64,000 nucleotides of DNA, from the NCBI RefSeq assembly GCF_003184185.1, contig NZ_QHJG01000012.1, forward strand, positions 51,656-115,655. The letters run 5' to 3'. This document shows, in pieces, positions 1 through 64,000 of the stretch. The stretch comes from Legionella qingyii (GTDB lineage: Bacteria; Pseudomonadota; Gammaproteobacteria; Legionellales; Legionellaceae). Each line of letters opens with the position of its first letter. Position 1 is the first letter of the stretch. Under the pieces are notes generated by a model that saw only the letters and a list, made by a program, of their open reading frames with translations, was not told the origin of the DNA and made no database searches. The translations under genes were made by a program, and so were the position numbers.

Positions 1-1140
1 ATAATTCAAATCACATCCCTCATCTGGATTATCCAAATTAATAGTTGGTGGAGCAATTTGATCTCTAATTGCTAAAATACTAAATATTGCTTCTACAGCA
101 CCTGCAGCCCCCAATAAATGACCGGTCATTGATTTTGTAGAACTGACTGCTAAATCATACGCATGTTGTTTAAATATGCGCTTAATCGCTTTTGTTTCAT
201 TTAAATCATTAAGATAGGTCGAAGTGCCATGTGCATTGATATAATCAACTTGTTCTGGATCGATACCTGCGTCATGTATGGCTGCTTCCATTGCACGAGC
301 AGCACCATCAGCATCATCATCAGGAGCAGTGATATGATAAGCATCACCAGACATACCAAACCCTACAAGTTCAGCATAAATTTTTGCACCACGAGCTTTG
401 GCATGTTCATACTCTTCTATCACAAGAACACCTGCCCCTTCACCCATAACAAAACCATCTCTATCTTTATCAAAAGGTCTTGATGCTTTTTCAGGTTCAT
501 CATTACGTTTAGATAGAGATCGCACAGCAGAAAATCCTGCCAAGCACAGCGGGGTTAAGGTCATTTCAGCCCCACCACATAACATAACATCAGCATCACC
601 ATAAGCAATCATTCGTGCAGCTAGACCAATATTATGTGTGCCAGTAGTGCAGGCAGTAACAACAGAAACATTGGGGCCTTTAAGCTTATGTCGAATTGAA
701 ATCTGTCCAGCAACCATATTTATGATACCTGCCGGAATAAAAAATGGAGAAACCTTTCGTGGACCACCCGCCATCAGTTTATCCTGGTTATTGGTAATTG
801 TCTGGATGCCACCAATACCCGCACCCACAGCTACACCAATACGATTTGATAGATTTGCGTCAATCTTCAATCCCGAATCAAGCATTGCTTCATCAGCTGC
901 AGCAATACCATATTGGGTAAATAAATCCATTTTACGCGCATCTTTAAGCGCAACGTAGTTCTCAATATTAAAATTCTTAACCTTAGCCCAGATGCGAGAG
1001 CTGTATTCGTTGGCATCAAACTCATCTGCCAAAACAACACCACTTACACCAGCTAATATATTTCGCCAAGTTTCTTCTACATTAAGACCGACAGGGGTAA
1101 CCATACCCATACCAGTAATCACTATACGCCGCTTATTCAA
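1..1140 (-). CDS. fabF: 3-oxoacyl-ACP synthase II (KAS II), C-terminus beyond window
   Basis: Cytosolic condensing enzyme that elongates acyl-ACP with malonyl-ACP in type II fatty acid synthesis. The visible 380 codons run from the N-terminal motif [15 protein letters not shown] to [11 protein letters not shown] and continue past the left edge. The thiolase-fold active site is visible: catalytic Cys in [11 protein letters not shown] (about residue 164), first His in NAHGTST, second His in [12 protein letters not shown]. The start is a TTG at 1138-1140; a GGAG Shine-Dalgarno lies 6 nt upstream and no in-frame ATG precedes the conserved N-terminus. It is the last gene of the fab cluster, 73 bp after acpP. 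Confidence 0.96.
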
Positions 1141-1213
1141 TGAAAGCTCCTCGCAAAACACTCCCATTTCTCTCCCACATGCAAGAGGGAGAGAAAGAGA
1201 TAAAAGCAAATAG

Positions 1214-1462
1214 TTATGCTTCTTCTTTATTTAAATTAGATTCAATATAATCAATCGCTTCTTGAATCGTGGTAATTTTTTCAGCTTTCTCATCAGGAAT
1301 TTCTGTTTCAAATTCTTCTTCAAGAGCCATAACCAATTCCACAGTATCTAAAGAATCAGCACCTAAATCATCAACAAATGATGCATCATTCTTTAACTCT
1401 TCTTCTTTAACGCCTAGTTGTTCAACAACAATTTTGCGAACACGCTCTTCAACTGTACTCAT
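1214..1462 (-). CDS. acpP: acyl carrier protein
   Basis: Small acidic four-helix carrier (82 aa) that holds growing acyl chains on a 4'-phosphopantetheine arm. The attachment site is Ser37 in [18 protein letters not shown], the signature of bacterial ACPs. The protein is highly acidic and ends NKEEA. It lies between fabG (208-bp gap upstream) and fabF (73-bp gap downstream), the usual fabG-acpP-fabF order. The long upstream gap may hold its own promoter, as expected for a highly expressed protein, but I did not find a clear consensus there. Confidence 0.97.
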
Positions 1463-1670
1463 AACTTGATTTTCCTCTTTCGGTTGATAGAAATTTAAAA
1501 AAACTTCGGATTATTTAATATACTACTTCCACTTAATTTTTTTTACTTGGTCAATAAACCTAAATACATTTTTAACCTAATCAATCACTTATATTTTTAG
1601 TAATCCCAAACAACCAAAGTTAAATGGAAGTGGTATAGTTTATTCATTTATACAGATAACGCAAGTGCAT

Positions 1671-2414
1671 TTAGTCCATATACATACCGCCATTGACATG
1701 AATTGTTTCACCTGTGATATATTTAGCACTGTCTGATGCCAAAAATGCTACTGCTTCAGCTATATCCTTGGGTTCTCCTAGCTTACGCATAGGAATTCTC
1801 TTTAACATTTCGTCCTTTACCATGTCAGGTAAAGCAGCGGTCATATCTGTATCAATAAAACCAGGTGCAACAACATTAACAGTAATTCCTCGGCTCCCAA
1901 CTTCTTGAGCTAAAGACTTACTGAAACCAACAATACCTGCTTTCGCTGCAGTATAATTCACCTGACCAGAATTTCCACTTGAACCCACCACTGATCCAAT
2001 AGAAATTATACGTCCCCATCGTGCTCTAAACATAGGCTTTATACAAATTTTAGACACTTTGTATATTGAATTCAAATTTGTTTCGATTACTTTATACCAC
2101 TCTTCATCATCCATACGCAGTAATAAATTATCTGATGTTATCCCGGCATTATTAACTAATATTGACGGAGATTGATTCTCATGAGTCAACTCACCTATAA
2201 CTTGCTCTATTTGCTCCGAATTTGTAACGTCAAGAACCAATCCTTTTCCAGATAGTTTTTCTTTTTCAAAATAGGCATTAATCGATTGAGCACCTTGTTC
2301 TGTAGTAGCTGTACCAAATACAAAAGCACCTTGCTGCGCCAATTTAAGGGCTATAGCCTGACCTATTCCTCGGCTTGCACCTGTAACCAAGGCAATCTTT
2401 CCCTCTAGACTCAT
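1671..2414 (-). CDS. fabG: 3-oxoacyl-ACP reductase
   Basis: NADPH-dependent short-chain dehydrogenase of the fatty acid elongation cycle, reducing 3-oxoacyl-ACP to 3-hydroxyacyl-ACP. The Rossmann glycine motif TGASRGIG is near the N-terminus, NNAG is mid-chain, and the catalytic Tyr and Lys are in NYTAAKAG. The C-terminus has the usual VNGGMYMD ending. The 247-aa start at 2414 (MSLEGKIALVTG) follows GAGGA; an adjacent ATG at 2417 is equally possible, while a longer TTG reading to 2429 is unlikely. Downstream of fabD in the fab operon. Confidence 0.96.
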   Translation of the reverse strand: MSLEGKIALVTGASRGIGQAIALKLAQQGAFVFGTATTEQGAQSINAYFEKEKLSGKGLVLDVTNSEQIEQVIGELTHENQSPSILVNNAGITSDNLLLRMDDEEWYKVIETNLNSIYKVSKICIKPMFRARWGRIISIGSVVGSSGNSGQVNYTAAKAGIVGFSKSLAQEVGSRGITVNVVAPGFIDTDMTAALPDMVKDEMLKRIPMRKLGEPKDIAEAVAFLASDSAKYITGETIHVNGGMYMD

Positions 2415-2468
2415 CATGTATTTCCTCAATAGAAAATGTTTATTTTTTAGGTTGTATCTTTGGACAAA

Positions 2469-3407
2469 CTAGGCAAATTGCTCTTCAACCTGATCCAGAC
2501 TAATAGTATCGTAAACACTAATAGTATTTAAACTTCTGTCTATTCTTTTAATTAAGCCGCCCAATACTTTTCCTGGTCCGCACTCTAAAACAAGTTCTAT
2601 TCCATTATTTTTAAAGAGCTGGATTGTTTCAACCCAACGAACAGGGCTATATAATTGTTCTTTTAACTTTTCACGTATGTGCTGAACAGAATGATAAATG
2701 CTTAAATCAACGTTACTTACTACATCTGTTTTTGTGTTTTTAAATTCGATTTTAGCCAAATATTCAGCAAAGGATGCTGCTGCTTCAGATAGTAAGGGAC
2801 AATGACATGGAACACTAACTGGAATTACTTTAGCCAGACGAGCACCAGCCTCCTCAGCTAATTCTAGTATTCGCGTAACGGCTGGAGTATGTCCCGCAAC
2901 AACAACTTGTCCAATTGCGTTATAATTGGCTGGCGTTACAACCTCATGTTCTTGGCTGGCTTGCTCACATAGAGCTTTTACTTGTTCATCAGTTAAACCC
3001 ACAATTGCAGCCATAGCCCCCATGCCCAAAGGTATTGCATTTTGCATTAACTGTCCTCGCCGAGCTACTAAACATGCGGCATCAAATAATGACAGTGCGT
3101 CAGCGCAAACCAATGCAGCATATTCACCCAGGCTATGGCCAGCCATAAGAATAGGCTTGGCAACACCTTGTTGCATCAATACTCTATATACAGCCACATC
3201 AGCAGTAAGCATCGCAACTTGTGTATGCTCTGTTTGATTTAGTTTTTCTTCCGGCCCATGTTGCACAAGTTTCCATAAATCATAACCTACTGCTTCTGAT
3301 GCCTCTGCAAAAGTTTTTACAATAATAGGATATTGCAACTCAAAATCAGCCAACATACCAACTGATTGTGAACCTTGCCCAGGAAATACAAATGCGGTTT
3401 TTACCAT
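2469..3407 (-). CDS. fabD: malonyl-CoA:ACP malonyltransferase
   Basis: Transfers malonyl from CoA to ACP, supplying the extender unit for fatty acid synthesis. At 312 aa it is the family's usual length. GQGSQ is at residues 10-14, the nucleophile Ser92 is in GHSLGE, and the conserved catalytic His is in the VSVPCHCPLL region (family knowledge). The start at 3407 gives MVKTAFVFPGQGSQ, the canonical N-terminus. It sits between fabH (55-bp gap) and fabG in one transcription direction. Confidence 0.97.
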   Translation of the reverse strand: MVKTAFVFPGQGSQSVGMLADFELQYPIIVKTFAEASEAVGYDLWKLVQHGPEEKLNQTEHTQVAMLTADVAVYRVLMQQGVAKPILMAGHSLGEYAALVCADALSLFDAACLVARRGQLMQNAIPLGMGAMAAIVGLTDEQVKALCEQASQEHEVVTPANYNAIGQVVVAGHTPAVTRILELAEEAGARLAKVIPVSVPCHCPLLSEAAASFAEYLAKIEFKNTKTDVVSNVDLSIYHSVQHIREKLKEQLYSPVRWVETIQLFKNNGIELVLECGPGKVLGGLIKRIDRSLNTISVYDTISLDQVEEQFA

Positions 3408-3462
3408 TTAAAAATAGCTCCGAACTAAAAATTTAATTCAAAAAGTTGAATCAAGTAAATTA

Positions 3463-4416
3463 TTAATAACGAATTACCATAGCTCCCCAAGTCATTCCAC
3501 CACCGAAAGACTCAATCAATAACAACTCATCTCTTTTAATCTGATTGGTCCGAATAGAATGATCCAAAGCCAAGGGAATAGATGCAGCCGAAGTATTACC
3601 TTGGCTACCGATAGTAACAATCACTTGTGACATAGGAAGGTCAAGCTTTTTAGCAATGGCCTGAATGATACGCATATTTGCTTGATGAGGAATTAACCAT
3701 TGAATATCAGATTTTTTCAAATGGCTCATCTCTAGAACTTCATCAACAACATCGCCCATAATTTTGACGGCAATTTTAAATACTTCATTACCTCGCATAC
3801 TAATCGTTGCACGTTGATTATCAAATGTTGCGTTACTAAGATTTAATAATTTTTCAGCATCATAAGAAGCATGTAATACACTTCCCATAATACCTTGTTT
3901 ATCACTGGCACTTAAAACCACTGCTCCAGCGCCATCGCCAAATAAAACACAGGTTGATCGATCAGTCCAATCTACTGCTCTGGACATGCTTTCACTACCG
4001 ATGACGAGAACATTTTTTGCTGCACCGGATGTAATATACTGTTTTGCAATATCCATCACGTATACAAAACCACTACATGCTGCACCAACATCAAAAGCAG
4101 GAATAGGTCGCTTAATTTTTAAAGCATGTTGAACATAGCAAGCAACTCCAGGAAAAAAATGATCCGGAGTACATGTAGCAACCAATATCAAATCGATTTC
4201 ATCAGCATTCAAGCCTGAGGAGATTAACGCCTGCTCAGCAGCTTTGGAAGCCATATACGAGGTTGTTTCGTAAGGTTGCGCGACGCTACGGCTGCTGATG
4301 CCGGTTCTGGTAACAATCCACTCATCAGTAGTGTCCAACATTGACTCTAGTTCAAGATTGGTAAGTTGTTTTTCAGGAATATAACTTCCGGTACCACGTA
4401 TTACAGCATTATTCAT
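3463..4416 (-). CDS. fabH: 3-oxoacyl-ACP synthase III
   Basis: Initiates fatty acid synthesis by condensing acetyl-CoA with malonyl-ACP. The Cys-His-Asn triad is visible: Cys114 in GAACSGF, His in IPHQANMRI, Asn in GNTSAASIP. The length of 317 aa matches the E. coli enzyme. Its start overlaps the plsX stop by 4 bp, indicating translational coupling. Other FabH-like enzymes exist in Legionella, but position inside the plsX-fabHDG cluster supports the housekeeping role. Confidence 0.96.
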
Positions 4417-5441
4417 AACAGCAATCCCTGATTTATAAAATCATTTATTTGGACACGTACTAAATCTACTACGTTATTTTTAGCCTCAAGAACTGCTTGT
4501 TCAATAGCATGTTGAAATCCTAATTCATTAGCACCACCATGGCTTTTTACTACAATACCATTTAAACCGAGCATACTTGCGCCATTATAACGAGAAGGAT
4601 CAAAGCGCTTCTTAAGATGTTTTAATGCTGGACGCGCAATTAACGCAGAAAGTTTGGTATACCAGCTTCTGCTAAATGACTCCATGAGTAAACTTACAAA
4701 CAACTTGGCAAGACCTTCACTTGCTTTTAAGGCTACATTCCCCACAAAACCATCACAAACAACCAGATCCACATCTCCGGTATAAAAATGATCACCTTCT
4801 ACATAACCAACATAGTTCATAATCTCGCATTCGGCAAGCATGTGAGCTGTGCGTTTTACTTGATCATTTCCCTTCATTTCTTCCACGCCAATATTCAATA
4901 AGGCGATTTTAGGTTTAGGCTTATTCGCTACAGCTTGTACTAATGCAGATCCCATAACAGCAAACTGAAATAAATGTTCTGCACACGAATCAACATTAGC
5001 ACCCAAATCAATCACCCATGTCCTACCTTTCATAGTTGGTAGCTCGGAAACAATTGCGGGCCTATCGATTCCAGGCAGCGTCTTTAAAACATAACGTGCC
5101 GTAGCCATTAAAGCACCAGTATTCCCAGCACTAACACAAGCTTGAGCCATGCCTTCTTTCACCAAATTAATGGCTACACGCATGGAAGAATCTTTTTTAT
5201 TTCGCAAAGCATGCGAAGGCAACTCATCCATAGTTACTACTTCAGAAGCATGAACTATGGAAAATTGATTTGAAGACGCTACACCCTGTTTTTTTAGAAT
5301 AGCACTAATCTTGTCATGAACTCCGACAAGAATAAGTTTCAAATCAGGATCATTCTTTGCTGCACGAATACAGGCAGGAATCACAACATTTAAACCATGA
5401 TCCCCACCCATCGCATCAATTGCAATGGTGATATTTTTCAA
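4413..5441 (-). CDS. plsX: phosphate acyltransferase PlsX
   Basis: Makes acyl-phosphate from acyl-ACP, the donor for PlsY in glycerophospholipid synthesis. The N-terminus [11 protein letters not shown] and the [10 protein letters not shown] and [13 protein letters not shown] blocks are typical of PlsX. It has 342 aa, like the E. coli protein. It lies 5 bp after rpmF and overlaps fabH by 4 bp, the conserved rpmF-plsX-fabH arrangement that ties membrane lipid and ribosome gene expression together. Confidence 0.96.
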
Positions 5442-5446
5442 GAAAA

Positions 5447-5638
5447 TTACTCTTGTTCGTAAACAGTATCAGTGTCAATTATTTTTCTACCACGATAATA
5501 ACCATCTGGTGTCATATGATGACGAAGATGAGTTTCACCGGTAGTTTCATCAACAGACAGTGTTGGCTTGGTCAAAGCATCATGCGAACGACGCATATCA
5601 CGACGTGAGCGTGACTTTTTATTTTGTTGTACAGCCAT
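5447..5638 (-). CDS. rpmF: 50S ribosomal protein L32
   Basis: Small basic large-subunit ribosomal protein, 63 aa. [20 protein letters not shown] and the C-terminal [10 protein letters not shown] followed by GYYRGRKI are diagnostic. The ATG at 5638 follows an AGGAG with 7-nt spacing; an in-frame upstream start at 5656 would add six residues absent from the family. The gene lies between yceD and plsX, the widely conserved order. Confidence 0.97.
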
Positions 5639-5701
5639 TGTATTACTCCTAAACAAATTGCATTCATAAAGCGGGAATATTAGTGTTAATTAGATAAAAT
5701 T

Positions 5702-6130
5702 TCAATAAAATTCATTTTTTCCCACTAAAATTTGATTAACTTCATTGCTGCAATCATCAATTTTTGGATGAAATTGTGGCGCGTAGAGATGTAATTCATC
5801 AATTAGTATATCTTCCAAACTAACCTGCAAATTTTCAGAAACAATACATTCGTAATGTTCTAATATCTGTTCTGCCCTTTCATCATTTCGACATACAGCA
5901 ATCACAGTAATATTATCATACGGAAAATTAAATTCGTCCAGACAACGCTGGCATTGAATGGGTAACTGCCCCTTAACATGAAGATGAATTAAATAAAAAT
6001 CTTCTTTAGCTTCAACATGATAAGTAACATCCAACTGACAGGAAGAGGTAATATAATTAGGTAAGCGCTCACTCAGTGTCACCATTTTAGTTTGTTGGCC
6101 TTGTTTAACCATTTCTTGTAAGTGCAGCAT
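5702..6130 (-). CDS. yceD: YceD/DUF177 family protein, 23S rRNA accumulation factor
   Basis: 142-aa cytosolic protein of the DUF177 family; E. coli YceD is linked to 23S rRNA accumulation. The central LPIQCQRCLDEF (CxxC) motif is the family hallmark. The C-terminal half is acidic and carries the DELHLYAPQFHP block. First gene of the yceD-rpmF-plsX-fab series, 63 bp before rpmF. A start with an AGGA-type ribosome site lies just upstream of 6130. Confidence 0.9.
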   Translation of the reverse strand: MLHLQEMVKQGQQTKMVTLSERLPNYITSSCQLDVTYHVEAKEDFYLIHLHVKGQLPIQCQRCLDEFNFPYDNITVIAVCRNDERAEQILEHYECIVSENLQVSLEDILIDELHLYAPQFHPKIDDCSNEVNQILVGKNEFY

Positions 6131-6173
6131 TATTGTCGTATCCTAAAGAGTTATATTTTTTTAATAATGTCAT

Positions 6174-6222
6174 CAAAATCATAGCTGGGGTGTATCGCAG
6201 CGAAACCCCGGCTATGATTTTG
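6174..6222. repeat. Long hairpin between divergent yceD and mnmA
   Basis: Two 17-nt arms (6174-6190 and 6206-6222) pair with one mismatch around a 15-nt loop containing CGCAGCGAAA. The core CGCAGCGAAACCC recurs in related form at 28296-28370. It lies upstream of both flanking genes, so it is not a terminator for either; an interspersed REP-like element is the likelier reading. Confidence 0.7.
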
Positions 6223-6254
6223 AAACATAGAATATTAAGCGGTATCTTAATTTT

Positions 6255-7340
6255 ATGAAAGCTAAAGTTATTGTTGGAATGTCTGGCGGCGTTGACTCAT
6301 CCGTTGCAGCATGGTTATTGCAAGAAGCAGGTTATCAAGTCGAAGGCTTGTTCATGAAGAACTGGGAACAAGACGATAAAGACGGATTCTGCCCCGCAGC
6401 CCAAGACCTTGCAGATGCTCAGGCCGTATGTAATCAATTACATATACCGCTGCATACTGTTAATTTTTCTGAAGAATATTGGCAAAGAGTGTTCACCCAT
6501 TTTTTAAGTGAGTATGAAAAAGGGAGAACTCCTAATCCTGACGTATTGTGCAATAAAGAAATCAAATTTAATGCTTTCTTAAACCATGCATTAACACTTG
6601 GAGCTGACTATATTGCAACAGGCCATTATGCTAAAAATAAAATAGCAGGAGAAGTAGGATTTTTATACAAAGCGAAAGATCGTGATAAAGACCAAACCTA
6701 TTTCCTTCATGCGGTAGATCCTAAAGCTTTAGCAAAAACCCTATTTCCAATTGGCGATTATACAAAACCAGAAATTAGAGCGTTCGCTAAAAATTTGGGT
6801 TTAGTTACTCAAGCAAAAAAAGATTCAACTGGAATTTGTTTTATTGGTGAAAAACGTTTTAAATCTTTTCTAAAAGAGTTCATTCTGGCTAGACCTGGTG
6901 AAATCAAAAGCACTGATGGCAAAGTTCTAGGATCACATGATGGATTAATGTTTTACACTTTAGGTCAACGCCAGGGGCTGGGTATTGGTGGTTTACAAAA
7001 CTCAACCGATGATCCTTGGTATGTGGTCGATAAAGAAGTATCTACTAACACTTTATATGTGGCTCAAGGCAGTCAACATCCCATGCTCTATGCACAAGGA
7101 CTGATTTGTAGCCCAATTCATTGGTTAGCTGATTGTAAGGATAATTTGCCACTTACCTGTTACGCCAAAACACGATACAGACAAGCAGAACAAGGCTGCA
7201 TCATTTCACCTCTGAATGATAATCAGCATTATGTGATGTTTTCAAATCCACAAAGAGCAGTTACCCCAGGACAATATGTAGTTTTTTATGATAAAAACCA
7301 ATGTCTGGGTGGTGCTACAATTGAACAAATTATTCGATAA
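6255..7340 (+). CDS. mnmA: tRNA-specific 2-thiouridylase
   Basis: Adds sulfur to U34 of tRNA-Lys, -Glu and -Gln in an ATP-dependent reaction, taking sulfur from the Tus relay. The PP-loop [10 protein letters not shown] is at residues 10-19. The two catalytic Cys are in [13 protein letters not shown] and in [12 protein letters not shown] (about residue 199). Length is 361 aa. The start [16 protein letters not shown] matches the family N-terminus although no strong Shine-Dalgarno is visible. Divergent from yceD. Confidence 0.97.
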
Positions 7341-7376
7341 TTGCATTATAATTTATATGATACAACGGGAGTTAAA

Positions 7377-7769
7377 ATGGCTGCTATTGATATATCCCCT
7401 ACTGCCAGCAACATCCACTTCTCTGTTAGTGCAGCAGATAAAGTGGCAGAGCTAATAAAAGAAGAAGATAATTTAAACTTGAATCTCCGCGTCTCAATTA
7501 CAGGTGGAGGCTGTTCTGGGTTCCAGTATGGATTTAGTTTTGATGAAGAAATCAACGAAGATGATACTGTAGTTGTTCAGCAATGTTCAGATGGTGTCTC
7601 CTCAGTAAAACTTCTAGTTGACTCAATGAGTTATCAATATTTGCATGATGCTGAAATTGATTATGTCCAAGGCATTCAAGGTGAGCAGTTTGTCATTCGT
7701 AATCCAAACGCAAAAACTACTTGCGGATGCGGTTCATCATTTAGTATTGATGATGAGGATGATTATTAA
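7377..7769 (+). CDS. erpA: iron-sulfur cluster insertion protein ErpA
   Basis: A-type carrier that delivers Fe-S clusters to apo-enzymes such as those of isoprenoid synthesis. The three cluster ligands are visible: Cys in [11 protein letters not shown] and two in the C-terminal CGCGSSFS. The ATG at 7377 follows GGGAG and yields 130 aa; the frame is open upstream, but those 12 residues are not family-like. It could be IscA-like; the [11 protein letters not shown] stretch and acidic C-terminus favour ErpA. Confidence 0.9.
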
Positions 7770-7795
7770 TTAATAATACTCAGTATCATTTTGGC

Positions 7796-7827
7796 GTAAC
7801 GAAGCAAAATATATTTTGCCTCGTTAC
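7796..7827. terminator. Near-perfect 32-bp hairpin between convergent erpA and L,D-transpeptidase
   Basis: GTAACGA, one mismatch, GCAAAATA pairs with TATTTTGC, one mismatch, TCGTTAC, with essentially no loop. It lies between two convergent genes, the place of a bidirectional terminator, but there is no clear T-run, so the termination role is inferred from position. Confidence 0.5.
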
Positions 7828-7841
7828 CTGCGCTTGCAGAA

Positions 7842-8315
7842 TCAGTAAGGTTTAACAACAACCTTAGTTCCTATTTTAATAAAATTTTTGCTTAGCCATT
7901 TAGCATCAGCTGGATGTACCCGAATACAGCCATGGCTCGCATTATAATTAGGGACTTCATAAGAACCGTGTACTGCATAATATTTAGTAAAGAACATACA
8001 ATATGGCATTGGCGAGCCACCGCGTCCTACAGGATAACGACTCGAAACACATCCAGGTCCTCCCTTACTCCATACTGTAAAAACACCACTTGGTGTTTTA
8101 CATCCCCTATGGATGTCCGGGCAATATTTTTTACCACCAGATCCTTTTCCTATACGCACAACTTTGCCATTTGAATCTATAGCCTTCCATGTCAAGGTAT
8201 TGGGATTGAAAACAAAGGTGTTTGCTAAAGCAGCGGAAGAACAAAAAAGAAAAGCAAATAGAGGAATAAATAAAAAATAAACTAATGATAATAAAATAGA
8301 ACTTTGTTTTTCCAT
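7842..8315 (-). CDS. Small secreted L,D-transpeptidase (YkuD domain)
   Basis: Predicted periplasmic YkuD-domain enzyme, probably forming or editing 3-3 peptidoglycan crosslinks or attaching proteins to peptidoglycan. The active-site block HGSYEVPNYNASHGCIRV carries the catalytic His and Cys (SHGCIRV). A signal peptide (hydrophobic core about residues 8-25, ending ALA) precedes the domain. The ATG at 8315 has AGGA 6 nt upstream; in-frame starts at 8339 (ATG) and 8345 (GTG) are possible. It is a paralogue of 22737-23309: both contain the unusual paired Cys region YCxDIHxxCxT. Confidence 0.87.
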   Translation of the reverse strand: MEKQSSILLSLVYFLFIPLFAFLFCSSAALANTFVFNPNTLTWKAIDSNGKVVRIGKGSGGKKYCPDIHRGCKTPSGVFTVWSKGGPGCVSSRYPVGRGGSPMPYCMFFTKYYAVHGSYEVPNYNASHGCIRVHPADAKWLSKNFIKIGTKVVVKPY

Positions 8316-8446
8316 AATATTTCCTAATGATTTATCCATCTTCACCTTAATTCTAGTTCATTATTTAATCAATACAAATTATTTTTAAGCAAAGTAGAAT
8401 TATTTGTTCTACTATTTAATGGAGGGATATTAATAGGTATTCAATC

Positions 8447-8878
8447 ATGAATAAAAATTTGCTTACAGGATTGTACATTTTGTTAGGTAGTACATTTATT
8501 TCTTTCACAATAAATGCTGAAGATACATCCAGTAGTACTAGTGCCGGAGATGTCTCTTCCAATAATAATACATCTAATAATCCAATTGATATATCAAAAG
8601 ACAGTTGGTTAAAATCAGTTACCCCATTATTGCCTGATCTCATCTGCAAAGGATTTGAAAATGATCCTCAGCTAAAAAAGCGGCTTGATGAAATCAAAAT
8701 GACTTATGAACAATGTGCTGCAAAGATTCCAGATAGCGTCAGTAAATGTCAGCAAGAACTTTATAGTACTATTCCTGATAAAATCAACAGTGATAATGCT
8801 GGGATTTGGGGAAAAGCGCTTGGAGAATGTATTGGTAAAGATTTTGCGATAAAATACCTAATTCCCAAAAGCCAATAG
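8447..8878 (+). CDS. Small secreted Cys-containing protein, unknown function
   Basis: 143-aa protein not recognised. A clear signal peptide (residues 1-24, NAED junction) is followed by a Ser/Thr/Asn-rich linker (about 25-48) and a compact domain with four Cys (CKGF, EQCAAK, KCQQE, GECIGK) that could form two disulfides in the periplasm. GGAGGG lies upstream of the ATG. It is divergent from the L,D-transpeptidase. No catalytic motif is visible. Confidence 0.75.
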   Translation: MNKNLLTGLYILLGSTFISFTINAEDTSSSTSAGDVSSNNNTSNNPIDISKDSWLKSVTPLLPDLICKGFENDPQLKKRLDEIKMTYEQCAAKIPDSVSKCQQELYSTIPDKINSDNAGIWGKALGECIGKDFAIKYLIPKSQ

Positions 8879-8951
8879 AAATTAAAATAAATAAAGAATG
8901 ATGGATACCTGGTCCTAATTGGACCTAGTATCTGTCAGTTTATTATATTTA

Positions 8952-9653
8952 TCAGTTTTGATCCCAATGATTAACTCCTGATTTCTTACTCAGAAACTCA
9001 ACAAAAGCTTTATGAAGTTCAAGTTCCTCTGGTTCTGCAGGTAAAACAACAGGATTTTCTAATTGAAGTACAGCAATTTCTTGAGTTTTGACTTTGGCAT
9101 GAATGGAAGATTCTTCAACTTCTGCAAATAAACTGGTTTGACCGCCAGTCATTGCCAGATAAACATATGCCAGGATCTCCGCATCCAGCAAAGCACCATG
9201 AAGTTCACGGTTAAAGTGATCTATGCCGAATCGTTTGCATAAAGCATCTAAACTATTTCGCTGTCCAGGATATTTTTCACGTGCCAAAACTAATGTATCA
9301 ACAATATTACAATAATCCTCAAGTTTTTTGTTCCATTTAATCAGCTTTAGCTCTGAATTTAAAAATCCAACATCGAAAGGGGCATTATGAATTATTAATT
9401 CAGCCCCAACAATAAACTGCCAAAACTCTTCAGCTTTTTCTTCAAATAGTGGTTTGTCTTGCAAAAACTCATCACTTATTCCATGAACACGAAAAGCACC
9501 CTCATCAACCTGTCGCTGAGGATTGAGATAAACATGGAAATGTTTCCCAGTTAATTTTCTTTCAACTAACTCCACACAGCCTATCTCGATGACACGATGT
9601 CCGTGCTCTGGCCCTATACCAGTAGTTTCTGTATCTAAAATAATCTGACGCAT
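8952..9653 (-). CDS. dnaQ: DNA polymerase III epsilon subunit, 3'-5' proofreading exonuclease
   Basis: Proofreading subunit of the replicative polymerase. DEDDh exonuclease motifs are in order: DTETTG (ExoI, residues 7-12), HNAPFDVGFL (ExoII) and HGALLDAEILA (ExoIII). The C-terminal tail is the usual polymerase alpha-binding extension. At 233 aa it is close to E. coli DnaQ (243 aa). It lies 3 bp after rnhA on the same strand, a conserved pairing. Confidence 0.95.
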   Translation of the reverse strand: MRQIILDTETTGIGPEHGHRVIEIGCVELVERKLTGKHFHVYLNPQRQVDEGAFRVHGISDEFLQDKPLFEEKAEEFWQFIVGAELIIHNAPFDVGFLNSELKLIKWNKKLEDYCNIVDTLVLAREKYPGQRNSLDALCKRFGIDHFNRELHGALLDAEILAYVYLAMTGGQTSLFAEVEESSIHAKVKTQEIAVLQLENPVVLPAEPEELELHKAFVEFLSKKSGVNHWDQN

Positions 9654-9656
9654 CTT

Positions 9657-10091
9657 TTACTCGCTTAATTCTTCAATCGCCTGATTTGCCAAAGCATCTA
9701 CCAAATCATTTTCTACATGACCAGAATGCCCTTTTACCCAATGCCATTTTATTTGGTGACGAGAAGCTAATATATCTAATATTTTCCAAAGATCTGCATT
9801 CTTGACAGGCTCCTTTTTGGAGTTTCGCCAACCCTTTATTTTCCAGTTAGGCAGCCACTCAGTCATTCCTTGTCTTAGATATTGCGAATCGGTATACAGA
9901 TCAACTGAACAGGGGCGCTTTAAGGCTTCCAAGCCTTTAATTGCGGCCATAAGCTCCATGCGATTATTTGTAGTATGCGCTTCCCCACCATATAAGGTTT
10001 TTTCTTGTCCTTTATAACGAAGCAAAACACCCCAACCACCCGGCCCTGGGTTTCCTTTACATGCTCCATCGGTATAAATTTCAATAGTCAC
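9657..10091 (-). CDS. rnhA: Ribonuclease HI
   Basis: Removes RNA from RNA-DNA hybrids. All catalytic acidic residues are visible: Asp in [17 protein letters not shown], Glu in NNRMELMAA, Asp in YTDSQYL, and the C-terminal Asp in [11 protein letters not shown]. At 144 aa it is family-typical. It sits 8 bp downstream of hutH and 3 bp upstream of dnaQ, so read-through from hutUH is possible. Confidence 0.97.
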
Positions 10092-10099
10092 TTTTATTC

Positions 10100-11629
10100 C
10101 TAATCTTTATTCCATAAATGGAAAAATGGAGTAACAAATTTATCATTTAGGATTTGCTGCTTGATTATAGCAATGTCAGGCGCGAAATATCGATCGGTAT
10201 CATAAGCGGCTACATGGGAACGAATCTGCTGATAAATTTCTTCTAATAATACTGATGATTTTAATGGTTTATGAAATTCAAATCCCTGTGCCGCCGCTAA
10301 TAATTCAATAGCTAAAATCGTTGCAGTATTATCATTCATTTCATGTAAACGACGTGCAGCACTGGTTGCCATGGATACATGATCTTCTTGATTTGCGGAA
10401 GTTGGAAGACTATCTACTGAGTGTGGGTGAGCTAGTGCTTTATTTTCACTTGCACAGGCAGCTGCCGTAACATGGGCAATCATAAATCCCGAATTTAAAC
10501 CACTTTCTTTAGTTAAAAATGCAGGTAATCTGCTGAAATTTTTATCAATTAGTAATGCAATACGTCGTTCAGCACTCGCTCCTATCTCAGCTATAGCCAA
10601 AGCAAGATTATCAGCCGCCATAGCAACTATTTCCCCGTGGAAATTACCTCCTGAAATTATTTGCTCTTGCTCGCTAAACACAAGCGGATTATCAGAAATC
10701 GCATTAACTTCAACCTCTAACGTCTCTCTTACAAATCGTATTTGATGCATTATTGCTCCCATAATTTGGGGTTGGCATCTTAACGAATAAGGATCTTGAA
10801 CACGAGAGCAATGGCGATGGGCCTCGCGAATCTCGCTTCCAGCTAATAACTCCCTATAATATGCTGCAACATTTCTCTGTGCCTCATGTCCTCGTACTTT
10901 TTGAATGCGATCGTCAAATGGCACATCACTACCATTAGCCGCATCAACGGATAAAGCCCCAGCAATAAGTGCCGTTTCAAATAACTTTTCTGTCGTAAAT
11001 AAAGCATTTAAAGCAATTGCAGTAGAGGTTTGCAGTCCATTAAGCAAAGCAAGACCCTCTTTAGCCTCTAATTCAATTGGTTTTAAACCCGCAATGTTTA
11101 ATCCTTCAAGTGCGCTGATGACTATTCCTTGATATCGCACATCCCCCACACCCAGTAAAGGTAAAGATAAATGGGCTAAAGGAGCCAAATCGCCAGAAGC
11201 ACCTACTGATCCTTTTGCTGGAATGCAAGGATATACTTTATGATTAAATAAAGAGATTAATGCTTCAATCAGCTCTAGACGAACTCCGGAATATCCTTGA
11301 GCTAGATTATTTATTTTAAGCAATAATATTAAAGCAACAATTTCATCTGATAATAGTTTCCCTGTGCCACAAGCATGAGAAAGTACGATATTTCGTTGCA
11401 ATTGTTTCAGATTTTCTTCTGAAATTGTCTGATTTGCTAAAGACCCAAAACCAGTATTGATGCCATATACCGTTTTTTTGTCGAGAATTACTTTTTTAAC
11501 TGTTTGATGTGATGCATGAATCCGCTCAAATGCCTCTTTAGCAAGAACACAAGTTAATTGTTTTGCTAAAATCTCTTTGATTGAATGCAAGTTCAATTCA
11601 CCTGGTTGAAGAATAAAAGACTCTTGCAT
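10100..11629 (-). CDS. hutH: Histidine ammonia-lyase
   Basis: First step of histidine catabolism: histidine to urocanate plus ammonia. The MIO prosthetic group forms from Ala144-Ser145-Gly146 in [15 protein letters not shown]; the VYGINTGFG block precedes it. At 509 aa it is full length. The start has an exceptionally strong TAAGGAGGT Shine-Dalgarno 6 nt before ATG. It follows hutU after a 101-bp gap containing an inverted repeat. Confidence 0.97.
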
Positions 11630-11651
11630 TAATTTACCTCCTTAAAAATAG

Positions 11652-11718
11652 GTTGGGTTTTTGCCCCATCCAGAGTACACAACTCAAACTAAGATCTTTT
11701 ATTGGGACAAAACCCAAC
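11652..11718. repeat. Inverted repeat between hutU and hutH
   Basis: Arm 11652-11669 (GTTGGGTTTTTGCCCCAT) pairs imperfectly with 11701-11718 (ATTGGGACAAAACCCAAC) across about 31 nt. It lies inside the hut operon gap, so it could attenuate or stabilise mRNA, or be another interspersed repeat copy. Confidence 0.5.
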
Positions 11719-11730
11719 TACGAATCTATT

Positions 11731-13395
11731 CTAGGATTCCATAGGTAACCAAAGTGAGTTTTCCTTAGCGCATTTTTTTGCAAGCTCATACCCGGCATCT
11801 GCATGCCGCATCACTCCGGTTGCAGGATCATTATGAAGTACTCTTGCAAGGCGTTGTGCGGCTTTTTCAGTGCCATCAGCAACAATCACAACACCTGCAT
11901 GTTGTGAAAATCCCATACCTACTCCACCACCATGATGGATGCTAACCCAGGTAGCACCACTTGCACAATTTAATAACGCATTAAGTAATGGCCAGTCAGA
12001 AACGGCATCACTTCCATCCATCATACCCTCAGTTTCGCGATTAGGGCTTGCTACTGAACCTGAGTCCAAATGATCCCGCCCGATTACAATAGGAGCTTTG
12101 ACGTCACCATTGCGAACCATTTCATTAAAAGCTAAAGCTAAACGGGCTCGGTCTTTTAATCCAACCCAGCATATCCGTGCAGGTAAACCCTGAAATGCAA
12201 TTTTCTTCTTCGCCATATCCAGCCAATTATGCAGATGTTTATTGTCTGGAATTAATTTTTTAACCATTTCATCGGTGGCATAAATATCTTCAGGATCTCC
12301 TGATAAAGCAACCCACCTAAACGGTCCAATACCTTCACAAAATAAAGGTCGAATGTACGCAGGAACAAAACCTTCAAATTTAAAGGCGTCTTTTTCTCCT
12401 GCTTCAAAAGCCATTTGCCTTATATTATTGCCATAATCAAAAACAGGAATTCCTCTTTTTTGAAATTCAAGCATTGCATGAACCTGTAGGGCCATGGATT
12501 TTTTCGCTGCAGCAACAACCTCTTCAGGTGCAGTCTTACGCATTTTTGTTGCTTGCTCTAATGTCCATCCCGCAGGAAGATATCCGTTTAAAGGATCATG
12601 AGCGCTGGTTTGGTCGGTGACTAAGGCGGGAGAAGCTCCTCGTTGAATCAACTGTGGAAAAATTTCAGCAGCATTTCCTAAAACAGCAACTGATAGAGGA
12701 CTTTTCTTTTGACAGGATTCATTTATCCAGGCTAAAGCTTCATCTAAATCTGTTGTATAACAATCCAAGTATTTTGTATTAATGCGTTTTTCTATTCGTG
12801 ACATATCACATTCAACGGCTAAAACACTCGCGCCTGCCATCGTACCCGCTAAAGTTTGCGCTCCTCCCATTCCTCCTAAGCCACCAGTTAATATCCAACG
12901 TCCTTCCAAACTCCCCTCGTAGTGTTTTTGAGCTGCAGACACAAAAGTTTCATAAGTCCCTTGAACAATACCTTGTGAACCTATATAAATCCAGCTTCCG
13001 GCAGTCATCTGGCCATACATCATCAAACCTTTTTTATCTAATTCATTAAAATGTTCCCAAGTAGCCCAGCGCGGAACCAGATTAGAATTAGCAATAAGGA
13101 CACGAGGAGCATCCTCATGAGTGGTAAAAACACCAACAGGTTTTCCTGATTGAATTAATAGCGTCTGCTGATCATTTAATGTTTTTAGTACTTCTACAAT
13201 TTTATTAAAGCATTCCCAATTGCGGGCAGCCTTCCCCAAACCACCATAAACGATTAGAGAATCTGGATCTTCTGCTACATTTGGATCAAGATTATTGCAC
13301 AACATACGAAGTGCTGCTTCAGTAAGCCAACTTTTAGCTTGTTTTTCGCTGCCTTGACTTGCTCTAATTACACGCTTTGTCTTAAATTCTTCCAT
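11731..13395 (-). CDS. hutU: Urocanate hydratase
   Basis: Second histidine-degradation enzyme, converting urocanate to imidazolonepropionate with tightly bound [13 protein letters not shown] gives the dinucleotide-binding region, and the C-terminal [18 protein letters not shown] block is the urocanase signature. At 554 aa it is full length. The ATG at 13395 follows GGAGA; the frame is open to 13434, but the extension is not family-like. hutI and hutG are not in this window. Confidence 0.97.
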
Positions 13396-13612
13396 TAAAA
13401 ATTCTCCATAGCGAACTAAAAATAGAAGCATCATACACCAGAGCTTTTTCAGAGCATAGATATCAATTTTGATAACTGGATGTAAGCGATATATCCTTTT
13501 GACTCTTTTATGAATATTCTATAATAATCGTGCAACCTGATCTCAGTAACGACAATTTTAACTCAACATGTCCTATAAGAAAACAGATTGTCTATGCTAG
13601 ACTACATTACTA

Positions 13613-13621
13613 TGTTATAAT
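13613..13621 (+). promoter_or_regulatory. Extended -10 promoter of the peptide transporter
   Basis: TGTTATAAT matches the extended -10 consensus TGnTATAAT exactly. A transcript starting about 7 nt downstream would begin shortly before the GTG at 13653, supporting that start over in-frame codons upstream. Confidence 0.5.
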
Positions 13622-13652
13622 TGGTCCATGTTTACTTATCGATTTAAATAAA

Positions 13653-15161
13653 GTGCATACCAACTCTGAAAAACACCCAAAGTCACTCCGTATTTTTTTC
13701 GCAACTGAAATGTGGGAACGATATGGTTTTTATGTAGTGCAATCACTTTTAGCACTTTATTTAGCCTTACATTTCAAATGGCCAGACAAACAAGTGTATG
13801 CTTTGGTTGGGTCATTCACTGCATTGACTTATCTTTCACCGGTAGTAGGCGGGTGGATTGCGGATAAATTAATAGGTCAAAAACGCGCTGTTTTACTCGG
13901 TGCAGTTGTGCTCTTTGCAAGCTACTGTGTTCTATCACTAGTAGATAGCACAACTGTACTTACAGCAGCTCTTGCTGCAATTGCCGTAGGAACAGGGCTT
14001 TTAAAGCCCAATATTTCATCTCTTTTAGGAAATGAATATCTTATGGGTTCTGCACGTCGTGAAAGTGGCTTTACAATTTTTTATATGGGAATTACTACAG
14101 GTATCATTTTAGGAACCACGCTACCTAGTATTTTAAATGAGCACCTGGGTTGGATTGCCTCATTCACAAGCGCTGCAATCGGCATGATCGTCGCTTTTGG
14201 CGTTTTTTTATATGGCATCAAAAAATACAATATCAAAGACTATAATCCTTTTGTTTTTCAATATAAAAAGATTTTTGTGGCCATGTTCCTAATGATATTT
14301 TTATGGTCCTTATCGTTCTATATTTTAAACTCCCCTCAATTAGCGAATCTTATATTTGGACTTGTTGTATTGTTTTCAGCTGGATACATTTTATATTCTG
14401 TCAGTAGAGAAAATGCCAATCAATCGCGAAAAACTCTAGTAATTGGCTTGTTATGTATCATTTCAGTAGTATTTTGGTCTTTTTACTTTCAAATGTTTAT
14501 GTCACTGACCCTGTTTATTTCACGCGTTGTTGAACCAACTTTTTGCGGCATTCAATTTCCAGCACCTTATTATGTAACTATTCAAAGCGTGGGCATGTTA
14601 CTTATCGGTTACTTTCTAGCAAAGAAAAACCCCAAACTTAACATCGTTGAGCGCGGATTAAGTATTGGGAAAAAATTTCTACTCGCAATATTTATTACAA
14701 CTGCAGCATATGCTGTTATTGCTTTTGTCAGTAATTTTACTGATAAAGGCACCCTGCTCTCGCCCCTTTTAATCATTCCAGCTTATTTAATGTTTTCATT
14801 AGCTGAGCTGCTTTTATCTCCAGTTGGATTATCTGCAATTACACTTCTTGCAGATAAAAACAAAGTAAGCACCTTAATGGGTATCTTTTTTGTTTCTCTT
14901 GGAATTGGGGGATTTTTATCAGGCAAACTGGCTTCACTAACAGCGATTCCTTCAGGCGAAACCAATATTGCTGTATTGAAAACGCTTTATGCCGCGGCAT
15001 TTACTCAACAATTAGGAATACTATTTATTGCAGCTCTATGCTGTCTGATTTTATTTGCTGTGATTAAATTTTTATTAACTCATGTTCGTTTAAATGATTA
15101 TCCAGACTCAGTCTTGGAGCCCATGTTCTCTATGCAAACCGATAAAAATATATCTTATTGA
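13653..15161 (+). CDS. POT/PTR2 family proton-coupled oligopeptide transporter
   Basis: Inner-membrane major facilitator protein importing di/tripeptides with protons. The N-terminal motif ATEMWERYGFYVVQSLLALYL contains the POT hallmark ExxERxxYY-like segment, followed by VGGWIADK and about 12-14 hydrophobic segments. Length from GTG 13653 is 502 aa. The frame is open back to 13530, but a good extended -10 at 13613-13621 places the start downstream. Related to E. coli DtpA/DtpB; Legionella carries several such transporters and relies on amino acids for carbon. Confidence 0.88.
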   Translation: MHTNSEKHPKSLRIFFATEMWERYGFYVVQSLLALYLALHFKWPDKQVYALVGSFTALTYLSPVVGGWIADKLIGQKRAVLLGAVVLFASYCVLSLVDSTTVLTAALAAIAVGTGLLKPNISSLLGNEYLMGSARRESGFTIFYMGITTGIILGTTLPSILNEHLGWIASFTSAAIGMIVAFGVFLYGIKKYNIKDYNPFVFQYKKIFVAMFLMIFLWSLSFYILNSPQLANLIFGLVVLFSAGYILYSVSRENANQSRKTLVIGLLCIISVVFWSFYFQMFMSLTLFISRVVEPTFCGIQFPAPYYVTIQSVGMLLIGYFLAKKNPKLNIVERGLSIGKKFLLAIFITTAAYAVIAFVSNFTDKGTLLSPLLIIPAYLMFSLAELLLSPVGLSAITLLADKNKVSTLMGIFFVSLGIGGFLSGKLASLTAIPSGETNIAVLKTLYAAAFTQQLGILFIAALCCLILFAVIKFLLTHVRLNDYPDSVLEPMFSMQTDKNISY

Positions 15162-15289
15162 TTTTTTGATATATTTTTTATCAAACCAGTATTTTGCCAT
15201 TAAATGAATTGAGTGTATTCATTATAGCTCTTTTTATATAGGCAAAATACTGTTATTATTCAGCGCCTTTTATAATTGTTAGCTTATTT

Positions 15290-15625
15290 ATGTCAGATAA
15301 AAACCCAATGTTAACGAAACTCTTACAGCTGCTTGATGATAATCAGGCAATCGACGTTAAAGTAATTGATGTTAAAAAACAAACAACAATTACAGACTAT
15401 ATGATTATTGCTTCAGGACGCTCCTCTAGACATGTTAAAGCAATTGCACAAAAAGTCATGGAAGATATGAAAGCTGCGGGTTCGCCAGCGATCAATTGCA
15501 CTGGTCTAGAAACCGGTGATTGGGTGCTTATTGATTTTAATGACTTTATCATTCATGTTATGCAACCTGAATATAGACAATACTATAATCTAGAAGGTCT
15601 GTGGGAAGAACATCCCGAAAATTAA
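15290..15625 (+). CDS. rsfS: Ribosome silencing factor RsfS
   Basis: Binds L14 on the 50S subunit and blocks 30S joining under nutrient limitation. The 111-aa protein carries the family blocks ITDYMIIASGRSSRHVKAIA and GDWVLIDFNDFIIHVMQPE. It is 18 bp upstream of rlmH, the widely conserved rsfS-rlmH pair. Initiation is at ATG 15290. Confidence 0.95.
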   Translation: MSDKNPMLTKLLQLLDDNQAIDVKVIDVKKQTTITDYMIIASGRSSRHVKAIAQKVMEDMKAAGSPAINCTGLETGDWVLIDFNDFIIHVMQPEYRQYYNLEGLWEEHPEN

Positions 15626-15643
15626 ATATTTTACTCAATCGTT

Positions 15644-16114
15644 ATGTTAAAAATCACCATCATTACTTTAGGCAATAAAATGCCAGACTGGGTTACCCAA
15701 GGCTCAAATGAATATGCCAAACGATTAAATGATGGTGTTCAACTTAAAATAATAGAAATACCTTTAATTCGACGCAGTAAATCATCGGACCTATCTCGGA
15801 TATTAGAAAAAGAATCTGCGCTTATTAAAGAGGCCCTACCCAATAATGCACGAATTATCGCCCTCGAAATTGAAGGTAAGGCATTTAGCAGTGAAGAGTT
15901 AGCAATTAAGATATCTCAATTGCAACAGACAAGTAGCCATCTCTGCTTTATAATCGGTGGTCCTGAAGGACTCACTCAAGAAATACTTAAATTATGTGAT
16001 GAACGTTGGTCTTTATCAAAACTTACTCTTCCCCATCCCTTAGTTCGTATTATTTTACTAGAAACCTTATATAGAGCTTGGTCTATTATTAATAATCATC
16101 CTTATCATAAGTAG
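15644..16114 (+). CDS. rlmH: 23S rRNA pseudouridine-1915 N3-methyltransferase
   Basis: SPOUT methyltransferase that methylates pseudouridine 1915 in helix 69 of 23S rRNA. The trefoil-knot SAM site IIGGPEGL and the C-terminal [20 protein letters not shown] are diagnostic. At 156 aa it matches E. coli RlmH (155 aa). It is followed after 166 bp by mrdA; rsfS-rlmH-mrdA-mrdB is the conserved gammaproteobacterial order. Confidence 0.96.
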
Positions 16115-16280
16115 CATTTATCACATTATAGTAGCTGTAACCTAAATATAGGTCCGAGGGGTCAAAACCCACGTTACACTGCATTTCATCCAGTCTGCAA
16201 GCACCAGAAATCTATAGTAAACCATTCCATTTTAAGTTACTATTCACGTCTTTAAGTCCAGCTTAACTGACTGTGCGTCA

Positions 16281-18146
16281 ATGAGTCGAAATCAATCGTT
16301 CAAAAATTATAGGATAGAATCCCAGCATCAACTTTTTAGAATTAATTTGCTGGTTGCTTTTCTTATTATTTTATCTTTAATCCTTGTTCTAAGACTGGCA
16401 TTTTTGCAAATTTCCGAATTCAAAAAATATCAAACCTTGTCGCTAAAAAATCAAATGAGTATTATTCCCATCGCGCCGCCACGAGGAGTAATCCTTGATA
16501 GGAATGGAGTCTTGCTTGCTGAAAACATTCCCGTTTATGTTCTGGAGATAATTCCCGAACATGTTAAAAACATGGATCAAACATTAGCTGAATTACAAAA
16601 ATTGATTCCTTCAATTACAGAAGACGACATACAAAATTTCAAACGAATCCGAAAGCAAAACCGTTCTTTTGTCCCCATACCTGTTAAATTAAAATTAACG
16701 CAAGAAGAAGTAGCAATTTTTGCTATCAATCAATATCATTTTCCTGGCGTTAGCATTAAAGCGCGATTGATGCGCCACTACCCCTTAGGCGAAGTTACGG
16801 CCCATGTTTTGGGTTATGTTGGCAGAATCAATGTTGAAGAATTAAGATCCGTTGATCCAGCTAATTATCGTGCTACAAACTTTATTGGTAAAGCAGGTGT
16901 GGAAAAATATTATGAAGATGTGCTCCATGGTAAGGTTGGATACCAAATGGTTGAAACTGACGTAAGTGGGCGTACATTAAGAGTTGTTAACAAAATTAAT
17001 CCTCATTCAGGCTCAAAACTCTACTTGAGTATTGATGTCCGACTTCAACAAGCGGCTTACGAAGCACTCAAAGATAAAAGAGGTGCTGTTGTTATGATTA
17101 ATTCTAAAAATGGCGAAGTTCTAGCCATGGTGAGCTCGCCCAGTTTTGACCCTAATATTTTTGTTGGTGGCGTAAGTTCTAAAGAATACAAAAAACTATC
17201 AAATACATTACAAAGACCTTTATTTAATAGAGCTGTACGGGGAGTTTATCCACCCGCATCAACTATTAAACCATTTGTCGGTTTGGCAGGCCTGGATAAA
17301 GGGTTTATTACTACAGCGACAACAATTTATGATCCTGGTAAATATAAACTCCCTACTGCAAGTCATATTTATAGGGACTGGAAAAAAACAGGACATGGAA
17401 TGATTAATTTTAAAAGAGCGATCACCGTTTCTTGCGACACCTATTTTTATCAGCTAGGCAATAAGATGGGCATTTCTAATATTGAAGATATGCTCGTAAA
17501 ATTTGGTCTGGGTCATTTAAGTCATATTGATCTTTATGAAGAAGCCTCAGGTATCGTTCCAAGCCTACGATGGAAAAAGCAAACCAAAGGAGTCCCCTGG
17601 TATCCCGGAGATACCTTAATTACATCGATTGGCCAGGGCTTTATGCTCGCAACACCTCTACAAATGGCAAATGCCACCGCTTCGTTGAGTCAACATGGGC
17701 AACGATTCAGACCTCATTTATTAACAAAAACTGTAAATAGTGACAGTGGTGAGACAGAGCGATATAAACCTATCGAAGAATATCCAATTTACCTTAAAGA
17801 TGAAGCAAATTGGGATATCGTTGCTGATGCAATGCACAACGTTTTAATCAGCAATGAAGGTACAGGTTATCGATTTGGACGCAACCCACCTTACCCTGTC
17901 GCTGGAAAAACCGGAACAGCCCAGGTATTTAGCGGCAGACAATATGAAAAAGCAAAATATGAGGATATTCCAGAAGCATTACGCGACAATTCATTGTTTA
18001 TTGCATTTACTCCAGTTGAAAAACCTGAAATTGCACTTGCAGTGGTTGTAGAGAATGATGTTGCTGCTTCAATGGTTGCACGCAAAGTACTTGATGCTTA
18101 CTATCAACTTTATCCGATGAAAACTTATGAACAGACGACACACTAA
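16281..18146 (+). CDS. mrdA: Penicillin-binding protein 2, elongasome transpeptidase
   Basis: Class B PBP that crosslinks peptidoglycan during cell elongation with RodA. One N-terminal TM (about residues 22-45) anchors it; then come the PBP dimer domain and the transpeptidase with nucleophile motif STIK (PPASTIKPF), SCD in the SxN position (VSCDTYF, typical of PBP2) and KTGTAQ. At 621 aa it is full length. It overlaps mrdB by 20 bp. Confidence 0.96.
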   Translation: MSRNQSFKNYRIESQHQLFRINLLVAFLIILSLILVLRLAFLQISEFKKYQTLSLKNQMSIIPIAPPRGVILDRNGVLLAENIPVYVLEIIPEHVKNMDQTLAELQKLIPSITEDDIQNFKRIRKQNRSFVPIPVKLKLTQEEVAIFAINQYHFPGVSIKARLMRHYPLGEVTAHVLGYVGRINVEELRSVDPANYRATNFIGKAGVEKYYEDVLHGKVGYQMVETDVSGRTLRVVNKINPHSGSKLYLSIDVRLQQAAYEALKDKRGAVVMINSKNGEVLAMVSSPSFDPNIFVGGVSSKEYKKLSNTLQRPLFNRAVRGVYPPASTIKPFVGLAGLDKGFITTATTIYDPGKYKLPTASHIYRDWKKTGHGMINFKRAITVSCDTYFYQLGNKMGISNIEDMLVKFGLGHLSHIDLYEEASGIVPSLRWKKQTKGVPWYPGDTLITSIGQGFMLATPLQMANATASLSQHGQRFRPHLLTKTVNSDSGETERYKPIEEYPIYLKDEANWDIVADAMHNVLISNEGTGYRFGRNPPYPVAGKTGTAQVFSGRQYEKAKYEDIPEALRDNSLFIAFTPVEKPEIALAVVVENDVAASMVARKVLDAYYQLYPMKTYEQTTH

Positions 18147-19245
18147 ACCCGTTTATCGCTTCACTGCAAAATCACTCCATTTGGATTTTCCTTTATTAGG
18201 GCTATTGCTTTTATTAATCAGCTTTGGTCTTTTAATTTTGTATAGTGCATCTAATGCCAATTCAGGAATGATTTTACGACAATCAATGAGACTTGTTTTT
18301 GCATCACTCATTATGGTTGTGCTTGGTTTTATCCCCCCTCATAAGTATAAGATATGGACTCCATGGATCTATAGTATCGGATTAACCTTATTAATTGCCG
18401 TAATGCTTATGGGAAAAATAGGGAAAGGAGCTCAGCGTTGGCTTGAATTGGGTTTATTTCGCTTTCAACCTTCTGAAATAATGAAACTAGCTGTCCCTAT
18501 GATGGCTGCATGGTACTTTGATCGACAAACACGACCCAGTAGTTTTAAATCTCTTGCTATCGCTGGACTTATTATCTGTGTCCCTGCACTTCTTATTGCA
18601 AAACAACCCGATTTAGGTACTGCGATTATGGTTGCAGCTGCAGGGCTTTGTGTTGTGTTTTTAGCTGGAATTCGGTTTAAAGTTATTTTGTTACTGATAC
18701 TCCTGGTAGGTTCTGCTATTCCAGTAGCCTGGCATGTAATGCATGATTATCAAAAGCAACGAGTTTATACACTTCTTGATCCGGAACAAGATCCACTTGG
18801 AGCAGGCTATCACATTATTCAGTCCAAAATTGCTATTGGCTCAGGTGGCCTTGCTGGTAAAGGTTGGTTACAAGGAAGCCAGTCTCATCTTAATTTCTTA
18901 CCCGAACATGCTACAGATTTCATCTTTGCAGTAACAAGTGAAGAATTCGGCTTTGCAGGAGGATTTGCAATTATTACACTCATTGTTTTAATTTCACTGA
19001 GAAGCCTGAATATCGCATCGAATGCACAAACGACATATACCCGCCTCTTAGCCGCAAGTCTTGCAATGTCTTTCTTTATGTCTGGATTTGTTAATATTGG
19101 TATGGTTATGGGGATTATTCCTGTTGTGGGCATTCCCTTGCCTCTAGTCAGCTATGGGGGTACGGCAATGGTTACCTTTTTAGCAAGCTTTGGGATATTA
19201 ATGTCGATCAGCTCACATAAAATTTTATTCAACAGTTTAAGATAA
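18127..19245 (+). CDS. mrdB: Rod shape-determining protein RodA, SEDS glycosyltransferase
   Basis: SEDS-family polytopic inner-membrane peptidoglycan polymerase partnered with PBP2. The 372-aa protein has about ten hydrophobic segments and the SEDS signatures GAQRWLELGLFRFQPSEIMKL (conserved in RodA/FtsW) and PLPLVSYGGTAMV near the C-terminus. Its start lies inside the last 20 bp of mrdA, so the two are probably translationally coupled. Confidence 0.96.
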   Translation: MNRRHTKPVYRFTAKSLHLDFPLLGLLLLLISFGLLILYSASNANSGMILRQSMRLVFASLIMVVLGFIPPHKYKIWTPWIYSIGLTLLIAVMLMGKIGKGAQRWLELGLFRFQPSEIMKLAVPMMAAWYFDRQTRPSSFKSLAIAGLIICVPALLIAKQPDLGTAIMVAAAGLCVVFLAGIRFKVILLLILLVGSAIPVAWHVMHDYQKQRVYTLLDPEQDPLGAGYHIIQSKIAIGSGGLAGKGWLQGSQSHLNFLPEHATDFIFAVTSEEFGFAGGFAIITLIVLISLRSLNIASNAQTTYTRLLAASLAMSFFMSGFVNIGMVMGIIPVVGIPLPLVSYGGTAMVTFLASFGILMSISSHKILFNSLR

Positions 19246-19433
19246 CTGTCAAAAGGACGTGCAGCCTAAGTGCATCGAATAAGCGCTCACTATTATAGGT
19301 CATTGCTAACGTAGTGAGGGATCTCCTGCCTATATGCCCTTTTTATATATAACGCTAAAAATCAGAAGATCTTTCGTCATAACCCCCTAAGGGTGACGTG
19401 AAATTCCGCTGCACTACCCTCAAGCAATACAAA

Positions 19434-19985
19434 TTAAAGCAATGCGGCTACTTGTGCGTAACTTCGACGATGAATCATGCAAGGGCCAAGTCGATTTAAT
19501 GCTTCCCGATGAGCAACTGTTCCATATCCTTTATGCTCTGAAAATCCATATCCAGGATAAATCGCATCAAGCGCTACCATTTCTGCATCTCGGAGCACCT
19601 TGGCAAGAATTGAAGCGGCACTAATTTCGGGGATCAAATCGTCTCCTTGCACAATTGCCTTACAAGGAATACTTAACTTGGGTATATGTATACCGTCAAC
19701 CAGTACTTGATCTGGTTTGATTGGTAACGCTTCTACTGCTCTTTGCATTGCCAGCAAAGTTGCATGATGAATATTCAATGTATCGATTTCATCTACCTCT
19801 GCCCTGCCATAAGCATAAGCAAGGGCCTGTTCCTTTATTTTCACAGATAATAACTCGCGCTTTTTTGCGCTTAATTTTTTTGAATCTGCAAGCCCCTCTA
19901 TCGGCTCTTTTAAAATAACTGCTGCTGTTACAACTGCACCAGCTAAAGGACCACGCCCTACTTCATCAACTCCAGCTATAAGCAT
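19434..19985 (-). CDS. rnhB: Ribonuclease HII
   Basis: Cleaves RNA-DNA hybrids and single ribonucleotides misincorporated in DNA. N-terminal [15 protein letters not shown] carries the catalytic Asp-Glu pair; [10 protein letters not shown] and [12 protein letters not shown] follow. From the ATG at 19985 (GGGA upstream) it is 183 aa. The frame is open to a TTG at 20042, which would add 19 residues, so the exact start is uncertain. Confidence 0.93.
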
Positions 19986-20119
19986 AATATTCTTATTCCC
20001 TGTATCAAAATCAGTGTATTCATAGACATTAATGTTGGCCAATAATACTCTTTTAAAATTGATTTATCATCCAGGAAATGCGATCATTCGCACAAATAAT
20101 TAACATATCTGAATTATAA

Positions 20120-21082
20120 ATGAATAAGACTCGTTGTGCTGTGATTGGTGTAGGGTATCTAGGTAGGTTTCATGCACAAAAATATCAACTTCTTCCAAAT
20201 GCAGAATTAATTGGGGTTTGTGATCTGAATCCAAAAGCGGTAGAAACTGTATCACAAGAACTGAATGTTGCTGGTTATAATGATTATTACGACTTATTTG
20301 ACAAAGTTGATGCGGTAAGTATTGCGTCAACAACGAACAAGCATTTTGAAATCGCCAAAGCTTTTTTGGAACATGGCATACATGTTTTAATAGAAAAACC
20401 AATTACTGAAACTGTTGCTCAAGCAAATGAGTTAATTCAACTTGCTAAAAAACACCAGGTAAAACTTCAAGTTGGGCATCTTGAGCGTTTTAATTCTGCA
20501 CGATTGGCTTTAGATGAATATTTAGAAACACCTTTATTTATCGAATCAGAACGATTAGCTCCGTTTAAACCTCGCGGAGCGGATGTTAATGTAATTCTTG
20601 ATCTGATGATTCATGACATTGATATAATTCAAAATATAGTTAAGAGTCCTATAGTATCAATCTTGGCTCAAGGCACACCCATACTAACAACAGCAATTGA
20701 TATAGCTAATGCCCGTATTACGTTTGCCAATCAGTGCGTAGCTAATCTTACCGCCAGTCGTGTAAGTTTTAAAACGGAACGGAAGACAAGAATATTCCAA
20801 AAAAACTCCTATCTCTCAATTGATTATCAAAGCAAAAAACTAGCAGTATTCAAAAAAGGTACAGGCGAAATGTTCCCTGGAATCCCTGATATTGTTCGCG
20901 AAGAAACAGAGTACGAGCAAGGAGATGCATTATTTGAAGAAATAAAATCATTCATCAAATGCATCCAAGAAGATAGTACGCCATTTGTGACTGGTGAAGA
21001 TGGTCTACAAGCACTGAAGGTTGCAGAAACAATTACTTCGCTTATACACAATAACTTAATTGAACGTCATGCAAAAATTTAA
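20120..21082 (+). CDS. Gfo/Idh/MocA oxidoreductase, likely UDP-GlcNAc 3-dehydrogenase (GnnA-like)
   Basis: NAD(P)-dependent sugar dehydrogenase, 320 aa. The N-terminal Rossmann motif is GVGYLGRFHA, and the EKPITETVAQA block is the Gfo/Idh/MocA hallmark. It overlaps lpxB. Legionella lipid A contains 2,3-diamino-2,3-dideoxyglucose, made in other bacteria by GnnA (dehydrogenase) and GnnB (aminotransferase) acting on UDP-GlcNAc before LpxA. The GnnA role is inferred from context plus family; no GnnB is visible in the window. A generic inositol/sugar dehydrogenase remains possible. Confidence 0.82.
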   Translation: MNKTRCAVIGVGYLGRFHAQKYQLLPNAELIGVCDLNPKAVETVSQELNVAGYNDYYDLFDKVDAVSIASTTNKHFEIAKAFLEHGIHVLIEKPITETVAQANELIQLAKKHQVKLQVGHLERFNSARLALDEYLETPLFIESERLAPFKPRGADVNVILDLMIHDIDIIQNIVKSPIVSILAQGTPILTTAIDIANARITFANQCVANLTASRVSFKTERKTRIFQKNSYLSIDYQSKKLAVFKKGTGEMFPGIPDIVREETEYEQGDALFEEIKSFIKCIQEDSTPFVTGEDGLQALKVAETITSLIHNNLIERHAKI

Positions 21083-22223
21083 GCGCATTGTTATTATTGC
21101 TGGTGAAGAATCTGGAGATGTTCACGCATCAGTTTTAATTCGCCAATTAAAAGCCACCTACCCCAATCTTGAAATTAGTGGAATTGGCGGTAGACACATG
21201 CAAGAAGCTGGAGCACATTTGATTTCAGATTTGGCTCATCTTGGTGTGACAGGACTTACAGCCGTTATCCGTAACCTTCATGTAATTCGCAAGGCATTTC
21301 TGGCAATTAAAAAACATTTAAATCAGCAAAAGCCGGATCTACTGATTCTAGTAGATTATCCAGGCTTTAATTTGAGACTGGCAAAATATGCAAAGCTTAA
21401 ATTAGGTATTAAGATTCTCTATTACATCAGTCCTCAAATTTGGGCATGGAAAGCCAATCGTATTCACCTTATAAAGAAATGCATTGATCGAATGGCGGTT
21501 ATTTTGCCTTTTGAAAAAATTTTATATGAAAAGGCTCAAGTTCCAGTAAATTTTGTCGGCCATCCTCTAGTAGAAAAAATAGCATCTGTTGATGAAAGTA
21601 AATCTCAGCGTACCGCATTAGGACTTCCTCAAGAGGCAAACATTTTTGCTCTTCTTCCGGGTAGTCGAGCTAATGAAATTAAGTATCATATGCCAGTTCT
21701 ACGTGATACAGCCCTAATTTTGCAGCAGCGATATCCAAATTTACATTTTGTAATTCCTATTGCTGATACAATTAACCCAGAAAAAATCAAACACTATTTT
21801 TCTAATGTGAATTTACCTATTAGCTTTGTACAAGGTAAAGCACTAAACTGCATGGCTGCTGCAGATTTCATTATTGTTGCTTCAGGTACTGCATCCCTTG
21901 AGTGTGCTTTATTAGAAAAACCTATGTGTATTATTTATAAGTCTTCGTTCCTTTCCTATGTATTAGCCATGAGATTTATAAAAGTTAAATTTTTTGGTTT
22001 GTGCAATCTTTTAGCGAACAGAATGATCGTCCCTGAATTTTTACAATATGATTGCAACGCTCATGAACTAACTCGTTATGTTGATTATTTTTATAATGAT
22101 CCAAGTCAACCGGAAAAAATGGTTGCCAATTTAAATAAAGTAAAAACCTCATTGTCTTCAGAAAAATCCGATCGCACATTATTTAATCTTGTGGTGAATG
22201 AATTGCTCGAAAAAAATGCATAG
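21069..22223 (+). CDS. lpxB: Lipid-A-disaccharide synthase
   Basis: Inner-membrane-associated glycosyltransferase joining UDP-2,3-diacylglucosamine and lipid X. The N-terminal AGEESGDVHAS block, the YYISPQIWAWKANRI block and LLPGSRANEI are all typical of LpxB. The ATG at 21069 gives 384 aa and overlaps the upstream dehydrogenase by 14 bp, implying coupling of the two lipid A steps. An in-frame TTG at 21060 is the alternative. No clear Shine-Dalgarno is visible. Confidence 0.95.
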   Translation: MQKFKRIVIIAGEESGDVHASVLIRQLKATYPNLEISGIGGRHMQEAGAHLISDLAHLGVTGLTAVIRNLHVIRKAFLAIKKHLNQQKPDLLILVDYPGFNLRLAKYAKLKLGIKILYYISPQIWAWKANRIHLIKKCIDRMAVILPFEKILYEKAQVPVNFVGHPLVEKIASVDESKSQRTALGLPQEANIFALLPGSRANEIKYHMPVLRDTALILQQRYPNLHFVIPIADTINPEKIKHYFSNVNLPISFVQGKALNCMAAADFIIVASGTASLECALLEKPMCIIYKSSFLSYVLAMRFIKVKFFGLCNLLANRMIVPEFLQYDCNAHELTRYVDYFYNDPSQPEKMVANLNKVKTSLSSEKSDRTLFNLVVNELLEKNA

Positions 22224-22336
22224 TTTTCTCTTAAAAATATAGAATATCAATTATGCTTCATGTACAATTAATTTTGCTTTCATTTTAAATGTTAGCAATT
22301 GGAATGTGTGATTTAATTAATAATAAGGAAGTTAAG

Positions 22337-22636
22337 ATGACTGTCATTGAAACACCTGAAGCTACTTTAAGCATAACTAAACAAGACCAAGGTCTCCAAG
22401 ATCTAGTCTACAATTTAGTCTCTCGTTTTCTCACTGAAAACAAAAGCAAAAACATTGACGATCTTTACGATATGATATTATCTGAAGTTGAGCCTCCACT
22501 ACTGCAAGCAGTAATGGAAAAACGTCGTGGCAATCAACTGCAAGCTGCTAAGATGCTAGGCATAAGCCGCGGCACAATCAGAAAGAAACTCCAAAGATAT
22601 TTTGGAACTAAATACTTCCGTTTAACTGACGAATAA
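22337..22636 (+). CDS. fis: Fis-family DNA-binding protein
   Basis: Nucleoid-associated dimeric DNA-binding protein of 99 aa. The C-terminal HTH GNQLQAAKMLGISRGTIRKKLQRYF is the Fis signature. The ATG at 22337 has a good AAGGAAG ribosome site; an upstream in-frame start at 22289 is ignored. Legionella encodes several Fis paralogues that control virulence genes; which one this is cannot be told here. A strong terminator follows. Confidence 0.92.
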   Translation: MTVIETPEATLSITKQDQGLQDLVYNLVSRFLTENKSKNIDDLYDMILSEVEPPLLQAVMEKRRGNQLQAAKMLGISRGTIRKKLQRYFGTKYFRLTDE

Positions 22637-22670
22637 TAAATTTTAAATCAGAATTTACTTGTGTCTCTCA

Positions 22671-22700
22671 AAAAGGGCTCGTTTTTCGAGCCTTTTTTTT
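22671..22700 (+). terminator. Rho-independent terminator of fis
   Basis: AAAGGGCTCG, a TTTTT loop, then CGAGCC followed by a run of eight T: a classic intrinsic terminator 34 bp after the fis stop. Confidence 0.93.
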
Positions 22701-22736
22701 GCAATAAGCATTTCATCGTTTTAAGGATTATATGTA

Positions 22737-23309
22737 ATGAAAAAAATAATGTATCTACCCCCCTTACTAAGCCTTCTAATTGCCTCCTGTGTGACTGACA
22801 AGCCCGATGTGATTGCAGATGATGCAGGTAATTTACATTACACTACCCCCTATCAAGATGATACAAGAGGACGCAATATTTTTCCCATGAAGAAAGACGT
22901 CCATGGTAAGAAACTCTTTATTTTTGACCCTAAAGCCTATGCATGGGCGGCATATGATGCACAGGGAAACAGAGTCATGACCGGTAGCGCTTCTGGTGGA
23001 ATGGATTATTGTGATGATATTCATGAATCATGTCGCACAGTAACAGGAACCTATCATGTGTTCAATAAAAAAGGCGCTGACTGCAAATCCAATGAATACC
23101 CTATTGCCCGTGACGGTCATGTAGTTGGTGGAGCTAAAATGCCTTATTGCATGCATTTCCATGATGGCTATGCGATTCACGCAGCTTATGAAGTACCAAA
23201 ATCCAATAGCAGTCATGGCTGTATCCGTGTCCTTCCTGGTGCGGCTAAATGGCTAAACGAGAATTTTATCGATGTAGGAACCACTGTATTAGTACTGCCG
23301 TACGCATAA
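22737..23309 (+). CDS. L,D-transpeptidase lipoprotein (YkuD domain)
   Basis: Predicted lipoprotein, 190 aa: lipobox LIASC puts the acylated Cys at residue 18. The YkuD active site HAAYEVPKSNSSHGCIRV is near the C-terminus. It shares the DYCDDIHESCRTVTGTYHVF-type Cys block with the product of 7842-8315, so the two are paralogues with different sorting (lipid-anchored versus soluble). Expected role: peptidoglycan 3-3 crosslinking or protein attachment. Bounded by terminators on both sides, so monocistronic. Confidence 0.88.
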   Translation: MKKIMYLPPLLSLLIASCVTDKPDVIADDAGNLHYTTPYQDDTRGRNIFPMKKDVHGKKLFIFDPKAYAWAAYDAQGNRVMTGSASGGMDYCDDIHESCRTVTGTYHVFNKKGADCKSNEYPIARDGHVVGGAKMPYCMHFHDGYAIHAAYEVPKSNSSHGCIRVLPGAAKWLNENFIDVGTTVLVLPYA

Positions 23310-23329
23310 AAAAATATCGGCGTTCAATA

Positions 23330-23366
23330 ATCCTGGAAAATATTAAAGTCATTTTCCAGGATTTCT
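23330..23366 (+). terminator. Intrinsic terminator after lipoprotein L,D-transpeptidase
   Basis: A perfect 12-nt stem ATCCTGGAAAAT/ATTTTCCAGGAT with a 9-nt loop, followed by TTCTTT; 20 bp downstream of the stop. Confidence 0.85.
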
Positions 23367-23451
23367 TTATCTTATTAAAAAATAACACTTATTGACACTT
23401 TAATGCACTTGTATAAAATGTGAAAAAAATATTTACAAGGAACCTTTAAGT

Positions 23452-25296
23452 ATGTCTCTATCAAAATTAAATATTAATCTTTTAGTTGAAAAAATAACAG
23501 ATCAATACATTAACCTCCATAGCTCGAACTATTCTGCCCTGCGCAACCCATGTATTCTCCCATCACCAGTCTCGGCTGTTACTCAAGAAGTTAACAAAGA
23601 GCTAACTGGTATTCTTAAGATTGATCAACAAGAATCAGCATCTCAATTAATATCAGATGCAAGTAAAAATCAACTACAATGCGATTTAGAAGAGAAAGAA
23701 CGTGATCATCTCGAAGAGCAACAAGATTTACTTAAATCATCTCTATTAAAAAGTCATTTGCAACACATTAATGAGCAAAAAATCATAGCGGAACTAGAGA
23801 TAAAAAAAGCTCAAGAGCATATTCAAAGACTTCAACTTCATTTAAAACGGATTAAAGAACAAAATATTATAAATAATCAAAAGAAAGAGGAAGTAACGCA
23901 GCATCATTCCCATCCATCAACTGAGGCATCGCCCCATAACCATACTCATCCAGAAGCAATAGAGCAGCATGTTAGAACCGAACATTCGCATCCAGAAGCA
24001 ACAAAGCAAGACACAGCAACTACCCATGTTCACTCAGAAACTGCCCCTGATTCACAAACAACTCATAGTCATCCAAATACAACACAGCATGGACATCAAA
24101 CAGCGGATCTTGAGTCTCAAAAAATAGAGCTTATTCAAAAAATACATTCACTCGAAATTAATTTATTAAGAGTCCAACAATTAAATCTTGAAACACGGCT
24201 TGAACAGTTCAAAAAAATAAGCCAAGAGCAAGTTGAGCTGACCAAGAGAACGGATCAAAGACGTGAGCGTGCTCACGCACGAGCTGCAAGAGAAAAAGCT
24301 CGTTCGACTGATGATCCAAATTTATTGCAACTTTCGCAACAAAACCGTAATGCACTGAAAGAAGCGATAAGAGAAGAACATAAAAGATTAAATCAAACAA
24401 AAGAAGAATTGATACAGAAAGCTAATGAGATAAGCTATCAAATTTACCTCAACCGGCTTGAGAATCTTTTATCCTCCGTAATAAAGGTAAGTTACCCAGA
24501 GCATCAGGCGCTAAAACAAATAATTCAACTCATGCAAGCCTATCTTGTAACAACAGCAGAGGAGAACAATAAAAAAGCCATCCTGGATAAAGAGTATCGT
24601 GCTAAGACCCGATTAATGCAACAAATGCGCGATAGTGAAAAAAGGATCGAACAATGCAAAACATCTAATCCGCAGTTGACATCCGCAAATTTAAATTTAG
24701 CAGAACAAAATAAACAATTAGAAATCACCATCGAAAACGCTCGCAACCATAGAAAGAATCTTTCTATAGCAGGATTACTTTTTCTTCTTTTTACAGGAGG
24801 GGCAACCGGAACTGGGATAGCTATTGAAGGTGGATTAGTCGCTCTAACCTCTTTAATTTTTGCTCCTGCTGCAGTACTTGCTTTTGTTACACTCAGTCTT
24901 TTCATTGCAGCATTAGTCTATGCAATCAAAACAAATATCGATGAAAATCAATTAAGCAAAAACAAATTAACCATGGAAGATAATCATGCAAAGATTGAGC
25001 AACAAAATAAGGACATAATTTCTTTAGAAAACACGATAATTCCCGATCTAAAAAGTGAAATCGACGCAACAGAACAAGAAATTAGTAAAGTAGCTAAAGA
25101 CTATATGAACCTGCATCAACAAGCTGAATTACAATTGGGCCAGGCAAGAAAAGTAATGGTTATATATCCAAGCAGTCAGCTATTCACCAATGATCCCCTG
25201 CCTGAAGTTACTAATATTGAAGCATATCCATTTTTAATACAACCAACAGCTCCATTCATGGAGGAGCCAATTGGGCAAGCCAGTACTTATAATTGA
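23452..25296 (+). CDS. Large coiled-coil membrane protein with His-rich segment, possible effector
   Basis: 614-aa protein not assignable to a named family. Order of features: N-terminal segment; long Glu/Lys/Gln-rich coiled coil (about 70-148); His-rich region (about 149-222) with repeated HSHP/HTHP-type units; second coiled coil (about 225-430); a hydrophobic hairpin of two membrane segments (about 436-492); third coiled coil; and a Pro-rich tail with a short acidic patch (FMEEPIG). AAGGAA lies upstream of the ATG. Coiled coils plus a membrane hairpin are common in Legionella Dot/Icm substrates, but secretion is only inferred. The His-rich stretch could bind metal. Confidence 0.8.
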   Translation: MSLSKLNINLLVEKITDQYINLHSSNYSALRNPCILPSPVSAVTQEVNKELTGILKIDQQESASQLISDASKNQLQCDLEEKERDHLEEQQDLLKSSLLKSHLQHINEQKIIAELEIKKAQEHIQRLQLHLKRIKEQNIINNQKKEEVTQHHSHPSTEASPHNHTHPEAIEQHVRTEHSHPEATKQDTATTHVHSETAPDSQTTHSHPNTTQHGHQTADLESQKIELIQKIHSLEINLLRVQQLNLETRLEQFKKISQEQVELTKRTDQRRERAHARAAREKARSTDDPNLLQLSQQNRNALKEAIREEHKRLNQTKEELIQKANEISYQIYLNRLENLLSSVIKVSYPEHQALKQIIQLMQAYLVTTAEENNKKAILDKEYRAKTRLMQQMRDSEKRIEQCKTSNPQLTSANLNLAEQNKQLEITIENARNHRKNLSIAGLLFLLFTGGATGTGIAIEGGLVALTSLIFAPAAVLAFVTLSLFIAALVYAIKTNIDENQLSKNKLTMEDNHAKIEQQNKDIISLENTIIPDLKSEIDATEQEISKVAKDYMNLHQQAELQLGQARKVMVIYPSSQLFTNDPLPEVTNIEAYPFLIQPTAPFMEEPIGQASTYN

Positions 25297-25348
25297 CCAT
25301 AACCGAAGTGAAGTATCGGTATACTTTTATTAGGTTAATGACACATAC

Positions 25349-25391
25349 TTTAGCCTATATCCCACGAAAAAACCGCGGGATATAGGCTAAA
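25349..25391. terminator. Bidirectional terminator between coiled-coil gene and htpG
   Basis: Perfect 15-nt stem TTTAGCCTATATCCC/GGGATATAGGCTAAA with a 13-nt loop, flanked by A/T runs on both sides, between two convergent genes. Confidence 0.85.
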
Positions 25392-25397
25392 ACTATT

Positions 25398-27269
25398 TTA
25401 CGCCACAGATGAAACCAATAATCGATTCACACGATTTACAAAATCTGCAGGATTATCTAATTGACCACCCTCAGCTAAAACAGCTTGTTCAAACAACATG
25501 GTGACCCATAATTCAAATAAATCATCATCTTGAACATCATGTAAACGCTTAATAATTTGATGATCGGGGTTTATCTCAAAAACGGGTTTGCTCATAGGAA
25601 CCTGTTGGCCAGCAGCCTGCAAAATACGTTGCATTTCTAATCCCATATCTTGCTCATCAGCAACAACACACGCTGGAGAATCAGTAAGCCTATTTGTCAC
25701 CAGAACATCCTTAACTCGGGTATCTAAAACCTTCTTAATATGGTTTAACAAAGGTTCCAATGTCTTTTCCTGTTCTTTGATTTGTTCAGGTGACTCATCC
25801 CCTAACTCTACTTTACCCTTGGAAATAGAATGCAGTTTTTTCCCAGCATATTCACTCAGATAACCAACTAACCACTCATCGATTTTGTCGCTAAGGAGCA
25901 ATACTTCAATTCCTTTTTTCTTAAAGATTTCCAAATGAGGACTATTTTTAGCCGCGTTATAACTGGAGGCGGTGATATAATAAATTTTATCCTGCCCTTC
26001 TTTCATACGACTCAGGTACTCATCCAATGTTGCTTCTTGCTTCTCAGAAGTTGCAGTTGTTGCAAAACGCAGCAATTTAGCAATTGTCTCTTTATTGGTA
26101 AAATCTTCAATCGGCCCTTCTTTTAAGACCAAACCAAATTCATTCCAAAATTTTTGATAGGTTTCTTTATCCTGGGTACTCATTTTTTCAAGCATGGATA
26201 AAACACGCTTTGTACATGCAGAACGAATGCTCTCTACTTGTTTGTTATCTTGTAAAATTTCTCGTGACACATTGAGTGGTAAATCACTTGCATCAACAAT
26301 ACCTTTTACAAAACGTAAGTAGCGTGGTAAAAATTGGGTGGCATCATCCATAATAAAAACGCGTTTAACATAAAGCTTTAAGCCATGTTTCGTTTCATGC
26401 TGCCATAAATCAAATGGTGCATGCGATGGAATATAGAGCAAAGAAATGTAATCATTCTTTCCTTCAACGTGGTTATGCGACCAAGTCAATGGATCCTGGA
26501 AATCATGAGAAATATGTTTATAGAGTTGTTTGTACTCTTCGTCAGTAATATCTGATTTTTGCATTGTCCATAAAGCAGTTGCCTTATTTACTGTTTCATA
26601 TTCTTTTGACTCTTTATCATCCTCAGATATTTTTTTCATAGCGATGGGCCAACAAATGTGATCTGAGTATTTGCTAATAATGCTGCGTATACGCCAATTA
26701 CTCAGGAACTCATCATTATCATCTTTAATATGTAAGGTGATTTCAGTACCTCGAGTTACTTTATTTTCAGAATCAATGGTAAACTCGCCTTCCCCCTTCG
26801 ATTCCCAAATAATTCCCTCTTCAGGTTTCAAGCCCGCACGTCGGCTTTTAACGGTTACTTTATCAGCAACAATAAATGCCGAATAGAAACCCACACCAAA
26901 CTGCCCAATTAACTGAGAGTCTTTTGCACTTTCTCCGGTTAAATGGCTCATGAATTCTTTAGTACCAGATTTCGCGATTGTACCTAGATTTTCAACAGCC
27001 TCATCCCAACTTAAGCCAATACCATTGTCTTTAATGGTTATAGTTTTTAGCTTTTCATTAACATCAACAGTAATTTTTAAATCAGAATCGCTTTCATACA
27101 GTGAGCCATTTGATAAAGCCAAAAATCTTAATTTATCTAATGCATCCGAAGCATTAGAAATTAACTCACGTAAAAATATCTCCTTGTTGCTATAAAGCGA
27201 ATGTACTACCAAATGCAACATTTGCTTTACTTCTGTTTGAAAGCCCATGGTTTGTTGCTTACTCGACAT
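25398..27269 (-). CDS. htpG: Molecular chaperone HtpG (Hsp90)
   Basis: Cytosolic Hsp90 chaperone, 623 aa. The N-terminal GHKL ATPase shows [36 protein letters not shown] and [11 protein letters not shown]; the middle and C-terminal dimerisation domains follow. The start is at [18 protein letters not shown]. Convergent with the coiled-coil gene and separated by a strong hairpin. Probably heat-shock regulated, as in the family. Confidence 0.97.
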
Positions 27270-27372
27270 TTACCTACTCTCCTATGACTAACACATTTTC
27301 TTATGATTTATTGTCATATAGGGTTTCAGTCGATAAATTTCAAGGGGAAACGAATGAAATTAATGTCACAAA

Positions 27373-28275
27373 TTATTTATAATCAAATCCAGGCATGGTT
27401 AAGGTACCGCCGGAGTGAATAATTAATACATTACCTTTCAATTGTTGGGTTTTAATATAGTTCCTGGATGCGTAAAATAATTTGGCTGCATAGATGGGAT
27501 CAGCCAAAATACCCTCCTCTCGCGCTAAACGTTTAACTTCATTTATAATGGTTTGATTCACAGAGCCAAAGGCTTTAGCAGTAGTAGGATAAAAGCAAAG
27601 AAAATTTTGAGGAATTAATTCAAGCCATAGTTTCAATTTTCCCCTAAATGTTGCCTCATTATCAGCTAATAGCAATACATGAATCTGTGCTGAATGATTT
27701 AATCGAGCCATCCCTTGGATGAGGGCCGCAGCAGAAAAACCTGTTCCTGCATCAATAAAAATATGTTGAAACGTCACCCCTAAAGTATGCTCATTTACAC
27801 CAATATCATCAGCAAGAGTTGATGCGCCGCTCATTGCTTGTGGAACACTCGCACCTTCTTGCAATACAAATCCAGGTTCATTTAGAGTCTGTAAATAATC
27901 AGATGCCAATTCATTAACATTTGGCCAATCATCACGCTCAATCCAGACAATTTCCTGTTCCTCAAGGAATAAGCGGCTTAATTTATAATTTCCTCGTAAT
28001 TCCAATTTCCACGGCTGAATCAAAAATGCAGTCACTTTCAGCTTGAATTCTCGGGCTAATTGTAACGCAGCAAGTAAATTATTAGATTGAGGTCCGGCAA
28101 TAATAATTAAATGCTGAACCCCCTGATCAATTAAATAAGGAAAAAGGCTGGCATATTTACGTAATTTTGAACCACTAATTCCACAACCTAATTCATCATC
28201 TCTTTTAACATAGCAACTCACCTTGTCATCAGGAAATTGATTTAAACGATGTACTCGACTGGATAAATTCCACAT
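27373..28275 (-). CDS. PLP-dependent D-cysteine desulfhydrase / ACC deaminase family enzyme
   Basis: Fold type II PLP enzyme, 300 aa. The PLP lysine lies in the GCGISGSKLRKY motif near the N-terminus; AGPQSNN is the substrate/phosphate site, and the C-terminal HSGGTLTMPGF holds the cofactor-ring contact. The family contains D-cysteine desulfhydrase (DcyD) and 1-aminocyclopropane-1-carboxylate deaminase; which substrate is used cannot be told from sequence. Single gene upstream of htpG with a 103-bp gap. Confidence 0.85.
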   Translation of the reverse strand: MWNLSSRVHRLNQFPDDKVSCYVKRDDELGCGISGSKLRKYASLFPYLIDQGVQHLIIIAGPQSNNLLAALQLAREFKLKVTAFLIQPWKLELRGNYKLSRLFLEEQEIVWIERDDWPNVNELASDYLQTLNEPGFVLQEGASVPQAMSGASTLADDIGVNEHTLGVTFQHIFIDAGTGFSAAALIQGMARLNHSAQIHVLLLADNEATFRGKLKLWLELIPQNFLCFYPTTAKAFGSVNQTIINEVKRLAREEGILADPIYAAKLFYASRNYIKTQQLKGNVLIIHSGGTLTMPGFDYK

Positions 28276-28295
28276 AGATTAAACAAATTTTGAGA

Positions 28296-28370
28296 CCTGG
28301 ATGGAGCGCAGCAAAACCCGGGTTATATATAAAAATTTACGTTCCTGGGTTTCGTGGCGCTCCACCCAGG
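28296..28370. repeat. Long inverted repeat, REP-like
   Basis: 27-nt arms (28296-28322 and 28344-28370) pair with few mismatches. Each arm holds TGGAGCGC followed by AAACCC, resembling the 6174-6222 element. It lies between the PLP enzyme gene and yaaA, both leftward, so it could also affect yaaA transcript ends. Confidence 0.65.
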
Positions 28371-28390
28371 CTATAAATCATTTTGTCACA

Positions 28391-29167
28391 TTAATGAGTA
28401 TCTCTTACAAAATCGAGATGGCTAACAGTTGAAGTTGATTGATGAAACTTATAACCCAACTCATTAAATTGTTTAAGCTGCTCCAGATCATCAAATTGAT
28501 TTTGCATGAGAAACTTAGCCATTGTTCCCCGTGCTTTTTTAGCATGAATACCAATCATTTTCAGCTGATCATTCTTTTTTTCATAAAAATTGATCGTAAT
28601 AATCGGATAATTTAATCCCTTTGTATCTACAGCCTTAAAGTATTCATTAGACGCTAAATTAATCAATACTGGATTTTTTTGAGCTGCTAACTCTTGATTT
28701 AGTGCATCCGTTATTGTTTTTTGCCAAAAATCGTACAAACTCTTCCCAGCTGGATTCTGCAAATGAACCCCCATTTCAAGCCGGTAAGGTTGGATATTAT
28801 CCAGAGGTTTTAATACGCCATAAAGCCCAGACAAGATGCGCAAATGATTTTGCGAATAGTCAATCGTCGTTTGTTCCCAGCTTGCAGCTTTTAAACCTTG
28901 GTACACATCTCCCTGAAAAAGAAGTAATGCAGGATATGCATGTGATGAGCCTGTATTGTCCAAACAAAAATCTTGATAACGTTTATAATTTAATTCGGCC
29001 AAATCCTTGGATAAATCCATCAAAGCAGCTATATCAGCTACTGATTTAGATTTCATCAGTTTAACTAGACTATTGGTTTTATCAACAAACATAGGATTGG
29101 ATGTCGTTCCAGAATAAGGCTTGGAACTATTTAATAATTTTTTAGCTGGTGATAATAAAATTAGCAT
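28391..29167 (-). CDS. yaaA: Peroxide stress protein YaaA
   Basis: DUF328 family protein, 258 aa; E. coli YaaA limits intracellular iron under H2O2 stress and binds DNA. LILLSPAKKLL at the N-terminus and the RILSGLYGVLKPLD and NLASNEYFKAV blocks are diagnostic. It is 17 bp downstream of the DUF4124 gene and could share its transcript with glnA. Confidence 0.94.
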   Translation of the reverse strand: MLILLSPAKKLLNSSKPYSGTTSNPMFVDKTNSLVKLMKSKSVADIAALMDLSKDLAELNYKRYQDFCLDNTGSSHAYPALLLFQGDVYQGLKAASWEQTTIDYSQNHLRILSGLYGVLKPLDNIQPYRLEMGVHLQNPAGKSLYDFWQKTITDALNQELAAQKNPVLINLASNEYFKAVDTKGLNYPIITINFYEKKNDQLKMIGIHAKKARGTMAKFLMQNQFDDLEQLKQFNELGYKFHQSTSTVSHLDFVRDTH

Positions 29168-29184
29168 AATCAGTCCGTAGAAAC

Positions 29185-29745
29185 TTAACGTGGTGCAGTA
29201 CCAGGAACCATACCTACCCGTGGTCTAAAAACATAAATTGTTATAGGTTCACTCTTATCAATCACATTTCCCTCAGCATCCATTACTTGCACTGCCAAGG
29301 AATGAGAGCCCCGGTACATCCCTTTTATTTCAAAGGTTAGATTTGTTTGCGGTTCACCAAGAGCAACATCATCATAAAGCAGTTGTAACTTATCTCCAGG
29401 AAGCAAGTCAGGCTCAATTTGAGCAGTGACCATGACAAAACCTTGATTGTTACGAACCGTTGCACCACTTGCAGGTTCAGCAATTGCAATTTTGGTATAA
29501 GAATGCTTTAACTTCACTATATCAGGATGGTCAGTTTGTTCCGGTTCTTGCGTTGAAGCTTGAGAGGTTGAGGAGGCTGGTGATGAAAAACTTTGTGAAT
29601 CAGGAATAGTCACAGTTTCAGCTCCCGGATGGGGAGTATCACTGAAATGAACATTGCCCTGACTGTCAGTCCATCTGAAAATTTGCGTAGCATAAGATAC
29701 GCAAATTACCATCATCAATGACAGAGAAACAAAAAATTTACTCAT
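29185..29745 (-). CDS. DUF4124-domain periplasmic protein
   Basis: Exported 186-aa protein: signal peptide ending SYA-TQ, then a DUF4124 domain (IFRWTDSQGNVHFSDTPH), a Ser/Thr/Gln linker (about 50-72) and a C-terminal beta-sandwich-like segment (about 85-180). Function unknown. The ATG at 29745 is preferred over GTG at 29751. It lies 12 bp after glnA on the same strand, matching a frequent glnA-DUF4124 neighbourhood in gammaproteobacteria. Confidence 0.85.
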   Translation of the reverse strand: MSKFFVSLSLMMVICVSYATQIFRWTDSQGNVHFSDTPHPGAETVTIPDSQSFSSPASSTSQASTQEPEQTDHPDIVKLKHSYTKIAIAEPASGATVRNNQGFVMVTAQIEPDLLPGDKLQLLYDDVALGEPQTNLTFEIKGMYRGSHSLAVQVMDAEGNVIDKSEPITIYVFRPRVGMVPGTAPR

Positions 29746-29757
29746 CACCACTTATTC

Positions 29758-31167
29758 CTAGAGGCTGTAATATAATTCAAACTCATAAGGATGGGTCAGG
29801 CTTCTTATTTTACTTATTTCCTCTTCTTTCATGCTGATGTAGTTATTAATAAAATCTTGACTAAATACATCACCTTGTAATAAGAAATCATGATCCATTT
29901 GTAAATTTTCCATAGATTGTTCGAGAGAAGCACAAACTGTAGGTACATCAACAAGTTCTTCTGGCGGTAAATCATAAAGATCTTTATCCATAGCCTGACC
30001 TGGATGAATTTTTCTTTGGATACCATCCAACCCAGCCATCATCATAGCGGCAAATGCCAGATATGGATTTGCTGTAGGATCAGGGAAACGTACTTCGATA
30101 CGACGCGCTTTAGGATTATTCACATGAGGAATACGAATCGCAGCAGAGCGGTTTCTTGCTGAATATGCCAATAGAACTGGAGCCTCGAAACCAGGAACCA
30201 GTCGTTTGTAACTATTGGTTGATGGGTTAGTAAATGCATTTAAAGCACGCGCGTGCTTGATTATTCCACCTATGTAATAAAGAGCAGTTTCTGAAAGACC
30301 ACCATATTGATCGCCAGAAAACAGGTTCACACCATCTTTAACTAGTGATTGGTGACAATGCATACCACTTCCGTTATCACCCACTAATGGTTTTGGCATG
30401 AAAGTAGCTGTTTTTCCATAATTATGAGCTACGTTATGAACTACATATTTTAAAATCTGTAATTCATCTGCTTTCTTGGTTAATGTATTAAATCGAGTCG
30501 CAATTTCACATTGGTTTGCTGTAGCCACTTCATGATGATGTGCTTCGACAACGATTCCTAAAGATTCAAGAGTTAAGCTCATCGCAGAACGCATATCGTG
30601 GGAGGAGTCTACTGGTGGAACCGGGAAATAACCGCCTTTTATCGATGGACGATGTCCTATATTACCCCCTTCTAACTCTTTTCCTGAAAACCATTGTGCT
30701 TCTTCTGAGTCAATTTTATAAAAAGAGCCACCAATGGTTGTTTCCCATTGTACGCTGTCAAAAACGAAGAATTCGGGCTCAGGTCCAAAAAGGGCGGTGT
30801 CTGCAATACCAGTAGATTGCAAATAAGCTTCAGCACGTAAAGCCAATGATCTGGGACAACGTTCATATCCCATCATTGTTTTGGGATCAACTACATTGCA
30901 TCGAATAAATAAAGTGTTGTCTTGGAAGAAAGGATCCGGTTTGATTGTTTGCAGATCAGGCATCAAAGCCAAGTCGGATTGGTGGATTTTTTGCCAACCT
31001 TTAAAGGAAGAGCCATCAATCATTTTTCCATTTTCAACAAAATCATTATCAACTGCTGAAACTGGCATTGTTATATGCTGCTCTTTACCACGAATGTCCG
31101 TAAATCGCAGGTCTATTAATTTGGCATCATGTTCCTTAATTGCCTCTAGTACCGTATTTTTGCTCAT
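29758..31167 (-). CDS. glnA: Glutamine synthetase type I
   Basis: ATP-dependent ammonium assimilation into glutamine; a dodecamer in the family. 469 aa with PEPEFFVFD metal-ligand Glu residues, [10 protein letters not shown] and [17 protein letters not shown]. Tyr398 in DLYDLPPEE is the expected adenylylation site, so GlnE-type control is likely. A GGAGA site lies before the ATG. Divergent from gspF. Confidence 0.97.
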
Positions 31168-31266
31168 TATTGCTCTCCAGGATAGTCTGGTTGTATAGTG
31201 TACCTTAAGTGACTTATTAAACCCAATAGATTACACTCTATGTTTTAACATAAACCATAAAAAACT

Positions 31267-32469
31267 ATGGGTGCTTACCAATATCAGGCGCTTCAAAAAA
31301 ATGGCAACACAGCAAAAGGCGTCCTAGAAGCAGATTCTGAGCGTCATGCACGCCAACTATTGCGTGATCAAGGATTAATTCCAACTCAAATCCGTGTGTT
31401 GACTCAACAACGTTCAGGTAGTCAAACTAAAAGCAAAATTTCTGCCGCGGATCTCGCTCTGTTTACACGACAGTTGGCTACATTGCTTGCTGCCGGTATT
31501 CCAGTTGAAGAATCATTACGTGGAGTGAGTGAGCAAACAGAAAAAGATAAAGTCAGGGAACTGATTATAGGTGTGCGCGCAAAAGTGCTTGAAGGTTATG
31601 GGCTAGCACAGGCGATGGCCCAGTTTCCTCACGCCTTTCCTGAGTTATATCGTGCTACTGTGGGTTCTGGCGAACAAACGGGCCACCTAGATGTGGTTTT
31701 AGAAAAATTAGCGGACTATACTGAAAATCAACAGATAACAAAGCAGAAAGTTCAGCAAGCATTGATTTATCCGCTTATCATGATCATTGTTTCCATTGCG
31801 ATTATTTCATTTTTGCTAAGTTTTGTAGTACCAAAAATCATTGAAGTGTTCACCAGCGGCGGACAAACCCTGCCTGAAATGACCCTATTGTTAATTAATA
31901 TAAGTCACTTCATTAGAGATTATGGTCTTTATACTTTAATTGCTCTTATTCTTATGTTTATTGCCTTTAAAAAAAGTCTCGCTAATGAAAAAATCAAAAC
32001 ATCCTGGCATCGTCTATTGTTGAAGCTGCCTATAGTGTCGTATTTGGTAAAAACAGTTAATGTTTCGCGTTATATACATACTTTTGGTATACTTTTTGCT
32101 GCAGGAGTGAGTGTTCTAGAGACAATGCGTGTTGCAGCAAGTCTTGTAACCAATGTCGTTATGCGGCAGGCTTTTGACTCTGCTACTCTAAAAGTTAGAG
32201 AAGGATGTGGTATTAACGAAGCGTTAAAAGATACGGGTTATATTAGTCCGATGGCAATCCATTTAATTGCTAGCGGTGAAAAAAGTGGCCAATTGTCAAA
32301 TATGATGGAACGCGCAGCTGTTCATCTTGATAATGAAGTCAAACGGTTAATTGATACCTCATTAACGTTATTGGAGCCGATGGTGATTCTTTTGATGGGT
32401 GCGATCGTTTTATTTATTGTTTTAGCCACTTTATTACCTATTTTTTCAATGGAGCAGTTAATTACTTAA
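31267..32469 (+). CDS. gspF: Type II secretion inner-membrane protein GspF (LspF)
   Basis: Polytopic platform protein of the type II secretion system, 400 aa. Two T2SSF domains (about 65-190 and 270-390) are visible, with LFTRQLATLLAAGIPVEESL and HTFGILFAAGVSVLETM as the repeated signatures and three large hydrophobic segments. First gene of gspF-GHIJK. The Lsp system exports degradative enzymes and is needed for intracellular growth of L. pneumophila (established). Confidence 0.95.
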   Translation: MGAYQYQALQKNGNTAKGVLEADSERHARQLLRDQGLIPTQIRVLTQQRSGSQTKSKISAADLALFTRQLATLLAAGIPVEESLRGVSEQTEKDKVRELIIGVRAKVLEGYGLAQAMAQFPHAFPELYRATVGSGEQTGHLDVVLEKLADYTENQQITKQKVQQALIYPLIMIIVSIAIISFLLSFVVPKIIEVFTSGGQTLPEMTLLLINISHFIRDYGLYTLIALILMFIAFKKSLANEKIKTSWHRLLLKLPIVSYLVKTVNVSRYIHTFGILFAAGVSVLETMRVAASLVTNVVMRQAFDSATLKVREGCGINEALKDTGYISPMAIHLIASGEKSGQLSNMMERAAVHLDNEVKRLIDTSLTLLEPMVILLMGAIVLFIVLATLLPIFSMEQLIT

Positions 32470-32545
32470 ATTTTAAAACTTGTAGTCTGGTGAAGTTCAG
32501 GTTGTGCACTTCACTCATCCAATCTATGTTTAAATCGGAGTAAAA

Positions 32546-32968
32546 ATGAATAAACAAAAAGGATTCTCGTTAATTGAAATTATGGTAGTGGTTGTCATAT
32601 TAGGCATTCTCGCCTCCATAGTAGTACCTAAAATTATGGGACGCCCTGATGAGGCACGAAGAGTTAAAGCCAAACAAGACGTGCTTGCCATACAAAATGC
32701 CCTGGATTTATATAAACTGGATAATGGTAATTATCCTACTACAGATCAAGGTTTGATGGCCCTTGTTGAAAAACCCACATCAAATCCAGTACCTAATAAT
32801 TGGAAACAATACCTCAAATCACTCCCTAAAGATCCATGGGGTAGAGACTACCTTTATTTAAATCCAGGACAACATGGCGATATAGATGTATTTACCTACG
32901 GTGCTGAAGGACAACCTGGAGGTACAGGTATTAATGCCGAAATTGGTAACTGGGATGAACCCAAATAA
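32546..32968 (+). CDS. gspG: Type II secretion major pseudopilin GspG (LspG)
   Basis: Major pseudopilin, 140 aa. Prepilin peptidase site KQKGFSLIEIMVVVVILGIL (Gly at -1, Phe +1, Glu +5) sits at the N-terminus; C-terminal SLPKDPWGRDYLYLNPG and the calcium-loop-like acidic end are GspG-specific. It is 76 bp after gspF with a good GGAG-type site. Confidence 0.96.
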   Translation: MNKQKGFSLIEIMVVVVILGILASIVVPKIMGRPDEARRVKAKQDVLAIQNALDLYKLDNGNYPTTDQGLMALVEKPTSNPVPNNWKQYLKSLPKDPWGRDYLYLNPGQHGDIDVFTYGAEGQPGGTGINAEIGNWDEPK

Positions 32969-33062
32969 TAAACTTCTTTGGATATTCACTACAGAGAGTG
33001 AAGTGCGAGGAAAGACAGAGCATGGAACTGATGTATGCAGGCAAGGATATGGAACTGCATCA

Positions 33063-33581
33063 ATGAAACTATCCCCGTCTGCAGTAGCAGTTTCCAAGAG
33101 GTCTAATCAAGGTTTTACTCTCATTGAGATCTTGATTGTTTTGGTAATTATAGGCATTACCTTCGGTTTTGCCTTAATTGCTTTTGGTGACTTTGGTGAG
33201 AGCCGACGTATCTTGTTTTCAGCGGAACAACTCATGAACACGCTTCGTTTGGCCCAGCACCAAGCTATTTTGGAAACCAGCACGCTTGGTCTGCGTATTA
33301 ACAATACAGGCTATCAAGTACTTCAACTGAATAACAACACTCAATGGAAAGCTATTTCCGATAAAGGAGTGTTTAAAATGACTTACTTTCCCAAAGACAC
33401 ACATATTACCTTAAAAACAATTAACCCAACTCCAGTGGGAGCTCCTGCCATTATTATTTCTTCCTCTGGCGAGCTAACTCCTTTTACATTAAATTTTGGT
33501 AGCAAAAAGGACAATAATTTGGCGTTACTGATTGGCAAACGAAATGGAGAGTTAAAATTTAATGTGGTACACACTAAATGA
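33063..33581 (+). CDS. gspH: Type II secretion minor pseudopilin GspH (LspH)
   Basis: Minor pseudopilin with class III prepilin signal SNQGFTLIEILIVLVIIGI. From the ATG at 33063 it has 172 aa with a 15-residue leader. The frame is open back to 32886, overlapping gspG, so a longer leader cannot be excluded; no ideal ribosome site marks the start. Its stop overlaps the gspI start by 4 bp. Confidence 0.88.
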   Translation: MKLSPSAVAVSKRSNQGFTLIEILIVLVIIGITFGFALIAFGDFGESRRILFSAEQLMNTLRLAQHQAILETSTLGLRINNTGYQVLQLNNNTQWKAISDKGVFKMTYFPKDTHITLKTINPTPVGAPAIIISSSGELTPFTLNFGSKKDNNLALLIGKRNGELKFNVVHTK

Positions 33582-33952
33582 GACCTTATCATAATAAATC
33601 AGGATTCACCCTAATTGAGGTATTATTAGCACTTTCCATAATTGCTATTGCCTTAACTGCTTTGCTTAAAGCGATATCACAAAATGTCGAAACGACACGC
33701 CGAGTAAAAGAAAAATCAGTAAGTCACTGGGTTGCTATGCAAGGCGTGGCAATGATTCAGCTTAATTTATTACAAATTAATCAAAGTCAGGAAACAACCC
33801 AAGATTCAATGATGTTGAATGAGCATTGGTACTGGAGAGCAAAAGTAAGTTCGACACCACAAAAAAATATTCAAAAAATAGTTATTTCAGTCAGCACGGA
33901 TAAAGCAGGTCCATTTAGAGAGGAACTGCAAGCATTCAGGTATGTACCATGA
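33578..33952 (+). CDS. gspI: Type II secretion minor pseudopilin GspI (LspI)
   Basis: Minor pseudopilin, 124 aa, in the GspI-J-K tip complex. Signal KSGFTLIEVLLALSIIAIAL (Glu +5) and the family block SHWVAMQGVAMIQLNL (NxA-type region) are visible. Four-base overlaps at both ends point to tight translational coupling within gspHIJ. Confidence 0.93.
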   Translation: MRPYHNKSGFTLIEVLLALSIIAIALTALLKAISQNVETTRRVKEKSVSHWVAMQGVAMIQLNLLQINQSQETTQDSMMLNEHWYWRAKVSSTPQKNIQKIVISVSTDKAGPFREELQAFRYVP

Positions 33953-34584
33953 AAAAAAACATAACTTCCAAAAAAGTAAACGGTTTTACTCTGATTGAAA
34001 TCTTAATTGCACTTGCAGTATTTGCCATTCTAGCAACCATCACCTCTTCCGTATTGTATAACGCATTTACCACACGCTCCCGCGTTAATGAACAAAGTGA
34101 ACGTCTCAATGAGTTACAACTTGCAATAAGTCTCATTCAACAAGATATCAGTCAAACTGTAGAGCGCCCTATTCGCAGTAACGAGATGCGATTATTACCT
34201 GCATTTATAGGACAAACAAATTATCTTGAATTCACACGTGATGGTAATGTAAATCCTGGCAGCATTGAAAAGCGCAGCACCCTAAAACGAGTTGCGTATC
34301 TTTGCCAGCATGGAACGCTGATCCGTAGAACTTGGAATAGTCTCGACATAATTGATCAAAAAATCTATGAAGATAAGCCCTTGCTAAATCAGCTTAATAA
34401 CTGTCATTTTGGTTATTTAAATCAAAACTTACAGATACTTCCTGAATGGAGAGAACAAGCAGTAGGCTTAAATCAACGTAAAGAGCCTTTTCCTAAAGCA
34501 GTACAAATTAATATGACTCTTCGGAATCAGGGCGAAATAAATTTACTTTTTATTCTACCGGGTGCACTTTATGTTTCAAGTTAA
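33949..34584 (+). CDS. gspJ: Type II secretion minor pseudopilin GspJ (LspJ)
   Basis: Minor pseudopilin, 211 aa. N-terminal VNGFTLIEILIALAVFAIL is the prepilin signal; the ISQTVERPIRSNEMRLLPAF block is typical of GspJ. It overlaps gspI by 4 bp and gspK by 14 bp. Confidence 0.93.
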   Translation: MKKNITSKKVNGFTLIEILIALAVFAILATITSSVLYNAFTTRSRVNEQSERLNELQLAISLIQQDISQTVERPIRSNEMRLLPAFIGQTNYLEFTRDGNVNPGSIEKRSTLKRVAYLCQHGTLIRRTWNSLDIIDQKIYEDKPLLNQLNNCHFGYLNQNLQILPEWREQAVGLNQRKEPFPKAVQINMTLRNQGEINLLFILPGALYVSS

Positions 34585-35512
34585 AACCATAAAAGGAAGT
34601 GCCTTACTCACCGCGCTTTTTATTATGACACTGGTCGCGATTGTCGCCACAGCCATGAGCACCAAAGTTCAATTAGATATTTATCGTACACGACTTATGA
34701 TCACTCACGATAAAGTCTATCTCGCCTCACAAACAGTTGCTTTTTGGGCATTGGGTGAATTAAGTAATAAAAAAAATGAATTTACCAAAGCTAATGTCCA
34801 AGGAGTGGTAAGTTTATTCCCACATGATATGGAACATATCGACAGCGCAGTTACCTTAAAAGGTGCTCTTTATGATTTGCAATCTCGATATAATATTAAT
34901 AATTTGGAACACAAAAAATCAATGATAGGATTCATAAATCTCATAAGTACAGCCGTGCCACAATATGCAGAAGCAGAAAAAGTCAAATTAACACTAGCAA
35001 TTATTGATTGGCTTTCCTCCTATGATTTGGCGCGCGGTAATGACAATTACTTATCATATTATATGAGCCAAAAACCACCCTATTATCCTAGCCACCAATT
35101 TATGAGCAGCAAATCAGAACTACGTCTGGTAAAGGATGTGAACGCATCTCTTTATTTGGTCCTGGAACCTTTAATTACTGCATTACCTGAATTTACACCC
35201 ATTAATATTAATACAGCACCGATAAAAGTACTCAAATCGCTAAGCGGCACAACCAATGAAACACAACTTAATGAATTAATTAAAGCGAGAAAAGAAAATG
35301 GAATTAAAGAATTAAGCAAAATCTCTGAAATACTCAAAAAACTTAATATAGCAAACGATCAAATAACCCTGGAGAGTAATTATTTTCTCAGTATCGCTTC
35401 GGCAACGAGTGATAACCTCAATTTAACTGTATATACCTTATTTAAACGAAATCGTGATAAAAAAGGAAAAATTTCTGTCAATATCCTCAGAGAAAGCGTT
35501 AATGTTTTCTAA
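34571..35512 (+). CDS. gspK: Type II secretion minor pseudopilin GspK (LspK)
   Basis: Largest minor pseudopilin (313 aa), capping the tip complex. It has the short leader IKGSALLTALFIMTLVAIV; as in known GspK, the Glu at +5 is missing. LAIIDWLSSYDLARGNDNYL and the ININTAPIKVLKSL helix-hairpin region follow. The ATG at 34571 lies inside gspJ; a GTG at 34562 is the alternative start. Confidence 0.92.
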   Translation: MFQVKTIKGSALLTALFIMTLVAIVATAMSTKVQLDIYRTRLMITHDKVYLASQTVAFWALGELSNKKNEFTKANVQGVVSLFPHDMEHIDSAVTLKGALYDLQSRYNINNLEHKKSMIGFINLISTAVPQYAEAEKVKLTLAIIDWLSSYDLARGNDNYLSYYMSQKPPYYPSHQFMSSKSELRLVKDVNASLYLVLEPLITALPEFTPININTAPIKVLKSLSGTTNETQLNELIKARKENGIKELSKISEILKKLNIANDQITLESNYFLSIASATSDNLNLTVYTLFKRNRDKKGKISVNILRESVNVF

Positions 35513-35529
35513 TCTCAAATACTACTGAG

Positions 35530-36663
35530 TTAATCTTCATCTTTAGTCGGTTGAATGGTGTTCTGATGGAGTATTTCGTCAGCTAACTCGTTACCGGCCT
35601 TAATATCTGATTCAGATAGCTTATTTTTTAGCAGCTTAAGTTCTCTAATCGCTTCTTCATTTTTATTTTTTGCAGCAATCTTAAACATGGCATATGCCTT
35701 AATCCAATCTTTATCTACACCCAATCCAGCAAGATACATATAACCTAATTTGGCTTGACCAATAGGGTTTCCTTGTGCTGCAGATTTAGTAAACCAATAT
35801 ACCGCCTGTTCGTAATCTCTAGGAATACCGGTGCCTGTAAGAAGTAACTGCCCGATTTCAGCTTGCGCCTCAGGCTGACCGCTTTGTGCAGCAGCCTGAT
35901 ACCAATAAGCTGCTTTTTCTGGATTTGCCTCAACGCCATAGCCTTTTAGGTAGTAATAAGCCAAATAAGTTTGTGCTTTAACATGGCCTTGATTCGCTGC
36001 TTGCGAAAACCAATAAAACGCTAATTTATCATCTTGGGCAATACCTTGTTGTTGTCCGGTATATAACAGACCTAAACTATATTGAGCCCTCACATCTCCC
36101 TGATCCGCTGCCTGTTGATACCAATAAAATGCCTGATTAACATCTTTTTTTGTTCCTTCCCCCATTATGTAATCATAGGCGAGATTTACTTGTGCCTTGC
36201 TGTATCCTTTTTTTGCAGATTTTTCAAACCATTCAAATGCAGTCTTTTTATTGGCTTGAACACCATCACCAGATACATACATTAAACCAACATTTCTTTG
36301 AGCAATTGCATTACCTTGCTTTGCTGATTTCATATACCACTTAAAGGCTTCAGGAAAATTTTGTTTTACCCCTTGTCCCAAATCATACATAAAGCCCAAA
36401 CTAAGTTGTGCTAAGGGATTATTTTTATCCGCTGATTTTTGATACCAACTTATTGCTTGAGTGTAATCTTTAGCAACACCTTCACCGTATTGGTACATAC
36501 GGCCAAGCAAATACATTGCCTCAACATTTCCATCCCGGGCAGATTGCATTAAATGAGGGTAAGCAGTGGTATAATCTCCGTTCTCATATGCAGCGAAACC
36601 AACAATTTCATCTGCAAAAGCAGTATTCATTACCAGCAATGCTGCTAAAATCACCCTACGCAT
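35530..36663 (-). CDS. Secreted Sel1-repeat (TPR-like) protein
   Basis: Exported 377-aa protein: signal peptide (MRRVILAALLVMNTAFA) followed by eight Sel1-like repeats of about 36-38 residues with the A-x-Y-x-L-G-x-x-Y and A-x-x-W-x-x-x-A-A pattern, then a charged C-terminal helix. Sel1 proteins LpnE and EnhC promote host entry in L. pneumophila; this one is not obviously either, so a host-interaction role is only inferred. Convergent with gspK. Confidence 0.85.
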   Translation of the reverse strand: MRRVILAALLVMNTAFADEIVGFAAYENGDYTTAYPHLMQSARDGNVEAMYLLGRMYQYGEGVAKDYTQAISWYQKSADKNNPLAQLSLGFMYDLGQGVKQNFPEAFKWYMKSAKQGNAIAQRNVGLMYVSGDGVQANKKTAFEWFEKSAKKGYSKAQVNLAYDYIMGEGTKKDVNQAFYWYQQAADQGDVRAQYSLGLLYTGQQQGIAQDDKLAFYWFSQAANQGHVKAQTYLAYYYLKGYGVEANPEKAAYWYQAAAQSGQPEAQAEIGQLLLTGTGIPRDYEQAVYWFTKSAAQGNPIGQAKLGYMYLAGLGVDKDWIKAYAMFKIAAKNKNEEAIRELKLLKNKLSESDIKAGNELADEILHQNTIQPTKDED

Positions 36664-36898
36664 GCTGACTCCAATTCAATCCTCTTATCTAAAGCGTAGA
36701 ATAAAGAATCAACAAAGCAAGTCTGATGAGCGAATTAAACTCAGTATGTTCATTGAATATTATCTAAAAAATCAAACAATACTCAATATCCACTTGAATT
36801 TTATCCGTCTACTTTGGTTCATATCTTATTGGGGAGATTGGGATGCTGACACGATTTCCATATGGAGTCATCATTACTTTAGACGATGTAATTTAACC

Positions 36899-36933
36899 TT
36901 AAAAAATTAAATCCCTGCCATAACGCAGGGATT
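36899..36933 (-). terminator. Intrinsic terminator of pmbA
   Basis: AATCCCTGC/GCAGGGATT stem with a 6-nt loop, followed on the minus strand by a T-rich tract (complement of 36899-36910). It lies 12 bp past the pmbA stop. Confidence 0.85.
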
Positions 36934-36945
36934 CTTATATTCTTT

Positions 36946-38304
36946 TTACTTCCCGGCCACCATCATTTTTTCAATGAGTACCGAACCACATCGTGTCGCA
37001 ATATTTGGATTAATATCATTACCAACAGCAAGAATGGATTTAAATATATCCTTTAAATTTCCTGCAATCGTAATTTCATCAACAGGATATTGAATTACAC
37101 CATTTTCAACCCAAAAGCCTCCGGCACCCCGCGAATAATCACCTGTTACAATATTTATTCCTTGCCCCATTAATTCAGTGACTAATAATCCTTTACCCAT
37201 TATTTTCAATAAATCATCCAGATCACCTGCTGTCGGGTCAATTGTTAAATTATGGACTCCATCTGAATTTGCTGTTGTTTTTAAACCCATTCTACGCGCA
37301 GAATAGCTGCCCAATACATATTGCATCACACGACCTTTATCAACAATTATATTAGGGCGCGTTGGAACCCCTTCGCTGTCAAATGCTGAACTTCCTAAAG
37401 CACCTAGTAAATGAGGCTGTTCATAAATACGAATAAACTCTGGAAAAATTTGTTGTCCTATGGAATCCAACAAAAAGGTATTTTTTCTGTAAAGATTTGA
37501 ACCGCTAATTGCATTAATAAAACTTGAAAATAAACCACTGGAAATTCGTGATGAAAAAATAACGGGGATTGCTTGTGTTTCAATCTGTTGTGCCCCCAAA
37601 CGATTCACAGCGCGGTTAACAGCATTTTTAGCAATTACATGAAAATCAATCAAATCTTGAGGATTACGGACCGTTGTATAGTCGTAATCACGTTGCATTT
37701 CCTCTCCGTCCTTCGCAATTAAAGAGCAACTTAAACTATGGCGTGTACTGTGAATAAATCCAGATCCACCATATGTATTTGCAAAACCATGGTGCGATTC
37801 ATAAGAGGATACATTCACTCCATCTGAATTCGCTATTCGCTTATCCAGTGATAAAGCATGACGCTCACATTTTAAAGCCATATCAATTGCTTGTTGTGGA
37901 CTTATATCCCAAGGATGAAATAAATCAAGCTCGGGATGATTTTTAGTCATTAGCTCTTTATCCGCCAATCCAAAGCATGGATCTTCTGCGCTTACTCTTG
38001 CTATATCACAGGCCGCTTTAACCATCGCTTCCAACGCAGCAGGTGACGTATCTGTGCTACTTGCTCCACCCTTACGTTGACCAATATAAACAGTCAAACC
38101 AACGCCTTTATCCTCACTAAATGCTACGGTTTCAACCTCTCCCATGCGCACATCAACTGAGAATCCTTTATCATTATTCACTGCGACCATCGCATCGGTT
38201 GCACCTTCTTTTTTTGCGAGTTCAAGTACATCATTCATCAAACGAGTTAAATCTGTTGTTGACTTATGTACTTCACTATTGTTATGTTGCGTTCTAATTT
38301 GCAT
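36946..38304 (-). CDS. pmbA: Metalloprotease-related protein PmbA (TldE)
   Basis: TldD/PmbA family subunit, 452 aa; in E. coli, TldD and TldE (PmbA) form a protease that matures microcin B17 and degrades CcdA. It lacks an HExxxH motif, as expected for PmbA, and carries the RKGGASSTDTSP region and a C-terminal VTGDYSRGAGGFWVENG block. Divergent from the glycosidase-like gene. Confidence 0.93.
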   Translation of the reverse strand: MQIRTQHNNSEVHKSTTDLTRLMNDVLELAKKEGATDAMVAVNNDKGFSVDVRMGEVETVAFSEDKGVGLTVYIGQRKGGASSTDTSPAALEAMVKAACDIARVSAEDPCFGLADKELMTKNHPELDLFHPWDISPQQAIDMALKCERHALSLDKRIANSDGVNVSSYESHHGFANTYGGSGFIHSTRHSLSCSLIAKDGEEMQRDYDYTTVRNPQDLIDFHVIAKNAVNRAVNRLGAQQIETQAIPVIFSSRISSGLFSSFINAISGSNLYRKNTFLLDSIGQQIFPEFIRIYEQPHLLGALGSSAFDSEGVPTRPNIIVDKGRVMQYVLGSYSARRMGLKTTANSDGVHNLTIDPTAGDLDDLLKIMGKGLLVTELMGQGINIVTGDYSRGAGGFWVENGVIQYPVDEITIAGNLKDIFKSILAVGNDINPNIATRCGSVLIEKMMVAGK

Positions 38305-38349
38305 AAGAGATTCCGTGGTGTTGAATGATGTACATAAGGATACAATAAC

Positions 38350-39126
38350 ATGTCTTCACAAACCAATGTTTATCCTGCAAACAAATCATATTTGTTCCAT
38401 TTATTATTTGTTCTTTGCTTCCTATTCGCCCCACTTTATTCCTATGCTGAGGGATATTGGCGGAAATTAAGCTCTGGTATTGAATATCAAGATCTTGCTG
38501 GAGGAATACTTTCGCCCTGGGCACATATTTATGCATTTCGTATCGATCTCAATAAAAATAAATTGGCATTAGTTAATGCAAAAAAATTATCCTTAAAAAA
38601 TGCCTCTGCAGATCAATTTGCCGAACACAGCAAAGCCCTTTTAAGTATTAATGGAGGCTTTTTTGATCATCAATTTCATCCACTTGGACTCAGAATTAAT
38701 AATAAAAAATTGATCAACCCTTTAAAACGAATTAGCTGGTGGGGAATTTTTTATATAAAAAATAATAAGGCCTATATTTCAAGTCTGAAACATTTTAACC
38801 ATGATAGTGATATTGATTTTGCTATTCAAAGTGGCCCTCGATTATTAGTTAAACGGAAAATACCTTCTCTAAAACCAGGTATTGCCGATCGTTCTGCTCT
38901 GGGAATTACGGGTGATGGGAAAGTCATTATCCTTGTTTCAACTAATGCAGCAATGACTACCAGCAAGCTTGCTCAATTGCTCAGATCACCACCTTTGTCC
39001 TGCATCGATGCGATCAATTTGGATGGAGGAAGCTCGAGTCAATTGTATGCACACATTGGTTCGTTTCTATTAAATGTTCACGGATTTTCCAATGTCAGTG
39101 ATGCTGTTATCGTAAAAAAAAGATAA
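38350..39126 (+). CDS. Phosphodiester glycosidase (NAGPA/DUF2233) family exported protein
   Basis: 258-aa exported protein with a signal sequence or N-anchor (hydrophobic residues 13-30, then YAEGYW). NAGPA-fold motifs are present: LSINGGFFD, the QSGPRLL block, and INLDGGSSSQLY near the C-terminus. Family members cleave phosphodiester-linked sugars or process exopolysaccharide and peptidoglycan; the substrate here is unknown. Divergent from pmbA. Confidence 0.85.
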   Translation: MSSQTNVYPANKSYLFHLLFVLCFLFAPLYSYAEGYWRKLSSGIEYQDLAGGILSPWAHIYAFRIDLNKNKLALVNAKKLSLKNASADQFAEHSKALLSINGGFFDHQFHPLGLRINNKKLINPLKRISWWGIFYIKNNKAYISSLKHFNHDSDIDFAIQSGPRLLVKRKIPSLKPGIADRSALGITGDGKVIILVSTNAAMTTSKLAQLLRSPPLSCIDAINLDGGSSSQLYAHIGSFLLNVHGFSNVSDAVIVKKR

Positions 39127-39234
39127 AATGAGATACCGTGTAACCTAATAATCTGGGCGCAGTGTAGCACCCCGGATAATGGACTTCATAAAAAATAAAG
39201 ATTCAGGGCTATCCCCCCATAACTACTAGCAATT

Positions 39235-39261
39235 TGTGCATAAACACACAACTTATCCACA
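39235..39261. promoter_or_regulatory. Pair of inverted DnaA boxes upstream of nrdA
   Basis: TTATCCACA at 39253-39261 is a perfect consensus DnaA box. TGTGCATAA at 39235-39243 is its inverted partner, matching the looser TTATnCACA. They lie about 160-190 bp upstream of the nrdA start. In E. coli, DnaA binding at the nrdAB promoter links dNTP supply to replication. Confidence 0.65.
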
Positions 39262-39299
39262 AAATACTCCCATATTATTCTCTTGACCATCATCCAAAA

Positions 39300-39347
39300 A
39301 CACATTATCTTGTTGTTAGTAGCCACACAAGACCCTATATATTGGGT
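39300..39347. promoter_or_regulatory. Tandem NrdR-type boxes in nrdA promoter
   Basis: Two 16-bp palindrome-like sites: 39300-39315 (ACACATTATCTTGTTG) and 39332-39347 (ACCCTATATATTGGGT). They are separated by 16 bp, centre-to-centre 32 bp (three helical turns), the spacing known for NrdR repressor boxes. The second overlaps the expected -35 region. Confidence 0.7.
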
Positions 39348-39351
39348 TTTC

Positions 39352-39360
39352 TGCTATAAT
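39352..39360 (+). promoter_or_regulatory. Extended -10 of the nrdAB promoter
   Basis: TGCTATAAT fits TGnTATAAT. It lies just downstream of the second NrdR-type box and 64 bp before the nrdA ATG, so repressor binding would block polymerase. Confidence 0.6.
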
Positions 39361-39423
39361 CTAATCAATAGTGAATAAATTTAACTCGACTATTCATAAC
39401 AATAAAAACTGCGTGGAGGAAAA

Positions 39424-42249
39424 ATGTCCGCAATTCTTGATCCGGTAAATGATGTACCGCAAACCAGTCAACTGGAATTGACCGCTAATGCCCCTGGTTT
39501 ATTAAAAACTATTAAGCGCAATGGTAAAGTAGTAAATTATGATGATACGAAAATTAAAGTCGCAATTACTAAAGCATTCATTGCTGATGAAGGCGGTACA
39601 GCCTCTACCTCAGATCGTATTCATCAACAGATCGAAGATCTTACCCGTCAGATAACCCAGGTATTCAAACGTCGCTTACCCAGTGGTGGTGCAGTTCATA
39701 TTGAAGACATTCAGGATCAAGTCGAATTAGCGCTCATGCGCAGTGGTCACTACAAAGTTGCTCGCGCTTATGTATTGTATCGAGAAGAACATCGTAAAGC
39801 CCGCGAAAACGAATTAAAACAACAGGCTATTGATAGCAAAGTCTTATTAATTACCATGCCCGATGGTGAGTTAAAGCCATTAGACACAGAGCGAATGAAT
39901 ACAATTGTTGCTGAAGCATGCCGTGATTTAGAACATGTCCAAGCAGAACCTGTTATTAAAGATGCGATGCGCAATCTTTACAATCAAGCAAAATTTGAAG
40001 ACGTGCACAAAGCCCTGATCATGGCTGCTCGCACCCTGGTCGAAAAAGAGCCAAACTACACTTATGTTAGCGCTCGTTTGTTATTAGACAGTTTGCGTAT
40101 GGAAGCCCTGAGTAAATTAGAAATTCACTCAGACGCTACTTTTGATGAAATGAGCAAACTTTATCCTGCTTACTTCAAAGAATATATCGCTCATGGCATC
40201 AAACAAGGAATTTTAGACGTAAAAATGGCCGATTTTGATTTGGAAAAACTCGGCAAGGCGCTATTACCCGAGCGTGACATGAAGTTTAGTTATTTAAGTT
40301 TGCAAACATTATATGATCGTTATTTCATTCATGATCACGGGGTACGGTATGAGCTTCCTCAAGCATTTTTCATGCGTGTTGCGATGGGGTTGGCGTTACG
40401 TGAACAAGATAAAAATGAAAAAGCCATAGAGTTTTATCAATTACTGTCTTCATTTGATTATATGTCATCAACACCTACCCTGTTTAATTCAGGTACCATT
40501 AGACCTCAATTATCCAGTTGCTATTTGACCACTGTTCCCGATCATTTAGATGGAATTTACAGTGCAATCAAAGATAATGCCCTGCTTTCAAAATATGCCG
40601 GAGGTTTGGGTAATGACTGGACTCCAGTTCGCGCGATGGGCTCACATATCAAAGGCACCAATGGAAAATCACAAGGTGTAGTTCCCTTCTTAAATGTTGC
40701 TGATGCTACCGCAGTCGCAGTAAACCAAGGCGGTAAACGCAAAGGTGCTGTTTGCGCTTATCTGGAATGTTGGCATAAAGACGTCGAAGAGTTTCTGGAG
40801 CTAAGAAAAAATACCGGGGACGATCGACGTCGTACACACGATATGAATACTGCATTATGGATACCCGATTTATTTATGATGCGTGTACGTGAAAATGGGG
40901 ATTGGACTTTATTCTCTCCTGATGAAGTACCTAATTTGCATGATCAGTATGGTAAAGCGTTTGAAACACTCTATTGTGAGTATGAAGAAAAAGCGCGCCA
41001 AGGCCTCATCAAAAACACAAAAACACTATCTGCCGTCAAACTGTGGCGCAAGATGTTATCCATGCTGTTTGAAACCGGCCACCCATGGATGACCTTTAAA
41101 GATCCTTGTAACTTACGCTCGCCACAGCAACATGCTGGTGTAGTTCATAGTTCTAACCTGTGTACTGAAATTACACTCAACACTTCAGAAGAAGAAATTG
41201 CCGTATGTAATCTGGGTAGTATTAATCTTCCCGCTCACATCAAAAATGGCAAATTGGACGCTGAAAAATTAAAACGTACCATTAGAACTGCAATCCGTAT
41301 GCTGGATAATGTGGTTGATATTAACTATTATTCTGTACCTCAAGCACGTAACTCCAACTTGAAACACAGACCTATTGGTTTAGGCTTAATGGGTTTCCAA
41401 GATGCATTATATGAATTAAAAATTGATTATGCTTCTCAAGAAGCGGTTGAGTTTGCTGATTCATCTATGGAGTTAATCAGCTACTATGCAATCGAAGCAT
41501 CTTGTGATTTGGCTAAAGAACGGGGTAGTTATTCCAGTTATGAAGGTTCTTTATGGAGTAAAGGTATATTGCCAATTGATTCAATTAATCTATTGCAGCA
41601 AGCTCGCAATAAATACTTAGAACAGGATCGTTCACAACGTCTGGATTGGGAAAACTTACGCATTAAAGTTCGCACACAAGGAATGCGCAACTCCAATGTG
41701 ATGGCGATCGCACCAACAGCAACTATTTCAAATATTTGTGGTGTTTCACAATCCATTGAGCCTACATACCAAAATTTATATGTAAAATCCAATTTGTCAG
41801 GTGAATTCACTGTGGTTAATCCCTATTTGATTGCTGATTTGAAAGCATTGAATCTTTGGGATGAAGTGATGGTCAATGATTTGAAATATTTTAATGGTAG
41901 CGTCCAACCAATCAGCCGTATTCCTGCTGAATTGAAAAAGCGTTATGCGACTTCTTTTGAAATTGACCCCATGTGGTTAGTTGATGCGGCTTCTCGTCGT
42001 CAAAAATGGATCGATCAAGCACAATCACTGAATATCTACATGGCTCAACCATCAGGTAAGAAATTGGATCAACTCTATATGCATGCATGGACACGCGGAT
42101 TAAAAACCACATATTACTTACGCAGTTTAGGCGCATCCAATGCTGAGAAATCTACTGTAACTGATGGTGCACTCAATGCAGTTAAAATAATAGCTGAGGA
42201 ACCTAAGGTATGTTCCATACTCGATCCAGACTGTGAAGCGTGCCAATAA
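39424..42249 (+). CDS. nrdA: Class Ia ribonucleotide reductase, large subunit
   Basis: Reduces NDPs to dNDPs. At 941 aa it is about 180 residues longer than E. coli NrdA (761 aa). The N-terminus has an ATP-cone (about 30-130, KTIKRNGKVVNYDDTKIKVA) and a second cone-like segment (about 140-230), giving allosteric dATP control. Catalytic motifs SSCYLTTVPD, NLCTEITLNTSEEEIAVCNLGSI (split active-site Cys) and the C-terminal redox tail DPDCEACQ are visible. GGAGG precedes the ATG. It is 14 bp upstream of nrdB. Confidence 0.97.
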   Translation: MSAILDPVNDVPQTSQLELTANAPGLLKTIKRNGKVVNYDDTKIKVAITKAFIADEGGTASTSDRIHQQIEDLTRQITQVFKRRLPSGGAVHIEDIQDQVELALMRSGHYKVARAYVLYREEHRKARENELKQQAIDSKVLLITMPDGELKPLDTERMNTIVAEACRDLEHVQAEPVIKDAMRNLYNQAKFEDVHKALIMAARTLVEKEPNYTYVSARLLLDSLRMEALSKLEIHSDATFDEMSKLYPAYFKEYIAHGIKQGILDVKMADFDLEKLGKALLPERDMKFSYLSLQTLYDRYFIHDHGVRYELPQAFFMRVAMGLALREQDKNEKAIEFYQLLSSFDYMSSTPTLFNSGTIRPQLSSCYLTTVPDHLDGIYSAIKDNALLSKYAGGLGNDWTPVRAMGSHIKGTNGKSQGVVPFLNVADATAVAVNQGGKRKGAVCAYLECWHKDVEEFLELRKNTGDDRRRTHDMNTALWIPDLFMMRVRENGDWTLFSPDEVPNLHDQYGKAFETLYCEYEEKARQGLIKNTKTLSAVKLWRKMLSMLFETGHPWMTFKDPCNLRSPQQHAGVVHSSNLCTEITLNTSEEEIAVCNLGSINLPAHIKNGKLDAEKLKRTIRTAIRMLDNVVDINYYSVPQARNSNLKHRPIGLGLMGFQDALYELKIDYASQEAVEFADSSMELISYYAIEASCDLAKERGSYSSYEGSLWSKGILPIDSINLLQQARNKYLEQDRSQRLDWENLRIKVRTQGMRNSNVMAIAPTATISNICGVSQSIEPTYQNLYVKSNLSGEFTVVNPYLIADLKALNLWDEVMVNDLKYFNGSVQPISRIPAELKKRYATSFEIDPMWLVDAASRRQKWIDQAQSLNIYMAQPSGKKLDQLYMHAWTRGLKTTYYLRSLGASNAEKSTVTDGALNAVKIIAEEPKVCSILDPDCEACQ

Positions 42250-42263
42250 TCAGGAGAATTTAA

Positions 42264-43364
42264 ATGTCAGAAAACATAATACAACACCAAGATATAATTC
42301 ATACTGGTGCAACTGGATACGAACCACTCGAAATGGGGGCCGCGCGCATTCATGTTGATGATAAACGCATCATTAACTGCCGTGCAGACTTAAATCAGCT
42401 CGTTCCGTTTAAATATAAATGGGCATGGGACAAGTATTTAACCGCTTGTGCTAACCACTGGATGCCTAATGAAATCAATATGAGCGCTGACGTAGCGCTC
42501 TGGAAAGATCCTAACGGCCTTACAGAAGCGGAACGTTTGATAATCAAGCGTAACTTGGGATTTTTCTCAACAGCAGATTCGCTAGTTGCCAATAATCTGG
42601 TACTCGCTGTTTACAGACATATTACGAATCCTGAATGCAGACAATACTTGTTACGCCAGGCCTTCGAAGAAGCACTGCATACTCATGCGTATCAATACGT
42701 TATTGAGAGCTTAGGCCTTGATGAAGCGGAAGTTTTTAATATGTACCGTGAAATTCCATCTGTAGCGACTAAAGCAGCCTGGGCACTACCCTTTACTCAA
42801 AGCTTGGGTGATGAAACATTCCACACTGGTACTGTAGCAAATGATCAGCGTTTGTTACGCGACTTAATTGCCTTCTATGTAATCTTTGAAGGAATCTTTT
42901 TCTATGTTGGTTTCACACAAATTCTCTCCATGGGTCGTCGTAATAAAATGGTAGGAACTTCAGAGCAATTTCAATACATTCTACGTGATGAGTCCATGCA
43001 CATGAATTTTGGTATTGATGTCATCAACCAAATTAAGATTGAGAACCCACACTTGTGGACACCTGAATTTAAAGAAGAAATGATTCAACTAATTCGCCAA
43101 GGTGTAGCATTGGAATATCAATATGCTAAGGACACTATGCCTCAAGGCATCCTGGGAATGAACGCCGAAATGTTTGAAGAGTACTTGCACTTCATTGCTA
43201 ACCGTCGTTTAAACCAAATTGGCTTGCCAGAGCAATATCCTGGAGCTACAAACCCATTCCCATGGATGAGTGAAATGATGGACTTGAAAAAAGAGAAAAA
43301 TTTCTTTGAAACTCGTGTCATTGAATATCAAGCGGGCGGCACACTAAGCTGGGATGATGAATAG
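42264..43364 (+). CDS. nrdB: Class Ia ribonucleotide reductase, small subunit
   Basis: Diiron-tyrosyl radical subunit, 366 aa, partner of NrdA. Iron-ligand motifs EEALHTHAY and DESMHMNFG are visible, along with the [13 protein letters not shown] helix. The C-terminal region binds NrdA. A GGAGA site lies upstream. Downstream is a hairpin at 43398-43429. Confidence 0.96.
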
Positions 43365-43397
43365 CGGTAATTTAAAATTAGTTGGATAATCTCCTAT

Positions 43398-43429
43398 ACC
43401 TGTGTAAGGGTTTTAACCCTTACCAGGTA
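43398..43429 (+). terminator. Hairpin downstream of nrdB
   Basis: ACCTGTGTAAGGGTT pairs with AACCCTTACCAGGT with small internal mismatches, 34 bp after the nrdB stop; no strong T-run. The rest of 43430-43664 is AT-rich leader DNA of the next gene; I see no ORF in it. Confidence 0.6.
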
Positions 43430-43664
43430 ATAAATCATATAAATTCCATCAAACAAACTATCCTTGTTTTCTTTCATCCTTAAATAATTGTACAAAAAAC
43501 TTATTCTGTTTTATAAGAAAATCTATAAGAAAAAAATAAAGATGACATTTTTCTTCCCTATAGTAGAATCTTAAATCAGTCGAAAATGCAATTTCGACAA
43601 TTACTCAAAAAATACATTTCAATTCAAATTCATTTTAATTTGGTACAACACATGAGGTGACGAA

Positions 43665-44183
43665 ATGGCCAAGAAGAATAAACAACAGGAAGATGATACT
43701 AATTATAGCTTTTTGCTCAAATGCATGGCGGCGTTCTCTGCTGCTGCAATAGCCACAGCAGGAGTTATTGCTGCAGTATCACTAAAATCAGCTGCAGTAG
43801 CAACAACTGCGCTAGCAGCGAAAACATTACTCGCATCAGCTTTTATTTTTACACCAGTATTACCCATTGCCCTTTTTGCAATTGGACTTATGCTCGTGGT
43901 ACCTTTTTTATTTGGTTGTAACAATAATACTTATACTACAGTAAGAACGACTACTCCCGGATACAGGAGTTATGGAAGTTATAGTTTTTACACTCCTTCT
44001 TCTGTTTATAATGGCTTTCCTTATTCTGATTATGGTACAGGGACCGTTTATGCAAGTACCGCTCACTCACATGGACATCCTACTAGCGGAACAGTTCATG
44101 GACATAGCAGCAGTCATGTGCATGGACATGGTGACAGTCATGTGCACGGACATGGTGGTAGTCATGTACATGGCCACTTTTAA
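43665..44183 (+). CDS. Membrane protein with His-rich C-terminal repeats, unknown function
   Basis: 172-aa protein not recognised. Two long hydrophobic, Ala-rich segments (about 14-45 and 50-85) predict a membrane hairpin. A Tyr/Ser-rich linker (about 90-130) follows, then a His-rich tail (about 132-171) built of SHVHGHGx units encoded by 24-bp DNA repeats at 44112-44180. The tail could bind Ni, Zn or Cu. The ATG has a GAGGTGA site. Monocistronic: hairpins lie on both sides. Confidence 0.75.
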   Translation: MAKKNKQQEDDTNYSFLLKCMAAFSAAAIATAGVIAAVSLKSAAVATTALAAKTLLASAFIFTPVLPIALFAIGLMLVVPFLFGCNNNTYTTVRTTTPGYRSYGSYSFYTPSSVYNGFPYSDYGTGTVYASTAHSHGHPTSGTVHGHSSSHVHGHGDSHVHGHGGSHVHGHF

Positions 44184-44190
44184 TCAGCCT

Positions 44191-44210
44191 TTCCCTCATT
44201 TTTGAGGGAA
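44191..44210. terminator. Hairpin after His-rich membrane protein gene
   Basis: TTCCCTCA, a TTTT loop, then TGAGGGAA, 7 bp past the stop; only weak A/T flanks. Confidence 0.65.
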
Positions 44211-44342
44211 AATTAAAACAGTTAATCTCATTGATTTTGTTCACTACTTATATGAAACCCAAGTGCAAAGATTGAGTTTTGCTCATTTTGAACTCCTGGG
44301 TTCCACTTTACTGCACTCAGGGTACAACACTCAGAACTTAGT

Positions 44343-45128
44343 TTACTGAGTCAATGATATTAATTTCTGTTTCGCTATTTCTCTTGCACGCTTCCCCGTT
44401 GAATAATCAGGCGTAGCATCATCTTCTATGTATTGAGCAAACGAAATAGTATGTGAATCCTTCTCTATCCAGCCAACAAACCATCCTAGTTGCTTGTCCT
44501 GATTACGTGAACCATCTTTCTTGAAGGGATTCCCTGCCCCAGTTTTACCATACAACTTCCAGCCTCCTGGCAAATTCTCAATAAATAGAAGGTCACGAGT
44601 CATTTGCATGGAAAAACGACTTACAGGCAACTTGTTTTGAGTTAAGGCAGATAAAAACTCAACTTGTTCCTGTGGTGAGATTTGCAATGAACTTGACAGC
44701 CAAGCGCGAACCAATCCATTATTCATACCCTTATCACCAGAAACATCCTGATTTCCATAATTAAGAACCTGCATATAATGTTTAAATTGCTCCATTCCTA
44801 ATTTTTGCGTAATAAGCTGACTGTACCAAACGCAACTGTGCTGTATCCAAGTGGTTGGATTATGTGGCTGTTTCCAAACATCCAGCCAATCATTGTATCC
44901 TTGTTTGAAAGGCCATTCAGGATGAGTTTTATCGATTAATATGCCCTTATCAAACCCCATTAAACTGATTGCAATTTTAAAAGTTGAGCAAGGTGAATGG
45001 CGCTCCGTACATAGCCCTTCTTGTTTTAGCGTGACGTTGTTCTCTTTTGCTATAAAGCAGTTATTATTGGCAAAAACCACTGAATTAATTGCAAGAGAAG
45101 CAATAAAAAAAACAATACATTTTTTCAT
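44343..45128 (-). CDS. Class D beta-lactamase (OXA type)
   Basis: Periplasmic serine beta-lactamase, 261 aa. Motifs: signal peptide ending VFA; nucleophile Ser48 with Lys51 in CSTFK; SCV in the SxV position; NYGNQD (YGN motif); and YGKTGAG near the C-terminus. Related Legionella enzymes are LoxA and OXA-29; the exact variant is unknown. The ATG at 45128 is 1 bp past the upstream ABC transporter stop, so it is almost certainly cotranscribed. A longer in-frame start at 45188 would overlap that gene. Confidence 0.93.
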   Translation of the reverse strand: MKKCIVFFIASLAINSVVFANNNCFIAKENNVTLKQEGLCTERHSPCSTFKIAISLMGFDKGILIDKTHPEWPFKQGYNDWLDVWKQPHNPTTWIQHSCVWYSQLITQKLGMEQFKHYMQVLNYGNQDVSGDKGMNNGLVRAWLSSSLQISPQEQVEFLSALTQNKLPVSRFSMQMTRDLLFIENLPGGWKLYGKTGAGNPFKKDGSRNQDKQLGWFVGWIEKDSHTISFAQYIEDDATPDYSTGKRAREIAKQKLISLTQ

Positions 45129-45129
45129 T

Positions 45130-46914
45130 TTATAAAACCATCCCATTAACTTGACTATCCCAAAGCATTTTGAAGTAACTCTCTTCATTATTTACCAATT
45201 CGGTAAAAGTACCTTCTTCGATAATAACTCCCCCTTCCATCACTACAATTCGATCCATATGGCGAATGGTAGAAAGACGATGGGCGATTGCTATGACTGT
45301 AGCATTATTTTGCTCCAGCATGGCATTAATCGATCGTTGAATTTCGTGTTCTGAAAGTGTATCTAGACTTGAGGTCGCCTCATCAAGAACTACAATGGAT
45401 GCATTTTTTAAAAATGCTCGTGCAATCGCAATGCGTTGACGCTGGCCACCTGAAAGTTTTACCCCGCGCTCACCAACCAACGTATCATATTTCTCCGGTA
45501 GAGATTCGATAAAATCATCAATATTAGCCATTTCAGCTGCTCGTTTTATCTCTGCTTGCGTTGCATTCTCTTTTGCATAACCAATATTTTCACCAATAGA
45601 GCGGTGAAAAAGCATAATATCTTGGGGTATAAGAGCAATTTGTTGGCGCAAAGAATCTGAAGTAATCTCTGAAATCGGCTTATCATCAATCAAAATTTGT
45701 CCATCAGTAGGTCTGAAGTTTTTTAACAATAACGAAATTAATGTTGATTTACCTGCACCAGAGTGCCCTACCAAACCAATCTTCTCACCGGGTTTGATGA
45801 GTAAATTAAGATTTTTAAATACAAAAGAAGCTCCCTCGCGATATGCAAAAGAAAGTTGTTTAAACTCAATTTCCCCTTGATTTATCTGATATGCTTGTGC
45901 AGGAGGCACATCTACTTCATCATGAGGCATAGCTAAAATACCAAATGACGATTTGAAATCTCCTATTTCTTTTAAAAAGGTACAAAGACTACTCATCAGC
46001 GACCATAAATCGAACGAAATGGTAATGGCAGTGAGCATAACAAATAAAAAATCTCCTGTAGAAATCTCACCATGAATACGCAGATAAATCATAAAAATAA
46101 AAACCGCAATCAGCATGAACCAATACAGCACTGATCCGACTATATTGAATTTAAAATCATACTGATAAAGTTCAATTTGCCGAGGCACAAAATCAGCCGA
46201 CATCAGCTCATTAACACGTCGATGTTCAGCTCGTCGTTTTGCGAAATAAAACAAAGAGAAAATATTGGTAATATTATCTGAGAAAGCACCTATAACCTGA
46301 TGTTTGCTCTCAGCCATATTATTAGAAAGCTGATTCAGTTTAAGCGCCATAGGCAGCATAATTGCCATAACTAATACACACCAGGCCAGCATAAAACAAA
46401 ACACACTAAAATTAACTACCAATAAAACAAAAACAGAAACAACAACTACACAAAAATGTTTTCCAACAACATGATGGAGATTAGCGAAAACACTATCATA
46501 TCCATCCAAAAGGCCTTTTAACTTACTAATGACCGTACCACTGGGCGTATTTTGAAAATAATTATAGGAATGATGTTGGACATAATCATAAGCAGATGAC
46601 AATAATCTTTGCCGAGCATAAGGCTCAGCTTTCCACTCCGCAAAATCACTAATTCGCCAAACTACATCCAGTACAATTTGCGCTGTAATAAATAGTACAA
46701 TAGGAAACACCAATTGATGATATGAAGTAATCGTCTCGCTGGAAAACGCGTCCACCAGAAGCTTAAACGAATAGTTATTAGCAAAAATATAAATTGCAGT
46801 GAGCACCGGCGCCTGAAACATTAACACATACCACCAACGATAAGGCTTAATGACCTGCCATAAAAAATTCCAGGCTGAATGAAATGGATATTTTATATCT
46901 GAAGTGTCCATCAT
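45130..46914 (-). CDS. ABC exporter, fused permease and ATPase
   Basis: Half-transporter of 594 aa: six TM helices (about 25-320), then the nucleotide-binding domain with Walker A GHSGAGKST, signature LSGGQRQR, Walker B/D-loop VLDEATSSLD and H-loop AIAHRLST. Likely a homodimeric lipid, peptide or drug exporter; substrate unknown. It immediately precedes the class D beta-lactamase, so an association with the envelope or antibiotic response is plausible but unproven. An adjacent ATG at 46911 is an alternative start. Confidence 0.92.
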   Translation of the reverse strand: MMDTSDIKYPFHSAWNFLWQVIKPYRWWYVLMFQAPVLTAIYIFANNYSFKLLVDAFSSETITSYHQLVFPIVLFITAQIVLDVVWRISDFAEWKAEPYARQRLLSSAYDYVQHHSYNYFQNTPSGTVISKLKGLLDGYDSVFANLHHVVGKHFCVVVVSVFVLLVVNFSVFCFMLAWCVLVMAIMLPMALKLNQLSNNMAESKHQVIGAFSDNITNIFSLFYFAKRRAEHRRVNELMSADFVPRQIELYQYDFKFNIVGSVLYWFMLIAVFIFMIYLRIHGEISTGDFLFVMLTAITISFDLWSLMSSLCTFLKEIGDFKSSFGILAMPHDEVDVPPAQAYQINQGEIEFKQLSFAYREGASFVFKNLNLLIKPGEKIGLVGHSGAGKSTLISLLLKNFRPTDGQILIDDKPISEITSDSLRQQIALIPQDIMLFHRSIGENIGYAKENATQAEIKRAAEMANIDDFIESLPEKYDTLVGERGVKLSGGQRQRIAIARAFLKNASIVVLDEATSSLDTLSEHEIQRSINAMLEQNNATVIAIAHRLSTIRHMDRIVVMEGGVIIEEGTFTELVNNEESYFKMLWDSQVNGMVL

Positions 46915-47075
46915 GCATGCTCAAAGTAAAAGGTCGACGAGTATATCACATTGAGCCTACAAAATGCTCATAATTAACTCATTCTTAATGATAAATTTCA
47001 AAATGAAAATTTAATTTTCCGCAGTGGAAGTTGAGATTTTTTAATGATAACGGTAGACTTATGACGTTAATTAAA

Positions 47076-47152
47076 GTCCCGGTGGCACAGCTGGATAGCG
47101 CAGCCCCCTCCTAAGGGGCAGGTCGGAGGTTCAAATCCTCTCCGGGACGCCA
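47076..47152 (+). tRNA. tRNA-Arg(CCT)
   Basis: 77-nt cloverleaf: acceptor GTCCCGG/CCGGGAC with discriminator G and encoded CCA. The anticodon loop CTCCTAA is closed by CCCC/GGGG (anticodon CCT), and the T-arm is GGAGG-TTCAAAT-CCTCT. Its last 46 nt are duplicated at 59721-59766, so it is the integration target of the downstream element and remains intact. Confidence 0.95.
47107..47152 (+). other. attL: 46-bp attachment repeat within tRNA-Arg
   Basis: Identical over 46 bp to 59721-59766, running from the anticodon loop to the CCA end. The flanking bases differ on both sides, defining the core exactly. Confidence 0.92.
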
Positions 47153-47194
47153 ATGAAATCAAAGAGTTAATGATTTATAGTTTAAATAATTAAG

Positions 47195-47229
47195 ATGTTA
47201 TATTTTGCAGGTGCCTAGATGGGTACCTT
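47195..47229. repeat. Candidate integrase arm-type sites, left end
   Basis: ATGTTATATTTTGCA (47195-47209) followed by GGTGCCTA and GGTACCTT spaced 12 bp apart (47210-47229). Matching sequences occur beside the right attachment site at 59582-59601 and 59660-59674. Confidence 0.55.
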
Positions 47230-47258
47230 AAAATTAAATATTACTTTCTGAAGCCCAT

Positions 47259-47897
47259 ATGATCATATTAAAAGTATTATCCAGCCCAGTAACTAGTAAT
47301 CTTTTATCTGCAACAACAATTATTCTAGTAATTTATGGTTACACTCAATGGAAAAAAATTTACATAGCAGAAAGACAATCAAATAATTTTCTTAACATTG
47401 CTATGGATATTAATAGACTATACTTTTCTATCCTGGAACAGAGGCAGCCTGAATTCAGACCAAGCCATAATGATGATTTTATTAAGTATATTGATGATTA
47501 TAAAATTCCCCCTCTTATGGAAATAGCGAAACAAGCGTATGTCATATCAAAAGAGATAAGTATTTTAGAAAAGACCCTAACCCTTCCCAAGAAAAATGAT
47601 CAGAGCCTAACTTTATCAAGTTTATATTATCAGTATATTATCAAAGAGATAATAAAAAAAATCACTCTTAACATACATCTGTATTATGCTGATAAAAAGA
47701 GGAAACAAGAACAATTAGATCCAACACAAACCGAGCTATACAAATTTTTATATCCATCCTCATTTGCAGTTGATCCCAATCAATATGAGTTTGACGATAA
47801 AACAGGATTGAATATCATAAAAGACGATTTTTATGAGGTAATCATTACAGGATTTAATAGTGTATTATCAGCATTAGATAACCTATTGATTAAATAA
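47259..47897 (+). CDS. Unknown protein with N-terminal membrane anchor
   Basis: 212-aa protein not recognised. A single TM (about residues 13-30, SATTIILVIYGYTQW) is followed by a Lys/Glu-rich helical cytoplasmic-type domain. It lies just inside attL and ends exactly where a tRNA-Thr-like remnant begins. It might be cargo of an older insertion rather than of the satellite. Confidence 0.65.
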   Translation: MIILKVLSSPVTSNLLSATTIILVIYGYTQWKKIYIAERQSNNFLNIAMDINRLYFSILEQRQPEFRPSHNDDFIKYIDDYKIPPLMEIAKQAYVISKEISILEKTLTLPKKNDQSLTLSSLYYQYIIKEIIKKITLNIHLYYADKKRKQEQLDPTQTELYKFLYPSSFAVDPNQYEFDDKTGLNIIKDDFYEVIITGFNSVLSALDNLLIK

Positions 47898-47945
47898 ATG
47901 ATTCGTAATCAAAAGGTCGTGTGTTCGATTCACATCAGCGGCACA
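47898..47945 (+). other. tRNA-Thr(CGT) 3'-half remnant, probable old attachment site
   Basis: ATTCGTAAT loop region, AAGGTCGT variable segment, T-arm GTGTG-TTCGATT-CACAT and acceptor end CAGCGGCAC resemble the 3' half of tRNA-Thr(CGT). The 5' half is absent and the anticodon stem is mispaired, so no tRNA is made. Such 3' fragments are typical att cores of tRNA-targeting integrases. Confidence 0.7.
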
Positions 47946-48118
47946 AAAAAAAGCTTAATAATCAATGAAATAATGAAATTTTTAAATATTATGTTTTTGT
48001 GCTACCTCGGTACTACCTTTTGAAAATTTTTAATAGTTCCTCTGAATTGGTATTGAGTCTAGATGTGACTTAAATAATGGGCATATGGCATTCATGCATA
48101 TATAATGAGTGATTATGA

Positions 48119-48976
48119 ATGCTCAAAGGAAATAAGTTGAGAACTGCCTTTATAGAAACCTCTGCAATTAACTGGTTTTATAAAAATCAATTTAATGCTG
48201 TCAGTGCTAATAAGCTACTTGCATCAAAAAACTTGATACCGGTCGTTGGTATGGATACCATTTATGAATTGGCACGTTGCTTTACAGTTGAATATGAGAA
48301 AGCTGTCAATCTTTTTAATTTTCTAAAACAACTAAAACCTGTATATAGCTGCCAAAGAAAAGTTTTATATGAACAAGAACTTAATAATCTAATGCAGGGT
48401 AGTAGTGTTGATCCTCTCTTGGGATATTATACCGAAGAAATATTAACTGATCGGATCAAACACTATTCAATGGGTATTTTTGATAAAACTCATGAGGAAT
48501 TTATCATTGGAAGACAATTTTTTTGGGACGACTGCAGAGAAAAATTATGGAGTCCAGAAAATATTAAACGAAATAAAGGATTAACATTACAAGCTTATTT
48601 GACGCATTGCTTTAAGCAAATTGAAATAACTCCCTTGATATTACAAAAATGGATAGAAGAATTAACCGGAAAAATTTTGTCAAAAGACAATATTGCAACT
48701 CTTCTTAAAAAGCTGAATACACTTCCGGCATTGCGAACAGCATTATATTCCCAGTTTTATTTGAATTTTTTAATCATACGAAATCAAGCTACACCACGCG
48801 AAGATAGATTTACAGATAGCCTTCAAGTAATCGCTGCCTCGTATTTTTCTGTGATTATTAGCCACGATAATTATCTTCTCAATACTTTATTACCCTCTCT
48901 TAATCCCGATCAATTAGGGGAAAATATATCGAGTTTAGTCGATTCTGTTCATGGTGAACTGTGCGCAGTTGATTAA
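48119..48976 (+). CDS. PIN-domain-like protein, candidate nuclease cargo
   Basis: 285-aa protein without a confident family. Order of acidic motifs fits a divergent PIN nuclease: FIETSAINWFY (about 11-21), an acidic MDTIYELAR helix (about 44-52), and DSLQVIAASYFSVIISHDNYLL (about 234-255), resembling the D-x(n)-IAA...D core. The middle (about 60-220) is a long helical insert. Start uncertain: ATG 48119, or TTG 48137 with AAAGGA 6 nt upstream. It faces the nuclease-like gene tail to tail. PIN identity is inference. Confidence 0.65.
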   Translation: MLKGNKLRTAFIETSAINWFYKNQFNAVSANKLLASKNLIPVVGMDTIYELARCFTVEYEKAVNLFNFLKQLKPVYSCQRKVLYEQELNNLMQGSSVDPLLGYYTEEILTDRIKHYSMGIFDKTHEEFIIGRQFFWDDCREKLWSPENIKRNKGLTLQAYLTHCFKQIEITPLILQKWIEELTGKILSKDNIATLLKKLNTLPALRTALYSQFYLNFLIIRNQATPREDRFTDSLQVIAASYFSVIISHDNYLLNTLLPSLNPDQLGENISSLVDSVHGELCAVD

Positions 48977-49010
48977 AAATATTGATATCTAAACCTTTGA
49001 CTAGCTATTT

Positions 49011-49239
49011 AAGCAGCACTTTTTGTATTTTTTTCCACTGCCACAGGGACAAAGAGAGTTTCTTCCTGTTTTTTTCTTTTTAGTGGGGGTTGGCTTGGTT
49101 TCGCTATCAATTAATCCCTCTATATTACGATCATATTCCCAAGGAAATTCTATATAACTTGCGGTATTAATTAGATGATCGGAATTATTACATAGTATGC
49201 CTAATCCGATTGATTTATTGGCTTTATGACGGTATTTTT
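49011..49239 (-). pseudogene. Detached SEC-C tail, out of frame with upstream gene
   Basis: In the -1 frame relative to 49201-51156 the sequence stays open across the gene end to a stop at 49011. It encodes [11 protein letters not shown], then an acidic stretch, a KKKK linker and [16 protein letters not shown], a textbook SEC-C zinc motif. This frame has no ATG, GTG or TTG start. Adding one A to the A5 run (49235-49239) would fuse it to the upstream protein, giving about 717 aa. Confidence 0.75.
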
Positions 49240-51156
49240 CAATAACGTTATTGCTTGGTTTTGGGTTTGAAGATCAATTAAAGATAAATTGTTTGATGCG
49301 ATTAAAGATATAACGACTTTAGCAGGTGTTATGGGTATTACACACCTTCTTATTTTTCTTGGTCCACTTGATTTATAGTTTGATAGATTTTTAATAGCCT
49401 GATCAATGGCGTATAGTACACTGTTATCTAATTCTAGTAGAGAAAAAATAATCCATTTCGCAGAATCATCATTATACACACTGTATTCAGATATAATTTT
49501 TTTAATGGAGTCTGGAAGTTTTAACCTAAAATCAGGCGGGTTATCTAATAAACCTCGCTCATAAAGCATTAACTCATCAAATTTAGGAGAAGAGGAAGTG
49601 TAAATTATGTCGGGTACAGCTTCATGATTATCTGTAAAATTTGAATATTCTAATCTGGTATCTAGATACATCGAAAAAAGTGATAGTTCATCCCCATGCC
49701 AATCTTGTTCCAAGGATAAAATACAAAGTCTTCGTTCTATGTAATGTAAAAATGCTTCGGGAAATATATTTGTCTTTGTAATTAAATCCAAATCAGCTAA
49801 ACATATAGAAAAAGGAAAATTATTATCTTGGAAAAGTCCTAGTTCTTGTAATCGCTTCATTTCACTACCAAGCCCAGCTAAATGAAATAATGATAATGAG
49901 ATTGGATATATTTTTTGAATGGAGTTGCTAGCAAAACTTAATGTTCGGTCAGTTTCTGTTTCTTTAAACGTAACATGCTTGTTTGAGGCTATATATTTTA
50001 TGGTTCTTATATTCTGAGTAAAGGCTTCAACTATATTACCAATAATATCAGCTGTTAAGGTTTTTTTATTTCCCCTCTGTGACTCAAATCTAAATTGTTT
50101 AGATTTTGCTTCAAGCAATATTAAAAAGGGGCCAAATTTAACTGCAATATCAAGTTCAGCGATACCTGTCTTCTTTTCTGGATCGGGGTAGGTTAAATTC
50201 TCGAAAATACAATCTTGAGGAAATATCCTTTTTAAAGCATTCGCACCTTCTTTTTCAAGCCATTCTGCCCTATGTTTTTGATATCTTGCATAAAATTTTT
50301 TATCAGTCTTAGCTAATAAATTAAATTTTTCCCAAGCTACATCCATAAGATTTGATAAATGTGAAAACAAGACTTTTCCGCAAGTCAAAATGTACATAGG
50401 GTGTTTTTGAATAACAATATCTCCATGACAATCGCTTTTAGAAACTCCGATTAATTTTTTTAAGGCATATACTTCATCTGAAGTTAATAAATAATCTTCG
50501 AGGGCTATAGGCAATATTTTTGGCATTGAAAAAATTAGCTCTTTCAAAAAGCTATATGCATAGTCTGCATCGTGGTTTTCAGATGGTCTAGAGTTATTCA
50601 GAGCGCTTTTAAATTGATTTAACCATTCACCATAATGCTTTTCAAGATCATAAATTATGGATGATATTGTTCCAACTAACTTAGTTGGACATAAACCTGA
50701 TTTTTGTGAAAACCATTTATCAAAACGACCTTGAATCTCTAAAATCATTCGTTGTGTTTGTTCTGGGTAGGCATTGCCTCGAATAACCTCAGATGACATG
50801 CGTAAAATGTATTCAATAGATTCAATTTGATTATCATCCACGTGAGCCTCGCTCGGTGATATGGTATTAAATTGAACATATTCATCCAGTATGTCGTAAC
50901 ACTCAACAATCATTTGGGGAGTAGTAATTTTTTGAAATGAATCTCCAAAATTAGGTATAAGACTTTTGGCTAATGCTTCTAGCATAGCTGGATGCCTTCC
51001 GTATTTATCTCCAATTTGTAATTCTGGACTTAAAAAACATATGTAACCAATCATAACAGTAAGAAGTGTTTCAGCATCAGCTGAGCTAACTAAAGATTCA
51101 AGTTTTATCTTTGCTTTTTTTGCTTTTTCTTGCCAAAGTAATTCGATATTGTCCAA
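49201..51156 (-). CDS. Nuclease-like cargo protein, truncated by frameshift
   Basis: 651-aa protein not matched to a named gene. Residues about 318-352 hold a PD-(D/E)xK/NERD-like core: [22 protein letters not shown] (Asp then E-x-K). The rest is helical with several scattered aromatic blocks. The C-terminus INQSD ends at a premature stop: a SEC-C zinc tail lies immediately beyond in the -1 frame. Cargo of this kind next to a satellite attachment site is often anti-phage, but no defence activity is shown here. Confidence 0.75.
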
Positions 51157-51348
51157 TTTAATTCCATTTCATGCATTTATTAAATAATTATATATGAGTT
51201 TTTATGGACAAAAACTTTATAGACTAGGGTGCGCGTTGATACAATATATTATGCCCAAGAAATAATAACTGACTATATCAAGCAATATTCTGGTACATGC
51301 AAGTAATTTGATCTAAACAATAATTAATCAATTGATAAACTTATGGCA

Positions 51349-51566
51349 TCAGGGAATAATGCACCAACCTTCTACTTTAAGGGTTTTTGCTATCCTAATC
51401 AGATTAAGGGTTGCTATATTGCGTTCACCACGCTCCACAGACCCCATATATCTGGATCCAGCCCAACTTCAGAAGCAAAAGACTCCTGAGAGTACCCCTT
51501 TTCTTTGCGGAGTTCCCTGATTCTTTCGCCTATTTTAATAAGTGCTGGATGTTTTTGCGCATACAT
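51349..51566 (-). pseudogene. XRE/Cro HTH regulator, frameshifted
   Basis: Starts MYAQKHPALIKIGERIRELR, continues KEKGYSQESFASEVGLD (HTH helices 1-2), then must shift frame to read RYMGSVERGERNIATLNLIR and IAKTLKVEGW. The span of 218 nt is one base short of a multiple of three, pointing to a 1-nt deletion near 51455. The domain is a typical about 72-aa HTH_3 repressor, probably once regulating the divergent 51653 gene. Confidence 0.75.
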
Positions 51567-51582
51567 TTAGAATATGCGCCCT

Positions 51583-51610
51583 ATACTCATAAAACCACGG
51601 CTATGAGTAT
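51583..51610. promoter_or_regulatory. Palindrome between divergent XRE pseudogene and secreted-protein gene
   Basis: ATACTCATA (51583-51591) and TATGAGTAT (51602-51610), perfect 9-bp arms with a 10-bp centre, 17 bp from the pseudogene start: a likely operator. Confidence 0.5.
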
Positions 51611-51652
51611 CATTTAGGGAGGCAATTCTCCAGCGAATATTGAGGACTATAA

Positions 51653-52102
51653 ATGAAAAAATTTATCTTATTGTTTATTGTATTTTTAACAATTGAAACA
51701 ACAAATGCAGCTGTTTTAAATTCCGGCCCATTCCCTTTTGACGGGGGTGAAAGCAAACCATACAGTTTTCTAAAGGTTATGATACCAAGAATTACTAAAG
51801 CAACATACGTGATTACTTGTGATATTATCAATCCTAATTATCAAAAAGAATATCCTGTTGTTCTTCAAATGAAACTTAATGTAGCCAATCAAAATCCATA
51901 TAAAATATATTTAAATGGGGCACAATTGTCTTCTCCCTATTATCAAGGGGAATTAAACAGAAATATTAATCATCTTATGATATTTCCCGTTGAAATAAAT
52001 GGGGGTGAAGCAGATTCCCATATTCAATTTCATAATTTAGATGATAGTGATACCGTCATAGTAAGCAATTGTGAAGCGCGATTTCTGACTTCGAGTTCAT
52101 AA
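51653..52102 (+). CDS. Secreted protein of unknown function
   Basis: 149 aa. Signal peptide MKKFILLFIVFLTIETTNA, then a beta-rich domain with two Cys (ITCDI, SNCEA) that could form a disulfide. No family recognised. It is divergent from the frameshifted XRE regulator and convergent with the satellite's minus-strand operon; probably cargo. Confidence 0.7.
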   Translation: MKKFILLFIVFLTIETTNAAVLNSGPFPFDGGESKPYSFLKVMIPRITKATYVITCDIINPNYQKEYPVVLQMKLNVANQNPYKIYLNGAQLSSPYYQGELNRNINHLMIFPVEINGGEADSHIQFHNLDDSDTVIVSNCEARFLTSSS

Positions 52103-52211
52103 AGACTAAATTTATAAATTAAATTTGACCTGGCAGACATTTCTGATAAACTGGCAACTGTCAGATCAAGTTATAACTACTACAACTGACAAAGACCCGT
52201 ATATCATCTCT

Positions 52212-52379
52212 TTAATTCAATCGATTTTCTAATTCATTTATACGCCGATTTAATTGATTAATTAACTTTCTTTGCTCTGCTTGAGCTGCTTTAGTCTCTC
52301 TCTCCCATAGTTTTTCTATGAGAAACACCGCCTCATCTTCTTGTCCATAGGCTAATAGTTGATCAATTTTCTTACGCAT
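52212..52379 (-). CDS. 55-residue helical protein
   Basis: Small charged protein MRKKIDQLLAYGQEDEAVFL, continuing in a heptad-like helix to ENRLN; a likely coiled coil. The ATG at 52379 follows GGAGAA with 6-nt spacing and overlaps the terS-like gene by 8 bp, so it is coupled to it. Function unknown; the position suggests a packaging or helper-interaction accessory. Confidence 0.65.
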   Translation of the reverse strand: MRKKIDQLLAYGQEDEAVFLIEKLWERETKAAQAEQRKLINQLNRRINELENRLN

Positions 52380-53007
52380 TTTCTTCTCCTGCATTAGTGG
52401 GGCGATTGATTTTCTCACCTTCTAATAATTTCGACATTCTTTCGTTCAAGTCGATAATTGCTATAGAGCTACTGTAATCTTTTAACATTCCTATTAAAAT
52501 TTTTGCCTCACCAGAAGTGATCTCTTGATTTCCCAATGCCCTGAAAACCTCTGCACTCATAGGAAGTAATATGTTTGCATCTTTAACCTCATCTGGAAAT
52601 TTCAGGCTTATAAAAGCATCATCTTTATTGCCATAAAGCCTTGGTATCAGTTTAGCAGCCAGCCATTTACGTGTGTCAATTCTAAGCCTAGAACGAGCGA
52701 TAAACTCACCATTGCAAACACGCACACCTTGTTCGTTAATTATTTCATCTTGTGTTGAATCATCAGCTATATCTATAATTTCATCCACTAAGGTTTCAAT
52801 TTGAGATATTTTGGCTTGCGCGTATTGGGTGTAAAATTCAGGATATTTATAACGCCATTTGTTAATGGTGGTTTTATCTGGCATATCATCATACATAGAA
52901 CAAAGCTGTTTCAGCCCAACTTCATGAGTGGCTACCCGTTCGCAGATTAGGTTTACTAATTCTTGATTATAAATCGTTGGTCTTCCAACTTTCTTATTTA
53001 AATCCAT
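52372..53007 (-). CDS. Terminase small subunit-like DNA-binding protein
   Basis: 211 aa. N-terminal VGRPTIYNQELVNLICERVA and MPDKTTINKWRYKYPEF form the HTH seen in phage terminase small subunits of this type; the DEIIDIADDSTQDEI and RLRIDTRKWLAAKLIPRLYG blocks complete the family pattern. A strong AAGGAG precedes ATG 53007. In satellites a dedicated TerS redirects helper packaging to satellite DNA. No large subunit is present. Confidence 0.85.
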   Translation of the reverse strand: MDLNKKVGRPTIYNQELVNLICERVATHEVGLKQLCSMYDDMPDKTTINKWRYKYPEFYTQYAQAKISQIETLVDEIIDIADDSTQDEIINEQGVRVCNGEFIARSRLRIDTRKWLAAKLIPRLYGNKDDAFISLKFPDEVKDANILLPMSAEVFRALGNQEITSGEAKILIGMLKDYSSSIAIIDLNERMSKLLEGEKINRPTNAGEENA

Positions 53008-53032
53008 AATTGCTACTCCTTTTAAGAAAATA

Positions 53033-54859
53033 CTATTTGCTATTTAATACGGAAAACTCAACAAACTGCTTAGCTTTATGGCCAGGTTTACCGAGGTATT
53101 GAAATGATTGCCTATCAAACCATAATGCGGTTTTACCTTCCCATTCTCCATTGCGTTGTTTATCACAACGCAAAATACAATCGCACTCCTCCAGCTTTGC
53201 AGATTGTCTTGAATCGAGAGACATTCCATTTAATTGCATTTGTGCAATTTCTTCTTTGGCTTTGTTGCGCCACACTGTAAAACAATTGTCTGCTAAATCT
53301 GTAATAGCCCCGGTACCTTTACAATCTAATTTTGATGGCATTTGAGTTTCATCATTAGATTTACGGGGATGAACTACTATATGAACATGGCAATTATACT
53401 GGTTTTTGAAGTCACAAATTTTCTCGATAAATGCTTTTTGTGCTTTAAAATCCTCTTCATCTATTCCACATTTCATGAAGGAATCAATTACAAATACATC
53501 AATACCATAACGTTGGTGTGCATAAAGAAATACTTCAAGTAATCGATCTGACTTTGCTGTACCCACAAGGTCGAATAACCACAATTTATCTTCATACCAT
53601 TCAAGAATTGCGCGAATATATTCTGGGGTTGGTTCAGCAAGACCTGCGGCTTGACGAGTTAATCTCTTTAACAATTTTTTAGGTTTTATTTCAAGGCTAG
53701 CAATACACACCCTCGCACCTTGTTGCATTGAAGACAAAATTATATGTCCTAACAATTGAGATTTTCCATGACCATTAATACCAGTCCAGATTGAAAGTTC
53801 ATTAGGCCGAAAGATAATTTTATTTTGAATATATTGCCAGGGTGGGTTATAACCAAGCATTGTATGTGTATTGGGATAGAACTCCTCGATGACTTCTTCT
53901 GTATATAAACTTGCAGAGCGCAGCTCTTCGGGATCTAATGTGCGTGCTTCATCAAAACATTTTTTGATTTGCTCTTTTATTATTCTTTTTTGTAAACATT
54001 CATTAGCATCTTTGTATGGCAGTTTTACAATACGGCAACGATGGCGACCTAAACGCTCGATTAATTCGAGAGTTGCTGTTTGTCCTTCTCTATCATTATC
54101 CAAACAAAGGTTTATTTCATCAAAAATTGCCAGCCGATCAAATTCGTATTCAAGCCATTTTTGTTTATTACCACCTCCACCGCCGAAGGGAACTGAAAGA
54201 GCGGGAAAACCATATTGATATAAGCTCATTGCATCAATTTCGCCCTCACAAAGAGTGATTGTTCTGGAGTTATTAGGTATTAAATGCCAGCCAAACAAAC
54301 ACGGTTCACAATTTGGCTCAACGACAATTTGTTTTTTTCCATTAACTCGAATTAAACTAAGCTGTTTTACAAAAATAAGCTCATCTTCTCGCCAGTAAGG
54401 AAAAATAATATTATGACCTGCCTCCCCAACTTTATAAGCTTTTATGGTTTCAGAGGTTAATTTCCTTTCATTTATTAAATAATCCATTGTTGGTGAATTT
54501 TGTTTTACTGGGGAAGTATTTTTTAAAATCGGTTTAACAAATTTTAAGGTGCTATGAGCTTCAAATTTGGGTGTTGATATACCTAGATAGTGGCTTGCTT
54601 CTTTAAGGGCTTCAGAGATCTTTGAATTACGTTTAATCGCCCAAAGGTCAAGTAAATCACCTTTCTCACCCGTTGCAAAATCGCACCATACTCCGGCTTT
54701 ATCACCCACTAGATGTACCTTTAGAGACTCACCAGACTCACCATTAATACTTCCTGTACACCATTCACTACCTTGTCGTTTTCCATTGGGTAATAAATAT
54801 CGAGCTATCTCTTCAGCACGTTGCGCTAACATTACCGATATTTGTCTAAAATTATTCAC
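53033..54859 (-). CDS. Phage-type primase-helicase (TOPRIM plus DnaB-like)
   Basis: 608-aa replication protein. N-terminal primase-like region (about 1-80) without the usual four-Cys zinc finger; TOPRIM (about 195-270) with LCEGEIDAMSLYQYG and CLDNDREG; RecA-like helicase (about 330-560) with Walker A GINGHGKSQLLG and Walker B DVFVIDSFMKCG. It resembles T7 gp4-type fusions used by phages and satellites for autonomous replication. The start is GTG 54859 (8-bp overlap with the upstream gene); ATG 54832 is an alternative. Confidence 0.88.
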   Translation of the reverse strand: MNNFRQISVMLAQRAEEIARYLLPNGKRQGSEWCTGSINGESGESLKVHLVGDKAGVWCDFATGEKGDLLDLWAIKRNSKISEALKEASHYLGISTPKFEAHSTLKFVKPILKNTSPVKQNSPTMDYLINERKLTSETIKAYKVGEAGHNIIFPYWREDELIFVKQLSLIRVNGKKQIVVEPNCEPCLFGWHLIPNNSRTITLCEGEIDAMSLYQYGFPALSVPFGGGGGNKQKWLEYEFDRLAIFDEINLCLDNDREGQTATLELIERLGRHRCRIVKLPYKDANECLQKRIIKEQIKKCFDEARTLDPEELRSASLYTEEVIEEFYPNTHTMLGYNPPWQYIQNKIIFRPNELSIWTGINGHGKSQLLGHIILSSMQQGARVCIASLEIKPKKLLKRLTRQAAGLAEPTPEYIRAILEWYEDKLWLFDLVGTAKSDRLLEVFLYAHQRYGIDVFVIDSFMKCGIDEEDFKAQKAFIEKICDFKNQYNCHVHIVVHPRKSNDETQMPSKLDCKGTGAITDLADNCFTVWRNKAKEEIAQMQLNGMSLDSRQSAKLEECDCILRCDKQRNGEWEGKTALWFDRQSFQYLGKPGHKAKQFVEFSVLNSK

Positions 54860-55529
54860 GACCTACCCCCGACATTATATTTGTTGTATCGAATGATTTT
54901 TTTTGTTGAGAAAACTTCGCTGCATTTCTTAACCATGTATGAAAAGCCATTCCCCAATCAGAAAATTTACTTCCTTTAGCGATATGATGTTCCTTGAAGT
55001 GTTCAAATTCAGAGTCGATATCTAGACTTAATCCATTTGCTTTTTCTCGGTGTGATTCATTTATCGCGAACTTTTGAGGAAAAGTCTTTTTTATAGTTTT
55101 AACCCGTAATTTTTTGTTGGCTAATAATGTATATTGCTTGATGTTATTACTGATGTTATTAGGGGGGCTATTAGCACCAGGTGTCCCTGCTGATGCCACT
55201 AGGTGGATAGTGCTATTTGCTACTGGTGGCTGTGAGCACCCAGTGCTATCGGCACTAGGTATTGTTAATTGATAATGGTTACTAGACCCTGTCGTACGCA
55301 ATATTTTTATTAGATATTTATTCTCTAAAGACTTCAGAGTACGTTTTACTGAATCGGTGGACATACCACAATCTATAGAAAGTGATTGATGAGACGGAAA
55401 ACAGCTTGTTTTATTACCCATATAGCTAGCTAACATAACAAGCAATAACCTTTCATAAGCATTTAACATAAATGCATGAGAATGTTCCTGTCTTAAAAAT
55501 CTATCGACTACAATTTGAGCTTGCATCAT
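54852..55529 (-). CDS. HTH replication-type protein
   Basis: 225 aa. Residues about 25-95 form a winged HTH (LLLVMLASYMGNKTSCFPSH, then SMSTDSVKRTLKSLENKYLI-type helices). A low-complexity Ser/Asn linker (about 100-140) and a C-terminal FSDWGMAFHTWLRNA motif typical of phage O-like/DnaT-like replication proteins follow. It starts at tandem ATGs (55529, 55526) overlapping the upstream small gene by 4 bp and overlaps the primase gene by 8 bp. Confidence 0.8.
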   Translation of the reverse strand: MMQAQIVVDRFLRQEHSHAFMLNAYERLLLVMLASYMGNKTSCFPSHQSLSIDCGMSTDSVKRTLKSLENKYLIKILRTTGSSNHYQLTIPSADSTGCSQPPVANSTIHLVASAGTPGANSPPNNISNNIKQYTLLANKKLRVKTIKKTFPQKFAINESHREKANGLSLDIDSEFEHFKEHHIAKGSKFSDWGMAFHTWLRNAAKFSQQKKSFDTTNIMSGVGRE

Positions 55530-55684
55530 AACTCTGCTCTTAAACGTTGAACCCCGATAAAAAAATTCCGTTTAATTTCCTCACTAGACTTCTGACCGGA
55601 ATAACAATCAGATATCATTTTGTCAGCGAGTAAAATCAACTGTGATAAAAAATAATCGCGATCCAAATGCGTTGTTTTCTTCAT
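55526..55684 (-). CDS. 52-residue protein in satellite operon
   Basis: MKKTTHLDRDYFLSQLILLA, then DKMISDCYSG to RLRAEL. It begins 2 bp after the alpA stop with a GAGGGGG ribosome site inside the alpA 3' end, and its stop overlaps the next start by 4 bp. Tight coupling on both sides makes it a real gene. Mostly helical; function unknown. Confidence 0.7.
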   Translation of the reverse strand: MKKTTHLDRDYFLSQLILLADKMISDCYSGQKSSEEIKRNFFIGVQRLRAEL

Positions 55685-55686
55685 TA

Positions 55687-55911
55687 TCAACCCCCTCTTA
55701 CACCGTCGTTTATCAATTGACGTATTTCTTCAACTCGCCAAACAGTAATACGCGGACCTAACTTTGTAGGCTGAGGAAAACGGCCGTTTTTAACACCCTC
55801 CCACCATGAAGATTTACCAATAGGTATTATTGGAGGAACAGGTGGATTAGCTTTGGGATTACCCAGTATTTGCGATAAACGCAAATAGCCAGTTTGCGGT
55901 AGTTGATTCAT
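55687..55911 (-). CDS. AlpA-family excisionase/regulator
   Basis: 74-aa MerR-like winged HTH. LRLSQILGNPK, the IPIGKSSWWEGVKNGRFPQP recognition block and ITVWRVEEIRQLI are AlpA signatures. In P4-like elements and Gram-negative PICIs AlpA activates integrase/replication genes and promotes excision. An AGGAG lies upstream. Its promoter region (55912-56070) contains repeats that may be its own sites. Confidence 0.85.
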   Translation of the reverse strand: MNQLPQTGYLRLSQILGNPKANPPVPPIIPIGKSSWWEGVKNGRFPQPTKLGPRITVWRVEEIRQLINDGVRGG

Positions 55912-55923
55912 TAAAAGTCACTC

Positions 55924-55978
55924 CTGTCTGTTGATGTTCTAAACAGTTTAAAAACTATTTTTTTGACTAAACAGACAG
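55924..55978. promoter_or_regulatory. Repeats in the alpA promoter region
   Basis: Inverted arms CTGTCTGTT (55924-55932) and AACAGACAG (55970-55978), plus the direct repeat CTAAACAG at 55939-55946 and 55967-55974 (28-bp period): likely operator sites. Confidence 0.5.
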
Positions 55979-56070
55979 AAGGGTTAGGTAGGTTTCTCGA
56001 AAAACAGGGGGGTAAGTTAATAGAAGCCTAGTAAATATAAGAGCTATCTAAGGGGGTAGGTTTTTTAAAT

Positions 56071-56979
56071 TTAATTTAAAATTTCTGCTCTTCCGCCCTT
56101 TTTACCTTTTTTAGTATTAATAACCGTTGCTATTCGCTCCTTAGATTCTTTTGAAAAGCATTTAGGATAAAGCTCTTCTATTAGCAACAAAGCTTGTTGT
56201 TTAAAAGAGAGACTTTCATTACGATTATTTATAACAGCTCTGTAAACATTGTTAGCTGCATCTAATTCTGGGGCATAATTCTCACATCCGTGATCCATTT
56301 GAAGGGGATTATTTTTTAGCTCCTCATGAGATAAATGTAGTTTGTCATTCATAACTCGTTGTAATTGTATTATTTGATCTTTTTTATCAAGTAGTTCAAT
56401 TGATTGCGTGTATAGTGTTTGCCAATCGGCAATCTGAGCACCTATCTCTTGTACTGCTTCTTTTAATTTTAGAGGTATGTCAAATTGCATTCTTTCTGCC
56501 CATGCTAAAAATTTACCAGGTGTTATAGGATCAGGAAGTTGGCCAGCGCTATTATAATTTAATGCTAATTCTTTTATTTCTTCGAATTTTTTTACTAATG
56601 GCGATAAATGAGAATACATTTTTATGTTGTCCCATTTAATTTTTCCCGGATCTTTACCAAGAATTAAGGTAATCCCTTCTTCAATAGACCATAGTGCTTT
56701 TTTTCCAAAATAACTAAAATCAGCATTATAATATGGTTGATGAAAAAAAAGTTTTTTTTCATCATTTTCACGTTGCTCTCTTTGCTTTACAATTTCCTCA
56801 TTGTAAAGTCTTTCAATCTCTTCTGCCCCAAGCTTTATCAAATCTGCTCGTATTTGCTCTTTAGGTATTGTTTCATAAGATACCTTCGTCTTATCCGATT
56901 TATCTAAAGTAGAGCAAATTGCCGCAGGCTGAATCTTTACTAAATAATCTATCTTTTTAATCAAAGCATCAACATCCAT
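56071..56979 (-). CDS. Unknown satellite protein between int and alpA
   Basis: 302 aa, not recognised. An aromatic-rich core (FHQPYYNADFSYFGKKALWS, about 85-105) and ITLILGKDPGKI are followed by a helical region and a basic tail KKGKKGGRAEIL. It reads as soluble and cytosolic. ATG 56979 has AAGGA 8 nt upstream; a GTG at 56997 overlapping the integrase stop would add six residues. It is cotranscribed with int. Confidence 0.75.
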   Translation of the reverse strand: MDVDALIKKIDYLVKIQPAAICSTLDKSDKTKVSYETIPKEQIRADLIKLGAEEIERLYNEEIVKQREQRENDEKKLFFHQPYYNADFSYFGKKALWSIEEGITLILGKDPGKIKWDNIKMYSHLSPLVKKFEEIKELALNYNSAGQLPDPITPGKFLAWAERMQFDIPLKLKEAVQEIGAQIADWQTLYTQSIELLDKKDQIIQLQRVMNDKLHLSHEELKNNPLQMDHGCENYAPELDAANNVYRAVINNRNESLSFKQQALLLIEELYPKCFSKESKERIATVINTKKGKKGGRAEILN

Positions 56980-56996
56980 CACTTGAATTCCTTTCA

Positions 56997-58334
56997 CTAT
57001 TTAAATTTAATCAATGCTGCAGAACTAATTGGTTTTACATTATTCGGTTCTTGTGCAATCTGGTGCTTAACTAAATTTCCCCAGTTTGCCCATGCCTCCT
57101 TTTGTTCCTCTGCATAAACTGCTCGTTGATAAGTAGCAACCAACTTATTCAAAGGCTGATGATTTAACATTTTCTCAATTATATGTGGTTCTGTTTTTAA
57201 ATGTTCTCCCCATGCCGTAGCAGCTGCTCTTCGAAGATCGTGGACACTAAAAGATGGTATGTCCGCTAAAGGAGCATTTGAAGCTAATTTCTTTTTTGTA
57301 CCTTTAGACTTACCACGTAACCGTGCAATCGCACCTGTTAACGTATCTGTATGTATATGACCGCCCTCTTCATAACTCCCTGTATCAAAAACGAATAAAG
57401 AATGCCCTGAAATCGGCAATAACGATTGCAGAATTTCAACAGATAGAGAAGAAAGGTAAATTGTATGTGCTTGGCGATTTTTTGTTCTTTCTGATGATAG
57501 CACCCAAATTCCTTCGTTAAGATTTAATTCGTCCCAACGCATAGCGGCAACTTCACCTCGACGCGCACCTGTTAAAATGAGTAATTTAATAGCGCTAGTA
57601 AGAACAATAGACATAGATGAGATTTCCACATATGGCAATTGGGTTGAACTACTTGCTTGATCCAATGCTTGCCACAATCTACGTAGTTCATGTAATGACA
57701 ATACCCTATCACGTGGTTTACTAGCCGTTGCAGCAAAGTCTTTAGGTTTAAGTAATCGTGCTGGATTTTGATCAATTAAATGACGTGTAAGGCCATAATC
57801 CATCATTAAATTAAGAGAGGATAATGCTTTCCTAGTTTCTTCTTTAATTCCTTTATGGGTCATGACATCCAGTGCCATAGATAAATGAGCGCGTGTTACA
57901 TCTTTTGCTAATAAGCCAGCTAATGGTTTTTGCAGATGCAACCGCCATCGATCTTCATGACGTTTGAGCCAAGTATTCGTTACTCGTTGAGTGCTCTTTT
58001 CGAATTCAATCCAGCGCTCAAATAAAACCTGCATCGTGATTGCTTGCATATTTTCAGCAATCACAGCAGCCTTTGCCGTGCGTGGATCAATGCCGCTATT
58101 TACAAATGCTTGTAATTCTCTAATTTTATCACGTGCTTCTTTTAAACTAAGTTCTTTAGGAGTACCAATGGTCATACGCACTAAACGTTTATCGCCGGGT
58201 AAGCTATATGAGAAGAGCCAGCTTTTTGCCCCACTTGAGCGAACTCGCAAAAAAAGACCTTCACCGTCATGCAGCTTGTATTCTTTATCACGAGGAGCTG
58301 CTTTTTCTACAGCTTTAGCAGTTAGTTTTCCCAT
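56997..58334 (-). CDS. Tyrosine-type site-specific integrase
   Basis: 445 aa, P4-type: N-terminal DUF4102 (MGKLTAKAVEKAAPRDKEYK, then DGEGLFLRV), SAM-like core-binding domain (about 95-190) and catalytic domain with Arg in LTGARRGEVAAMRW, HDLRR (H-x-x-R) and the nucleophile Tyr in VATYQRAVYAEE. This family targets tRNA 3' ends, matching the tRNA-Arg repeats. Unusually it is near attR, with rhuM between it and the site, and about 10 kb from the intact tRNA. Confidence 0.95.
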   Translation of the reverse strand: MGKLTAKAVEKAAPRDKEYKLHDGEGLFLRVRSSGAKSWLFSYSLPGDKRLVRMTIGTPKELSLKEARDKIRELQAFVNSGIDPRTAKAAVIAENMQAITMQVLFERWIEFEKSTQRVTNTWLKRHEDRWRLHLQKPLAGLLAKDVTRAHLSMALDVMTHKGIKEETRKALSSLNLMMDYGLTRHLIDQNPARLLKPKDFAATASKPRDRVLSLHELRRLWQALDQASSSTQLPYVEISSMSIVLTSAIKLLILTGARRGEVAAMRWDELNLNEGIWVLSSERTKNRQAHTIYLSSLSVEILQSLLPISGHSLFVFDTGSYEEGGHIHTDTLTGAIARLRGKSKGTKKKLASNAPLADIPSFSVHDLRRAAATAWGEHLKTEPHIIEKMLNHQPLNKLVATYQRAVYAEEQKEAWANWGNLVKHQIAQEPNNVKPISSAALIKFK

Positions 58335-58355
58335 CTATTTTCCTATAATCAACTT

Positions 58356-58449
58356 GGCAACAGGTTGTTGCCGAATTCGGGAGTCAGTGAATCCCCAATC
58401 GGTCAATAATTGCCTTCGCTTAAATTGTGCAACGCCCTGTTGCACAATT
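58356..58449. promoter_or_regulatory. Two related palindromes upstream of the integrase gene
   Basis: GGCAACA-GGT-TGTTGCC (58356-58372) and AATTGTGCAAC-GCCCT-GTTGCACAATT (58423-58449, perfect 11-bp arms). Both share the GCAAC/GTTGC half-site. They lie in the int-rhuM gap and could bind a regulator of int or stop rhuM transcripts. Confidence 0.5.
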
Positions 58450-58493
58450 AAACACTGAATTTGGGAGACATTATCTCGCGAATCTACGTAACA

Positions 58494-59546
58494 TTATTCA
58501 TTCCCTTTATTTTGAAGTTTCATTTGTTCTTCAAGAGCCTTAATTTCTTTATCGAAATCGGATTCAAAAAGCCTATCTTGTATGATGCGATATTTTTCAA
58601 ACTCACTCTCCGCATGATCTTTAGCGATTTTTGCACTAATCTTGCCTGCATTTTGCAAAATTTCACGCTCATCAAATTCAAGAAACTTATCTAGTCGTGT
58701 AGACCAATCTTCCATTGTCATGGGAATTTTTCGTCTGGCACGGTCTTCTGCTAATTCTAAATAAGCATTGACTATACGACCGAGAGAATCTAATTCCTCA
58801 ACTGTTAGGTAGTTTTTGGCAATTGGCACATCCGTTTTAAGGATTTTGCCATGTGGGCTATTTTCCCAATTTGTGAGTCCCATATGGGGTTTATTGCTAT
58901 CTGCACGATTAAGTATAAGTTCTGATGCAGTGTAGCCATGAATTGCATAATGTAGTTTATTTTGTACTTTAGCGAAAAAATCCCGTGTTGTAGGTGCATT
59001 TTTATTGTAATCAACACTGGTTGCATAAATATCGGTGATTTTTTGATAGAAACGACGTTCACTGAGACGGATTTCTCGAATTTCTTCTAACAAGCGTTCA
59101 AAATAGTCTTCACCAAGGAAACTGCCATTCTCAAGCCGTTTTTTATCCAGAACAAAACCCTTGATAGAAAACTCACTCAAAATCTGTGTTGCCCACTGGC
59201 GAAATTGAGTGGCACGCTTAGAGTTAACACGATAGCCAACAGATATTATTGCATCAAGGTTGTAATATTGAGTATTGTAATTTTTACCATCGTTGGCAGT
59301 TGTTAGGAATTTCCTAATGACTGAACTTTGATCAAGCTCCTGTGATTCGAAAATGTTTTTAAGATGTTCATTAATGGTAGGTACAGTCACGTCAAATAAC
59401 TCGGCAATTAGCTTTTGAGTTAGCCAAATGGTTCCCTCTTCATATCGCACCTCAATCCCATTTTCACCAGACTGATGTGTGAAAATAAGAAATTCAGCAG
59501 TACTATTACGAATAGTCAGTTTGTTTTCTGGAGGTTTGTCACTCAT
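58494..59546 (-). CDS. rhuM: RhuM family protein
   Basis: 350 aa. The RhuM signature is clear: IWLTQKLIAELFDVTVPTIN (HTH-like), VIRKFLTTANDGKNYNTQYY, NLDAIISVGYRVNSKRATQF and RQWATQIL. Function unknown in detail; family members sit on islands and prophages and were named from a Salmonella pathogenicity island. ATG 59546 follows AAGGA; longer in-frame starts to 59651 are not conserved-looking. It lies between int and attR. Confidence 0.88.
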   Translation of the reverse strand: MSDKPPENKLTIRNSTAEFLIFTHQSGENGIEVRYEEGTIWLTQKLIAELFDVTVPTINEHLKNIFESQELDQSSVIRKFLTTANDGKNYNTQYYNLDAIISVGYRVNSKRATQFRQWATQILSEFSIKGFVLDKKRLENGSFLGEDYFERLLEEIREIRLSERRFYQKITDIYATSVDYNKNAPTTRDFFAKVQNKLHYAIHGYTASELILNRADSNKPHMGLTNWENSPHGKILKTDVPIAKNYLTVEELDSLGRIVNAYLELAEDRARRKIPMTMEDWSTRLDKFLEFDEREILQNAGKISAKIAKDHAESEFEKYRIIQDRLFESDFDKEIKALEEQMKLQNKGNE

Positions 59547-59581
59547 ACTATGTCCTTTCTGTGAGGTTGGAAGTAATAACA

Positions 59582-59674
59582 GGTGCCTAAATGGGTGCCT
59601 AAAAATCATTGGATTTGAACGCATTCTAATGGACAAGATCGGACAAAGCAATAGGATTAATGTTATATTTTACA
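59582..59674. repeat. Candidate integrase arm-type sites, right end
   Basis: GGTGCCTA at 59582-59589 and 59594-59601 (12-bp period), and ATGTTATATTTTACA at 59660-59674, matching the left-end set at 47195-47229. Confidence 0.55.
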
Positions 59675-59720
59675 AGGAAACAAGAACTTTATCGGACAAC
59701 ATAAAATTTAATGCCTTGCG

Positions 59721-59766
59721 CCTCCTAAGGGGCAGGTCGGAGGTTCAAATCCTCTCCGGGACGCCA
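59721..59766 (+). other. attR: duplicated 3' end of tRNA-Arg
   Basis: Perfect 46-bp copy of 47107-47152 including CCA. Upstream bases do not complete a tRNA, so this is an attachment site, not a gene. Confidence 0.92.
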
Positions 59767-59826
59767 GTAAAAAAAAGAATTTTTATTCTAGGATGTGTTT
59801 ACAATTCATTCCCACCGACTAATGCC

Positions 59827-60981
59827 CTAAAAAGATTCAGAGATTGATATTCTTTGGTGAACCCAATTTTCTTTTGAGTTGCAGTTCATACACAAATGAA
59901 ATTTTCTTTTCTCTGTAAAAATCTTTTTGCGGAATGCTTGATATTTCTCTCCATTCCAAACTTTACGAAAACCATCTTTCATATTTCCGAGAGGAACTTT
60001 TGCATACGCATCGTAGCAACAGGGCACTACATCTCCATTCCAACATACAGTGGAACTTGAATAAAGTTTCCAACAGGAATTGTCTATAGTTCTCTTATAA
60101 TCGGTAATACCATTACAAGAATCATAAATTGTATATTCTTTTGTCACTGTTTTGTATTTGTCAAGTAAAGCTTTTAGTAGTACTTGATCATATTGTCTAA
60201 AAATAAAATAGCGTAGAGTCACCTCGTTGGCTCCAATTTTTTTTGCTAGTTGTAGTAGTTCATCAACTTCATGTTCATTGGTTTTCATTAGAATAAATTG
60301 TAACTCAATAAATGGAGTCTTTGCGCCTAGTCTCTTTTTTGCTTCACTCAATTTTTGAATGCCATCACGTACCGTTTCAAAAAAATTCTTTCCGCGAAAT
60401 TCTTTATAGGAGTGATTGGTTATACCATCCAATGAAATAGTAATTCTATCCAAACCCGTGCCTACAATTTTTTCACAGTTTGCTTCATTATTTAAAGTAG
60501 TTCCATTAGTATCCATTTGAATATAAATATTCTTGTTTTTCGCATAGTGTAACATTTCAATGTAGTGAGGATTTAAGGTAGGTTCCCCATAATTCCAGAA
60601 ATAAAGCTGAAGAAGATAATCACCCACTTCATCCATTAAACTTTTAAAAAGCTCTAAGGACATATGTCCTCTTGGTCGATTTAAGGTGTTATTTCCAGTT
60701 GGGCAAGAGGGGCATGTTAAATTACAAATATTAGTTGGTTCAACATACATAGATAATGGCATATTAGGTATGTATGTTTTGTTTTTATTAAAGCTTCGAT
60801 GAGTCTTTAATGAATTGATTGTTCGTTTAAAATTTTGAAAAATTAATTTTCTATTTATCAGATCCTCAAAAAGGGTGTTATACAACTGTTCGTCATATTT
60901 TCTCTTATAGGGTTTAGCTAATCGCAAACTCTTTCTGGGCTTCAATAATTCGTATAATAAGTTGTATATTAATTTATTCAT
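59827..60981 (-). CDS. Radical SAM/SPASM protein
   Basis: 384 aa. The radical SAM cluster motif CNLTCPSC (Cys86, 90, 93) follows the MYVEPTN strand; the core barrel includes NYGEPTLNP and ITISLDG. The C-terminal SPASM-type region has CWNGDVVPCCYDAYAKVPLG and a CMNC pair, giving extra Fe-S clusters. Possible roles: peptide modification or carbohydrate maturation; no precursor peptide was spotted beside it. It lies just outside attR in accessory DNA. Confidence 0.85.
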   Translation of the reverse strand: MNKLIYNLLYELLKPRKSLRLAKPYKRKYDEQLYNTLFEDLINRKLIFQNFKRTINSLKTHRSFNKNKTYIPNMPLSMYVEPTNICNLTCPSCPTGNNTLNRPRGHMSLELFKSLMDEVGDYLLQLYFWNYGEPTLNPHYIEMLHYAKNKNIYIQMDTNGTTLNNEANCEKIVGTGLDRITISLDGITNHSYKEFRGKNFFETVRDGIQKLSEAKKRLGAKTPFIELQFILMKTNEHEVDELLQLAKKIGANEVTLRYFIFRQYDQVLLKALLDKYKTVTKEYTIYDSCNGITDYKRTIDNSCWKLYSSSTVCWNGDVVPCCYDAYAKVPLGNMKDGFRKVWNGEKYQAFRKKIFTEKRKFHLCMNCNSKENWVHQRISISESF

Positions 60982-61106
60982 ATTGAAAAACTTTTCAATT
61001 CATATTTGTTAACTATAGTATATAAAACCAAAATTAAAGGTAAGTATTGAAGAGCTAAAACCTAATTTTCGGCATAATACCGCATGAATATCCGCGATAA
61101 TCGATC

Positions 61107-61958
61107 AAATTATGCTATTTTATCCATTATGCATATTCAGCCAGGACTAATTCGCCGCACCATTATCTCAATAGCAGATAATTTTATGAATGCCTCGCTA
61201 CTTTTTAGCAAAAACTCATAGTCTTTACTCAATCGTCGCTGATAATTCATCCAACGAAAAGTACGCTCGACTATCCAGCGAAATTTCACGATTTTAAAGA
61301 TCTTCCGAGGGCGTTTAACCACAGTCCAAACAATATTAAAAAGAGAGAGAGCCCAGTCAATCAATTTGCTTCCAGTGTAGCCACCATCAGCCCAAATAAT
61401 CTTTATGCTATTGAAAACAACTATGCGTTGAGTAATGACCAACCGCGCAACAGCTCTGTCTTGAATACCTGCAGAATGCACCATAACTGTAAGCAACAAT
61501 CCAAGAACATCTACTACGATATGTCGCTTTCTTCCTTTAATTTTTTTTCCACCATAATAGCCTGTATTCAGTGCAGGTCCTGCTGTTTTTCCGTCTGACT
61601 ATCGATTATGCCCGCGCTTGGCTTAGGATTTCGTCCTGAAACTACCCTTATATCTTCCCTTAGCCCGCGCATCATATCATCTAAAACACCATCATCTCGC
61701 CACTGGGAAAAATAATCATAGACCGTTGATTTAGGTGGGAAACATTTGGGTAAATAGTCCTATTGGCAACCGGCGCGCAGTGAATAAAATATGGCGCTCA
61801 TAACCTCCCGCATACCGGTGGTCCTTGGACGGCCGCCTTCTTTTTCTGCAGGAATCAATGGCTTGATAATAGCCCATTGTTTGTCAGTCAAATCACTTTG
61901 ATAACGCTTGCTCATCCAATTAAATCACCCTAATCTTCAAATCAGCAAAGCATAATTT
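61107..61958 (-). mobile_element. Degraded IS5-type insertion sequence
   Basis: Transposase remnant flanked by short inverted AAATTATGCT (61107-61116) and AGCATAATTT (61949-61958). These may be terminal repeats, but they are only 10 bp and AT-rich, so the ends are uncertain. Confidence 0.45.
61137..61915 (-). pseudogene. IS5-family transposase, broken by stop and frameshifts
   Basis: Begins MSKRYQSDLTDKQWAIIKPL and proceeds through GGRPRTTGMREVMSAIFYSL. It then hits an in-frame TAG (revcomp of 61755-61760 area), resumes with PPKSTVYDYFSQWRDDGVLD, and needs a frame change before the C-terminal part at 61137-61499 (ADGGYTGSKL, then WIVERTFRWMNYQRRLSKDYE with the DDE Glu region). No intact product is possible. 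Confidence 0.85.
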
Positions 61959-62400
61959 AGCATCAATGATTTCGCCATAAAATGATTTTAATTTGAACAT
62001 AAAATGGCTGCGCTGGAGATATTACCCTTTCCGGACAGCCTCTAAAAAGTTATTTAAACTCATGTAATTGGATTTCAAAACAACAAACATGGGTTAATTA
62101 AAACAGTTTTTTTTGAACTAAAGTATTCACATAAAGTTCTATCGCAGTAAATTACGTGAATTTTTTTTGTAGTCAAGGTATTGCCCTGGAAACGAGACTA
62201 TCTAAAGATCATTGAAATTGCCCTGCCACGAACTACCCGGCTGCTTTAAAATCAATTGATTAACCGAGCAATATTAAATTTTTCGATAAGACATATCAAA
62301 AAAAATAATTGGACTTATATTGACCTAAATGGTAAAAACGAAAACTTATTTCGACTAAACATCGATTTTTTTTGATTTTTATTAATTCCCAGGATGTTTT
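61959..62400. other. Intergenic stretch without genes
   Basis: AT-rich DNA between the IS remnant and the 192-aa gene. No convincing ORF, RNA or long repeat was seen. It presumably holds the promoter of the downstream gene, which has AGGA 6 nt before its ATG. Confidence 0.5.
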
Positions 62401-62979
62401 ATGCAAGATAAATCTGAACTGTGTAACAAACTTTATACCTTAGCTCAAATCAAGACATCTAATGTAAGTGCTGAATGTAAATCGGTGCTTTTCGAGATGC
62501 AAAGACTAGGACTTACCATCGATTCTACCCTTGAAAAAATTAAAATATTTTTAGGGGGTATTGTCTTATCAATGGCACAAGATCAGTGGAAATATGGGAT
62601 AAAGCTCTCTGTTAATCCCGGTCAAATTGTTGAGAATGTCAAGCTCCCAAACCAGGCTAGTTGTGAAGAAATGATTAAACAGATAGGGGAGTATATTGGC
62701 AATAATCCCTATCTAATTTCTATAGATTTTTTTAAACAAAAAATTCAAGCTAGAAGCGGCAGGTCAGAGGTTTATTTTTTTCCAAATTTACAAAATAGCA
62801 TGGATGAAATTAATGGGTTATTGGCTGAAATTAAATTAGCCCTAATTTCCGAAGAAGATAAAAGTAAAGCTCTATTGCTTATTTGTGTAAAAAATCAAAT
62901 AGCTTTCTTTGCTAGCTCTAAAGATAATCAAGGACAGGTCGAGGATCAAACGGAAGAGAAATACCCGGAAATAAACTAG
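62401..62979 (+). CDS. Unknown 192-residue protein
   Basis: Soluble, mostly helical protein of no recognised family. Residues 1-60 read as a helical bundle, the centre has IKLSVNPGQIVENVKLPNQA, and the C-terminus is acidic (VEDQTEEKYPEIN). An acidic C-terminal patch is a common feature of Legionella Dot/Icm substrates (E-block), but that alone is weak evidence. No coupled neighbours. Confidence 0.65.
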   Translation: MQDKSELCNKLYTLAQIKTSNVSAECKSVLFEMQRLGLTIDSTLEKIKIFLGGIVLSMAQDQWKYGIKLSVNPGQIVENVKLPNQASCEEMIKQIGEYIGNNPYLISIDFFKQKIQARSGRSEVYFFPNLQNSMDEINGLLAEIKLALISEEDKSKALLLICVKNQIAFFASSKDNQGQVEDQTEEKYPEIN

Positions 62980-63172
62980 TAATCCTGATGCCGGGCAGTC
63001 TGTAGACAATTGGAGGCGTGAACATAAAATCAGGCCGTAAATCTAATTGTCCACAGATTTTAGTAGAGCGCAAATCAATTGCGCGTTTGTGATTGACTCG
63101 ATTGGTGATGCTTTCCAACATCCCTCTAAATAATTTGAAAAGGAGTTTTAAATAATCATTCTTTTTATCTTA

Positions 63173-63370
63173 ATGGTTATTGTGTTTTTGGCCATTATTA
63201 AAACCAACAGTAGAAACGAAAAAACTAATAAATTAAATTTCGAAATTCAATCAAACCACACAGAATATAATCCTGCGACAGAACTCCCAATGATGCCCCC
63301 CGGCCGGGATCCTGGTAAAAAAGGGTCATGTTTAACTTTTAATCTAAAAAATAGCGTTCGAATGAAATAG
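63173..63370 (+). CDS. Small single-pass membrane protein, start uncertain
   Basis: 65 aa from ATG 63173: a hydrophobic start (VIVFLAII), then a polar tail. The frame is open back to 63152, adding IILFIL to the membrane segment, and a strong AGGAG (63141-63145) is correctly spaced for codons ATA/ATC/ATT there, not for the ATG. A non-ATG start is therefore possible. No function known. Confidence 0.4.
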   Translation: MVIVFLAIIKTNSRNEKTNKLNFEIQSNHTEYNPATELPMMPPGRDPGKKGSCLTFNLKNSVRMK

Positions 63371-63400
63371 TTTATTAGCTTCTATCCAAAGTACAATAAT

Positions 63401-64000
63401 CTAGCGTGAAATAGGTTTTATATAACCATTCGCACGCAGTATTGATGTAATAAAATCTAATTTATTATCCGTATAAGCTTCACGATCAAGATTATAAGAT
63501 TGTGCTAATCTCAGTTTAAGTGACTCATAATCTAATCGCGTACTTTTATCACGACGAAGTATATCCCTAAACAATAAGCGATGTTCAAATGTATTACTAT
63601 TGGACTCTACAATATGAACATGATGCGTCCTTCCTTCACCAAAAGGAGGCATTCCTTTAAAAAATCGTAAATGTGTTTTATCTGGATTTTCTTCCCAATA
63701 AATATATCCAAGTGATTCAAGAGGATAAACCCAACGATCAGCTTCTTTTATCGATTGAACGCCAATGAAAATATCAATAATTGGTTTGCTTGAAAGTCCA
63801 GGAACAGCCGTGCTTCCTATATGGTCTATAGAAACAAAAGACGCTTGATTAGCAATTGTTTTAATCGCCTTAATTTCTGCCTCTGCTAGCTTTGGCCAAG
63901 CAGGATTATAAGGTTGAATAATAATATTATCCTTAGCATTTAATTGCTTATCTCGAGCTGTACCTGTTTGATAGTCAATGATTTGTACAAAAGAACTTTT
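63401..64000 (-). CDS. GrpB/UPF0157 family protein, N-terminus beyond window
   Basis: Nucleotidyltransferase-fold protein. HIGSTAVPGLSSKPIIDIFIG is the GrpB hallmark; HLRFFKG, THHVHIVE and FRDILRRD follow. The visible 199 codons extend to the right edge with no start: IIIQPYNPAWPKLAEAE is the usual GrpB N-terminus, yet the frame runs at least 24 residues further upstream, so the start or a fused domain lies outside. Function of the family is poorly known. Confidence 0.88.
   Translation of the reverse strand, partial: KSSFVQIIDYQTGTARDKQLNAKDNIIIQPYNPAWPKLAEAEIKAIKTIANQASFVSIDHIGSTAVPGLSSKPIIDIFIGVQSIKEADRWVYPLESLGYIYWEENPDKTHLRFFKGMPPFGEGRTHHVHIVESNSNTFEHRLLFRDILRRDKSTRLDYESLKLRLAQSYNLDREAYTDNKLDFITSILRANGYIKPISR

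What the first reader, a model, noticed from the sequence alone, without database searches (positions are those of the whole stretch)
47107..59766. PICI-like phage satellite in a Legionella tRNA-Arg(CCT)
The sequence shows a 46-bp att duplication, a P4-type integrase, AlpA, a TOPRIM primase-helicase, an O-like HTH replication protein and a TerS-like protein in one coupled minus-strand module, with no structural phage genes. Gram-negative PICIs are defined by int-alpA-primase/rep-terS (established). A Legionella satellite of this layout would imply a helper phage; its identity and the packaging mechanism are inference. The 302-, 52- and 55-residue unknown proteins are the candidates for new satellite functions.
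Basis: partly seen in the sequence, partly recalled or inferred. Interest (0 to 1): 0.85.

Follow-up and report, generated by a model that had tools for sequence, protein, structure and literature searches.

The report
PICI-like phage satellite in Legionella
A 12.6-kb stretch of Legionella DNA looks like a parasite of viruses: it sits in a tRNA gene, carries its own copying genes, and encodes a packaging protein that would let it fill another phage's shells; similar elements turned up in many Legionella genomes.

Summary
The element lies between exact 46-bp copies of the 3' part of tRNA-Arg(CCT). Its minus-strand core is RhuM, integrase, a 302/308-aa unknown, AlpA, a 54-aa ORF, an O-like initiator, a TOPRIM primase-helicase, TerS and a 68-aa ORF. 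TerS is real (Pfam Sf6_terminase, 1e-30; Foldseek to Sf6 gp1). Apart from TerS no virion or lysis family was hit. A Legionella MAG has the same core in the same order, its seven main genes under purifying selection, and less diverged at synonymous sites than three host genes.

This TerS family occurs in 31 of 143 Legionellaceae genomes, an Sf6-type TerL in 5, both in 2. Of 28 near-complete TerS loci, 2 lie beside TerL and portal; 18 lie near an integrase without TerL, at tRNA-Arg, tRNA-Leu, tmRNA and possibly tRNA-Asn. The best reading is a Gram-negative PICI-type satellite whose TerS diverts a helper's TerL. Helper dependence is untested.

Two cargo-side ORFs look truncated.

The parts
47076..47152 (+). 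tRNA-Arg(CCT), insertion site; its 3' 46 bp is one att copy
   Evidence: ARAGORN, Rfam
47107..47152 (+). att copy at the tRNA end (46 bp)
   Evidence: exact repeat
59721..59766 (+). att copy at the far end (46 bp)
   Evidence: exact repeat
47259..47897 (+). cargo: 212-aa protein, no family
   Evidence: no significant family
48119..48976 (+). cargo: 285-aa protein, no family; PIN-like only by my own reading
   Evidence: no significant hit
49201..51156 (-). cargo: 651-aa protein of a SEC-C / PD-(D/E)XK-like family; the window copy lacks the C-terminal SEC-C part of its relatives
   Evidence: 24 proteins found, own copy included; 21 of the 23 others have PF02810 and 716-779 aa; alignment A4; the nuclease motif is my reading
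51414..51566 (-). short Cro/CI-like HTH ORF (50 aa), ends early against a 79-aa relative
   Evidence: HTH_19 2.5e-6, below that model's cut-off; relative in L194, others near TerS
51653..52102 (+). cargo: 149-aa protein, signal-peptide-like start (my reading)
   Evidence: no family
52212..52418 (-). 68-aa ORF just after TerS, weakly conserved (37% in L001)
   Evidence: no convincing family
52372..53007 (-). TerS, 211 aa: HTH (about 1-70), core (about 71-127), long tail (about 128-200)
   Evidence: PF20901 1e-30, 3hef/4dyr, alignments A1/A5, AlphaFold
53033..54859 (-). TOPRIM primase-helicase, 608 aa
   Evidence: tree
54852..55529 (-). O-like replication initiator, 225 aa
55167..55260 (-). iteron-like units (about 16 bp) inside the initiator gene with an AT-rich stretch beside them: putative replication origin
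   Evidence: also in L001, whose gene is 84% identical
55526..55690 (-). 54-aa ORF between AlpA and initiator
55687..55911 (-). AlpA-family regulator/excisionase, 74 aa
   Evidence: PF05930 5.9e-6
56071..56997 (-). 302/308-aa helical unknown (U308) between int and alpA
   Evidence: 9 proteins found, own copy included; 12 of 143 genomes; model
56997..58334 (-). tyrosine integrase, 445 aa, of a type found at tRNA-Arg(CCT)
   Evidence: 18 of 143 genomes, att copies
58494..59543 (-). RhuM-family protein (349 aa from the start shared with L001)
   Evidence: PF13310 7.1e-113; PADLOC candidate PDC-S05

Best explanation
A phage satellite of the Gram-negative PICI type. The integrase inserts it into tRNA-Arg(CCT) and the tRNA 3' end is kept (shown by the att duplication). 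When a helper phage grows, AlpA drives excision (inferred from AlpA in known satellites). The O-like protein binds iterons in its own gene and the primase-helicase copies the circle into concatemers (inferred). The satellite's TerS binds satellite DNA with its HTH and docks on the helper's TerL, so the helper fills its own shells with satellite DNA by a headful mechanism (inferred). The predicted helper is a tailed phage with an Sf6-type TerL, perhaps 36-40 kb; three copies of 12.6 kb make 37.8 kb, about one such head (inferred).
For: Anatomy and att sites. L001, another Legionella MAG, has the same nine-gene order. dN/dS is 0.06-0.18 for the seven main genes. Element dS is finite (0.52-1.88) while dS of three host genes of the same two genomes could not be computed, being saturated at 73-74.5% nt identity; so the element appears to have moved apart from its hosts. 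TerS is in 31 of 143 genomes, Sf6-type TerL in 5, both in 2. Of 28 near-complete TerS loci, 18 have an integrase and no TerL; 23 have an integrase, AlpA or primase hit and no TerL. TerS beside TerL and portal does occur (L082, L218, L220). Four satellite primases group at 100/100; all six on one side of a branch only 73/87. A close relative, G061 (93-94.5% nt), has a different element in the same tRNA.
Against: No excision, induction, packaging or helper was seen. The window's genome is not held. The 651-aa cargo protein and the HTH ORF are shorter than their relatives, so part of the element may be decaying, or the assembly has errors. No capsid-size or interference gene was recognised. In IMG/VR no relative of the TerS tail was confirmed and no primase closer than 59% was found, so no packaged form was seen. 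The window's right flank gave no hit over 150 bases in the loci held, which reach only about 1.5 kb past the tRNA in most, so an empty site is not shown with both flanks. Prophages that use this tRNA with another integrase were not sought.
Confidence: 0.82

Rival explanations
1. A decayed prophage: a phage of the L091/L106 kind lost its late genes and only integration, replication and TerS remain.
For: The primase is 53-59% identical to that of four IMG/VR contigs which also carry TerS. Two cargo-side ORFs look truncated.
Against: The same gene set is intact in another genome with dN/dS 0.06-0.18. TerS near an integrase and without TerL recurs in 18 of 28 loci, with different integrases and primases. 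In L091 and L106 the window's initiator had no hit. Satellite primases cluster away from the IMG/VR rows, with moderate support.
Confidence: 0.08
2. A site-specific genomic or defence island that keeps TerS for another purpose (for example blocking phage packaging) and does not travel in phage particles.
For: Integrases of the same type at tRNA-Arg(CCT) also serve islands with DUF1016, some with restriction-like genes by eye, and no TerS (L258, L263-L267). RhuM is a PADLOC candidate defence family. The cargo has a nuclease-like SEC-C family protein.
Against: A replication module with iteron-like repeats and a TerS kept under purifying selection fit packaging better. TerS lies after the primase in many such elements.
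Confidence: 0.08
3. An integrative element moved by conjugation in trans rather than by phages.
For: Integrative mobilizable elements share the int-plus-regulator layout (recalled). The primase has a weak NCBIfam hit to TraI (TIGR02760, 1.1e-7, 29.7 bits against a cut-off of 930), but over model positions 1556-1666 of 1960, far from the N-terminal end where the relaxase lies (recalled).
Against: No relaxase family was hit in Pfam; TerS would have no role.
Confidence: 0.02

Closest known systems
Gram-negative PICIs (EcCICFT073, PmCI172; Fillol-Salom 2018, PMC6092414; sections 6 and 18 read, other passages by term)
   Same: integrase, AlpA regulator, replication module, sometimes terS, 12-15 kb, no structural or lytic genes, core transcribed one way
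   Different: Here initiator and primase are separate genes and the repeats lie inside the initiator gene. TerS is Sf6-type with a long tail. 'Legionella' does not occur in that paper's main text.
EcCIMP1 with helper Kapi1, whose text calls P22 its close relative (PMC11773190; passages only)
   Same: PICI with int, AlpA and primase, moved by a P22-related phage
   Different: EcCIMP1 has no identifiable terminase gene; this one has TerS
AH14b with helper AH14a in Pseudomonas (PMC4936722; passages only)
   Same: integrase, AlpA and primase similar to P4's, plus a helicase; authors infer headful packaging of AH14b, at least as trimers, in helper capsids
   Different: No terminase gene found in AH14b; different helper
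PICMIs of Vibrio (PMC10803314; abstract and passages)
   Same: int, alpA, primase; no capsid remodelling genes; concatemer packaging
   Different: Smaller, integrate next to fis; 'terminase' does not occur in the main text
Phage Sf6 TerS gp1 (PDB 3hef, 4dyr)
   Same: HTH and core align over profile positions 5-132
   Different: The window protein adds about 70 residues predicted as two helices
LME-1 of Legionella (PMC9765430; abstract start and passages)
   Same: mobile element of Legionella that integrates site-specifically
   Different: Uses dif/Xer (my recall, in line with title and abstract); 'helper' and 'PICI' do not occur in the text

Membership tests
Gram-negative PICI | integrase + replication module + master regulator in conserved order (PMC6092414 section 18) | tested here: met
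   same order in L001
Gram-negative PICI | att site never used by prophages | tested here: inconclusive
   Integrases of this type in 18 of 143 genomes; 18 of 18 loci looked at, none with Sf6-type TerL or portal near. Other phage types were looked for only by eye in some ORF lists, and prophages with another integrase at this tRNA were not sought.
Gram-negative PICI | no phage structural or lytic genes | tested here: met
   Apart from TerS no such hit: 10 element proteins against Pfam and PHROGs, four more (50, 54, 68 aa, RhuM) against Pfam, the 68-aa also against PHROGs
Gram-negative PICI | size around 12-15 kb | tested here: met
   47107-59766, 12.66 kb
[quoted passage not shown]
   Iteron-like repeats beside an AT-rich stretch, but inside the initiator gene; an exact k-mer search of the whole element found no cluster elsewhere beyond one weak case in the primase gene
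Gram-negative PICI | one-way transcription | tested here: inconclusive
   Core all on minus strand; cargo on both strands
Gram-negative PICI | helper-phage induction and packaging in phage particles | not testable with these tools
   needs wet work or reads; window genome not held
Sf6-type terminase small subunit | HTH and core of PF20901 | tested here: met
   106.4 bits against cut-off 27; Foldseek to 3hef_B 2.6e-5
cfPICI | own capsid genes (recalled) | tested here: not met
   no capsid hit
PICMI | insertion next to fis | tested here: not met
   inserted in tRNA-Arg(CCT)
Prophage remnant | late genes beyond TerS, or decaying frames in the phage-derived part | tested here: not met
   none hit; seven main core genes intact, dN/dS 0.06-0.18 against L001

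The most novel reading that the evidence does not exclude
Legionella hosts a large satellite guild built from exchangeable cassettes, and its packaging protein is itself a cassette: HTH, core and tail of TerS are swapped independently. The long two-helix tail, also found on DUF5681 proteins that stand after the replication genes where TerS is otherwise found, is a portable adaptor for the packaging motor. It would let one satellite backbone change DNA target or helper by exchanging one domain.
Probability: 0.35. Interest if true: 0.75.

Novelty: new member of a known kind. Interest (0 to 1): 0.58.

Why it matters
If right, phage-borne transfer is a common route for islands in Legionella. By their listings, no paper found describes satellites of this kind there (papers not opened; preprints and most subscription papers are not held, so prior work may exist). 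The set of loci at a few tRNA and tmRNA sites makes it testable how satellites choose a helper, and the mosaic TerS offers a direct test of which part sets DNA choice and which part sets motor choice.

Tried and rejected
Decayed prophage: disfavoured by selection and recurrence. Late genes of EBPR podovirus 2 as yardstick for TerL/portal gave no hits in the loci printed (no positive control was printed), so TerL and portal from IMG/VR contigs were used. Fold of U308: pTM 0.42, no Foldseek match in the viral library at E up to 0.001. Packaged copies in IMG/VR: no tail relative confirmed. Exact k-mer iteron search found one weak case in the primase gene, no better than shuffles' maximum; the degenerate repeat came and its consensus from these same sequences, so the shuffle control (mean 0.27, maximum 2 in 300; 5 observed in the gene, one on the other strand overlapping another) is partly circular, and the same place in L001 follows from homology. 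Plasmid search with the element: no match. MT836812.1, an 8.7-kb gut virome record with a DUF5681 gene, was thought a satellite but by eye looks like a phage fragment with a tape-measure-like ORF; so DUF5681 with this tail is not confined to satellites. Most TerS loci outside Legionellales (L021-L080) and most IMG/VR loci (L081-L160) were not followed.
Full report
OBSERVATION. The finding is accurate. tRNA-Arg(CCT) at 47076-47152 ends in a 46-bp stretch that recurs exactly at 59721-59766, and nowhere else in the window at up to 12 mismatches. Between them the minus strand carries RhuM, a tyrosine integrase, a 302/308-aa unknown, AlpA, a 54-aa ORF, an O-like initiator, a TOPRIM primase-helicase, TerS and a 68-aa ORF. 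TerS is certain: PF20901 Sf6_terminase 1e-30, phrog_1482 5.3e-32, profile match to the Sf6 gp1 structure 3hef 2.1e-27, Foldseek to 3hef_B 2.6e-5. Apart from TerS no structural or lysis family was hit. The 5 kb next to the tRNA is cargo on both strands.

SAME CORE ELSEWHERE. L001 (Legionella sp. 2055-AUS-E MAG, 8.6-kb contig) has RhuM-Int-U308-AlpA-54-O-like-primase-TerS-68 in the same order, 36-95% identical. NG86 dN/dS between the two: RhuM 0.06, Int 0.08, U308 0.18, AlpA 0.13, O-like 0.17, primase 0.14, TerS 0.15; the two small ORFs are looser (54-aa 0.42, 68-aa 0.50). dS of the seven main genes runs from 0.52 (TerS) to 1.88 (Int). For glnA, htpG and mnmA of the same two genomes dS could not be computed (saturated; 73-74.5% nt identity). 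So the core is maintained and appears to have moved more recently than the hosts split. The uneven dS hints at internal exchange, but TerS is short, NG86 rough, and only three host genes were compared.

A GUILD OF SATELLITES. The window TerS finds relatives in 31 of 143 Legionellaceae genomes (38 rows). A TerL from an IMG/VR contig with the same TerS type (L082; phrog_38 4.9e-81) finds 5 of 143, three of them strong. Only G028 and G132 have both. I kept 28 of the 38 rows (near-complete TerS) and dropped 10 fragments. Of the 28, 2 have TerL and portal beside TerS; 26 do not within the 3.4-20 kb held; 18 have an integrase; 23 have an integrase, AlpA or primase hit and no TerL; 3 had no marker, on contigs of 6.6-9 kb. 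Some markers are weak (G139 primase 23%, G124 integrase 30% on the far side, G129 integrase 32%). TerLs of other families were not sought. ARAGORN finds tRNA-Leu or tmRNA next to the integrase in several of these (L240, L241, L249, L250, L253; L244, L245, L247), and tRNA-Asn some kilobases off in others. Named carriers include L. santicrucis (L002), L. steigerwaltii (L008), L. wadsworthii (L009) and L. longbeachae (L016) (ORFs). AlpA in L016 and L009 passes the Pfam cut-off; L240 falls below it and L194 has no hit.

THE tRNA-Arg(CCT) SITE. Integrases of the window's type occur in 18 of 143 genomes (E up to 1e-60). I looked at 18 of 18. None has Sf6-type TerL or portal nearby; only L001 among them has Sf6-type TerS near the integrase. 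In nine (L226, L227, L229, L258, L259, L260, L264, L266, L267) two att copies flank the integrase, 2.8 to 16 kb apart. L226-L229, L261, L263, L269 and L270 carry an alternative replication set; of these L226-L229 and L270 also a 206-241-aa unknown. L258 and L266 hold little beyond integrase and DUF1016. The closest held genome, G061 (glnA/htpG/mnmA 93-94.5% nt), has an 8.4-kb sister element in the same tRNA, so the site turns over. The left flank aligns up to the tRNA in 15 of the 15 DNA loci returned (134 of 143 genomes matched the query); the right flank gave no hit over 150 bases in the loci held, so the empty site is not shown with both flanks.

REPLICATION. The primase-helicase belongs to phrog_239 and has full-length relatives in IMG/VR contigs at 39-59%. 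In an IQ-TREE tree of 19 rows the window, L001, L013 and L193 group at 100/100; all six rows that I labelled satellite fall on one side of a branch with 73/87 only. The label 'phage' there means an IMG/VR contig; I saw a TerL only in L091 and L106. L013 is a contig without a visible integrase. Inside the O-like gene, iteron-like units occur (ACCTAGTGCCGATAGC, ACCTAGTGGCATCAGC, ACCTGGTGCTAATAGC and degenerate copies) next to an AT-rich stretch, in window and L001 alike; the two genes are 84% identical, so the shared place is expected. This resembles lambda, where the origin lies in gene O (recalled).

THE PACKAGING PROTEIN. TerS relatives show two C-terminal kinds: a short one, and a long tail. 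I aligned 41 long-form sequences; tail identity to the window is 35-78% (A5). Segment identities point to independent exchange: P0014/P0016 are 45% in HTH but 96% in core and 94% in tail; P0025/P0075 are 94, 93 and 59%; P0017 matches the window 64, 33 and 67%. These are extreme pairs picked out of all pairs. AlphaFold gives the tail two helices, 144-159 and 165-199, mean pLDDT 80.3, pTM 0.52. The window tail has no match in 50,697 phage records at E up to 1; the whole TerS hit 128 of them, none over 80% of its length; no relative was confirmed in IMG/VR. How far these searches reach was not calibrated. The tail profile hits 4 of 143 genomes (one, G133, a fragment) plus three loci of G003. Two of the four, G092 and G119 (4.2e-9 and 4.6e-7), are DUF5681 proteins after the replication genes of elements with integrase and AlpA (Pfam shown for L272 only). 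Against a satellite-only tail: the L272 protein matches one phage record over 87% of its length, both proteins match a PHROG of unknown function over most of it, and a DUF5681 protein was listed in the virion proteome of a Salmonella phage (PMC8954984, passages). A review places DNA binding in the N-terminal HTH and, for P22 and lambda, TerL binding in the C-terminal region; for P22 loss of the tail also abolishes DNA binding (PMC9611059, passages). Hence the inference that tail exchange alters motor docking.

HELPER. Predicted: a phage with an Sf6-type TerL such as L082, L091, L106 (contigs of 36.4, 39.3, 39.6 kb, completeness unknown) or those in G132 and G028. Three units of 12.6 kb equal 37.8 kb. 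Packaging of AH14b at least as trimers was inferred by its authors (PMC4936722, passages). This is inference.

CARGO. The 651-aa protein has 23 relatives besides its own copy (only the 7995 candidates sharing most words were scored); 21 of them carry SEC-C (PF02810) and have 716-779 aa. In the nine-row alignment the window copy lacks that C-terminal part. The HTH ORF at 51414-51566 is shorter than its 79-aa relative in L194. RhuM is listed by PADLOC as a candidate defence family. A defensive role is plausible, untested.

KNOWN OR NEW. By the four criteria of Fillol-Salom 2018 (section 18) gene organisation, lack of structural and lytic genes, and size are met; exclusivity of the att site is not settled; repeat placement is unusual. 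It is filed as a new member. By listing, searches for Legionella with satellite, PICI or prophage terms showed no report of such elements.

Noticed in passing
L271:9972-10400 -, L272:9655-10083 +: DUF5681 proteins with a tail related to the window TerS tail, after the replication genes in integrase-AlpA elements, where TerS is found elsewhere.
   Followed up: partly
L013:3482-3862, L193:8779-10002, L195:300-3485: J-domain-like (DnaJ) proteins near TerS in several Legionellales loci (by eye; L195 has only hits to families of unknown function).
   Followed up: no
L263, L265 (tRNA-Arg(CCT) elements): Same integrase type and AlpA, with cargo that looks like type I restriction-modification by eye plus DUF1016; no Sf6-type TerS.
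   Followed up: no
L009:10591-15257 -: Large proteins directly after TerS in L. wadsworthii that look like a restriction/methylation set by eye.
   Followed up: no
window 49201-51156 -: SEC-C nuclease-like family, shorter than relatives including two named from L. pneumophila; the C-terminal SEC-C part is absent.
   Followed up: partly
window 51414-51566 -: Cro/CI-like HTH ORF ends early; DNA here is 82% identical over 268 bases to a region beside TerS in L194.
   Followed up: partly
L226:5181-5801 -, L227:5162-5818 -: 206-218-aa unknown following the helicase in sister tRNA-Arg(CCT) elements that lack Sf6-type TerS; candidate alternative packaging or late protein.
   Followed up: partly
window 59827-61499 -: Radical SAM/SPASM protein and a transposase fragment just beyond the far att copy; this flank matched none of the Legionella loci held, so another variable region may follow.
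   Followed up: partly
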